Below are positions 1 through 41,771 of a stretch of DNA of 41,771 nucleotides, piece by piece. The number at the start of each line of letters is the position of its first letter. The stretch's first letter is position 1. The position numbers and the translations under genes are program-made. The DNA lies in assembly GCA_020692245.1 (NCBI GenBank), contig JAIMKT010000001.1, positions 37,695 through 79,465 of the forward strand, in the 5' to 3' direction. The stretch is from Microcoleus sp. GA_180221_E-2-1-MAG-45_12. Its GTDB lineage: Bacteria > Cyanobacteriota > Cyanobacteriia > Cyanobacteriales > JAAUUE01. The notes under the pieces are model-generated. The model was given only the letters and a program-made list of their open reading frames with translations. It did not search any database and was not told where the DNA came from.

Positions 1-1068
1 TTGGAGCTTATCTAATCCGGTTCCCGTTGCCATGGCAGCAGTGATCCCCACAATTTTGGGATTATCTGTGGCTAACTTCACAAGGGCATGGGCAAAAACC
101 TTGGAGTAGGCGGGGGGCTTGGGCTTGGTGGAGGGGGCAGCTTTGCCAGTGGTGAGATTAAAAGGACTCTGGGCGTGGTAGCCGACTCGATCGCTCTCAG
201 CGATTTCATAACCCTTCCCTTTGACCGTGGCAACATGGACTAATACGGGGCCAGGATGGGTGTGGGCTTCTTTGAAAGTAGCAATTAATTCTGCCAAGTT
301 ATGACCGTCCACTGGCCCCATGTAGGTAAAGCCCAATTCCTCAAACACTGCCCCAACTTTAGGAACAGCCAAGCGTTTCATGCCTTCCTTAATCCGCTCT
401 AGATCAGGGGAAATAGTATCCCCAAAAAAGGGAATTTGCTTAAATTGTTCTTCCAGATTTTCACTAAGAAACTGCACCGGAGGCGAGAGGCGGATTTTGT
501 TGAGGTAGCGGGGAATGGCTCCCACATTGGGGGAAATCGACATTTCATTATCGTTGAGGACAACCAGTAGGCGAGTTTTGGGCAAATGTCCAGCGTGGTT
601 AATTGCCTCTAGAGCCATACCGCCCGTTAAAGCTCCGTCCCCGATAATGGCAGCAACCTTAAAATTTTCGCCTTTGATATCCCTAGCGATCGCCATCCCC
701 AGTCCAGCCGAAATACTGGTAGAGGCATGACCCGCCCCAAAATGATCAAACTTACTCTCACAACGCTTCAGGTAGCCCGCCACGCCGTTTTTCTGCCGCA
801 GACTATGAAAGTCATGATACCGTCCTGTAATTAATTTGTGGGGATAGGCTTGATGCCCGACATCCCAGATTACCTTATCTCGATCGAGGTCTAGGGTTTG
901 ATACAAAGCCAGGGTTAGTTCTACTACCCCCAAGCCGGGCCCCAAATGCCCCCCACTGGTGGCGACGGTTTGCAGATGCTTTTCTCTAATTTCTAGGGCG
1001 ATTTGTTCGAGTTGGCGGATGGACAGCCCATGTAATTGATTGGGGTGAGTAACTTCACTCAAATGCAT
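1..1068 (-). CDS. dxs: 1-deoxy-D-xylulose-5-phosphate synthase, N-terminal part (runs off the window)
   Basis: Condenses pyruvate and glyceraldehyde 3-phosphate to DXP, the first step of the MEP isoprenoid pathway, which supplies carotenoids and the phytyl chain of chlorophyll. Translating the minus strand from ATG at 1068 gives 356 codons without a stop to the window edge, about 55% of a usual 630-640 residue Dxs. Visible motifs are [15 protein letters not shown] near residues 39-53, [21 protein letters not shown], and the thiamine-diphosphate motif GDGALTGGM near residue 150. The last residues visible ([10 protein letters not shown]) match the start of the pyrimidine-binding domain. Identification is secure; only the C-terminal half is missing. 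Confidence 0.97.
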
Positions 1069-1376
1069 AATTGACTATTCCTATGGATTCCTAAATTTAT
1101 GATGATGGTTAGAAAATGCCGATTTGTTTAGCAAAATGAATCGACAAATTAACGAAATTGGCAAAATTGGCAAAATTGGCAAGGTTTGTTTATAGAGTCT
1201 ATTTATTAGTTTATGTTGATTTTTCTGGAAGATAGAAATCTTTACCAAAAATAATGGGTGTAGCTAGAGAAATCCTCGATGATTGAGGGAGAAATTGAGG
1301 ATGGCGATCGCCCAGATAGCAGTGTCTGCATCAAACTAAAAAACGCTGTAATTTGGGGATCAACCTATCCTCTAGG
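1069..1376. other. intergenic region upstream of dxs
   Basis: About 308 bases between the divergent side of dxs and the 3' end of the DUF938 gene. It is AT-rich and contains a 9-base tandem repeat at 1158-1184. I see no credible small gene, RNA gene or terminator. It should hold the dxs promoter, but no clear -10/-35 pair could be assigned. Confidence 0.5.
1158..1184. repeat. 9-base tandem repeat (three copies)
   Basis: TTGGCAAAA is repeated twice and followed by a third copy, TTGGCAAGG. It lies about 90 bases upstream of the dxs start. It could be a simple slippage repeat or an array of short binding sites; nothing in the sequence decides this. Confidence 0.7.
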
Positions 1377-2048
1377 CTAGGAAACTTTCTGAAAAATCAC
1401 CGAAAGATTATTGGCTGGCATAGGGAAAAGTTGTTGTAATTGCAGATTTTGCGCCTCGGCAACTGTGACTACTTCTTCAAGGTTGCGGACTCCCCATGCA
1501 GGGTTTTGCGATCGCAGACTAGCATCAAACTCAATATTGCTAGGGCTAGTATGTTGTCCATTTTGCTGAAAAGGGCCATAGAGATAGAGAATCCCACCTA
1601 GGGGGAGAAGATTTTTGGCTCCCACCATGAGACCCAAGCACGCCTCCCAAGGGGAAATGTGAATCATGTTGATGTTGACGATCGAGGTAATGACCGAATT
1701 TTCTGACATTTCCTGATTTTGGGGATGATTTTGCAGAGCCTTGGATAAGTTGGGATCACTACTCCAATCTGGTTTCATGACATCGATGGTGATGGGAGTA
1801 GCCAAATTAGGGGCGGGATCGTGTTGCTGCCAAGCGGTGATACTATCGAGGGCGAGGGGGTTGGGATCAGAGGGGAGCCACTGCCGGGGCTGGAGTCGGG
1901 GCGCAAAAAAGACGGCGTGTTCTCCCGTGCCACTAGCAATTTCGAGAATTGTCCCGGATGGTGGCAAAACTTCTAACAGGACTTCGAGGATTGGTTCACG
2001 GTTGCGGAGAGTGGCGGGGGCAAACTGGCGATTATCAGTGGTCGTCAT
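1377..2048 (-). CDS. DUF938 family SAM-dependent methyltransferase
   Basis: A 223-residue protein of the DUF938 family, class I methyltransferase fold. The glycine-rich SAM-binding motif is EIASGTGEHAVFFA at about residues 36-49, followed by the acidic strand end LPSDPNPLAL. The family-typical NMIHISPWEA segment lies near residues 128-137 and LYLYGPFQQNGQHTS near 154-168. Length is normal for the family. The substrate is not established. It sits alone between dxs (same strand, 308 bases away) and the divergent ktrB-like gene, so an operon is not obvious. Confidence 0.88.
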   Translation of the reverse strand: MTTTDNRQFAPATLRNREPILEVLLEVLPPSGTILEIASGTGEHAVFFAPRLQPRQWLPSDPNPLALDSITAWQQHDPAPNLATPITIDVMKPDWSSDPNLSKALQNHPQNQEMSENSVITSIVNINMIHISPWEACLGLMVGAKNLLPLGGILYLYGPFQQNGQHTSPSNIEFDASLRSQNPAWGVRNLEEVVTVAEAQNLQLQQLFPMPANNLSVIFQKVS

Positions 2049-2151
2049 GACTTTGGGGAATTTTCAGAAATTTCTAGAGTTATCAATTATGGGTGGACGG
2101 TCGTTGGCGTAGCCTCTCCAGTGGAGAATCGAGCCTCAACCGTATCTAAGA

Positions 2152-2157
2152 TATAAT
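2152..2157 (+). promoter_or_regulatory. possible -10 box of the ktrB-like gene
   Basis: A perfect TATAAT lies 28 bases upstream of the ATG at 2186. The -35 region at the right distance is poor, so this is a tentative promoter with a short leader. Confidence 0.35.
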
Positions 2158-2185
2158 AACGAGCTAAATACTCAATCCCTAATTC

Positions 2186-3520
2186 ATGACGATCGCCCGC
2201 ACTATTTGCTTAGGATTTATTGCCATTATCGCCCTTGGTGCTTTTTTATTATTGTTGCCCATTTCTACTGCCAGTGGAGCTTGGAATGATCCCATCGTTG
2301 CCCTATTTACCTCGACTTCAGCGGTGTGTGTCACAGGTTTAGCCGTGGTGGATACAGGCACACATTTTTCCTTGATGGGACAGATTTTTTTGTTACTGCT
2401 CATTCAAGTCGGTGGACTGGGTTACATGACCGTTAGTACTTTTTTGTTGCTGCTCATCGGCAGAAGATTTGATATCCAGCAAAAATTTGCCATCCAAGAA
2501 TCCTTCGATCGACCCTTTTTTCTGAATAGCCAAAACCTGATTAAATCAATCTTGGGCTTGACGTTAATTTTTGAAATTACTGGAGCCATTCTTCTCACAG
2601 CCGAATTTCATCGGCAATATCCCTTATCAAGAAGTCTTTGGTTAGGAATTTTCCATAGTGTTAGTGCTTGGAATAATGCTGGTTTTGGTTTATTTGCCAA
2701 CAATTTCATGGACTACCAATCTTCTTTGGTTGTTAATTTAGTTATCCCCTTGCTAGTGATCTTTGGGGGCATTGGCTATCAAGTCATTTTGGAAATGTAT
2801 ATCTATATCTCGGATAAATGCAGTCGCAAAAAATGGTCTACAGCTTTTTCTCTCAACTTTCAGGTTGTCACCAGCACCACTATATTCTTATTAGCCATTG
2901 GCACGATCGCCCTATTTCTCACAGAGATCCATAACCCCAATACCCTCCGATTCCTACCCTTGCCTGAGCAAATTATGGCAGCTTGGTTTCAGTCGGCCAT
3001 TACCAGAACTGCCGGATTTAACAGCATTGATATTGGAAAAATGACAACGACAGGGTTATTTATCACCATTGCCCTCATGTTCATTGGAGCTAGCCCTAGC
3101 GGTACTGGCGGCGGCATCAAAACTACCACCATGCGAATCCTCACCCAAGCAACCCAAGCTGTCCTACAAGGGAAGGAAGACATTGAGTTTTATGGCCGAA
3201 CCGTCCCTATTTCGGTAATTCTCAAAGCCATTGGGGTCTTAATTGGCTCGATTGCTACCGTTATTACTGCCACCATGATCATCAGCATCACGGATCCCAG
3301 CTATGAATTTATTAAAATTCTCTTTGAAACCGTCTCTGCTTTTGCCACCGTGGGCTTATCCACTGGGATCACTGCCAGCCTTAGCCCCTTCGGGAAATTA
3401 GTGCTAATTGCCACTATGTATACAGGTAGGGTCGGGGTGATTCTGCTCATGGCAGCCCTTCTCGGTGATCCCCGTCCTACAAAAGTTCGTTATCCAGAGG
3501 AAAATTTGTTGGTAGGTTAA
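2186..3520 (+). CDS. ktrB: KtrB/TrkH (NtpJ) family potassium channel subunit
   Basis: Membrane subunit of a Ktr-type Na+-dependent K+ uptake system, important in cyanobacteria for salt and osmotic stress. The 444-residue length fits KtrB rather than the longer TrkH. Four pore loops can be read with their filter glycines: STSAVCVTGL (about 43-52), SVSAWNNAGFG, ITRTAGFNS and SAFATVGLSTG. The gating loop SGTGGGIKTTT follows the third repeat. An in-frame stop directly upstream of ATG 2186 means there is little room for a longer N-terminus. No ktrA (RCK subunit) or ktrE is adjacent, so the regulator must lie elsewhere. Confidence 0.9.
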   Translation: MTIARTICLGFIAIIALGAFLLLLPISTASGAWNDPIVALFTSTSAVCVTGLAVVDTGTHFSLMGQIFLLLLIQVGGLGYMTVSTFLLLLIGRRFDIQQKFAIQESFDRPFFLNSQNLIKSILGLTLIFEITGAILLTAEFHRQYPLSRSLWLGIFHSVSAWNNAGFGLFANNFMDYQSSLVVNLVIPLLVIFGGIGYQVILEMYIYISDKCSRKKWSTAFSLNFQVVTSTTIFLLAIGTIALFLTEIHNPNTLRFLPLPEQIMAAWFQSAITRTAGFNSIDIGKMTTTGLFITIALMFIGASPSGTGGGIKTTTMRILTQATQAVLQGKEDIEFYGRTVPISVILKAIGVLIGSIATVITATMIISITDPSYEFIKILFETVSAFATVGLSTGITASLSPFGKLVLIATMYTGRVGVILLMAALLGDPRPTKVRYPEENLLVG

Positions 3521-3812
3521 ATAGCGAGTTAAAACAAGATATTTACTAGCCTTTGGGATACATTTATTATGCTGCTTGATGTTTTATGATTTGATGTATC
3601 TTGGATTGAGCTTTGATTAATCTCAGTATGGATTCGGGTCTGATTCGTGTCTAGTGTTGAAGCAAGGATGTTGAACAAGTATTAGTAGCGTAGTAGGTAG
3701 GCTATTCCTTCCTTACCTCCACCAACAGCGAATAAAGCCTTATTTTGTGTAAACCCTAAAATGTAGTCAGACAAATAGTTAGAAAATCAGCAAATTTAGA
3801 GGAAGAAAACCA

Positions 3813-5216
3813 GTGAGCTTTACTATTCAGCAAGTTATGATTCCGGTCGATCGAGGATACGCTACGGTAGATGTGCAGATTACCGGGCAAACCATCACGG
3901 CGATCGCTCCCCACTTAGAACCCCTAGGCACAGTAATCAACGGTCAAGACCAACTCCTCCTCCCTGGTTTTGTCAATGCCCACACCCACTCCTCAGAAAT
4001 GTGGCAACGGGGCAGTATTCCTCCAGTCCCCCTAGAATTGTGGATTGCCGAGCTTTATGATTTCACACCCCTAGATTTGGAACGAGTCTACCTGAGTGCT
4101 TTGGGGACAGCGGTGGAAACCCTGTTGACAGGTGGCACTAGTGTGGTAGATCATCTCACTTTGATTCCGGGACAGGAATTTGAAACGATCGCCACGGCGG
4201 TGAAAGCTTACCAAGAAGTGGGAATTAGAGCCTTTGTTGCCCCCTTGATTCAAGATGAATCCCTCTCCGCTAGTCTGCCAGATGGAGGGTTAGGGAAACA
4301 AAGTGAGGCATATTTTCGATCGACCCAAGCAACCCTAGATATCATTGAAGCGGCGGTCAAAGAATTTCATCACCCTGAAACTGGAGTGCAGATTCTGACA
4401 TCTCCTACAGGAATGCAAATGTGTTCTGATGATCTCTTTAAGGGTTGTGTTGAATTGAGCGATCGCTACGGTCTCTGCCGCCATACCCATCTCCTTGAAA
4501 CCAAAGCCCAGGCGATGCTTGCCCAAGAAAAGTATGGGCGGAGTGCGGTGGCTCACCTCCAAGATTTAGGCTTTTTGAATGAACGAACTTCCCTTGCCCA
4601 CTGTGTTTGGCTCACGGATGCAGATATTGAAATTTTGGCAGCGACCAAATCTACGGTGGTGCATAATGCCCTGAGTAATCTGCGTTTGGGCAGTGGCATC
4701 GCTCCTGTGTTGAAATATCTAGCGGCGGGGGTAAATGTGACCTTTGGCTGTGATGGCTCGGCGAGTAATGATTCCCAAGATCTCCTAGAAGCAGTGAAGA
4801 TGGGTTCTATTCTCCACTGTGTCACCGATGTGGATTATAAGCACTGGATCACTCCCCGCAAATCTGTAGAAATGGCATCTTTGGGCGGGGCAACGGGCTT
4901 GAATTTACAGGATCAACTGGGATCGATCGAAGTTGGTAAACAGGCAGACTTGATGCTCTACAATCTTTCTGATCTATCACTCTTGCCCAAAACCGACCCC
5001 ATTGGCTTACTCATTCTCGGTCGCCCCAACCAAGTGGTAAATCAAGCATGGGTACAGGGGAAACAGGTAGTTGCCGATGGTCAGATTACGGGTATTGATG
5101 TAGACAATTTGAAAAAGGAACTATTTGCTAAGTCTGAGTGGGCAAGCGATCGCCCCTCACCCATGCGGGAAAAAATGGAACCTCACTACCGTCAAGTAAT
5201 GAATCTCCCGGTTTAA
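3813..5216 (+). CDS. TRZ/ATZ-type amidohydrolase (aminohydrolase of the MTA/SAH deaminase-like group)
   Basis: A metal-dependent amidohydrolase of 467 residues. Metal ligands are visible: NAHTH (H57, H59), RHTHLLE (H224, H226), AHCVW (H263) and GCDGSAS (D314). The H-T-H-x2-E arrangement is typical of deaminases acting on guanine, atrazine-like triazines or 5-methylthioadenosine/S-adenosylhomocysteine. The substrate cannot be read from sequence. The start is GTG at 3813, supported by AGAGGAAG about 10 bases upstream; no ATG lies nearby. It is monocistronic: 292 bases separate it from ktrB and the next gene is on the other strand. Confidence 0.85.
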   Translation: MSFTIQQVMIPVDRGYATVDVQITGQTITAIAPHLEPLGTVINGQDQLLLPGFVNAHTHSSEMWQRGSIPPVPLELWIAELYDFTPLDLERVYLSALGTAVETLLTGGTSVVDHLTLIPGQEFETIATAVKAYQEVGIRAFVAPLIQDESLSASLPDGGLGKQSEAYFRSTQATLDIIEAAVKEFHHPETGVQILTSPTGMQMCSDDLFKGCVELSDRYGLCRHTHLLETKAQAMLAQEKYGRSAVAHLQDLGFLNERTSLAHCVWLTDADIEILAATKSTVVHNALSNLRLGSGIAPVLKYLAAGVNVTFGCDGSASNDSQDLLEAVKMGSILHCVTDVDYKHWITPRKSVEMASLGGATGLNLQDQLGSIEVGKQADLMLYNLSDLSLLPKTDPIGLLILGRPNQVVNQAWVQGKQVVADGQITGIDVDNLKKELFAKSEWASDRPSPMREKMEPHYRQVMNLPV

Positions 5217-5306
5217 TTTTAACCAAGGTACTAAGTATCTAATTTAGGTAATAGCCAACGGCTTCTAACTTTAGATTGGGTAGAGTGAGGGCGAAACCCC
5301 ACAGGC

Positions 5307-5333
5307 TATCAAAAATGCTTGTTGGGTTTCCTT
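5307..5333 (+). repeat. interspersed direct repeat, copy A
   Basis: TATCAAAA, three extra bases, then CTTGTTGGGTTTCCTT. The same string, without the three bases, recurs at 6081-6104 on the other side of the toxin-antitoxin genes. Confidence 0.7.
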
Positions 5334-5408
5334 CATTAATCAAATCTACTACAACTTATACCAGAAGGCTAATTTAGGGCTTTTGGGTAAGATTGGTGCG
5401 ATGGGTCA

Positions 5409-5762
5409 TCAACCATAAAAATCATCCACAATAGCTTGAATTTCATCAACTCCAATATCTGTTTGTTCTGATTTACTATAGATTGTTAACAATAAAATAC
5501 TGGTTTCTGACTCCACCAGATAAATCAAGCGATATCCAGCACTTTTACCTTTTTTGATATCACTATTCTTGGCTCTAACTTTATAGATATAAAGATCAGA
5601 ACCAAACCCAGCAAGGCGATCGCCCAACAATATTCTTTGCTCTAGCTGTTCAATAATAGGCTCAATATCCCTTCTGATAGATCGATATTTCTTTGATAAC
5701 CGATATAGCTCTTCCTCAAAATCCTCAGCAAATCTCAGAGAAACAGGTAGATTATTAGCCAT
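5409..5762 (-). CDS. RelE/ParE-superfamily toxin
   Basis: A 117-residue type II toxin candidate. The segment YKVRAKNSDIKKGKSAGYR (about residues 68-86) and the following LIYLVESETSILLLTIYSKSEQ are characteristic of a RelE/HigB-like subgroup common in cyanobacteria. RelE-family toxins are usually ribosome-dependent mRNA interferases and ParE-type ones gyrase poisons; which applies here is unknown. The ATG at 5762 overlaps the antitoxin stop by 8 bases, a typical translationally coupled pair. A TTG one codon upstream (5765) is the only alternative start nearby. Confidence 0.85.
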   Translation of the reverse strand: MANNLPVSLRFAEDFEEELYRLSKKYRSIRRDIEPIIEQLEQRILLGDRLAGFGSDLYIYKVRAKNSDIKKGKSAGYRLIYLVESETSILLLTIYSKSEQTDIGVDEIQAIVDDFYG

Positions 5763-6000
5763 CAATCCTACTCCATAGCTCAGAAATAGGTCTAGTTTTT
5801 CCAGCTTTTACTTCTGCTAAAGCCCGTCTTAGACTAGCCTTGATTTCTTCCACGGGAGTATCATCAGGATCGGTTTCTAGCTCATCAGCCACCAGCAGAA
5901 TAATCTTAACTCGACTATCTAAAATAAACTCTAGAGGCTCATCTAATAAAATCTGTCCATTTTCATCAACCCTGCCCATCACTTCAAAGGCTTGCATCAC
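5755..6000 (-). CDS. antitoxin partner of the RelE/ParE-type toxin
   Basis: A small acidic protein of 81 residues encoded just before, and overlapping, the toxin. The N-terminal half (VMGRVDENGQILLDEPLEF) looks like a beta-rich dimerisation and DNA-binding module, and the C-terminal half (EEIKASLRRALAEVKAGKT) is helical and likely wraps the toxin. Such antitoxins normally repress their own operon. The start is GTG 6000 or ATG 5997; AAGGAGAGG just upstream fits either. Context is the main evidence; the family itself I only recognise broadly. Confidence 0.78.
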   Translation of the reverse strand: MMQAFEVMGRVDENGQILLDEPLEFILDSRVKIILLVADELETDPDDTPVEEIKASLRRALAEVKAGKTRPISELWSRIDG

Positions 6001-6080
6001 CCTACCTCTCCTTGGATTTATAGAAACTGCTAGATTTTGTTTTCTAGTCTAGCCTTTCTCAGGAAAACTAAACTGCGGAT

Positions 6081-6104
6081 TATCAAAACTTGTTGGGTTT
6101 CCTT
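6081..6104 (+). repeat. interspersed direct repeat, copy B
   Basis: TATCAAAA immediately followed by CTTGTTGGGTTTCCTT; matches copy A at 5307-5333 in the same orientation. The two copies bracket the toxin-antitoxin operon. Confidence 0.7.
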
Positions 6105-6279
6105 GGTCAACTTAATTCACAACAATAGTTTATGTGATAAAATTCACTTGATCGGTAAAACTATTAGTAAAATTACTAGTAAATTTTGTGTCTTTTGTTA
6201 TATTTCAGGAACTAACTTATCTTGTCACTGTCATGACTCAAGTAATCCTGAAACCAAAGTTTGGAAGTTAGAGGTTCCC

Positions 6280-6813
6280 ATGTACATTTTTAAGCATAAA
6301 GTATCTTGGTTTTTAGCATCGATCGCTAGTCTCGTCACTGTGCTAACCACTAGCTCTGAAAGTAAATCAGCCGTGAGGTTAGTTGAACTGGAACAGTCAC
6401 CTGATCGATCGACCTTGTTAATCAGTAGTCGCCAAGATGGACGGTTATTAGAGCTAACTAACCAACAACGGGCTAGTAATGGGGTTGCAGCGTTGAGATT
6501 ATCGGCGCAGTTGGGGAGAGCCGCCCAGAGTCATGCAGAGGATATGGCTAACCGAAATTTCTTTAGTCATACAGGTTCTAATGGTTCGAGGATGAGCGAT
6601 CGAGTCAATCAAGCTGGTTATGCATGGCAAGCCGTAGGTGAAAATATTTACATGGGGACAAATGCCACTCCTCGTCAAGCAGTCACTGGTTGGATGAACA
6701 GCACTGGTCATCGTCAGAATATCCTCAACTCTAACTACACAGAGATTGGTTTTGGGGTGGCAACTCGTGGTCAGAATGTTTACTATGTGCAGGTCTTCGG
6801 TCGTCCTCGGTAA
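6280..6813 (+). CDS. secreted CAP (SCP/PR-1) domain protein
   Basis: A 177-residue exported protein. Residues 1-31 form a signal peptide (basic FKHKVS, then a hydrophobic stretch). The CAP domain follows: LLELTNQQRASNG, SHAEDMANRNFFSHTG, VGENIYMG, GWMNSTGHRQNIL and FGVATRGQNVYYVQVFG. The metal-site histidines (SHT and GHR) and the GEN motif are intact. Bacterial CAP proteins are exported and poorly understood. The reading frame is open up to 6037, but ATG 6280 is preferred: it has AGAGG 7 bases upstream and gives a clean signal peptide, while the longer frame runs through a repeat and a Cys-rich stretch with no domain. Confidence 0.88.
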   Translation: MYIFKHKVSWFLASIASLVTVLTTSSESKSAVRLVELEQSPDRSTLLISSRQDGRLLELTNQQRASNGVAALRLSAQLGRAAQSHAEDMANRNFFSHTGSNGSRMSDRVNQAGYAWQAVGENIYMGTNATPRQAVTGWMNSTGHRQNILNSNYTEIGFGVATRGQNVYYVQVFGRPR

Positions 6814-6873
6814 TTATCAGTAATTAGTTGATCTCGATCGACAAAGCATGGTTTTAAATATCTTGATAATAAC

Positions 6874-6915
6874 GATCTAGATAATTTAGATGGCTTGATC
6901 TAGATAATTTAGATG
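6874..6915 (+). repeat. 19-base direct repeats upstream of the epimerase gene
   Basis: GATCTAGATAATTTAGATG occurs at 6874-6892 and again at 6897-6915, a 23-base period, with partial further copies (ATCTAATAATCTGCTAATCTAG) behind it. It is about 65 bases upstream of the next start codon, so an operator is possible; a slippage repeat is the alternative. Confidence 0.75.
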
Positions 6916-6979
6916 ATCTAATAATCTGCTAATCTAGGGAGATAATTTGATTTCTAGATAATTGGTGATTTGACTCAGC

Positions 6980-7489
6980 ATGGAAGTAACAAAAGGCAAA
7001 ATAGATGGAGTGGTGGTGATTAAGCCGCCGACCATTTTTGAGGATTTTCGGGGAACCTACGTAGAAACCTACAACGAAGAAATCTATAGAGAAGCCGGGA
7101 TTACGGTAGATTTTGTCCAGGATGATATTTCTGTGTCTACCCAGCATGTCCTTCGGGGGATTCATGGCGACCAAGAAACGTGGAAACTCATCTCTTGCCT
7201 GTCAGGGAAATTCTATCTAGTGGTGGTCAATTGGGATAGTGCTTCACCTCAGTATGGACAATGGGAAGCCTTTACTTTATCTGACCAAAACCGCCTCCAA
7301 GTCTTGGTTCCCCCGAAGTTTGGCAATGGACATGTGGTACTGAGTGAGCAGGCAATTTTTCACTACAAACAATCTAGCTACTACAACCGAGCCGGACAGT
7401 TTACCCTGATCTGGAACGATCCCCAGTTAAAAATTTGGTGGCCGATCGAGCGCCCGATCGTGTCCCGGAGAGATGCGGGGGTAGAGTAA
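6980..7489 (+). CDS. RmlC-like dTDP-4-dehydrorhamnose 3,5-epimerase family protein
   Basis: A 169-residue cupin of the dTDP-sugar 3,5-epimerase superfamily. Family landmarks: FEDFRGTYVETYN (about 20-32), LRGIHGDQETWK (the catalytic HxxQ region), PPKFGNGHVVLSEQAIFHYK and IWNDPQLKIWWP with the conserved Asp. Canonical RmlC has AHGF where this protein has GNGH, and the strand usually reading DVAVDLR is VVVNWD. It is therefore more likely a nucleotide-sugar epimerase or isomerase variant than the rhamnose-pathway RmlC. No rmlA, rmlB or rmlD is near. The stop is 3 bases before the aminopeptidase start, so the two are probably co-transcribed. Confidence 0.85.
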   Translation: MEVTKGKIDGVVVIKPPTIFEDFRGTYVETYNEEIYREAGITVDFVQDDISVSTQHVLRGIHGDQETWKLISCLSGKFYLVVVNWDSASPQYGQWEAFTLSDQNRLQVLVPPKFGNGHVVLSEQAIFHYKQSSYYNRAGQFTLIWNDPQLKIWWPIERPIVSRRDAGVE

Positions 7490-7492
7490 CCT

Positions 7493-8827
7493 ATGGAAAA
7501 CCTCGCCCACACCCTCCAACAACGCCGAGAAAAGTTAGCCCAACTCATAGATTTTCCGGTGATTCTCTGGTCTGGGGGAGCTAGTCCCCGAAACTTTCCT
7601 GCCAATCGTTATCCCTTCCGGGCTAGTAGCCATTTTTTGTACTTCGCAGGCTTGCAACTAGAAAATGCGGCGATCCGTCTCCATCAAGGCAAGCTGGAAC
7701 TTTTTATTAATCCCCCCAAAGAAGGCAGTAATCTCTGGCATGGAGATACTCCCCAACCACGGGAACTTGCTGAGACGATCGGGGCGGATGCGGTCTATAC
7801 CATGAATGAGTTGATTCTCCACTCCTCTGAGGCAGCTACTATTCCGGTACAGGATGCCAAGACTTATCAAAAGCAAATGCTAGTCCTCGATCGAGCCATA
7901 GCCCCCGCCCATCAACCCATGGGTATTGACCTAGAGCTGACTAAAGCAATCATTGCCCTCCGTCTCTGCCATGATCCCACCGCCCTCATGGAACTCCGTG
8001 AAGCTGCCCACGCTACTGTTAAGGCTCACCAAGCTGGTCGAAGAGCGATCGCAGCAGCCAAAACCGAAGCAGAAGTCCGGGCTGCCATGGAAGCAGTACT
8101 AATTAGTGAGCAAATGACCTGCGCCTACACTAGCATTGTCACCGTCCACGGCGAAGTCCTCCACAACGATCATTACCACCATCCTCTGCAACCGGGAGAT
8201 TTGATCCTCATGGATGTGGGAGCCGAAACTACGACGGGCTGGGCGGGGGATGTCACCAGAACTTGGGCGGTATCGGGAACTTTTTCGCCGACCCAACAGG
8301 CTATCTATGATGTAGTGCTGGCAGCCCATGATGTTTGCATTGAAGCGATCGCTCCCGGTGTAGAATACCAGTCGATTCATCTTTTGGCAGCCCAAATTAT
8401 TGCTCAAGGTTTGGTAGATTTAGAAATTCTCCGGGGCAATCCAGAGGATTTAGTCGCCCAAGATGCCCACGCTTTATTTTTTCCCCACGGCATTGGGCAT
8501 TTACTGGGTTTGGATGTCCATGATATGGAAGATTTAGGAGATTTGGCTGGTTACGCCCCCGGCAGGAAAAGGAGCGATCGCTTTGGGCTAAAATTTCTCC
8601 GTCTCCATCGTCCCCTAGAAACAGGCATGGTAGTCACGATCGAACCCGGTTTTTACCAAGTCCCCGCAATTCTCAACCACCCAACTACTAGAGAAAAATA
8701 TCAACACCTAGTTAACTGGGATCGCCTCGAACAATTTGCCGATGTGCGAGGGATCAGAATTGAAGATGATGTGTTAGTTACTGCCACAGGGAAGGAAGTT
8801 CTCACTGCTGATTTAGAGACTCAATAA
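7493..8827 (+). CDS. pepP: Xaa-Pro aminopeptidase (aminopeptidase P, M24B)
   Basis: A cytosolic dimetal exopeptidase that removes N-terminal residues before proline. An AMP_N domain (about 1-160, NRYPFRASSHFLYFAG) precedes a pita-bread catalytic domain. All five metal ligands are in place: D241 (LMDVGAE), D253 (AGDVTRTW), H336 (HGIGH), E384 (TIEPGFY) and E424 (IRIEDD). The length of 444 residues matches the family. It starts 3 bases after the epimerase-like gene. Confidence 0.96.
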   Translation: MENLAHTLQQRREKLAQLIDFPVILWSGGASPRNFPANRYPFRASSHFLYFAGLQLENAAIRLHQGKLELFINPPKEGSNLWHGDTPQPRELAETIGADAVYTMNELILHSSEAATIPVQDAKTYQKQMLVLDRAIAPAHQPMGIDLELTKAIIALRLCHDPTALMELREAAHATVKAHQAGRRAIAAAKTEAEVRAAMEAVLISEQMTCAYTSIVTVHGEVLHNDHYHHPLQPGDLILMDVGAETTTGWAGDVTRTWAVSGTFSPTQQAIYDVVLAAHDVCIEAIAPGVEYQSIHLLAAQIIAQGLVDLEILRGNPEDLVAQDAHALFFPHGIGHLLGLDVHDMEDLGDLAGYAPGRKRSDRFGLKFLRLHRPLETGMVVTIEPGFYQVPAILNHPTTREKYQHLVNWDRLEQFADVRGIRIEDDVLVTATGKEVLTADLETQ

Positions 8828-8882
8828 GCTGAGATAGTGACTATTTCCTAGGGGGAATTTTTATAAAAACCTTCTCTACTTT

Positions 8883-9119
8883 CTATTTTGAGAATTTGGG
8901 TAAACTATCTAACAAAGACAGAGCTTCAAGATCGGATAAAAAGCCTTCTTGACGAGCATTTTCACAAGCTAAATACAGGATTAAATCTTCCAATTCAGAC
9001 TGGTTTTCTTGAAATAAAAGCTTTAGAAAACCTTGACGAATTTCTAGAGGTAAGGTCTGAAATAGATTATAAAACCCTGTACTAGTTAGTAAAGACTCTG
9101 TAAGTTCTGCTTGGCTCAT
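8883..9119 (-). CDS. 78-residue conserved hypothetical protein
   Basis: Function not recognised. The protein is mostly helical with an acidic, leucine-rich C-terminus. AAGGAAG lies 9 bases upstream of the ATG, supporting translation. It lies 40 bases downstream of the DUF1499 gene on the same strand and may be the last gene of the minus-strand cluster. An opposite-strand frame covers the same bases (8888-9085) but has no ribosome-binding site, so I prefer the minus strand. Confidence 0.6.
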   Translation of the reverse strand: MSQAELTESLLTSTGFYNLFQTLPLEIRQGFLKLLFQENQSELEDLILYLACENARQEGFLSDLEALSLLDSLPKFSK

Positions 9120-9159
9120 GGCTGCTTACTTCCTTAACTTTAGAGCGGTAAATTAATTT

Positions 9160-9705
9160 TTAGCTGCTAAATTTTGCCCGAATAGTTTCAATGCGATCGC
9201 GGTTTACTCCTAGGTCTGATTTGCCTAATCTGGAGGCCGATCGAGCATGAATCACCTTCGCCACATCATCAAAATAAAACTCCACATCATCCACAAATCC
9301 CATCAAAGGAGTCGTAAATTCTGCATACAAATAATCTTCAGTTTCGGTAATAATCTTGGTTTTAGGTAAGCTATTAATTACTTCTTTGAGTTTAGCAATT
9401 GCTTCTGTTTTAGGAGTGGTATAAGTTAAGGGATCAATCTTATGGAGTTCATTTTGTTCCTGACTATTCACACAGTTAGGGGAATCGGGGCAAGCAGCTA
9501 ATTTACCAGCGTTGACACCCAGATTAGTTGGTCTTTTACCTGCAAACATAGTTCCTCCAGAGATAATTATTGAGCCTTGTAGTAGCACGATCGCTGTTAA
9601 GCATAAAGCAATTACAGCTAATAGCGATCGTCCATACCAAGTAGTGTACCAGTTAGTAGATTTAGGAAGGGTTTGATCTTCACTAATTTTCAAATCATTA
9701 GTCAT
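9160..9705 (-). CDS. DUF1499 family membrane-anchored protein
   Basis: 181 residues. One transmembrane helix (about residues 27-48) is followed by the DUF1499 domain: CPDSPNCVNSQ (about 73-83), a middle segment with LYAEFTTPLMGFVDDVEFYFDD, and RSASRLGKSDLGVNRDRI near the end. DUF1499 proteins are widespread in cyanobacteria, plastids and proteobacteria; no biochemical function is established. It is 29 bases downstream of the histidine phosphatase gene. Confidence 0.9.
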   Translation of the reverse strand: MTNDLKISEDQTLPKSTNWYTTWYGRSLLAVIALCLTAIVLLQGSIIISGGTMFAGKRPTNLGVNAGKLAACPDSPNCVNSQEQNELHKIDPLTYTTPKTEAIAKLKEVINSLPKTKIITETEDYLYAEFTTPLMGFVDDVEFYFDDVAKVIHARSASRLGKSDLGVNRDRIETIRAKFSS

Positions 9706-9734
9706 ATTTTTCCCGAAATTCCTAATAGAAAAAT

Positions 9735-11096
9735 TTATAAAGCTCCGGCGGCGGTTTGATCAAAAATACTACCCGATAGATGACTAGTAATGTTTACCGA
9801 TTGTAGTACACAAATTCCTTCCTGACCACGGGGATAGTCAATAATACTCACGGCTCCGTTGCCTTGCTTAATTTTCCAGAAATCTGCTGGAGTTAAACCC
9901 ATTAAATAGCACAAAATAACTTTATTAATGGCATCATGGGCAACCACTAAACCCGTAGTCAGGCGATCGTCCCGAATTTCTACCTGAGTCACGATCTGAT
10001 TCCACACGGCAATAGCCCGTGACCACACATCCTGTAGGTTTTCTCCCTCCGGCATCTGGACTAACTCTGGGTGCGATCGCCAAGTTTCCAATTCTGCGGC
10101 ATAGCCCTCTTCAATTTCTGCTTCTAACTTCCCTTCCCACAAGCCATGATTAATTTCCTTCAATTCTGGTTCTAACTGGAGACTAACTTGGGGATGTTTG
10201 TAGAGAATGATCTCGGCAGTTTCCTTGGGGCGGAGCATGGGGCTAGTGATTGCAAAATCAATGGGAACATTTTCTAACAAGCTGGCTGCCTTTTGGGATT
10301 GTAATCGCCCGTTATCGTTGAGCGGCACATCAATCTGCCCTTGAAATCTGGTTTCTCGGTTCCATTGAGTTTCCCCATGACGCACCAGTAATAGCCGTAG
10401 CCCCCGTTGTCCTTCCCTAGGAGTGGGAGCCACTTGACCTAGATGGGCTGTTTGGTTTAAGGATTCTAATTGCACTGCCCCGCCCCAGCCATCGGTAAAA
10501 TTGAGGACATTAACAGCACAGTTAGATTGCTGAATATGTTGATAGCGAGACGGATTCATACCCAAGGCGGTGGTTAATAAAGCCCGATTAATGCCATTGT
10601 GAGCCACCACTAAAATAGTTTCCCCTTGATGCTTCGCCAACACTTCCTGCCAAAACTCGATCGCCTGCTTCCCCAGAGCCAATACTGGAAAATGTTCCAC
10701 ACTCTCCTCATCCTTAGTAATGGTCATGGAAAATTTATCAGGCTGGGCTTTCCATTTTTTATACTCTTCGGGATATTTTTGCTTCACTTCGGCTTTTTGC
10801 AATCCTTCCCACAGGGGCAGATCAATCTCCATCAATAGGTCAGAAATACTCAAGGGTAAGGGTTTTACTAACTTAGATTGGATGATTTCGGCGGTTAACT
10901 TCGCCCGTTGGAGAGGACTGCAATAGATAGCGGCAAAGTTTGCCTTACTAATTGTCTGCCCCAAAATATTTGCCTGCTCAATCCCCTGATCCGTGAGGGT
11001 CGATTCATCACAACGTCCCTGGATACGCTGTTGGCTGTTGTAGGTGCTTAAACCATGACGGACAATCACCACACGAGTATTTATTTTATTAACCAT
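9735..11096 (-). CDS. tandem histidine phosphatase (two phosphoglycerate-mutase-like domains)
   Basis: 453 residues with two branch-1 histidine phosphatase domains. Domain 1 has VRHGLSTYN (about residues 12-20), YCSPLQRAKLTA and VAHNGINRAL. Domain 2 has LLVRHGETQWN (about 236-246), SPMLRPKETAE and VAHDAINKVI. Both RHG motifs and both late VAH motifs are present, so both domains could be active. This tandem form is typical of cyanobacteria and is often labelled phosphoglycerate mutase; the real substrate may be another phosphoester. It is the fourth gene of the lgt-led minus-strand cluster. Confidence 0.92.
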   Translation of the reverse strand: MVNKINTRVVIVRHGLSTYNSQQRIQGRCDESTLTDQGIEQANILGQTISKANFAAIYCSPLQRAKLTAEIIQSKLVKPLPLSISDLLMEIDLPLWEGLQKAEVKQKYPEEYKKWKAQPDKFSMTITKDEESVEHFPVLALGKQAIEFWQEVLAKHQGETILVVAHNGINRALLTTALGMNPSRYQHIQQSNCAVNVLNFTDGWGGAVQLESLNQTAHLGQVAPTPREGQRGLRLLLVRHGETQWNRETRFQGQIDVPLNDNGRLQSQKAASLLENVPIDFAITSPMLRPKETAEIILYKHPQVSLQLEPELKEINHGLWEGKLEAEIEEGYAAELETWRSHPELVQMPEGENLQDVWSRAIAVWNQIVTQVEIRDDRLTTGLVVAHDAINKVILCYLMGLTPADFWKIKQGNGAVSIIDYPRGQEGICVLQSVNITSHLSGSIFDQTAAGAL

Positions 11097-11191
11097 TATT
11101 AATTATATTTTTCGATTTATATTTTGAACTTTCACTAAGTTTGCAATCCCAACTCAGCAACCACCAGCATAAATAATACCAGCAAAATTCC

Positions 11192-11587
11192 TCAAGATAC
11201 GTGCTGCATCAAAACATCCCAAACTGAACAATCCCAATAATCTATATGGGAACTAATTAAACCATCATGATTCACTGCTAGCTCACTCCATCCAGAAACA
11301 GCAATTTTTGGTTGCCAAGGTAAAGGACTCTGCCAGCTCATAGTCCAGCGAGTAATAATTTTATCTTGAGAATTATTTTCTACCTGCTTAATTTCATGAA
11401 GTTCTAGACGAAGATTGCGAAACCATTTACCAAGAAAACCAATCATCTTTTGATATTTTTGAATACCATTAAACTTACTCAAAGGATCCTGAAAATAAAT
11501 ATCTGGAGCATAAATGCTATAGGTTTGATCTAGGGGAAATCTTTGATAATCTGCTTTAATAGTTTCAATTAAGTTCGTTATATTCAT
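11192..11587 (-). CDS. DUF2358 family protein
   Basis: 131 residues with the NTF2-like DUF2358 signature of cyanobacteria and plastids: IKADYQRFPL, YAPDIYFQDPLSKFNGI (about 26-42), and an aromatic C-terminus (HIDYWDCSVWDVL). The fold suggests a small-molecule-binding or scaffolding role; the function is unknown. AGGAGAT lies just upstream of the ATG. It has about 95-100 bases to each neighbour on the same strand. Confidence 0.88.
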   Translation of the reverse strand: MNITNLIETIKADYQRFPLDQTYSIYAPDIYFQDPLSKFNGIQKYQKMIGFLGKWFRNLRLELHEIKQVENNSQDKIITRWTMSWQSPLPWQPKIAVSGWSELAVNHDGLISSHIDYWDCSVWDVLMQHVS

Positions 11588-11687
11588 GATAATCTCCTCA
11601 TATAAATCTAAAGGAAAATCTAAAGAGAAATTTAATTAGGGAAATCAAGTTATAAAAATCAAATCTCTAAAAATCAAGCTCCCAAAA

Positions 11688-12230
11688 TCATATTTGTTCT
11701 TCTGAAGAAATGACTTGTTCAAGGTGAGTAATTCTTTGTTCGATCGAGCCGAGGGCGGGAAATTGATTGAGGGAGTTTTGCAGTGCAAGGATAATCTGGG
11801 CAAGGTCTTCGGTTTCTTTGAGTTCTGGTCGATCGTGGAAATCGGTAATGAGTTTATATAGCTGGTTTTGCATGGGAGCGATCGCCTGAGCGAGGGTTTG
11901 CTGACCATCTTGGAGGGTTCTAATACTAACAAGTAAAGCACTAACTTGGTCGGCAGATAATAGGTTGGGGTTCGCAGGTTGATTCAGGGATTGGGAAAAG
12001 TTATTCACTGCTGCTTTGAGTTCATCTAGCTGTACTGTCCGATTCCGGTTATGACGACGGATTACCTGCTCTAGACGGCGACGGTTTAAGATATTAACCA
12101 CTAACAAAATTGTCAGCAAAATTAAGGCATAAATCAACTGCTGAGAAACCACCGCCACAATGATACCAATTAGTGTGAGGATCGCTACTCCCAATTCTGT
12201 AATTTCTAACCAGTGAGTATTTTTGAACAT
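11688..12230 (-). CDS. conserved hypothetical membrane protein with coiled coil
   Basis: Function not recognised. Two hydrophobic helices near the N-terminus (about residues 12-30 and 32-47) are followed by a basic stretch (RRRLEQVIRRHNRNR) and about 120 heptad-like helical residues. This suggests a membrane-anchored cytoplasmic coiled coil. GGAGAGGG lies upstream of the ATG. It starts 43 bases after lgt on the same strand. Confidence 0.75.
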   Translation of the reverse strand: MFKNTHWLEITELGVAILTLIGIIVAVVSQQLIYALILLTILLVVNILNRRRLEQVIRRHNRNRTVQLDELKAAVNNFSQSLNQPANPNLLSADQVSALLVSIRTLQDGQQTLAQAIAPMQNQLYKLITDFHDRPELKETEDLAQIILALQNSLNQFPALGSIEQRITHLEQVISSEEQI

Positions 12231-12273
12231 TTACCCTCTCCTCCAGATTTTTCTGTTAGGCTTATCCATCAGC

Positions 12274-13125
12274 TTATCCATTATTAGGTTGTTGAATTTG
12301 ACTGACGACATCGGGTAATTTACGCTGTAATTTATACTGCCAAACTAATCCTAAAGTCCCCACTGTAATTAGAATCAAACTTACAATTTGAGCTGTCCTT
12401 AATTGTCCTGCCATTAAGCTATCTGTCCGCAATCCTTCTACCAGAAATCTGCCGATACTATAGGCAATTAAATAGACTAGAGCGATGGTTCCAGTTTTGA
12501 TAGGAGAATTTGGTTTCAGACTCCGAAAAAACAGGAATAATAATAGACTAAGTACTAACAAATTCCAGATAGATTCATAGAGAAAAGTTGGATGAAAATA
12601 TTCAAAACTTATATAATCTAAAGGACGATTAGCCGGGGGAATATATAATTTCCAAGGTAAATCTGTGGGTCTGCCAAAGGCTTCGGAGTTGAAAAAGTTA
12701 CCCCAGCGCCCGATCGCCTGTCCTAGGATCAGAGAAGGTGCCACCAGATCCGCCAACTGCCAGATGGAGATTTTTTGGAGTTTGGCAAAAATAATTGCAG
12801 CGATCGTTCCCCCCAAAATTGCCCCGTGAATAGCGATCCCACCTTTCCAAATTGCAAAAACATCCCCCAAATTATCTTGGTACTGTGACCACTGAAAAAT
12901 CACATAATAAAGTCGGGCTGCCGGAATTGCTGCCACTACTAGCCAAATTGCTAAATCTGCCAAGAGTTCCGGGTTTACCTGTTTTCGCTTTGCCAAATAT
13001 TGTGATAGGGTCACACCAATCAAGACGGCGGAGGCAATCAAGAACCCGTACCAACGCACCGCAAAGCCTCCCCATTCAAACAACATGGGCCCCGGAGAAG
13101 CAAATTGCCAAGCTAAAAGCTGCAT
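12274..13125 (-). CDS. lgt: prolipoprotein diacylglyceryl transferase
   Basis: Integral inner-membrane enzyme that transfers diacylglycerol from phosphatidylglycerol to the lipobox cysteine of prolipoproteins. The family signature [16 protein letters not shown] is intact, as are [18 protein letters not shown] near the N-terminus and [10 protein letters not shown] chose ATG 13125 because family members start shortly before the SPGP segment. The frame stays open to TTG 13185 or ATG 13176, but that adds about 20 hydrophobic residues encoded by an AAGTTAT-type low-complexity repeat. No start has a clear ribosome-binding site. It heads the six-gene minus-strand cluster. Confidence 0.95.
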
Positions 13126-13233
13126 AGAAGTTATTAAAGTTAAAGTTATGAAAGTTATCAAGGTTATTAAAATCATCGAAACCAACTAGGTCAAATTTAG
13201 CACAGATACCCCGAAAGCAATCTAGCCACTATC

Positions 13234-16014
13234 ATGACGAACTCCCAACCTACTTTCCCAAAACCGCCTAGGGACTTGCCCCAGCGCCTCAATCCCTTTA
13301 ATCCTTACCACTACGTCCTGTTGACCTACTGGGTGTTTTGTCGCCCTAGTGCCTTCCATCACTATCTTTATCAAGGTTCGCCTCTGGTTTATCGATCGAG
13401 CGGCTTCCAGAGATTTTGGCGGGGTTGGGGAGTTCCTGCCTATCGGCGTTTATATTTAATGCTGCCGATCGCTCTAATCATTGCCTTGTTACTAGCTCTG
13501 GTGGGTCTGTGGTTCTATCGCCAGGGAATGACGACGGGGCATACTTCTTGGGTAAATAGTGTGGCAATTTCTGGGAATGGGCAGGTGATGGTGACAGCGG
13601 CGGGCGATCGCTTTGAACGGGTGCAGATTGTTTCCTCAGATTCGACTCTTAAGGTCTGGAACTTGGCGGAGGGCAGGGAAGTACACACTCTCCGGGGTCA
13701 TGAAACTAGTATTAATGCCGTAGATATCACTACCGATGGCAAAATAGCCGTGTCTGGCGGGCGCGATCGAACCCTGAAAGTCTGGGATCTCGCCGGGGGT
13801 AAAACTCTAAAAACCCTCACCGGGCATCGGGGCTGGATCTCAAATTTAGCCATTCTGCCCAATCAATCTCAGGTTGTTTCCGCCTCGGTAGATCGGACTC
13901 TGAAGCTCTGGAACCTAGACACTGGGGAAAATATTACGACTTTTAGCAGCCATGAACAACCTGTCCTAGCCTTAGCTCTAACTCAAGATGGTAGCCAGCT
14001 AGTTTCTGGCAGTGAAGACCAAACAGTAAAAATTTGGGATGTGTCACGAGGGGAATTACAGCAAACTTTACAGGGACATCAGGGCTGGGTGAATCAAGTG
14101 GTATTTACGCCCGATCGACTCAGTGAACGCCGAGTTATTTCTGCTGCTACTGATCAGCAAATCAAGATTTGGGATTTGTCCCTAGGGCAAGAGATAGCAA
14201 CCCTCACGGGACACACCAGTACCATCAATGCTTTGGCAGTTAGTGCCGATGGTAATTATTTAGTTTCTGCCAGTTCCGATCGCACCCTCAAAGTCTGGGA
14301 TTTACAACAAAATCAACTCCTGTATACTCTCACGGGACATCAAGGCTGGGTGACGGATTTAGCAATTACTCCCCAAGGCAAAATTATCTCTGGGTCGAGC
14401 GATCGCACGGCGAAAATCTGGGATCTCGCCACGGGCAAACTAGAACACACCCTCACAGGACACCAAAGCTGGGTAAGGACGGTGAGTGCTACCCCTGATG
14501 GTGAACGGGTAATTTCCACCGGATTTGAACGCTTCCCCAAACTCTGGGCGATGAATACGGGTACGGAAGTTCCCCTCGCAGCCTTGAGAAATCAGCAATT
14601 TTTGTTTAATTTGGTTTTTGCTAGTTGTGCTAGTGGGGCAGCCATGGCAGTGGTGGGGGCGATCGCCATTGTTCTTGCTCTGGGATTTGTTATCGCCGGG
14701 GGTGTCGGAGCGTTTGCGGCTAGTTTGTTAATTACTGTGGGAAATAGTTTGCTGTTGTCAGGGGCGTTGATTTTGCTCGATCGCTTCCGCAATAATCCCA
14801 GTTTTCGAGAGCAGTTCAGTGCCGAAGTTCTGGTGATTGTCCTTTACCTATTGCTGGGAACTATGCTGGGTTTGACCCTAGGGGCAGCGAGTGGCTTGAG
14901 TGGGCGGCGGGGCTTGAGCGTTTTTAGTAGTTTGCTGTTTACCCTGGTGATTGGTTTTGCTGGGGCGGTGGTCACTATTACCCTATTTACGGCGGCGATC
15001 AGTATCCGGGGACGGGTGTTGCCAGCCGTGAGTACCTTCCGTACCGTGGGGATTTTGTTTAATGGCATGGTGGCGGTAGGTGCTTTCCGGTTGCCAATTT
15101 ATCTAGGGGAATTTCTCTGGAGTTTGGCGACCTGGGGACGAGGCAAAGATCACGGGATTCTCTGGGATGAATTGTTAGTTTTTCCCTTACCCGGTGGCGG
15201 ATTGTTTCTGAAAAAACAGTTGCAACTTGATCCCCTCTTGGGCTTAGAAAAATGTCTAGCAGTGATGATCAATCCTTGGCAGCGATCGATCGCCCAACGC
15301 ATTTTATTCGACTATCTCGATCGCCACCCTTCCCCCCTCAAACTCCTCTACACTTGGCTAGAAAATCCCCTCTTAAATGAGTATTTTTATCCCCCCATTA
15401 ATTCCCCAGATTGGCAACTCCTTAGCAGCAAAAAGCAGGTTCTCTTGAGAGAATTGGGACATACTACCCACGAATCAGAAACGGGTTTAATTCGCTTGTT
15501 AACCAGTTGGCAAAGACGCTCCAAAGTTACTCCCCTCAGTCAACTCTGCGCCCTGCTTTATACCCTAGATATCCAAGATACGCAGAAATTAGATCAATTC
15601 CCAGAAATACACTCTCATTTATCCAATCTATCTACCTCGATTCTCCAAAGGGGAGGCTATGCCAATGAGCTTCTCTCCTATCCGGGCGGTCAAGAACTCA
15701 CCCAAGGCTTCCATCTCCTCGGAGAATTTCTCAGCTATACCACCCTAGAAGATTTCCAGCGTCCTACTTTGCCAGAGATAACCAATTCCCTAGAGCTAGA
15801 TTTCCTCGATCGCCTCCAGCAACTACTCCAGATCAAAACTAAAATTGCTACCCTCACTAATCCTCCAAATTCCCCTCCGGCTCCACTCTCCATTATTCAA
15901 GCCTTGCAAACCCTGCAATCACAACCCATCACCACTTCCGAAGCCCAACTCCTAGCTCAAGTTATCCAACAATGGCAGGAAATCCTTCTATCTCAACTCA
16001 CGAAGCTCGGTTAG
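13234..16014 (+). CDS. WD40 beta-propeller protein embedded between membrane segments
   Basis: 926 residues. A cytosolic N-terminus precedes a transmembrane helix (about 73-95). Eight WD40 repeats follow (about 101-445), each with a GH dipeptide and a closing LKVWDL/IKIWDL-type strand. Next comes a block of four to six hydrophobic helices (about 455-650) rich in Gly and Ala. The C-terminal 270 residues are soluble and helical without a domain I recognise. WD40 propellers act as scaffolds for protein complexes; the role here is unknown. The reading frame is intact and HIP1 sites run through it, so it is native to the genome. The gene is divergent from lgt. Confidence 0.88.
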   Translation: MTNSQPTFPKPPRDLPQRLNPFNPYHYVLLTYWVFCRPSAFHHYLYQGSPLVYRSSGFQRFWRGWGVPAYRRLYLMLPIALIIALLLALVGLWFYRQGMTTGHTSWVNSVAISGNGQVMVTAAGDRFERVQIVSSDSTLKVWNLAEGREVHTLRGHETSINAVDITTDGKIAVSGGRDRTLKVWDLAGGKTLKTLTGHRGWISNLAILPNQSQVVSASVDRTLKLWNLDTGENITTFSSHEQPVLALALTQDGSQLVSGSEDQTVKIWDVSRGELQQTLQGHQGWVNQVVFTPDRLSERRVISAATDQQIKIWDLSLGQEIATLTGHTSTINALAVSADGNYLVSASSDRTLKVWDLQQNQLLYTLTGHQGWVTDLAITPQGKIISGSSDRTAKIWDLATGKLEHTLTGHQSWVRTVSATPDGERVISTGFERFPKLWAMNTGTEVPLAALRNQQFLFNLVFASCASGAAMAVVGAIAIVLALGFVIAGGVGAFAASLLITVGNSLLLSGALILLDRFRNNPSFREQFSAEVLVIVLYLLLGTMLGLTLGAASGLSGRRGLSVFSSLLFTLVIGFAGAVVTITLFTAAISIRGRVLPAVSTFRTVGILFNGMVAVGAFRLPIYLGEFLWSLATWGRGKDHGILWDELLVFPLPGGGLFLKKQLQLDPLLGLEKCLAVMINPWQRSIAQRILFDYLDRHPSPLKLLYTWLENPLLNEYFYPPINSPDWQLLSSKKQVLLRELGHTTHESETGLIRLLTSWQRRSKVTPLSQLCALLYTLDIQDTQKLDQFPEIHSHLSNLSTSILQRGGYANELLSYPGGQELTQGFHLLGEFLSYTTLEDFQRPTLPEITNSLELDFLDRLQQLLQIKTKIATLTNPPNSPPAPLSIIQALQTLQSQPITTSEAQLLAQVIQQWQEILLSQLTKLG

Positions 16015-16157
16015 AGAGGCAGGATAATTTTGGGCAGAGTAACAGGCTAGATTTCTCGATCGAGTGGCAAAATAGAAGGACAACCCTACGGAGTGGGTGG
16101 ATTATTGAGCATAATTCGGAAATTCCTAAGTTAACAACCTGCTATCCTTTGTAGCTA

Positions 16158-16421
16158 TTGGAGGTAAGAAAGATAATAAATAATACAGCTAAATTACTAG
16201 GTGTAGTGGCATTAATTGTTGATCTTTCTCAGTACAATCTATGGCGAGGATATGTAGATACAGTGGCAGAGATGTTGGCAAATGGAGCAGCATTGGAAGT
16301 TAAGTTTAGCGATCATTCTGGACGCACCTACGAGTCTTTGATATTAAAACTATAGCAAGTAATAATGGTATTACATTTTCAGCCAGCACATCCTGATGCA
16401 AAGATTGAAATAATTAAAGTA
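16158..16421 (+). pseudogene. degenerate small gene (lost start, in-frame amber codon)
   Basis: A frame from 16158 encodes about 65 residues ending in DHSGRTYESLILKL and an amber stop at 16353-16355. The same frame continues for 21 more codons (ending FQPAHPDAKIEIIKV) to TAA at about 16419. A good Shine-Dalgarno, TTGGAGGTAAG, starts at 16158, but the codon at the expected spacing is ATA (16173), not ATG. TTG 16158 overlaps the Shine-Dalgarno itself. The simplest reading is a decayed gene of about 80 codons. The family is not recognised. It could still be a short real gene starting at TTG. Confidence 0.4.
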
Positions 16422-16510
16422 TAAGATAGTTACAGATAATTGATTGAAATAAATCATACAGATTGTCATGATAGATTTTGTATATTAATCTACTAGTTAA
16501 AGCTTCTAAT

Positions 16511-17443
16511 ATGTGTAGCCTACAAAGATTTTATTTTGAGACTTCTGCATTGAATGAGTTTCAAAGTCGTTATAGTATACAAGATGCTATCGCAACTAAG
16601 GTGCTTCAGAACACAAAAGGTCGAGGTTTTTATATTTCACCAGTTGTATTATGGGAGATCCTTCTTACTTCTGATGAAACTAAGCGGGAATCATTAATAC
16701 ATTTCTCTCAACATCTATTTGAGCCAGATTTACTTCCGTCACCAGAGGAACTAATAATTCGATATATTAAGTCGGGATTTCCAACTGTAGAACCTGAGTA
16801 TCCATTAGTGTCTACCGGATTATTTGCGGTTGCTTGGCGAGACATTTGTGAAATTAAAGGAAAGACACTCAAATTTGATTCCTCCATAGTAGAGAAGACA
16901 TCCATATTACGCAAGATTAGCCGTCTTTTACATGAGTTCAACAAATCCAATACCATTAATATCCCCGCGGCTGATCTTCAAGTGTCCGTACAACAAATCC
17001 TTGATGAATATGCTCTTATTCCAACTAATTATTCTGATGATATTGAAATGATTCGCCATTTTCGATTAGTTACATTTTTTATCATATTGATTATGTGCGC
17101 AGGCATATCTATTGAGGGAGATTTAATAAATAAGTTTTGGGAACAGCAAGGTATATATAGTATACAAGAACGTATTGAAATTACTTTCTCTCGCTTTCCT
17201 CAACTATTATTTCGTGGGCCGTTTAATCACATTGCCTATATGACTCATTATCAAAGTGTAGGAAAATTTCCACGTGGTGTTTACTTTGATAGTATGCACA
17301 CAGTCTACTCTATTTATGCTGATCATCTGTTAACTGCTGATAAGCATTTTTGTACCTTCCGAGAAAACCTCAAAGATTTATTTCCTTATGTTTGTAACAT
17401 TCACCACCTTGATGAAATTAAATTCTTCTCTGATTCTCCATAA
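16511..17443 (+). CDS. PIN-like nuclease candidate with a large helical insertion
   Basis: 310 residues from ATG 16511 (an upstream TTG at 16478 is the alternative; neither has a strong ribosome-binding site). The N-terminus RFYFETSALNEF matches the first PIN strand, but with Glu where Asp is usual. SPVVLWEILL supplies the second acidic position. The C-terminus FDSMHTVYSIYADHLLTADKHF matches the last PIN motifs, including the TxD. Between them lie about 170 mostly helical residues, far more than in a VapC toxin of about 130 residues. PIN domains are Mg2+-dependent RNases. No antitoxin is adjacent, except possibly the decayed gene upstream. The gene has no CGATCG sites, unlike its surroundings, suggesting transfer. 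Confidence 0.65.
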   Translation: MCSLQRFYFETSALNEFQSRYSIQDAIATKVLQNTKGRGFYISPVVLWEILLTSDETKRESLIHFSQHLFEPDLLPSPEELIIRYIKSGFPTVEPEYPLVSTGLFAVAWRDICEIKGKTLKFDSSIVEKTSILRKISRLLHEFNKSNTINIPAADLQVSVQQILDEYALIPTNYSDDIEMIRHFRLVTFFIILIMCAGISIEGDLINKFWEQQGIYSIQERIEITFSRFPQLLFRGPFNHIAYMTHYQSVGKFPRGVYFDSMHTVYSIYADHLLTADKHFCTFRENLKDLFPYVCNIHHLDEIKFFSDSP

Positions 17444-17618
17444 ACTCATTGATTAAAAGTTCTTTCCTAATTTCTCGAATATAAGGATAAGGCTTCCCGC
17501 TATGCTTACCCGGTTTGTTCGTGATTCGTTCGTGACAACTACAAGAGACTATAAATCTGGCTCGATCTCTTTTATTTTCTTGGGCAGTTACAATTGAGGG
17601 AATTACTGATTGAGAACT

Positions 17619-17786
17619 ATGAATTCTGCTTATTCCATAATTGCCGCTGAATCTACCCTTACGTTACCTAGATGGCAACCCGCCACTTGGGGAGATTATC
17701 TTCAGCACTGCGATCGAGCCGCTCCAGAAAGAGCCAGAATATTTTTCAATCAAGGGTATTTATTTATTGAGATGGGAACAGATTAG
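17619..17786 (+). pseudogene. Uma2-family endonuclease, N-terminal remnant
   Basis: An ATG frame of 55 codons too short to be picked up as a full gene. It contains WQPATWGDYLQHCD, then PERARIFFNQGYLFIEMG, which match the N-terminal portion of cyanobacterial Uma2 (DUF820, restriction-endonuclease-like) proteins of about 190-230 residues. After EMGTD it hits TAG and runs into the 3' end of the convergent gene at 17790. The catalytic Asp and Glu/Lys residues of the fold would lie in the missing part, so it is not functional as a nuclease. Confidence 0.7.
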
Positions 17787-17789
17787 CTG

Positions 17790-18380
17790 TCACGATCGAG
17801 GTAAATTACGTATTCTCCATCCCGATTCCCTGCCTACTTTACCCGTCTTCAAAAATTCAAAATTTGCCCAGATAAATACCTCGCCGTGGGGAGTGGTTCC
17901 GGTTAATTCCCGTACATTGCTGCTGGAAATAATCCACTGGTGTTCCACTGCATCTTCTAGGGCGTGGTAATTGTGGAGGAGATCCCGCCGGGGAGTGGTA
18001 GCTTGAGAGATCGCCTTGATCAGTTCGCCGAGGGGATTTTCTGGTGGGGCAGAATTATTGTTAGTTGGTTTACTGGTGGGGACGATCGAGGTCTTGAGGA
18101 CTCTAGTTTCGATAATCTCTTCAGCCGGGGATATTTCTGGGGTTTCTAAGGAGTCTCCGTTGGGTTGCGAGGCAGGCAACTTAGAAAATTCTGCTAGGGA
18201 GTTTCCTGATTCTAGATGTTCATGGAGTTGATACATCAGGATCATTTGCTCTTGGGAAAATTTCCCAGCGATCGCCGGAACTAGGTTCAGAGCTTTTGCC
18301 AACTTGGTAACTTGCTGCCGTGAAGACAAACCAAACAGCTTGCGTAGATCGTCGATCGAGTAGGGCGGCATAGGGTTCAA
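17790..18380 (-). CDS. conserved cyanobacterial hypothetical protein
   Basis: 196 residues, function not recognised. The first 60 residues (YSIDDLRKLFGLSSRQQVTKLAKAL) resemble a helix-turn-helix or SAM-like helical domain. A low-complexity Ser/Pro/Glu/Asn linker (about 65-110) follows. The last 60 residues form a compact Trp-containing module with WIISSSNVRELTG, FIWANFEFLKTGKVGRESGW. It is 58 bases downstream of the metallophosphoesterase and may be in its transcript. HIP1-type sites are present, so it looks native. Confidence 0.75.
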   Translation of the reverse strand: MNPMPPYSIDDLRKLFGLSSRQQVTKLAKALNLVPAIAGKFSQEQMILMYQLHEHLESGNSLAEFSKLPASQPNGDSLETPEISPAEEIIETRVLKTSIVPTSKPTNNNSAPPENPLGELIKAISQATTPRRDLLHNYHALEDAVEHQWIISSSNVRELTGTTPHGEVFIWANFEFLKTGKVGRESGWRIRNLPRS

Positions 18381-18438
18381 TTCACTTCAGATTAATAAAC
18401 CAGTTAATCATAAACAAGTTAATAAAAAAGTATACTCC

Positions 18439-20280
18439 TCAAGATTTTCGATCGTTAAAGGGAAATTCATCAAACTTGATCACCTGAGCATTGGGTTCTC
18501 TGGTATCAAAACGGTAGCTACTTACCAAGCCCGTCGCTGTATCCCAGATACTAAAGGCAGTTATGTCATTACTAGAAAGGTAGGGTAAGGGTTGATCATT
18601 TTCTACGATCGGGGCTAGGGTCGGCACGATCGGAGCTAAACCGTTGGGGTTGCCCGTTACAACATACTTTTCTGAGTATTTTTCTGGGATCGGGCGAGTT
18701 TTCTCCCCGGTGTAGGCTCCGTAACTATTGCCGACATTGGAACTCTCCAGGAAATTCATCCCGGTAGCACTCTGAAACCGATTCCAAATATGGGTATGTC
18801 CATAGAGAACTAGATGGACTCCGGCTTTTTCCAAGAGGGGCAGGAGGTCACGAATTATATAATCCTGACTTTGGGGATATTCGTAACGAACAGCAGTGAT
18901 GGCTCCCTGGGGAGTGCGATCGATCACCTGCACCGGATTTGTATAGGGCGGGACAATGTTACCACCAAGGGAATGGGGCGGATGGTGGAACATGACCATT
19001 TTATATTTGGCAAGTTGAAACTCTGGACTATTTAATTCCTGCACGAGCCATTGATACTGGGGGCTGCCCGGTTCGATCGATTCAAAAATCATCTGCCCAT
19101 AACCCCAATCTTGAGGATGCTCTAGATCCGCTGCTTTTTCTTGAAATCTTCCCCGTTGCTGGGGGTCTGGTGTCCGCCAGAGGTTGGTAACGTAGAGGGA
19201 GATTAAGCGAATATCCCCAAAGCTAACAGCATAGTAGTTTTCACCTCCAGTCCGAAGATTACTAGAAGGATTATTAGAGACAGTATTCTCAGGAAACGAA
19301 AGAATTTCTCGGACAGTATCGGTATTGAAGGAATGATTTTTGAGCCAACGCTGGCGGAGTTGAGGATCATTTTGGGGGTTGATGGTGGCGGCGTAGGTAG
19401 CGTAGAGTTGAGCGGCAGCAGCTTGGGGGCGGGGATCATTGAACTGCTCATTGAGATTGAGATTTGGCAGAGCTTGCCCCATGACTTCGTGATTGCCGAT
19501 CGCTGCAAACAGGGGTGTATGTTGGATAATTTCGCCGCCCCGGTAGGTAGTTTTTATGCCATTTTTCTCTATTTGATAACTCGCTCTGCCCTGCAAACAA
19601 GGAAAGAAGGCTCCCCCCCGGAGATCATCAAACCACTCTGAGGCTCGATCGGGGACGTTTTGTAAATCTCCCGCAAAAAATACTGCATCTAATCTGCCGA
19701 TGGTTTCCTCAACTTTCTGGAGGTTGGCTGCCGTCATAGGCATTAACTGATGGTCGGAGGTGAGGAGAATTTTCAGGGGTTGACCGGGCAGGGGCGCAGG
19801 GGTGAAGGTAAATTCCCGACTGGTGATAGTTTTGCCCTGATCATCAAGGCTACTAACTTTGTAGGGGAGACGTTCTCCAGCAGTTAAATTGGGGACGATC
19901 GCCTCGTGGCGCCAGATATCCCTAGGGGTTGGCTTTTGGTATACCTGTCCTGATTCTTTCTGCTCACCAACTTGGGAAAGTTGATCTTCCTGCATCCGGC
20001 TGAGTTTGAAACTTTGGGCTACTACCTGCTGTTGCAAATCTTGTCCATAGTTTACCTGATGCTCTTTCCCAGCAAATTCGGTAAACCAAGCAACCCGCAC
20101 CGAGTCGGCAGTAGGCAGTTGCAAAAACGGGTCAGTCAGCAAGCCAACGGCAGAGTTAGACATAGGGGGCTTAGGGATTAGGGACAAAAGGGGAGCGAAA
20201 ATGGCAATACTCAAGACAATAAAAAACAGGATGAATCTCGATCGAAGGTTTGGCAGACTTTGCGGAGTTTGGTTTAACAT
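18439..20280 (-). CDS. exported metallophosphoesterase (calcineurin-like, purple acid phosphatase type)
   Basis: 613 residues with an N-terminal membrane anchor or uncleaved signal (about 16-36). A fibronectin-like N-terminal domain (to about 165) is followed by the dimetal phosphoesterase core: TSDHQLM (D176), FAGDLQNV (204-207), IGNHEVMG (262-265), MFHHPPHS and LYGHTHIW. The order D-x-H, GDxx, GNHE, H and GHTH is complete, so activity is likely. The architecture resembles purple acid phosphatase and alkaline phosphatase-like phosphoesterases acting outside the inner membrane on phosphoesters. The specific substrate is unknown. Confidence 0.9.
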   Translation of the reverse strand: MLNQTPQSLPNLRSRFILFFIVLSIAIFAPLLSLIPKPPMSNSAVGLLTDPFLQLPTADSVRVAWFTEFAGKEHQVNYGQDLQQQVVAQSFKLSRMQEDQLSQVGEQKESGQVYQKPTPRDIWRHEAIVPNLTAGERLPYKVSSLDDQGKTITSREFTFTPAPLPGQPLKILLTSDHQLMPMTAANLQKVEETIGRLDAVFFAGDLQNVPDRASEWFDDLRGGAFFPCLQGRASYQIEKNGIKTTYRGGEIIQHTPLFAAIGNHEVMGQALPNLNLNEQFNDPRPQAAAAQLYATYAATINPQNDPQLRQRWLKNHSFNTDTVREILSFPENTVSNNPSSNLRTGGENYYAVSFGDIRLISLYVTNLWRTPDPQQRGRFQEKAADLEHPQDWGYGQMIFESIEPGSPQYQWLVQELNSPEFQLAKYKMVMFHHPPHSLGGNIVPPYTNPVQVIDRTPQGAITAVRYEYPQSQDYIIRDLLPLLEKAGVHLVLYGHTHIWNRFQSATGMNFLESSNVGNSYGAYTGEKTRPIPEKYSEKYVVTGNPNGLAPIVPTLAPIVENDQPLPYLSSNDITAFSIWDTATGLVSSYRFDTREPNAQVIKFDEFPFNDRKS

Positions 20281-20374
20281 TTGATTTAAGATAAGCCACC
20301 AAAGTTAAGAACTCGATAAGCCTCTATAGGTCTCGATCGACAATGTTTAGGAAATATTTTCCTGAGAGCATGGC

Positions 20375-20659
20375 TTAAAGATTCAGGAAATCAATTCTAG
20401 GTTCGAGGGTATCTTGAACTATGCCAATCCCAGTAAAACCCCACCGAGACAAAAGCCCTTTTAACTGCGCTTGGGCAACGGATTCTACCACAAATTTATC
20501 AGCCAACCCGCCGCCGTGCTGATTGAGGTAGGTCATCGCCTCAAAGTTCTCCTTGAAGAGCAACAAATATTTAGGAGCATCGGGTTTCTCTTGGGGTTGC
20601 ACTGTCAGGTAGCGCCCACTCGCCCTTACCAAAATCACATAATAAACTTGGGAAAACAT
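20375..20659 (-). CDS. 94-residue conserved cyanobacterial hypothetical protein
   Basis: Function not recognised. The sequence begins FSQVYYVILVRASGRYLTVQP and contains YLLLFKENFEAMTYLN and a C-terminal FTGIGIVQDTLEPRIDFL. It appears to be a small alpha/beta protein with no transmembrane helix. The gene lies alone between rpsJ and the metallophosphoesterase on the same strand, with about 95 bases to the latter. Confidence 0.7.
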   Translation of the reverse strand: MFSQVYYVILVRASGRYLTVQPQEKPDAPKYLLLFKENFEAMTYLNQHGGGLADKFVVESVAQAQLKGLLSRWGFTGIGIVQDTLEPRIDFLNL

Positions 20660-20730
20660 TTACCACTATCCAAAAATATCTTATAAAAACTCCAGAAAAA
20701 TTTCTAAAAAATTCTAGAATATCCCCATTA

Positions 20731-20774
20731 AAACAGATAAAGCAGACCCCTAAAGACTTTTCTAAGGATCTGCT
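20731..20774 (-). terminator. possible Rho-independent terminator of rpsJ
   Basis: Read on the minus strand, AGCAGA...TCTGCT (20774-20741) forms an imperfect stem that includes an internal CC/GG pair, and a T-rich run (TTATCTGTTTT) follows. It lies about 160 bases downstream of the rpsJ stop. The stem is short, so this is tentative. Confidence 0.4.
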
Positions 20775-20931
20775 GAATTAATGATTGCTGTATGTCTAGA
20801 ATCTTTGCAAAGAATCTCTACAAAGAATTTTGATCATGAACCTTACTGAAGTCTTGAAAATAATCTTCTCTAAGGATCGCTATAAAAGCTTGCGAAAACG
20901 AGTTTCTATAAAAAATCTATCAAAGAAATAT

Positions 20932-21249
20932 CTACAGTTTAACTTCGATGTCTACCCCGGCTGGGAGGTCTAGCTTCATGAGAGCGTCGATTGTCTTGGC
21001 AGAGGGTTGATAAATATCAATGATGCGGCGATGGGTGCGGGTTTCAAAGTGTTCCCGGGAATCTTTATCCACGTGGGGAGAGCGGAGCAGACAATAAATG
21101 CGTCGTCTGGTGGGCATGGGGATGGGGCCAACGGCTGTGGCATTAGTCCGGTTTGCAGTTTCGACAATTTTCTCACAGGAGGTATCTAAAAGCCGACGAT
21201 CGAAAGCCTTGAGGCGGATGCGAATTTTTTGCTGAGTTAAAGTAGCCAT
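20932..21249 (-). CDS. rpsJ: 30S ribosomal protein S10
   Basis: 105 residues, full length, with all conserved segments: [14 protein letters not shown], TGARxxGPIPxPT-type [23 protein letters not shown] and [12 protein letters not shown]10 is part of the 30S head and is also the transcription antitermination factor NusE. In cyanobacteria rpsJ usually closes the rpsL-rpsG-fusA-tufA cluster; here the next upstream gene is divergent and unrelated, so rpsJ must have its own promoter in 21250-21496. Confidence 0.98.
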
Positions 21250-21496
21250 AGTTTTTCTGCTATATCTTTAGTTTTCTAGGTTCAGTTTTTGCGGCTATTG
21301 ATCACTGTTTACGGAAATTTGTCGAAATCTATCAAAGTTTGAAGCAACAAATAAACATAATAAACATCAGTGACAAACAAGCCTTAACCATGATAATCCA
21401 TTTATCCCCTAAAATCTCTTTAAAATTAGTCTTAGAATAGAAATTATCCAAGAACCAGATTTTCTAAGTATTCAACACCATAGCTAGGGATCACAA

Positions 21497-22483
21497 ATGT
21501 CATTGCAAGCGGCTCAAGAGGGAATCAAGACATCGGCGAAAGTGAAGGAATTGCGAGAAATACAGGAAGTGTTGACCTCAGAACAAAATTCTCTTCCTTG
21601 GCGGCAACGAGTTGGCAACCAACGGGATTGGGTCTGGCGGGGTTGGCGGATTCGGTATACCTACTGGCGATCGCCCCTCCCTGGAGCCACACCGATATTA
21701 CTACTGCACGGCTTCGGAGCCTCGATCGGTCACTGGCGGCACAACTTCTCAGCCCTAGCGGAAAATCATACCGTTTATGCCCTCGATCTCTTGGGGTTTG
21801 GAGGTTCAGCCAAGGCAGCCATTAGCTATGACACCAATCTCTGGGTAGAACTAGTGTGGGAATTTTGGTTAACTTTTATTCGTCAGCCCACGGTTTTGAT
21901 GGGGAATTCCATTGGTTCCTTAGTTTGTGTGGGAGTGGCAGGAGCGCATCCAGAGATGGTCAAGGGCGTGGTGATGATTAATCTGCCAGATTTTTCTGTG
22001 CGGGAAGAAATGTTGCCCCCGTGGTTGCAGCCCATAGTAAGCTCGATCGAGAACCTGTTTACTGCCCCCTTGCTGATCAAACCTCTGTTCTATCTCCTCC
22101 GCCGTCCTGCTGTAGTCAAAAAATGGGCAGGGATGGCTTACCACAACCCAGAAGCTATTACCGAAGAATTGGTGGAAATTCTCTCCAGCCCTGCCCTAGA
22201 CCAAGGCTCGGCGACGACCTTTGCTGCCCTGTTTCGGGGAATGAGTAGCCCCGGTTTTGCCCCGCCCATCGGTAGTATCCTGCCCCATCTCACCATGCCC
22301 CTCCTTCTAATCTGGGGAAGACACGATCGCATGATCCCCCCTAATTTAGCCAACCGTTTTGCTGCCATGAACCCCGCCCTCGAAATCGTCGCCCTTGATG
22401 CTGGACACTGCCCCCACGATGAATGCCCAGAAGTGGTAAATTTAATCCTCTGCCAATGGCTATCCCGGCTACAGGAAAAATAG
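21497..22483 (+). CDS. alpha/beta hydrolase, pheophytinase/dephytylase-like
   Basis: 328 residues of the alpha/beta hydrolase fold. Oxyanion motif LLLHGFGASIGHWRHN (about 70-85), nucleophile elbow MGNSIGS (Ser near 137), acid in LIWGRHDRMIP and catalytic His in DAGHCPHDECP. The HGFGAS..HWR and GNSxGS patterns, with VWRGWRIRYTYW ahead, match the cyanobacterial and plastid group that includes pheophytinase and chlorophyll dephytylase. That suggests removal of phytol from chlorophyll derivatives, but the substrate is inferred. It is about 98 bases upstream of sbcD. Confidence 0.85.
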   Translation: MSLQAAQEGIKTSAKVKELREIQEVLTSEQNSLPWRQRVGNQRDWVWRGWRIRYTYWRSPLPGATPILLLHGFGASIGHWRHNFSALAENHTVYALDLLGFGGSAKAAISYDTNLWVELVWEFWLTFIRQPTVLMGNSIGSLVCVGVAGAHPEMVKGVVMINLPDFSVREEMLPPWLQPIVSSIENLFTAPLLIKPLFYLLRRPAVVKKWAGMAYHNPEAITEELVEILSSPALDQGSATTFAALFRGMSSPGFAPPIGSILPHLTMPLLLIWGRHDRMIPPNLANRFAAMNPALEIVALDAGHCPHDECPEVVNLILCQWLSRLQEK

Positions 22484-22581
22484 AAGTAAGGTCAAGATTA
22501 AGATAGTTATTGCTTGCCCTCCGACTCCCAGCAATAGAAAAAATAAACTGAAAAACAACTAGCGTAAACTTAGGGGAAATT

Positions 22582-23817
22582 ATGGGAATTAAGGTTTTAC
22601 ATCTCTCTGATGTGCATATGGGTAGCGGTTTTTCCCACGGGAAGGTGAATCCTGCTACGGGATTAAATACTCGCCTTGAAGACTTTCGCAATACCTTGGG
22701 CTTGTGTATCGATCGAGCCTTGGCAGAACCTGTAGATTTAGTTCTTTTTGGGGGAGATGCTTTTCCCGATGCTACCCCGCCCCCCTACGTGCAGGAAGCC
22801 TTTGCCAGTCAGTTTAGCCGCCTCGTGGAAGCAGGGATTCCCACGGTGTTATTGGTGGGCAATCATGATCAATATTCCCAAGGTTTGGGGGGAGCTAGTT
22901 TATCAATTTATCGGACTTTGGGTGTACCGGGATTTATTGTTGGCGATCGCCTCACCACCCACAAAATTACCACCGCTCACGGGGTTGTCCAAATTATGAC
23001 CCTGCCCTGGTTAACTCGCTCGACCTTAATGACCAGAGAAGAAACCGAAGGCTTATCCCTTGCAGAAATTAACCAACTCTTGCTGGATCGCCTGTCTCCG
23101 GTAATTGAACTAGAAATTCGTCAGCTTGATCCAGAAATCCCCACGATCTTGCTGGCTCACCTGATGGCCGATCGAGCAAGTTTGGGGGCAGAAAGATTCC
23201 TCGCTGTAGGCAAAGGGTTCACCATTCCCGCTGGGTTTTTGACTCGTGACTGTTTTGATTACGTGGCTTTGGGGCATGTCCACAAACACCAGAACCTCAA
23301 CCCCAGCAATGATCCCCCGGTAATTTATCCCGGTAGCATTGAGCGGGTGGATTTTAGTGAAGAAAAAGAAGCCAAGGGCTATGTAATGATTGATTTGGAG
23401 CGAGGCAAGGCAGAGTGGGAATTTTGTCCCCTACCAGCACGGGTATTCAAGACGATCGAGGTAAATCTAGCCAAGTCGGAAGACCCCCAAGGAGATCTGC
23501 TCAAGGCGATCGCCAAGGTGAGTTTTCAGGATGCGGTGGTGCGGTTAATTTACAAAATCCATCCCGACCAGTTAGAAAGTATTTCTACTAATACCCTCAA
23601 TGAGCATCTCGCCCCCGCCCATAGTTGCAGCATTCAGGCAGAATTAATTAGTCAGCTTTCCCTGCCCAGGGTTCCCGAATTAGGGGTAGATACCAGTATT
23701 GATCCCCTAGTCGCCCTAGAAACCTACCTCAGCCATCAAAGCCGCTTGCAGGCGATCGTCCCTCAAATCCTCGAAGCTGCCCAAAAACTCCTTGCCCACA
23801 GCCACCGGGAAGATTGA
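22582..23817 (+). CDS. sbcD: SbcD/Mre11-like DNA repair exonuclease subunit
   Basis: A 411-residue calcineurin-like nuclease. Phosphoesterase motifs: DVH (D10, H12), GGDAFPD (D59), GNHD (93-96), LLAHLMA and LGHVHKHQ. The insertion between motifs and the C-terminal capping domain match SbcD. With SbcC it opens hairpins and trims double-strand-break ends; sbcC is not in this window. The start ATG 22582 is preceded by GGGGAA. Confidence 0.9.
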   Translation: MGIKVLHLSDVHMGSGFSHGKVNPATGLNTRLEDFRNTLGLCIDRALAEPVDLVLFGGDAFPDATPPPYVQEAFASQFSRLVEAGIPTVLLVGNHDQYSQGLGGASLSIYRTLGVPGFIVGDRLTTHKITTAHGVVQIMTLPWLTRSTLMTREETEGLSLAEINQLLLDRLSPVIELEIRQLDPEIPTILLAHLMADRASLGAERFLAVGKGFTIPAGFLTRDCFDYVALGHVHKHQNLNPSNDPPVIYPGSIERVDFSEEKEAKGYVMIDLERGKAEWEFCPLPARVFKTIEVNLAKSEDPQGDLLKAIAKVSFQDAVVRLIYKIHPDQLESISTNTLNEHLAPAHSCSIQAELISQLSLPRVPELGVDTSIDPLVALETYLSHQSRLQAIVPQILEAAQKLLAHSHRED

Positions 23818-23907
23818 TCACGTGTACACTATATTAAGCCTAAATAAGCCTGAAAAATTCTTGGGTCAGTAATCAAAGATATGGGGCTTTTAGGAAGGGA
23901 AATTTCT

Positions 23908-26610
23908 ATGGGTAGTAATCAAAATCTGAATATTCCACAAGAACTAGCTGAATTCACGGGGATTCCCGGCTTGACTGGGTTGACTGCGGGGGAAGTAGTC
24001 GATCGGCGGCGGCGGGGACTAGGGAATGATACCAAGCTAGAAACTGGCAGGTCTTACTGGCAGATCATCAAAGAAAATATTTTCACCCTCATTAATATCA
24101 TTTTCTTTGGGATTAGTGTGATCATGTGGCATCTTGGTCTCCGCAGTGATGGGATTTTGGTGGTGGTGGTGGTGTTTGGCGGGGTAGTAATTAATATTTT
24201 TCAGGAAGTCTGGGCAAAGCAACAACTAGATAGAATTGCCCTCCTGAATAGCCCCAAGGCGATCGTCCTCCGAGAAGGTCGGGAGCAGGAAATTGAGCCA
24301 AGGGAAATAGTTTTAGATGATCTTCTTGTCGCCTGTGCTGGGGAGCAAATTTTGGTAGATGGAGAAATTGTCGGTGGGGGCAGCATTGAAATTGATGAAT
24401 CTTTGTTGACGGGGGAATCAGATTTAGTGGCGAAAACCAAGAGCGATCGCCTCTACGCCGGAACTTTTTGTGTCAGTGGCAAGGCTTTCTATGTAGCCCA
24501 AAAAGTGGGCAAAGATACCACCGCCTACCTTTTAACCGCTAGTGCTAGGGCATTTCGCCAAGTATACACGCCCTTGCAAGTGGAAATTAATCTGATTATT
24601 CGCATTGTCATGTTGATCGCCTGTTGCCTGTGGTTGCTCTACGGCGTGAGTATTTTTAGTCGCTCCCAATCCCTGACAGATTTTGTCCATCAAGCTGCTG
24701 TCATTGCCGGGTTAGTTCCCGTGGGTATGTACCTAGCTATTACCCTTGCCTATGCCCTCGGAGCCGTGCGGATGATTGGGCAAGATGTGTTGATTCAGCA
24801 AGCCAACGCCGTAGAATCCCTGAGTAATGTGGATGTGTTGTGTTTAGATAAAACCGGGACTTTGACAAGTAATAACCTCAAACTCCATAGCCTGTATCCC
24901 CTCTCGATCGAGGAGCCAAAACTAAGAGAAATTCTCGCTACCTACAGCAACCGAGTCACGACTACCAATAAAACCAGTGAGGCGATCTTAGAGGGACTGA
25001 ATCCGCAACTTGGGGACGATTCTCTGAGGGAAGATTTACACCAACTTGGTCTCAGGGAAGAAAATGCTACCAATGATGGAAGCAATCATCTAAGCAATAA
25101 CGGGAGCCAATTAGGAAAAATCCTCCATGAGATCCCCTTCACTTCTAATCGCAAATGGAGTTCCCTCACCCTCGAACAAGGCTCTGGAAAGATTACCTAT
25201 ATTCTCGGCGCCCCAGAATCCCTAGCTCCGAGCATTCCCAACTTTGCAGATTACACAGCTTACCTGAATAGTCAAACCACCCACGGTTGGCGAGTCCTCA
25301 TGTTTGCCTCTAGCCCAGAGTCTATTCTTTACCCCGTCTTAGAAGATTCCCCTCAAAATTCTCTAAACACTTCCCTGAATAATTCTTTAGATAATTCTTT
25401 CAATACCTCTTCCACCTCACTAAACTTGGCAAATCCGAGCCTCCCTTCAGAACTAATTCCCCTCGGCATTATTACCCTCAGCGATGAACTCCGTCCCCAA
25501 GTCCGAGAAACCCTAGAGGGATTTAAGGCGGCAGGCATTGAACTAAAGATTATTTCTGGAGATAACCCCGATACGGTGATGGCTCTGGCAAAACAGGCGG
25601 GGGTGGCGGCGGAAATTTTGGGGGTGTCTGGAGCGGAACTTGCGGAGATGAATGAGGCAGAGTTTCAACTGGCGGCGATCGAGAATAATGTCTTTGGCAG
25701 AATTACTCCCGACCAAAAGGCAAGATTGGTACAAGTGTTGCGGCGGTGTGGCAGGTATGTGGCGATGATCGGGGATGGGGTGAATGATGTGCTATCTCTG
25801 AAGCAGGCAAATTTGGGAATCGCAATGGAAAGTGGGGCGAAGGCGACTCGTGGGGTGGCAGATATTGTTTTGTTGCAGGATTCCTTTGGGGCTTTGCCGT
25901 TTACTTTTTTGGAGGGACAGAAGATTTATAACGGCATTGTGGATGTGGTGAAGTTATTCTTGATTCGATCGATCTCCATGACCATGATGATTTTTGCTAG
26001 CTCGATCGTGGTGGATCATTTCCCCTTTGTGAATAAGCATACGGCGATCGTCTCCCTTGTCAGTGTTGGTTTCCCAGCGATGGTGATCCCCATCTGGTCA
26101 AAGCCCGGAGTCTCAGCCAAAAATGGTTCTAGGCGTAGTCTAGTCAGAAATATTCTCCACTTCATCGTTCCCGCATCCCTGACCATAGCCTGTGTGGGCA
26201 TCTTTGTCTATTTGCTGTACCTCTTCGACTATCAAGATTCTCTCCCTTCTAACCTCCCCTTAAACCAACTAGATCAGCTAGATTATGCAATCCCCCGTAG
26301 TGCTTTAGCAACGGTGCTAGTGTTTTGTCAACTATCCTTAATTCCTTTCCTCAAACCTCCAGCCCGGTTCTGGGTGGGTGGGGAATCTCTCCAAGGGGAT
26401 TGGCGGTATACCTTTGTGGCTCTTGGTTTACTACTGCTCTACGGGCTAATTTTGCTAATTCCTGCCACCAGAGACTTTTTTAACCTTGCCCTATTACAGC
26501 CGAAGGATTATCTATTTTTGGGTTTAGTTGCTCTGGAGTGGGGGCTAATTCAACGTTTGCTATGGCGGACTCGGTGCTTCGATCGCTTCCTTGGGGTCAG
26601 CCTCAGTTAG
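23908..26610 (+). CDS. P-type ATPase, HAD-IC cation-transporter type
   Basis: About 900 residues. Actuator motif LLTGESD, phosphorylation motif DKTGTLTS (Asp near 314), P-domain motif GDGVNDVLSLKQA, TM segments on both sides (two early, two around 230-290, six near the C-terminus). It resembles the CtpE/YfgQ-like branch of P-type ATPases. The M4 motif is VPVGM where Ca2+-type pumps have PEGL, so the ion is uncertain. The nucleotide domain contains Asn/Ser-rich insertions. I start at ATG 23908, which has GGAAGGGA 7 bases upstream; ATG 23881 in the same frame has none. Confidence 0.9.
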   Translation: MGSNQNLNIPQELAEFTGIPGLTGLTAGEVVDRRRRGLGNDTKLETGRSYWQIIKENIFTLINIIFFGISVIMWHLGLRSDGILVVVVVFGGVVINIFQEVWAKQQLDRIALLNSPKAIVLREGREQEIEPREIVLDDLLVACAGEQILVDGEIVGGGSIEIDESLLTGESDLVAKTKSDRLYAGTFCVSGKAFYVAQKVGKDTTAYLLTASARAFRQVYTPLQVEINLIIRIVMLIACCLWLLYGVSIFSRSQSLTDFVHQAAVIAGLVPVGMYLAITLAYALGAVRMIGQDVLIQQANAVESLSNVDVLCLDKTGTLTSNNLKLHSLYPLSIEEPKLREILATYSNRVTTTNKTSEAILEGLNPQLGDDSLREDLHQLGLREENATNDGSNHLSNNGSQLGKILHEIPFTSNRKWSSLTLEQGSGKITYILGAPESLAPSIPNFADYTAYLNSQTTHGWRVLMFASSPESILYPVLEDSPQNSLNTSLNNSLDNSFNTSSTSLNLANPSLPSELIPLGIITLSDELRPQVRETLEGFKAAGIELKIISGDNPDTVMALAKQAGVAAEILGVSGAELAEMNEAEFQLAAIENNVFGRITPDQKARLVQVLRRCGRYVAMIGDGVNDVLSLKQANLGIAMESGAKATRGVADIVLLQDSFGALPFTFLEGQKIYNGIVDVVKLFLIRSISMTMMIFASSIVVDHFPFVNKHTAIVSLVSVGFPAMVIPIWSKPGVSAKNGSRRSLVRNILHFIVPASLTIACVGIFVYLLYLFDYQDSLPSNLPLNQLDQLDYAIPRSALATVLVFCQLSLIPFLKPPARFWVGGESLQGDWRYTFVALGLLLLYGLILLIPATRDFFNLALLQPKDYLFLGLVALEWGLIQRLLWRTRCFDRFLGVSLS

Positions 26611-26641
26611 GCAAAATATTACTAAAATTTCCCTCTAAGAC

Positions 26642-26684
26642 TCTTTCTAAGGTCTTTCTAATATCTTTCTAAGGCTTTCTAATA
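26642..26684 (+). repeat. two-copy tandem repeat of about 21-22 bases
   Basis: TCTTTCTAAGGTCTTTCTAATA followed at once by a near-identical copy lacking one base, just downstream of the P-type ATPase gene. It is AT-rich and noncoding; no function is evident. Confidence 0.65.
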
Positions 26685-26846
26685 TCTTCTGAGATTCTCT
26701 AAAACCGTTTGAGAAAGGAGTATTTCTGGCTCACTTTATAAAGTTTTAAGATATTTTGATCCAAATCATACAACTTGATTATTGCCTATACATCATTTCA
26801 AACATGTGGATGTCAATCTGAGAAATAGTAGAAAACTGAGTTTAAT

Positions 26847-28034
26847 ATGAATTTATTTGCGATCGATAAACTAACAACTTTAGCCACAGAATCAAGCTCA
26901 ACCTGTATTTCCATCTACACTCCCATGGAGCGATTAGGAGCCGAAACCCAACAAAACCCAATTCGGTTTAAGAATCTGATGCGGAAAGCCCAATCTCAAT
27001 TGCTAGAGCTAGGCATGAGTGAACAGGATGCAAATAATTTACTGCAACCTGCACAAGAGCTAGATACCTACGATTTCTGGCAACATCAAAGTGATGGGTT
27101 GGCAATTTTGTTATCTCCTAATCAATTTCACTATTACCGCTTACCGATCGCCTTTGCCGAGTTAACAGTAGTTACCGACCATTTCCATCTCAAACCATTG
27201 TTGCAACTTTTGTCTGGAGATGGGCAATTTTATATTCTGGGACTGAGCCAAAATCAAGTCCGGCTGTTTCAAGGAACCCGTTACTATATCCATGAAATTC
27301 CCTTAACAGATATTCAAGTAACCGATCTTCCTGATGTTGCCAATGTGCCAAATAATATGGCAGAAGCTCTACAGGATGATGATCCAGAAAAAAGCTTGCA
27401 GTTTCATACAGGCACGTCCTCCGGCGGTAGTGGCAGCGATCGAGCCGCCATATTTCATGGACAGGGAGGAGGCAGCGATGATCACAAAGATGATTTACTG
27501 CGTTATTTCCGCCAAGTTAACTCTGGCTTAGAATCTTTTCTCAAAAATGAAAAAGCACCCCTAATTTTAGCTGGGGTTGATTATCTATTGCCTATTTATC
27601 AGCAAGCCAACACCTACCCTCACCTCATGCCCGATGGGATCACAGGCAATCCAGAAATGTTGAAACCAGAGGAACTGCATACTCAAGCATGGGAAATTGT
27701 CCAACCCGACTTTGAACGCACCAAAGAAGCCGCCATCAACCGTTATCAAGAGCTGCACAACACCAAAAAAACTGCGAATACGATCGAACAGGTGATTCCT
27801 GCGGCTTATTTCCAACGGGTGGAAGCATTATTTGTCCCCGTAGGAGAACAGGTTTGGGGATTGTTTGATCCAGAGGCAAATTCTGTCCGAATGCACACTG
27901 AACACGAAGCCGGTGATCGGGATTTACTAGATTTAGCAGCTCTGCATACCTTAACTAATGGGGGTACTGTCTACGCTGTCGAACCAGGAGAGGTTCCTGA
28001 AGACAAGGCGATCGCCGCTATCTTTCGTTATTAA
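26847..28034 (+). CDS. baeRF (bacterial archaeo-eukaryotic release factor) family protein
   Basis: 395 residues. The N-terminal region (CISIYTPMERLGAETQQNP, FWQHQSDGLAILLSP) and the C-terminal LDLAALHTLTNGGTVYAVEPGEVP match baeRF proteins, which share the fold of eRF1/Pelota domains 2-3. Comparative genomics has linked these proteins to ribosome rescue or stress, without much biochemistry. The middle has a Gly/Ser/Asp-rich loop (GTSSGGSGSDRAAIFHGQGG) where release factors carry the GGQ loop; the motif here is HGQGGG rather than GGQ. The sodA-like gene follows 104 bases downstream in the same direction. Confidence 0.82.
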   Translation: MNLFAIDKLTTLATESSSTCISIYTPMERLGAETQQNPIRFKNLMRKAQSQLLELGMSEQDANNLLQPAQELDTYDFWQHQSDGLAILLSPNQFHYYRLPIAFAELTVVTDHFHLKPLLQLLSGDGQFYILGLSQNQVRLFQGTRYYIHEIPLTDIQVTDLPDVANVPNNMAEALQDDDPEKSLQFHTGTSSGGSGSDRAAIFHGQGGGSDDHKDDLLRYFRQVNSGLESFLKNEKAPLILAGVDYLLPIYQQANTYPHLMPDGITGNPEMLKPEELHTQAWEIVQPDFERTKEAAINRYQELHNTKKTANTIEQVIPAAYFQRVEALFVPVGEQVWGLFDPEANSVRMHTEHEAGDRDLLDLAALHTLTNGGTVYAVEPGEVPEDKAIAAIFRY

Positions 28035-28138
28035 GACCCACTTAATTTAATGCACTGCTAATAGGGGAATTTATTTGGCTCCCCTCCCTTGGCAATCCGC
28101 TTGGTTCACCCTTATTTTTTAATCTGGAGAATTAACTA

Positions 28139-28969
28139 ATGAACTCACTTTTTAAGCAATTAATTGTTTCGTTTTTAGGTACATTATTTGTAATCTTGAC
28201 TCTGGTTGCTTGTCAATCTCAACAAACGACAGACATCTCTCCAACCTTGTCTCCCACTTCACCAGCAACTCCCAACGCCCAAACTCAAGCTACACCAACA
28301 CCAACATCTCGAATAATTACCCGCCCCGTAGCCTATGTCGATCGCTCCCTTAGCACCAATCCTGCCCAGTTAGCACCCTTGCCCTACGCCTATGCAGCTT
28401 TAGAAAGAGCCATTGATGCCGACACCATGAAACTACACCATGATCAACATCATGCAGCTTATGTCAATAATCTCAATAATGCTTTAGAGAAATATCCCCA
28501 ACTCCAAAATAGTAGTGTGGAAGCGTTGCTACAGGATTTAAGTAGCGTCCCTCAGGATATTCGCACAGCCGTAAGAAACAATGGTGGCGGGCATCTTAAC
28601 CATACAATTTTTTGGCAAATCATGAGTCCTGAAGGTGCGGGACAACCCACAGCAGAAATTGCCCAAGAAATTAACCAGACCTTCGGCAGTTTTGATACTT
28701 TTAAGCAACAGTTTAATGAAGCGGCAACTAGTCGCTTTGGTAGTGGTTGGGTTTGGTTAGTACGCGATCGTCAAGGTCAATTACAAATCGTGAGTACCCA
28801 AAATCAAGATAACCCAATTTCTGAAGGGTTGTATCCCATTATGGGCAATGATGTCTGGGAACATGCCTATTACCTGAAATATCAAAATCGCCGTGCCGAA
28901 TACTTGAATGATTGGTGGAGTGTCGTCAACTGGACGGAAGTGAACAGACGCTCTCAAGCTTCTCGCTAA
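28139..28969 (+). CDS. sodA: lipoprotein superoxide dismutase, Mn/Fe family (Mn-like)
   Basis: 276 residues. A signal peptide with lipobox LTLVAC (Cys25) is followed by a Pro/Thr/Ser linker to about residue 57, so the enzyme should be tethered to a membrane and face the periplasm or thylakoid lumen. All four metal ligands are seen: H100 (KLHHDQHH), H155 (LNHTIFW), D238 and H242 (DVWEHAYY). QNQDNP near 221-226 carries the Gln typical of Mn enzymes. It converts superoxide to H2O2. It is followed 59 bases later by a NOX-like flavocytochrome gene. Confidence 0.93.
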
Positions 28970-29028
28970 AAAATAATAGGGAATATTTAGGCAGAATACT
29001 TAGACAGCATTCGCAGGGGAGGTATTTG

Positions 29029-30366
29029 ATGAGGAAATTGTTAATGCATAGTCCAATAGCGGTCGCCGTTGCTTGGATTGGGGCTTATATATTCTGTACC
29101 CTATTACCATTATTAGTTTTGTTCTTTTATCCTCCCCTGCCCGATCGAGGATTTTGGCTAGACTTTTCAGTTGCCTTAGGTTTTATTGCCTTGGCGATGA
29201 TGGTTTTACAATTTGCCCTCACTGCCCGAATTAACAAGGTCGAAGCCTCCTACGGCATTGATGTTATTCTGCAATTTCACCGTTATATTTCCCTAGTAGC
29301 CTTTGCCTTTGTTCTAATTCATCCCTTGATCTTATTCATAGTCAAGCCGGAAACCTTACAGCTACTGAATATTTTTACAGCTCCGTGGCGAGCCAAAATG
29401 GCTGTTTTAGGAACTTTGGCCCTAATAATCTTGGTTGTTACTACCATCTGGCGACAAAAATTACATATTCCCTACGAAGCTTGGCGTACTGCCCACGGCT
29501 TTTTGGCAGTTTTAACAGTCAGCTTGGGGCTGGGACATGCGATCGGGGTGGGTAATTACCTAGGGTTATTTTGGAAAGCGGTATTGTGGACAGCGATCGC
29601 CCTCATTGCCCTTTGGCTAATAGTTTATGCCCGTCTAGTAAAACCTTGGTTAATGCTGAAAAAGCCGTATTTAGTGGAAGAAGTTCGGGCCGAACGGGGG
29701 GATGTGTGGACTATTACCCTGCGTCCCAGAGTACACAAAGGTTTTCAATTCCAACCCGGACAATTTGCTTGGCTGACAATTAACCGTTCACCGTTTCAGA
29801 TGCGAGAACATCCCTTTTCCATGTCTTCCAATGGTGACAATCTTGACAAGATCGAGTTCAGTATCAAAGCCTTGGGAGATTTTACCAAAACTATTAAGGA
29901 TATTCCCGCCGGAACCGTAGCTTATTTGGATGGCCCCTATGGAGTATTTACCACCGATCGCTATGAAGACACCGGGGGTTTTGTGTTGATTGCTGGGGGG
30001 ATTGGGATTACGCCGATTATCAGTATGTTGATCACCCATGCTGAACGCGAAGATCCACGACCTTATCTCTTAGTTTATGCCAGTAGAACTTGGGAAGATA
30101 TCACCTTTCGTGAAGAACTCGATGCACTTCAAGAAAAATTAGACCTAAAAGTAGTCCACGTTCTCAAGGAACCACCCAAAGATTGGAGCGGCGAAAGTGG
30201 CTATGTAGACAAGGAACTCCTAGAAAAATATATCCCTGAACAACGAGCAGCCCGCCAATATTTTCTCTGTGCCTCGCCCCCGATGATGGATCAAGTGCAG
30301 ATAATTTTACACGAACTTGAAGTTCCCCCCATGAACATACAAATGGAACACTTCAATCTTGTTTGA
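29029..30366 (+). CDS. NOX/ferric-reductase-like transmembrane flavocytochrome
   Basis: 445 residues. Six-helix heme domain with two H-x13-H pairs: H84/H98 (QFHRY...LIHPL) and H156/H170 (TAHGF...LGHAI), the bis-heme signature of FRE and NOX enzymes. The FAD domain has PGQFAWLTI and EHPFSMSS (261-267); the NAD(P)H domain has GGIGITPIISML and a C-terminal MQMEHF-type end. It should move electrons from cytosolic NAD(P)H through FAD and two hemes to an acceptor outside, either O2 (giving superoxide) or ferric iron. There are no EF hands. I start at ATG 29029, which has GGGGAGGT 5 bases upstream; the frame is open back to 28912, inside sodA. Confidence 0.88.
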   Translation: MRKLLMHSPIAVAVAWIGAYIFCTLLPLLVLFFYPPLPDRGFWLDFSVALGFIALAMMVLQFALTARINKVEASYGIDVILQFHRYISLVAFAFVLIHPLILFIVKPETLQLLNIFTAPWRAKMAVLGTLALIILVVTTIWRQKLHIPYEAWRTAHGFLAVLTVSLGLGHAIGVGNYLGLFWKAVLWTAIALIALWLIVYARLVKPWLMLKKPYLVEEVRAERGDVWTITLRPRVHKGFQFQPGQFAWLTINRSPFQMREHPFSMSSNGDNLDKIEFSIKALGDFTKTIKDIPAGTVAYLDGPYGVFTTDRYEDTGGFVLIAGGIGITPIISMLITHAEREDPRPYLLVYASRTWEDITFREELDALQEKLDLKVVHVLKEPPKDWSGESGYVDKELLEKYIPEQRAARQYFLCASPPMMDQVQIILHELEVPPMNIQMEHFNLV

Positions 30367-30448
30367 TGCTTTTATGTCTAGTTCCTAGGAATTAGCATAC
30401 CAAGCTTACTAAACCCCGAAGTTAAAAAATAAACAGGTAAAATTGATT

Positions 30449-30598
30449 ATGCGCTATAGTCTCATGCTGCAAATTGTCACAGTTATTACCGTAACGCTGA
30501 TTAGTAGTGCTGCCTTATTTGGCTGGATGCAAAACCGTCCCCCAGAAACCCCAGATTCAGAAGAGAGCAAAAGTTTAGGTACTTCAATCCCTAAATAA
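30449..30598 (+). CDS. 49-residue single-span membrane peptide
   Basis: ATG 30449 to TAA 30596-30598. The sequence begins MRYSLMLQIVTVITVTLISS, giving one transmembrane helix (about 6-25), then a short acidic and polar tail with PPETPDSEESKS. AACAGGT lies about 10 bases upstream. It is 82 bases after the NOX-like gene in the same direction and could be an accessory subunit, but it could also be a general small membrane protein. Coding is inferred from the helix, position and start region. Confidence 0.55.
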   Translation: MRYSLMLQIVTVITVTLISSAALFGWMQNRPPETPDSEESKSLGTSIPK

Positions 30599-30974
30599 TT
30601 ACCCTTAGGGACAGTCTCAAAAAAGTGATATTTCTTAAAAAGCGTAAAAATAGATTACGGGAGATTACGGATAGATTTTCAGGAATCTCAACGCTGGGAA
30701 GTTATGTAATTTTTTGTTTGCAAACTTTCGTTAAGTTAACGACAACTGCCTAGAAATACATAAATAAAAGTGGATAATAGTATTATAAGCTACAGATTTT
30801 TAAAGACTTATCTCCAATTTATCAGAGAATTTGTCAGAGAATTTCTCTAAACTTCAGTTCCAAAATTCACCGAATCCAGAAAAAAGTCTAAGCGCACCTC
30901 AGAAGCCACCTTAGCTTTTCCGAACAGGTGTCTCCAAATATATTCCTTAATATATTCCTACGTTGTAAACAGCC
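30599..30974. other. 376-base intergenic region with palindromes
   Basis: No gene is seen. It contains TCCCTAA...TTAGGGA around the preceding stop codon (30589-30612), GTTTGCAAAC (30716-30725) and CGTTAAGTTAACG (30729-30741). The last two are perfect short palindromes 3 bases apart and could be operator sites for the gene at 30975, although they lie about 235 bases before it. Confidence 0.5.
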
Positions 30975-31385
30975 ATGAGTAATAAATTCTTTCATCTTGC
31001 CTTGAGTGCGATCGCTCCCCTCGCTGTGATCAGTACTGTTGCCTTTGCCTCTCCCGCAGTAGCCCTTCTCGAAATCGAACCTACAAAAACTACTGCTGTT
31101 CATCCAGATTCTGTTACCCCCAGCGCTGTTAACTCAAAGACCAACTCATCTAATACAGGAAATCTCGATCGATCTGCTAAGGCGACTAATCCTCAGACAA
31201 ATCCTGATGTTTCCAGAGGTATTACCCTCACCATTTCCCCAGAAGCATTGATTATTGCAATTATTACAATGATGTTTATTGCCGGAGCGGTAAGTCACAG
31301 AAAATATAAACGCCAACGGGTGCTGACTCTCCAAGAGCAGATTCAACTCCTCGAAAAGATTTGGAGAATGACTCCCCAACGTTAA
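30975..31385 (+). CDS. exported or membrane-anchored hypothetical protein
   Basis: 136 residues, family not recognised. Signal peptide (about 1-30, ending FASPAVA), then a low-complexity Thr/Ser/Asn region, a transmembrane helix (about 90-107, EALIIAIITMMFIAGAV) and a basic cytoplasmic tail ending LTLQEQIQLLEKIWRM. The layout suggests an extracytoplasmic linker anchored by its C-terminal helix. The TAA overlaps the cdsA stop, tail to tail, in the bases GTTAAC. Confidence 0.72.
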   Translation: MSNKFFHLALSAIAPLAVISTVAFASPAVALLEIEPTKTTAVHPDSVTPSAVNSKTNSSNTGNLDRSAKATNPQTNPDVSRGITLTISPEALIIAIITMMFIAGAVSHRKYKRQRVLTLQEQIQLLEKIWRMTPQR

Positions 31386-32371
31386 CCCCAGCTAATGACG
31401 GGGATCAATGGTAATAAAAGAGTAAGAAAGTAGTAAACCACTGGTGCTGTAAAGACGTAGCTATCAGTGCGATCGAGGATACCCCCGTGTCCGGGGATCA
31501 ACTGCCCCGAATCCTTCACTCCCGCATCCCGTTTCATGACCGATTCTGTTAAATCCCCTAGCAGACTGGTGATCCCAATCAACAAACCTAGAGCCATTCC
31601 CCCCAATAACCAATTACTCCAAGTTAAACTCCAAGCTCCGATCATACCCACAGCAACACTTGCCAAGGTTCCAAATACGGCTCCTTCTACGGTTTTTTTG
31701 GGGCTGATGGCTGATAAACGAGTCCGCCCAAAGAACTTCCCCACAAAGTAAGCACCGATGTCTGCGGCCCAAATACAGCCAAAGGCGAGGAGAGTGACTT
31801 TGAGGCTAGGGGAAAAGACCGGGGCATGAAACCAATCAAGCCAAGAGTTATTTGTCAGTAAAGTAGCAACGGGTTGAACATCAAAAACCTGTTCTGGATT
31901 AGCTCCTAGATTAGTTCCTAGATTTGCCACTATAGCTTCTGGAGACGGTAATGATCCCCCAGTGCTGGCGGAGAGTCGGGTGGCGATCGGCATATTTTCT
32001 CGAATCTGGATCCAATAACTGGGTAGGTAGCCGCCATAAAACAGACCCAAAAGCGAAGTGGAAATATCCGCAATGGTCGCCAGCTTGGGCTGAAACAATA
32101 GGTAAAAACAAATTCCTGTTCCGCCTAGGGAAAAAATGACATCGATTAAGTTGGGGGCTACCGTGGCTGCTATCAGCAGTAGTTGAGAAATTATCAAAGT
32201 AGTCTTGCCTGCCGGAGCCATATCCTTTGCCCGGACTAGTTCAAAATATTCTAGCTGCCCCAAATAGACCACAACTGCGAAGCCCAAAGTGAAATACCAG
32301 CCGCCCAGCAAAATGAGACCCAAGGCAACGGCGATCGCTAAAATTCCACTGATAATTCGCTTCCAAGACAT
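31382..32371 (-). CDS. cdsA: phosphatidate cytidylyltransferase
   Basis: Makes CDP-diacylglycerol from phosphatidate and CTP in the membrane, feeding phosphatidylglycerol and so thylakoid function. 329 residues with about seven or eight transmembrane helices. The CDS signature is at the C-terminal end: SVMKRDAGVKDSGQLIPGHGG followed by DRTDSYVFTAPVVYYF. AADIGAYFVGKFFGRTRLS and SPKKTVEGA are also typical. Slightly longer than the usual 270-300 residues because of a loop around residues 130-170 (SASTGGSLPSPEA). Confidence 0.95.
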   Translation of the reverse strand: MSWKRIISGILAIAVALGLILLGGWYFTLGFAVVVYLGQLEYFELVRAKDMAPAGKTTLIISQLLLIAATVAPNLIDVIFSLGGTGICFYLLFQPKLATIADISTSLLGLFYGGYLPSYWIQIRENMPIATRLSASTGGSLPSPEAIVANLGTNLGANPEQVFDVQPVATLLTNNSWLDWFHAPVFSPSLKVTLLAFGCIWAADIGAYFVGKFFGRTRLSAISPKKTVEGAVFGTLASVAVGMIGAWSLTWSNWLLGGMALGLLIGITSLLGDLTESVMKRDAGVKDSGQLIPGHGGILDRTDSYVFTAPVVYYFLTLLLPLIPVISWG

Positions 32372-32973
32372 TAGATATTTCTATAGGAATCAAAGCTGTG
32401 ATCATAGCATTCTTTAACTTAACCATAACCATTTTTTGTGAATTCTGCCCGTCTCTAGTTAATTTCCAGCTAATTTCTCCCTAACTTCTGATCTCTGGAG
32501 GTAGTTGCAGGTTGCCCAGAGACTTCAGGTTAACTAGAAACAGGTAAGCATACTTATGGGTTTATTCGGAATTCAGTATAAATTGCTTGGTCACAAGATC
32601 ACAGACTTCCTAAGAGGATATCTGAAAAGTTTCTAGCAACTACAAGTGACTAAAGTCGTTACTACAAAAAACCTACTCTTCTGTAGATTAGGTGGTGGAT
32701 TATCAGTGAATTATCCATCGATCAGAGAATAATTGAAACTTAATTAAAAGTAAGTTAGAGAGAGATTAATAGACAATTAGCAAGTCATGATTTAGTATTC
32801 TGATAAGAATATCCTATGAGATGCAAAAAGAAAGACAAAAGATGGGATCATGATGGAGTGCAAGATTCAGGGTGCAGAATGAGTTAGGATTTTGGAAATA
32901 TCAAAACCATAACAATCTACTATTTGACAGTTTTCTAAATATCAGGCCAGTGTGCTCAAAACCTTCATAGCTT
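32372..32973. other. 602-base intergenic region between divergent cdsA and the RlpA-like gene
   Basis: AT-rich, stop codons in all frames, and no tRNA- or riboswitch-like structure that I can see. Weak hairpins occur near 32696-32720 and 32795-32815. It should hold two divergent promoters. A 26-codon frame starting at about 32556 has no ribosome-binding site and is not called. Confidence 0.5.
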
Positions 32974-34575
32974 ATGTCTATTTTCGGAATTTTCTGGGTT
33001 GCTTCTTTACTCAATTGTGCTATTAACTATGGATTTCCGGGATCGCTGATCTCTGAGTATTTAGCCATCACTTTCAAGGGCAGAACCTTTCCTAATCTGA
33101 GTAAGCCTGTAGCAAGGTTTGCTAAACTGCAACCAATTTTTTCTAATGCTGACCCGACAACTCAAGCTCGATCGCCCCAGCCAATCAATCAATCAACTAG
33201 TCAATCAACTAGTCAATCAATCAATCAGCCAGCTAGTCAGTTAGCAAATCAGCTAGGTAACAAATTCTCTTCTCAACTAACGACACAGATTAGATTAGCT
33301 CCAAATTTTCTCAACTTAGCTCAGGCAACCTACGAGCCAGTGGTAGCAACGGAAACCACAGATACTTCCCTCGGTGTTGCTCAAAATGTTGCCCAAAACT
33401 CTGCCCAAAATATTTCTCCTAAGCTGTCGATCGCCCCGATTTCCATCAATACTGTCAATAGTCTAGATATTTCTGCGACTCCGGGGAGTTCTAGCCCTCT
33501 AACTACGCAGTCAGAGGCGAAATTTGCTTCTTGGTGGCTCAACACTGGCGAAGAAAATTTTTGTCTAGCAGAAACCAGCTCCCTCAAATATTCTTGGACT
33601 AATCTGCCCCTGGCAACCCAAGGAACAAGTCGGGGATCAACTCCAGCGATCGAGAATTTATCCCTATCTCAAAAGGTTTTTCAAGTTTTACATAGTCTGT
33701 TACGTTGGCAGGATAATTTTGTCAAGCAACCAGAATCTGCACCCAGAGAGGTGATTGTGACTCGATCGGATACCCTCCTGCCCCAACAAGCCCGGCGTAA
33801 TTTTTGGCTCTTGTCCCAAGGAAATCAAGGGAATGATAGCAACACTTTTAATGATGGAGCTAGTGATGTCCAGCCCTCTCCCCCAGAAGGCTTTGCCCCA
33901 GCGAATACTAAGTTTGCGACTCCTCCCGTTACCCCCAAATTTCAAGTGTGGCTGAAACGGCATCTGATCGCTGAATTCGATCGAAAATTAGATGCGGATT
34001 TGATGGCTCAAAGATTGCAGCAAATGGTAAATACGCCCCGTCTCGATCCCCGCAAGTTGCAACCAGGGTTAGTCAATGGCAATCCAGCAGTGAAGTTGGG
34101 CGATCGCCTCCTGTTTTTGGTTGATGATGCTCTCAAGGCAAGTATTCCTACCAATGAAGAACTAATTGCCATTAAACTAACCAACAGTATCCGCCTCGCC
34201 CTAGAAGTTCCTGTCCTTGATATTGCCCAAGCTCAAACAATCATGTATCAACTCCAAGAAACTGATACCAGTCTGACGGGGCTAGCTTCTTGGTATGGAG
34301 ATTATTTTCACGGTCGGCAGACAGCCAATGGGGAAATTTATGACCAGCACGCCCTAACGGTGGCTCATCCGTCCCTACCGTTCGATACTTACCTCAAAAT
34401 TACGAACCACAAAAATGATAAATCTGTAATTGTTCGGGTGAACGATCGAGGGCCATACATTCCCCCCCGGATTCTAGATCTGTCGACTATTGCGGCTCGG
34501 TGTGTGGACAGTGAAGACACAGGGGTGGTGATGGTAAATGCCGTAATTATGCAGCCTTTAGCCAAAGGTAAATAG
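32974..34575 (+). CDS. RlpA-like (double-psi beta-barrel) exported protein
   Basis: 533 residues. A hydrophobic N-terminus suggests export. A long low-complexity region with QSTSQSTSQSINQ-type repeats (about 65-90) leads to poorly conserved sequence. A SPOR-like segment may lie near 325-380 (KFQVWLKRHLIAEFD). The C-terminal RlpA domain is clear: GLASWYGDYFHGRQTANGE, HALTVAHPSLPF, VRVNDRGPYIPPRILDLS. RlpA domains bind or cleave peptidoglycan glycan strands, and the Asp/His-containing motifs are kept. A role in envelope remodelling or septum separation is likely. Confidence 0.85.
   Translation: MSIFGIFWVASLLNCAINYGFPGSLISEYLAITFKGRTFPNLSKPVARFAKLQPIFSNADPTTQARSPQPINQSTSQSTSQSINQPASQLANQLGNKFSSQLTTQIRLAPNFLNLAQATYEPVVATETTDTSLGVAQNVAQNSAQNISPKLSIAPISINTVNSLDISATPGSSSPLTTQSEAKFASWWLNTGEENFCLAETSSLKYSWTNLPLATQGTSRGSTPAIENLSLSQKVFQVLHSLLRWQDNFVKQPESAPREVIVTRSDTLLPQQARRNFWLLSQGNQGNDSNTFNDGASDVQPSPPEGFAPANTKFATPPVTPKFQVWLKRHLIAEFDRKLDADLMAQRLQQMVNTPRLDPRKLQPGLVNGNPAVKLGDRLLFLVDDALKASIPTNEELIAIKLTNSIRLALEVPVLDIAQAQTIMYQLQETDTSLTGLASWYGDYFHGRQTANGEIYDQHALTVAHPSLPFDTYLKITNHKNDKSVIVRVNDRGPYIPPRILDLSTIAARCVDSEDTGVVMVNAVIMQPLAKGK
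33182..33240 (+). repeat. short tandem repeat inside the RlpA-like gene
   Basis: Units of CAAT and a 12-base unit TCAATCAACTAG (two copies near 33188-33212) encode the Gln/Ser/Asn-rich stretch. The 4-base unit could slip and shift frame, so length polymorphism is expected. Confidence 0.75.
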
Positions 34576-34707
34576 CTTAAATCTTCTGGGCGCAAGCCTT
34601 ACGCCCCTACCTCCATAACCGGACTTGATATAACTAGTTGGAAATTTGCGGTAAGTTATTGGTAGATATTGCTGAATTTTTTGATGAATTGATGAATTGA
34701 TGAATTT

Positions 34708-35307
34708 ATGAAACCTATTATTGTTGTGGCGACGGGGAATCCGGGCAAATTGCAGGAGTTGCAAGATCATCTGCAAGGAATTGATTGTGAACTACGCTTG
34801 AAGCCCCCAGAGGTGGACGTGGAGGAGACGGGGACAACTTTTGAGGAAAATGCCTGTCTCAAGGCAAGTCAGGTGGCGATGATTACTGGGCAGTGGGCGA
34901 TCGCTGATGACTCTGGTTTGGCTGTGGATGCTCTCAACGGCGCACCGGGAATTTATTCGGCCCGCTATGGTGATACGGATCCCCAGAGAATTGAGCGTTT
35001 GTTGACAGAGTTGGGAAATGAACTCGATCGACAGGGGCAGTTTCTCTGTGCAGTGGCGGTGGCTCGTCCTGATGGCTCGATCGCGATCGTCACCGAAGGC
35101 GTGTGTGCTGGAGAGATTTTGCGTCAGCCCAGAGGAAATCATGGTTTTGGTTACGACCCGATCTTTTATGTTCCCGAACATCATCAGACCTTTGCCGAAA
35201 TGACCCCAGAATTGAAGCGATCGATCAGCCATCGTGGTCAAGCCTTTCAACTCCTCCTGCCCCGCCTCCAGAATCTCATGCCAGAGATTGCCAACTCCTT
35301 AATCTAG
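34708..35307 (+). CDS. rdgB: XTP/dITP diphosphatase (RdgB/HAM1)
   Basis: Removes non-canonical purine nucleotides (dITP, XTP) from the nucleotide pool by hydrolysis to the monophosphate and PPi. 199 residues with all family motifs: VVATGNPGKLQELQ (about 5-18), ADDSGLAVDALNGAPGIYSARY, GFGYDPIFYVPEHHQTFAEM and SHRGQAF. The start is preceded by a TTGATGAA tandem repeat rather than a Shine-Dalgarno. A terminator follows at 35358. Confidence 0.96.
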   Translation: MKPIIVVATGNPGKLQELQDHLQGIDCELRLKPPEVDVEETGTTFEENACLKASQVAMITGQWAIADDSGLAVDALNGAPGIYSARYGDTDPQRIERLLTELGNELDRQGQFLCAVAVARPDGSIAIVTEGVCAGEILRQPRGNHGFGYDPIFYVPEHHQTFAEMTPELKRSISHRGQAFQLLLPRLQNLMPEIANSLI

Positions 35308-35630
35308 ATATTTTTTGCCCAAATTTCTGATCTAAATTTCTAAAAGTTAATCCCCTGCCTAGGCAACATCCCTCAAAAGGAGTGCTTAGGTATTTTTTTG
35401 CATCTAAAGTATTAAGTCAAAAGTATCACAATCTTAAGAAAATATTGAGAGATTTCTCTATTTACCCCCGGAATAAATAACAATTTCCTTACTTTTTCCT
35501 AGGTAATTTACCAATAATTACTGATAACTGAAAATATGCGGATGAGTTAGTATTAATACCATAACTATTTCTAAAATTTTATCTTTAAACCATAACTAAA
35601 TTATAACTAAACTATTAATTTTCTCTATAT
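35308..35630. other. 323-base intergenic region upstream of metG
   Basis: Holds the rdgB terminator (35358-35399) and then AT-rich sequence with repeated CATAACTA motifs (about 35560-35610). There is no T-box or other known aminoacyl-tRNA synthetase leader that I can recognise. Confidence 0.5.
35358..35399 (+). terminator. Rho-independent terminator after rdgB
   Basis: CCTAGGCA and TGCTTAGG pair over 8 positions (one G-T), with an inner TCC/GGA, and TATTTTTTT follows. It lies about 50 bases after the rdgB stop. Confidence 0.85.
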
Positions 35631-37238
35631 ATGACCCTAGAACAAACATCCGATAAACAAAACAAATATACCTTGACCACTCCCTTGTACTACGTAAACG
35701 ATGTTCCCCACATTGGTAGTGCGTATACAACTATGGCAGCGGATGCTCTAGCGAGAAGTAAACGTCTCCAAGGGCAGGAAGTTTTATTGATTACAGGCAC
35801 TGATGAACACGGGCAGAAAATTCAACGTACTGCCGAGGCAAGGGGTTTAGAACCTCAAGTGCATTGTGATGAGATTGTTGGAGCCTTCGATCGACTTTGG
35901 CAGGAATTAAATATTCAATACGATCGCTTTAGCCGCACTACCAATCCTCGCCATGAAGCGATCGTGCGGGAATTTTTTCAGCGAGTTTGGGATCAAGGCG
36001 ATATTTATCTTAGTCAGCAACAGGGTTGGTATTGTGTGCAATGCGAGGAGTTCAAAGAAGAACGAGAACTGCTCCCCGATCACTACTGTGCCATTCATAC
36101 CAACAAGGTTGCCGAGTGGCGAGATGAGGAAAATTACTTCTTTCGGCTATCCAAATACCAAAGCCAACTAGAGGAATTATATACATCACAACCAGATTTT
36201 ATTCAGCCCGAAAGTCGGCGCAAGGAAGTTCTGAATTTTGTTGCCCAAGGACTAACTGATTTTTCTATTTCTCGCATCAACCTTGACTGGGGATTTCCCA
36301 TTCCCGTAGATCCAAAACATACTATTTATGTTTGGTTTGATGCTCTCCTTGGCTATGTTACTGCCCTCTTGGAGCCAGAAGATGAGCCGACCTTAGCTAA
36401 TGCTTTAAAAAAATGGTATCCCTTTGATCTGCACTTAATTGGCAAAGATATTCTGCGTTTTCATGCAGTTTATTGGCAGGCGATGCTGATGTCTGCGGGT
36501 TTACCTACCTCTAAAAAAGTCTTTGGGCATGGTTTTTTAACTAAGGATGGACAAAAGATGGGGAAGAGTTTAGGGAATACCCTAGATCCGATTGAATTAG
36601 TTAATAAATACGGTGCTGATGCTATTCGCTATTACTTCCTAAAGGAAATTGAATTTGGGAAGGATGGAGATTTTAATGAAACCAGATTTATTGATATTCT
36701 CAATGCTGATTTGGCTAATGATCTAGGTAATCTCCTCAATCGATCTTTGGGTATGGTGCATAAATATTTTCAAGGAACTCTTCCTGCGGTAAATTTTGAT
36801 GCAGAAATGGGGCATAATCCTCTCCGGGAAATTGCGGAGAATTTGGGCGATCGAGTCATAAATTCCTATGATTCTTTAGCTTTTAGTAGTGCCTGCCAAG
36901 AAATTTTTACTTTAATCAGAGCCGGGAATAAATATATTGATGATCAGGCTCCTTGGAAACTTTATAAACAGGGAGAAATGGCTACAGTAGCTCTAGTCCT
37001 AGCCTCAGTTCTAGAGTCTGTACGTCTAGGAGCGTATCTTTTATCACCGATAGTTCCCGGTCTTAGCAGTAGTATCTATCAACAATTAGGATTTAATGTT
37101 AATTTTAATGACTCCTCTCAAATTAGAGATACACTAGAGTTTTCTACCCATAGTTCTTGGGGCTTTTTAGCCACAGGACAAACTTTATTAACTCCTCAAC
37201 CTATTTTCCAAAAACTGGAACCTTTACAACTCGAATAA
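35631..37238 (+). CDS. metG: methionyl-tRNA synthetase
   Basis: Class I synthetase charging tRNA-Met. 535 residues: TTPLYYVNDVPHIGSAYTT carries the HIGH-type motif (27-30), GTDEHGQKIQ follows, a zinc-knuckle region (CVQCEEF...HYCAIH) is near 138-160, and KMGKSLGN (about 309-316) is the KMSKS loop. The anticodon-binding helical domain is complete. It lacks the C-terminal tRNA-binding domain found in longer bacterial enzymes, the usual form in cyanobacteria. Confidence 0.97.
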   Translation: MTLEQTSDKQNKYTLTTPLYYVNDVPHIGSAYTTMAADALARSKRLQGQEVLLITGTDEHGQKIQRTAEARGLEPQVHCDEIVGAFDRLWQELNIQYDRFSRTTNPRHEAIVREFFQRVWDQGDIYLSQQQGWYCVQCEEFKEERELLPDHYCAIHTNKVAEWRDEENYFFRLSKYQSQLEELYTSQPDFIQPESRRKEVLNFVAQGLTDFSISRINLDWGFPIPVDPKHTIYVWFDALLGYVTALLEPEDEPTLANALKKWYPFDLHLIGKDILRFHAVYWQAMLMSAGLPTSKKVFGHGFLTKDGQKMGKSLGNTLDPIELVNKYGADAIRYYFLKEIEFGKDGDFNETRFIDILNADLANDLGNLLNRSLGMVHKYFQGTLPAVNFDAEMGHNPLREIAENLGDRVINSYDSLAFSSACQEIFTLIRAGNKYIDDQAPWKLYKQGEMATVALVLASVLESVRLGAYLLSPIVPGLSSSIYQQLGFNVNFNDSSQIRDTLEFSTHSSWGFLATGQTLLTPQPIFQKLEPLQLE

Positions 37239-37347
37239 TCATAATCGTAACCCCTGTAACATCTACAGCCAGAGCAAACTTTTTAAACAACTAAAATCTT
37301 TTCAAAAAATATAAATTTTCCCAAATCATAAAAGAGGCATAAAAACC

Positions 37348-37962
37348 ATGTTAAATAACTTTAGTAGTGATTCAATTTTCACTCCAGAACAGGTATTAGA
37401 AAACCGAGGGAGGGTTGCCATCTTTATTGATGGTTCTAATCTTTTTTATGCAGCATTACAGTTAGGAATTGAAATTGATTATACCAAGTTGTTGTGTCGT
37501 TTAACTGCGGGATCAAGGTTATTGCGCTCGTTCTTCTATACTGGGGTCGATCGCACTAATGAAAAACAGCAGGGGTTTCTTTTGTGGATGCGCCGCAATG
37601 GTTATCGAGTGATTGCCAAGGATTTGGTACAGTTACCCGATGGCTCGAAAAAAGCAAATCTAGATGTGGAGATTGCGGTGGATATGATTGCCCTAGCGGG
37701 ATCCTACGATACGGCGATCTTGGTTAGTGGGGATGGGGACTTAGCCTATGCGGTGGATGCGGCAAGCTACCGGGGAGTGCGGGTGGAAGTGGTGAGTCTG
37801 CGATCGATGACTAGTGATAGTTTAATCAACGTGGCCGATCGCTATATTGACCTTGACCATATCAAGGAAAGTATCCAGAAAAATAACCGCTCTAATGGTT
37901 ATCCCTACCGTTCTTTCTCTGGGATTGCGATCCCTGAAGACCATGATGATTTCATGGGTTAA
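37348..37962 (+). CDS. LabA-type NYN domain protein
   Basis: 204 residues of the NYN (PIN-like) fold, LabA/DUF88 group. AIFIDGSNLFYA (D28, N31), NLDVEIAVDMIAL (D106, D112) and LVSGDGDLAYAVD (D129, D131) supply the acidic site. In Synechococcus elongatus, LabA takes part in negative feedback of the circadian clock; a paralog LalA also exists, so the ortholog cannot be named from sequence alone. NYN domains are RNase-like. It follows metG by 109 bases. Confidence 0.88.
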   Translation: MLNNFSSDSIFTPEQVLENRGRVAIFIDGSNLFYAALQLGIEIDYTKLLCRLTAGSRLLRSFFYTGVDRTNEKQQGFLLWMRRNGYRVIAKDLVQLPDGSKKANLDVEIAVDMIALAGSYDTAILVSGDGDLAYAVDAASYRGVRVEVVSLRSMTSDSLINVADRYIDLDHIKESIQKNNRSNGYPYRSFSGIAIPEDHDDFMG

Positions 37963-38342
37963 CTTGAATTAACTTGATGTCGATTTAAGCAGAAGCTCTG
38001 ACCCTAAGCCTAAAGACTTTACCTGAGCGGACTTGTACTGAGCAGAGTCGAAGGGATAATTTCTGCTATGAATGAAAATAATTGCTCGAAGGTTTAGGGT
38101 AGGATTTTGGCTTCGGCTCAGTTCGGCTCCTTTCAGCTTCGCTCAAGGCAGGTTGCTTACTGACCAACGCTCAGCCAGCGATGATGGTTATAGTTTTCGT
38201 AAAATGACGTGAATTCGATGAAAATTAACGAAAATGGCTAACGGTCGTGGTCGCCGGACGCAGATAACCCTTAAAACTTAATCAAAACTATTAGTCTGTT
38301 CCGATGCAGTACGGTTGCTAAATGCGGTACGAAACCACGACC
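37963..38342. other. repeat-rich intergenic region between the LabA-type gene and ynfA
   Basis: No gene. It contains a 100-base element with inverted ends (38001-38100), CTTCGGCTCAGTTCGGCTC/CAGCTTCGCTC-type cyanobacterial repeat sequence (about 38110-38150), and a 116-base palindrome that reaches the ynfA stop (38236-38351). CGATCG sites are absent from about 37840 to 38900. Confidence 0.6.
38001..38100. mobile_element. MITE-like element (100 bases, 11-base inverted ends)
   Basis: ACCCTAAGCCT at 38001-38011 and AGGTTTAGGGT at 38090-38100 are inverted repeats with 10 of 11 matches. The interior has ACTTGTACTGAGCAGAGTCGAAG, a sort of sequence dispersed in cyanobacterial genomes, and no coding capacity. 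No clear target-site duplication flanks it. It may be a non-autonomous element or simply a dispersed hairpin repeat. Confidence 0.45.
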
Positions 38343-38351
38343 TTATGAGCC
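38236..38351 (-). repeat. attC-like imperfect palindrome at the ynfA stop
   Basis: On the minus strand it reads GGC-TCA-TAA-GGTCGTGG, about 85 bases, then CCACGACC-GTTAGCC. The 8-base arms are perfect, and TCG/CGA and CGCA/TGCG pairs continue inward. The stop codon of ynfA is inside one arm. Length, arms ending in TAA...GTTA and position at a gene end resemble an integron attC site, but GTTAGCC departs from the GTTRRRY consensus at one base. Confidence 0.4.
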
Positions 38352-38675
38352 TCTTGGCGCATACATAATGATGAGCGTTCCCACTAACGCAACAACTGCG
38401 CCTATAATATCAAACTTATCGGGTCGAACTTTATCTATGCCCCATCCCCAAAAAAGCGCAATCAGAAGGAACATTCCACTGTATGCCGCCTGCACGCGCC
38501 CGAAATTAGCTGGCTGAAGCGTCGGAAGAGTGCCGTATATGAATAGTACTATTGCCCCCGCCACAGCATACCAAATGCTTTTATGCTCCCGCAGCCATAG
38601 CCAAACCAGATAAGCACCGCTAAGCTCAAATAATCCTGTCATCGCAAAGTAGAGTAAAGATTTCGCTATTTTCAT
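38343..38675 (-). CDS. ynfA: YnfA family (UPF0060) membrane protein
   Basis: 110 residues, four transmembrane helices, related to the small multidrug resistance proteins. Motifs typical of the family: LFELSGAYLVWLWLRE (about 15-30), GRVQAAYSGMFL and an end reading GTLIIMYAPR. Some YnfA proteins have been linked to drug efflux; the substrate here is unknown. The gene has no HIP1 site and lies in a repeat-rich patch, so it may have been acquired by transfer. Confidence 0.88.
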   Translation of the reverse strand: MKIAKSLLYFAMTGLFELSGAYLVWLWLREHKSIWYAVAGAIVLFIYGTLPTLQPANFGRVQAAYSGMFLLIALFWGWGIDKVRPDKFDIIGAVVALVGTLIIMYAPRGS

Positions 38676-38806
38676 AAGAGTTCAGTTAAAGAGAGAGGTG
38701 AGTAAGTAGTTTGTTCCTTGCGCTCCGTTTAATTTGAGCCAAATATCATGGGTATTTTCTATCCCGAACTGACATTAGTTTTAGGGTTAGTCTGAAAATA
38801 TTTGGG

Positions 38807-39535
38807 CTATCCTCGATCAAACTTGTCACTAATTACAGCTAAAGCTACTAGGGGGGCTGTTACTGCCCGGAGAATCCGACTACCGAGGGAAACTGCTTGA
38901 AAATTGTAGTCGATCGCCTCCTCGACTTCTTGATCGGTGAATCCGCCTTCACATCCTGTCAGTACTACTAATTCTTTTATTTCTTCTAGCTCTAAAAATT
39001 CTGGTAAAAGCTGAGACAAGGGGGGCGCATTCTGGCGGGGCGTGCAGATATATTTGTGGGTCAGGTCGGCAGTTAACTCTAAGCCTTCTCGGAAAGTCAC
39101 GGGATCAAAGATTTGGGGGACAATGCGCCGTTCTGACTGCTCAGTAGCTTCTTGGGCGATCGATCGCCAGCGTTGAATTTTTTGAGGACTGGGACGGAGG
39201 AGAGTGCGATCGCTAATTACGGGGATCACTCGCCCTACTCCTAATTCCGTTGCTTGATAAACTACTTCATCAAAGCCATTTTTTGGCAGAGCCACCATCA
39301 GGGTAATCTTAATCGGCAGTTCATGATCAACTTCCCAAGGTTGCAGAATTTTTCCCGTCCCTTCTCCCGCCCCGGTAATGATCACCAGCCAACTGCCCCC
39401 CAGACCATCCAAGACAATTACCTGATCCCCAGCTTGGAGGCGGAGGACTCGGTAGAGATAGTGCTGTTGGGGCTTGGTAAAAGTGACTAGCTGGGCTTGC
39501 CTTTGGGCGGGATCAATAACTAGGCGTTGGGGCAT
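38807..39535 (-). CDS. rsmE: 16S rRNA (uracil-1498-N3)-methyltransferase
   Basis: 242 residues of the SPOUT (alpha/beta knot) family. N-terminal PUA-like domain (about 1-70), then QATELGVGRVIPVISDRT, WRSIAQEATEQSERRIVP and the knot region VLTGCEGGFTDQEVEEA with SLGSRILRAVTAPLVAL. It methylates U1498 in the 30S decoding region. The start is 10 bases after the sir stop, so the two are probably one transcript. Confidence 0.95.
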   Translation of the reverse strand: MPQRLVIDPAQRQAQLVTFTKPQQHYLYRVLRLQAGDQVIVLDGLGGSWLVIITGAGEGTGKILQPWEVDHELPIKITLMVALPKNGFDEVVYQATELGVGRVIPVISDRTLLRPSPQKIQRWRSIAQEATEQSERRIVPQIFDPVTFREGLELTADLTHKYICTPRQNAPPLSQLLPEFLELEEIKELVVLTGCEGGFTDQEVEEAIDYNFQAVSLGSRILRAVTAPLVALAVISDKFDRG

Positions 39536-39545
39536 GGGTCAGGAG

Positions 39546-41465
39546 TTAGGAAAGGGTTTTCAGATAAGCCTCGATCGCTTCTCCTGCCAATTGGTTCATA
39601 GGCTTTCCTTGGGTGGTGGCAGCAGTTTTCAGAGCTTGGTAGAGGTCATCTTCTAGACCGACCCGGTAGCGATTTTTACTAGATTTTGCTGCGTGATCCC
39701 CAGCATTTTTTTCTAGTTTGGCTTGATAGTTGGTCATAAATTGCTCGATCGCCTCAAACCCGACTCGATCGCAGAAATCCCCAAAACTCTCTGCCTTTCT
39801 TCGAGACTTCTTGAAATATACAAAAATCGGCTCTAGGAAACTCTCCAATTCAGCGATGGGCATTCTTTCAATAAAGGGGCGGGCAAGACGAGTTTGATGG
39901 GGTGAACCACCGAGCCACACTTGATAAGCCTCTGGGAAACTGCCGACAAAGCCCAATTCTGCCATGTAGGGACGAGCGCAACCGTTGGGGCAGCCAGTCA
40001 TGCGGATCACGATGGGTTCTTGGGCTAGACCAACTTTATCTAGAACCTGATTAATCCGATCGAGAATACCGGGGATAACTCGTTCTGATTCCGTAATTGC
40101 CAAGCCGCAGGTAGGGAGAGCGGGGCAAGCCATGGAGTAACGGTAGAGGGGATCAATCTTTTCAGGATTAATTTGCACCCCGTAGCGATCGCAAATGGCT
40201 GTAATTGCTGCTTGATCGCTAGGATCAATGTCGTAGAGGATCAAGCTCTGACTAGGGGTTAAGCGCATGGGTAACTGGAACTGTTTCACAATTTCCCGGA
40301 GTGCTGTCCGTAGTTGCCAATCTCCGGCATCTTTGACCCTGCCGTTATCAATGGAAATCCCTAAAAATAACTTGCCGTCTCCCTGTTCTTGCCAACCAAG
40401 GTAATCTAGATACTTAAATTCTGGGAGTTTCTTCTGGGGAGCAATGGGTTTACCAAAATAGCTTTCTACTTGGATTTTGAATTTGTCCACCCCCCAATCA
40501 TTGATCAGATATTTCATCCGGGCATGACGGCGGCTGACTCGATCGCCATAGTCTCTTTGGGTTGCCACGATCGCTTTCACAAAATTGTAGATATCATCCT
40601 TGGCAACATAACCAATGGCATCAGCAGCCCTTGCGAAGGTTTCTTCCTTGTTGTGAGTTCGTCCTAAACCGCCCCCCGCAAAAATATTAAAGCCCTGTAA
40701 TTCGCCTTTTTTGTTGGTAATTACCACGGCGGTTAAATCTTGGGTAAACAAATCTACCGAGTTATCCCCCGGCACGGTGACAGCACACTTAAACTTCCGA
40801 GGCATATACTGAGTGCCATAGATGGGTTCCTCCCCTTCATGGAAAATAGTGCCATTGCCATTACTCTGCCTTGCTGCTTTCACCTCTGGGGCTTCTTCAG
40901 CAGTAATTGCCATTTCCCCATCCAGCCAAATTTCGTAATAAGCTCCGGTCTTCGGGGTCAACAGATCAGCGATATGATCGGCATATTCCCAAGCAAGTTG
41001 ATATTCTGGACGATTTTTGTAGGGAGCCGGAGGAGCCATAATATTCCGGTTTAGATCCCCACAAGCTCCGAGGGTAGACCCCATGTTTTTGACAATAGCT
41101 GCGATCGCCGCTTTGAGATTTTTCTTGAGAATGCCATGAACTTGGAAACCTTGGCGAGTTGTCACCCGGAGAGTTTCGTTACCATATTCCGAAGCGAGGC
41201 GATCAAGGGTTAGGTACAGTTGAGGAGGAATAAAGCCGCCGGGGTTCCGAGTCCGCAGCATAAATTGATAATCTTTTTCTTGCCCCTTGACCCGATTATC
41301 CCGGTTATCTTGCTGGTAGGAGCCGTGAAATTTGAGGATTTGGATGGCATCTTCGCTGAAGTGGGTGGTATCTTGGAGCAGCTCGGTAGCTACAGGCTCC
41401 CGTAAATAATTACTCCGCTCTTTAATCCCTTCTACCTTAGAACGCTTACTGGCTATAGAACTCAT
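39546..41465 (-). CDS. sir: ferredoxin-sulfite reductase with a ribbon-helix-helix-like C-terminal tail
   Basis: Six-electron reduction of sulfite to sulfide with ferredoxin, using siroheme and a 4Fe-4S cluster. 639 residues. Cluster and siroheme ligands are CPALPTC (about 447-453, C-x5-C) and CPNGC (about 489-493, C-x3-C), and the siroheme-binding Arg-rich motifs ([18 protein letters not shown]) are present. The last 45 residues ([19 protein letters not shown]..., to AIEAYL) look like a ribbon-helix-helix domain and are absent from the reductase core, which ends near [14 protein letters not shown]. It heads an operon with rsmE. Confidence 0.95.
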
Positions 41466-41634
41466 TGCTATTATCTTAGATTATTTATAGTAGAGACTAC
41501 CGCAGATTTTTAGATAAATTCTAGACAAACTACGGTAAATCGATGTTACTTCTGTAAATTCAGGTATTCTCTATACTAACGCTGTTAGCTGTACCAACAG
41601 GCAATTACTTATAAAGTTTTTAACAAATACTTCT

Positions 41635-41771
41635 ATGGCTGTACCCAAATCTTAAGAAGCCGATTTTTATGCTTGGACAGGAGAGCAAGTAGCCCTTTTG
41701 CGTAGTCAGCAATGGCAGCATCTTGATTTGGAAAACTTGATTGAGGAGATTAGCTCTTTGGGAAAACAACA
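41635..41771 (+). pseudogene. DUF29 family protein gene with an early stop codon (partial at window end)
   Basis: ATG 41635 is followed by five codons, then TAA at 41653-41655. The same frame then encodes EADFYAWTGEQVALLRSQQ and WQHLDLENLIEEISSLGKQQ, the N-terminal part of DUF29 proteins, to the window edge. TAA may have arisen from TTA (Leu) by one change. No later start codon precedes the conserved DFYAWT segment. DUF29 has no known function. Decay is the likely explanation; a sequencing error would also explain it. Confidence 0.7.

Follow-up and report, generated by a model that had tools for sequence, protein, structure and literature searches.

The acidic set of the PIN active site is usually D, E, D, D, and VapC-type PIN toxins (PF01850) are proteins of approximately 130-150 amino acids. 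Among cyanobacteria, a second arrangement bearing on the present locus is the gene pair DUF6883-DUF4926 (PF21814 and PF16277): in at least 13 of the 24 loci scanned (out of 30 DUF4926 loci fetched), DUF6883 is the gene directly 5' of DUF4926, and the pair is also annotated on a Stanieria plasmid. A literature search under the name DUF6883 returned nothing. Uma2 (PF05685, COG4636) is described as a likely solo toxin family that is abundant in cyanobacteria (PMC2701414). In Synechococcus elongatus, foreign genes poor in the hexamer CGATCG (HIP1) have been sought alongside codon usage and GC content (PMC3025956).

The DNA analysed here (the window, meaning the whole stretch of 41,771 nucleotides) comes from Microcoleus sp. 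GA_180221_E-2-1-MAG-45_12, a 4.2 Mb genome in 132 contigs. An earlier note on this DNA had described 16015-17790 as an AT-rich island free of HIP1, holding a degenerate small gene, a PIN-like nuclease gene and a truncated Uma2 gene, and had read it as one acquired defence or toxin locus in decay. With moderate confidence, the stretch is better explained as a mixture of unrelated leftovers at a site prone to rearrangement, to which a PIN-type RNase gene would have been added singly. Its features and their flanks are as follows:

13234-16014, plus strand: WD40-repeat protein gene, 926 aa (Pfam WD40 match)
15995-16154, plus strand: 5'-truncated DUF6883 gene (PF21814), C-terminal half (PF21814, E=2.7e-10; DNA alignment to locus L054 from 15995)
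16155-16424, plus strand: DUF4926 pseudogene (PF16277), start codon lost and in-frame TAG at 16353-16355
16511-17443, plus strand: lone PIN-like protein gene, intact, 310 aa (uninterrupted 310-codon frame)
17418-17663, minus strand: 81 codons open from stop to stop, absent from the list of ATG/GTG/TTG ORFs; no relative found
17619-17786, plus strand: probable Uma2-family N-terminal remnant, 55 aa (weak pairwise similarity)
17790-18380, minus strand: right-flank HTH-like gene, 196 aa (91% identity in G001, a genome of the same genus)

HIP1 spacing and base composition

The window holds 137 CGATCG sites where 5.2 would be expected, a strong excess that, with the gene content, points to a cyanobacterial source. 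Four of the 31 window genes have none, the longest of these being the PIN-like gene. The hexamer is indeed frequent around the stretch and missing within it, as had been noted: the sites end with that at 16057-16062 and resume with that at 17711-17716, leaving 16063-17710 free. The resulting start-to-start gap of 1654 bp is the largest in the window, the second largest being 1083 bp. As something unusual in itself, this gap did not stand up to comparison. Gaps of at least 1654 bp arise in 43% of 20,000 random placements of 137 sites, and of the 1137 gaps counted over 389 kb of this genome (contigs C16 and C89, plus the first 100 kb of C86), 10 are as long or longer, the gap described here among them. 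Because both random placement and the genome itself yield gaps of this length, the gap is unremarkable, and the absence of HIP1 as the sole sign of foreign origin was ruled out.

The AT-richness of the stretch was borne out. The GC content of 16063-17462 (1.4 kb) is 0.346; among 808 sliding windows of 1.4 kb just one was equally low, itself overlapping 16063-17462, and among 3852 windows from the 389 kb of genome this value falls in the lowest 0.8%. Low GC is thus a better signal for this stretch than the HIP1 gap. Promoter-like sites within the stretch showed no excess over shuffled sequence, and a terminator search of it found none. The repeats observed in the stretch are short ones only.

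Remnants flanking the PIN-like gene

The left edge of the stretch had been placed at 16015 and the DUF6883 remnant overlooked; the true start lies within the WD40 frame, in its last codons. Relatives of the WD40 protein cease to resemble it at residue 329 of a 337-residue C-terminal query (approximately 15987), while DNA of DUF6883 type begins at 15995. As judged from these alignments, the WD40/DUF6883 junction is at approximately 15988-15995, placed from both sides, and the final codons and stop of the WD40 frame come from DUF6883-derived DNA. A deletion or recombination fused the 3' end of the WD40 gene to the second half of the DUF6883 gene.

The DUF6883 remnant scores 40.9 bits against PF21814 (Pfam cut-off 27) and covers profile positions 56-109 of 110 only, so that the domain is incomplete; the CGATCG at 16057 sits within it. 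The degenerate small gene of the earlier note proved to be the DUF4926 pseudogene. Its small frame at 16158-16355 (65 aa) matches PF16277 (E=7.3e-13, 48.2 bits against a Pfam cut-off of 29.1), and a genome-wide search with PF16277 independently flagged '1 TAG' inside profile positions 1-55 of 57 at this place. Homology to DUF4926 runs on past the TAG, with the read-through translation aligning with L063 over residues 2-87 (67%). In a comparison with L054, from a genome of the same order, 74% DNA identity extends over 15995-16411, and in L054 both frames are open across the aligned DNA and the DUF4926 start codon, missing in the window, is present. The window remnants thus keep the usual gene order of the pair and its DNA similarity; unlike the pair, they are without the first half of DUF6883, and their DUF4926 gene has lost its start and gained an in-frame stop. 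On this sequence comparison 15995-16424 is identified as what is left of a pair of genes that cyanobacteria commonly carry. The first ~430 bp of the stretch are thus ordinary cyanobacterial DNA, and for that reason the missing HIP1 of the DUF6883-DUF4926 part does not mark foreign origin.

In the single genome of the same genus with which it was compared (G001, 87% complete), the interval is not conserved. Similarity to the window breaks at 17805 and matches extend only rightwards (8.6 kb compared), with unrelated genes to the left of the break; the WD40 gene had no match in G001, an absence that at this completeness is not proof. In searches made for the WD40 and HTH-like genes separately rather than as one interval, the WD40 C-terminus was matched in four of 25 genomes and the HTH-like gene in nine of 40, the genome itself being included in each count, and the WD40-matching genomes G009, G015 and G023 are not among the nine with the HTH-like gene. 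'HTH' is the label of the earlier note for this gene, which gave no Pfam match.

At the right edge, the short frame at 17619-17786 exists as described and its assignment to Uma2 is probable. It shares 45% identity over 31 aa with L126, a Uma2 locus (E=4e-4, computed over the fetched loci only), and has three weak matches in plasmids, one of them annotated as Uma2 (E=0.1); no Pfam family was matched, including PF05685. The frame weakly resembles the N-terminus of Uma2 and amounts to about a quarter of the protein, the rest of the domain being missing. Together with the half-deleted DUF6883 and the broken DUF4926, this probable stub supports the decay that had been proposed. The open stretch on the minus strand at 17418-17663 matched no Pfam family and no plasmid, and is possibly meaningless.

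The genome holds 63 Uma2 matches and 24 matches to the PIN family PF01850, and Uma2 and PIN neighbours therefore need no special explanation. These numbers, with the unexceptional HIP1 gap, would also suit a reading in which nothing about the stretch stands out: HIP1 and GC would vary here as they ordinarily do, around an unremarkable accessory gene of a genome rich in Uma2 and PIN genes. Such a reading has some weight but is judged unlikely, given the clear DUF6883-DUF4926 remnants and the exceptional rarity of the PIN-like gene, which in a 388-genome sample of the class was found in its own genome only.

Distribution of the PIN-like gene

The 310-residue frame was found present and intact, as described earlier. 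Its protein matched no Pfam and no NCBIfam family at E up to 1. A single copy was found in the genome, and matches occurred in two of 386 sampled genomes of the phylum, its own included. The samples searched overlap, and gave matches in 1 of 60, 2 of 386, 5 of 388 (E up to 0.01), 2 of 335 and 1 of 388 genomes, the matches counted taking in either the genome itself or G114. Four weak extra matches (L003, L004, L005 and L006) are contained in the 5 of 388; L003, the one inspected, lies within a long ORF resembling a sugar epimerase/reductase (named by eye).

The only intact relative found is that of G114 (locus L007), Candidatus Gastranaerophilus phascolarctosicola, a protein of 302 aa with 32-33% identity (E=3.4e-39). 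A broken copy is present in G681, a genome of the same class as Gastranaerophilus (E=2.8e-19), and beyond these two and the window copy no significant match was found in the samples searched. In G681 a frame adjoining the broken copy matches the GmrSD_N restriction domain slightly under the cut-off. Phyla other than its own were covered solely by two pattern-based contig scans, the first yielding none and the second one locus, and wider relatives may exist. No relatives were found in plasmids, phages or PDB sequences, and none were confirmed in viral contigs. Weak matches were obtained in PHROGs, at E=0.23 with the window protein and at E=0.015 and 0.23 with the relative from L007; the latter also gave a weak match in Pfam (E=0.09). 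A match between a two-row profile and a ribosomal protein in the PDB (E=0.073) was taken as chance.

The GC3 (0.265) and codon index (0.709) of the PIN-like gene are each the second lowest among the 31 window genes. Since one other gene is lower in GC3 (0.244) and another in codon index (0.660), composition alone is no proof of transfer. Taken together, however, the patchy distribution, low GC3 and deviant codon usage support horizontal acquisition of the gene, which may have been gained as a single gene; to this extent the acquired nuclease-like gene of the earlier note was upheld. Like the HIP1-poor foreign genes of the S. elongatus work, it combines a lack of HIP1 with low GC and unusual codon usage. 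Unlike them, its HIP1 gap is within the variation of the genome and part of that gap is ordinary cyanobacterial DNA.

In the Gastranaerophilus genome, the relative's gene stands alone between tRNA-Leu and a gene which we take to be dnaN. In all six other genomes of that genus, no significant PIN-like copy was found in the dnaN flanks compared. Across the tRNA, the interval was compared in three of these genomes (G107, G065 and G197): the distance from tRNA-Leu to the dnaN side is 97 bp in G107 against 1278 bp in the carrier, and the same interval contains an ORF that is presumably glycosyltransferase-like in G065 and a 94-aa ORF in G197. This supports gain or loss of the PIN-like gene at a variable tRNA-Leu/dnaN site. 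A tRNA search of the Microcoleus window found none. The gene is very rare in the samples searched, and is probably mobile between distant bacteria.

These neighbourhoods bear directly on the proposal that the stretch is a single defence or toxin-antitoxin locus in decay, with DUF4926, or the DUF6883-DUF4926 pair, as the partner of a surviving PIN-like toxin. Same-strand broken genes do lie immediately 5' of the nuclease-like gene, and the low GC of the stretch would suit this proposal. Against this, the pair is self-standing elsewhere, and the L007 relative is without such a partner, none of the ORFs listed in its neighbourhood resembling DUF4926, DUF6883 or Uma2 (by eye). Likewise, inspection by eye of the ORFs listed for L002 and L007 showed no partner, and in the window no same-strand ORF of at least 40 aa lies between the DUF4926 pseudogene and the PIN-like gene. 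PADLOC-DB 2.0.0 returned no defence family for any of five proteins, namely three frames of the window, the translated DUF6883 remnant and the relative from L007. Moreover, the upstream remnant has 74% identity to DNA from a cyanobacterium of the same order, while the PIN-like relatives were found in another class of the phylum; since the relatives of the two lie in different groups, the remnant and the PIN-like gene have separate histories. A single joint locus is very improbable on this evidence, and was set aside because its parts occur independently.

A predicted PIN-type nuclease

By eye, the motif order of the PIN-like protein (hydrophobic-E/D-T-S, E, D, T-x-D) resembles that of PIN domains, including VapC-type toxins, with E rather than D assigned to the first acidic position. 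Both intact sequences share the candidate acidic residues E10, E49, D260 and D277, and counterparts of D260 and D277 are also seen by eye in the broken G681 fragment. E49 and D260 are 211 residues apart, against 57 (by eye) in the PIN protein of L092, so that approximately 150 residues, mostly helical, are additional between the second acidic position and the third. When profiles were compared with those of 15 PIN proteins from this genome, the probability was 29% with the whole protein and 27% without its middle; the N-terminal part alone reached 50% and the C-terminal part 1%. The N-terminal match is in register across the second acidic motif, the only one to which the profiles lend support, and that weakly.

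AlphaFold2 models built from a two-sequence input had mean pLDDT values of 37.5 and 39.9, with low confidence in the C-terminal half. In the model of the L007 relative, block means over residues 11-70 were 56-76 and the N-terminus follows a βααβαα order. The best Foldseek match had E=0.34, and none reached 0.001. When this model was re-aligned by VIA to the PDB chains ranked by Foldseek, rows 1-18 gave Z scores of 4.2-5.1 over 64-99 residues, Z near 5 falling in the range that the tool itself warns about. These rows comprise VapBC (three), Utp23 (one), Utp24 (one) and 13 chains of the 90S/SSU processome, which are presumably its PIN subunits. The resemblance to PIN structures lies in the N-terminal ~75 residues of the relative's model (best Z 5.1, rmsd 2.7 over 64 residues), and from rank 19 unrelated chains appear, such as a phage portal (Z 4.0). 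The PIN assignment is thus a weak one; a PIN core with a long insert is taken as likely for the 310-aa protein, both fold and activity being inferred. The N-terminus of the relative's model aligns with VapC and Utp23/24 PIN structures. From VapC-type toxins the PIN-like protein differs in its length of 310 aa, its insert of ~150 residues, its first E, its lack of an adjacent antitoxin and the absence of a PF01850 match.

The product is accordingly pictured as a PIN-type nuclease in which the E10+E49 half and the D260+D277 half would be parted by the large helical insert. It may cut RNA in a metal-dependent manner, and its likeliest role is that of a solo toxin or an effector of abortive defence needing no adjacent antitoxin; the insert, or else an unlinked factor, would perhaps keep it inactive. 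That the gene is non-functional, an ORF not yet decayed, or that its product is a non-catalytic, binding member of the PIN superfamily, is considered unlikely. Both possibilities would be consistent with E at the first acidic position, the lack of a family match, the great rarity of the gene, its decayed neighbours and the broken copy in G681. However, 310 codons have stayed free of stops inside a site of decay, all four acidic residues are kept in the two intact copies despite 32% identity, and the G681 fragment appears by eye to retain the counterparts of the last two. The gene is probably still functional, as its frame is unbroken among broken neighbours, an appearance that a recent arrival would share.

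Implications

A tentative and rather improbable extension of the favoured reading, a singly gained PIN-type nuclease gene among unrelated leftovers, is that the protein represents an undescribed family: lone PIN-type nucleases, mobile as single genes, with E at the first position and a long helical insert that senses a trigger, such as infection, and replaces the antitoxin, exchanged between photosynthetic cyanobacteria and gut Gastranaerophilales. More generally, a HIP1-free gap is weak evidence for foreign DNA unless it is compared with the gap distribution of the genome itself, and the apparent island splits into separate histories. What is present is mostly ordinary decay around one rare, possibly interesting gene. 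Should the PIN-like protein prove to be a toxin or defence nuclease complete in itself, it would make a compact, testable one-gene system missing from the family libraries searched.

Relatives of the PIN-like gene in other genomes

The interval between tRNA-Leu and the gene read as dnaN in Candidatus Gastranaerophilus phascolarctosicola (L007:5612-7325), home of the only intact relative found of the PIN-like gene, was observed to be variable across the genus when compared with three further genomes (G065, G107 and G197). Its contents are:

L007: PIN-like gene
G065: ORF that we take to be glycosyltransferase-like
G197: 94-aa ORF
G107: 97 bp

A conserved stretch of approximately 250 bp without a listed ORF (L007, about 6969-7219) adjoins these variable contents.

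In G681, which carries a broken PIN-like copy, a GmrSD_N-like fragment adjoins this copy and an NTPase-like reading frame, presumably KAP-like, lies downstream; this region (L009:1237-3312) is possibly a defence-gene graveyard.

The window and its own genome

Similarity between the window and the same-genus genome G001 ends sharply at window 17805 (L084:6244), a point just inside the HTH-like gene at its 3' end. Beyond this point, G001 possesses overlapping permease-like frames which, judged by eye, appear broken. Elsewhere in the window lies:

5409-5765, minus strand: 118-aa protein, by its looks presumably a RelE-type toxin

The window's own genome (4.2 Mb) contains 63 Uma2, 24 PIN (PF01850) and six DUF4926 matches; among them, one Uma2 and three PF01850 matches are interrupted by stops.

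Distribution of HIP1

The longest gap between CGATCG sites among 389 kb of this genome spans 4033 bp (C86:86325-90358; GC 0.38) and may include runs of N. As a HIP1-poor island, this gap is a better candidate than window 16015-17790, which the earlier note had proposed.
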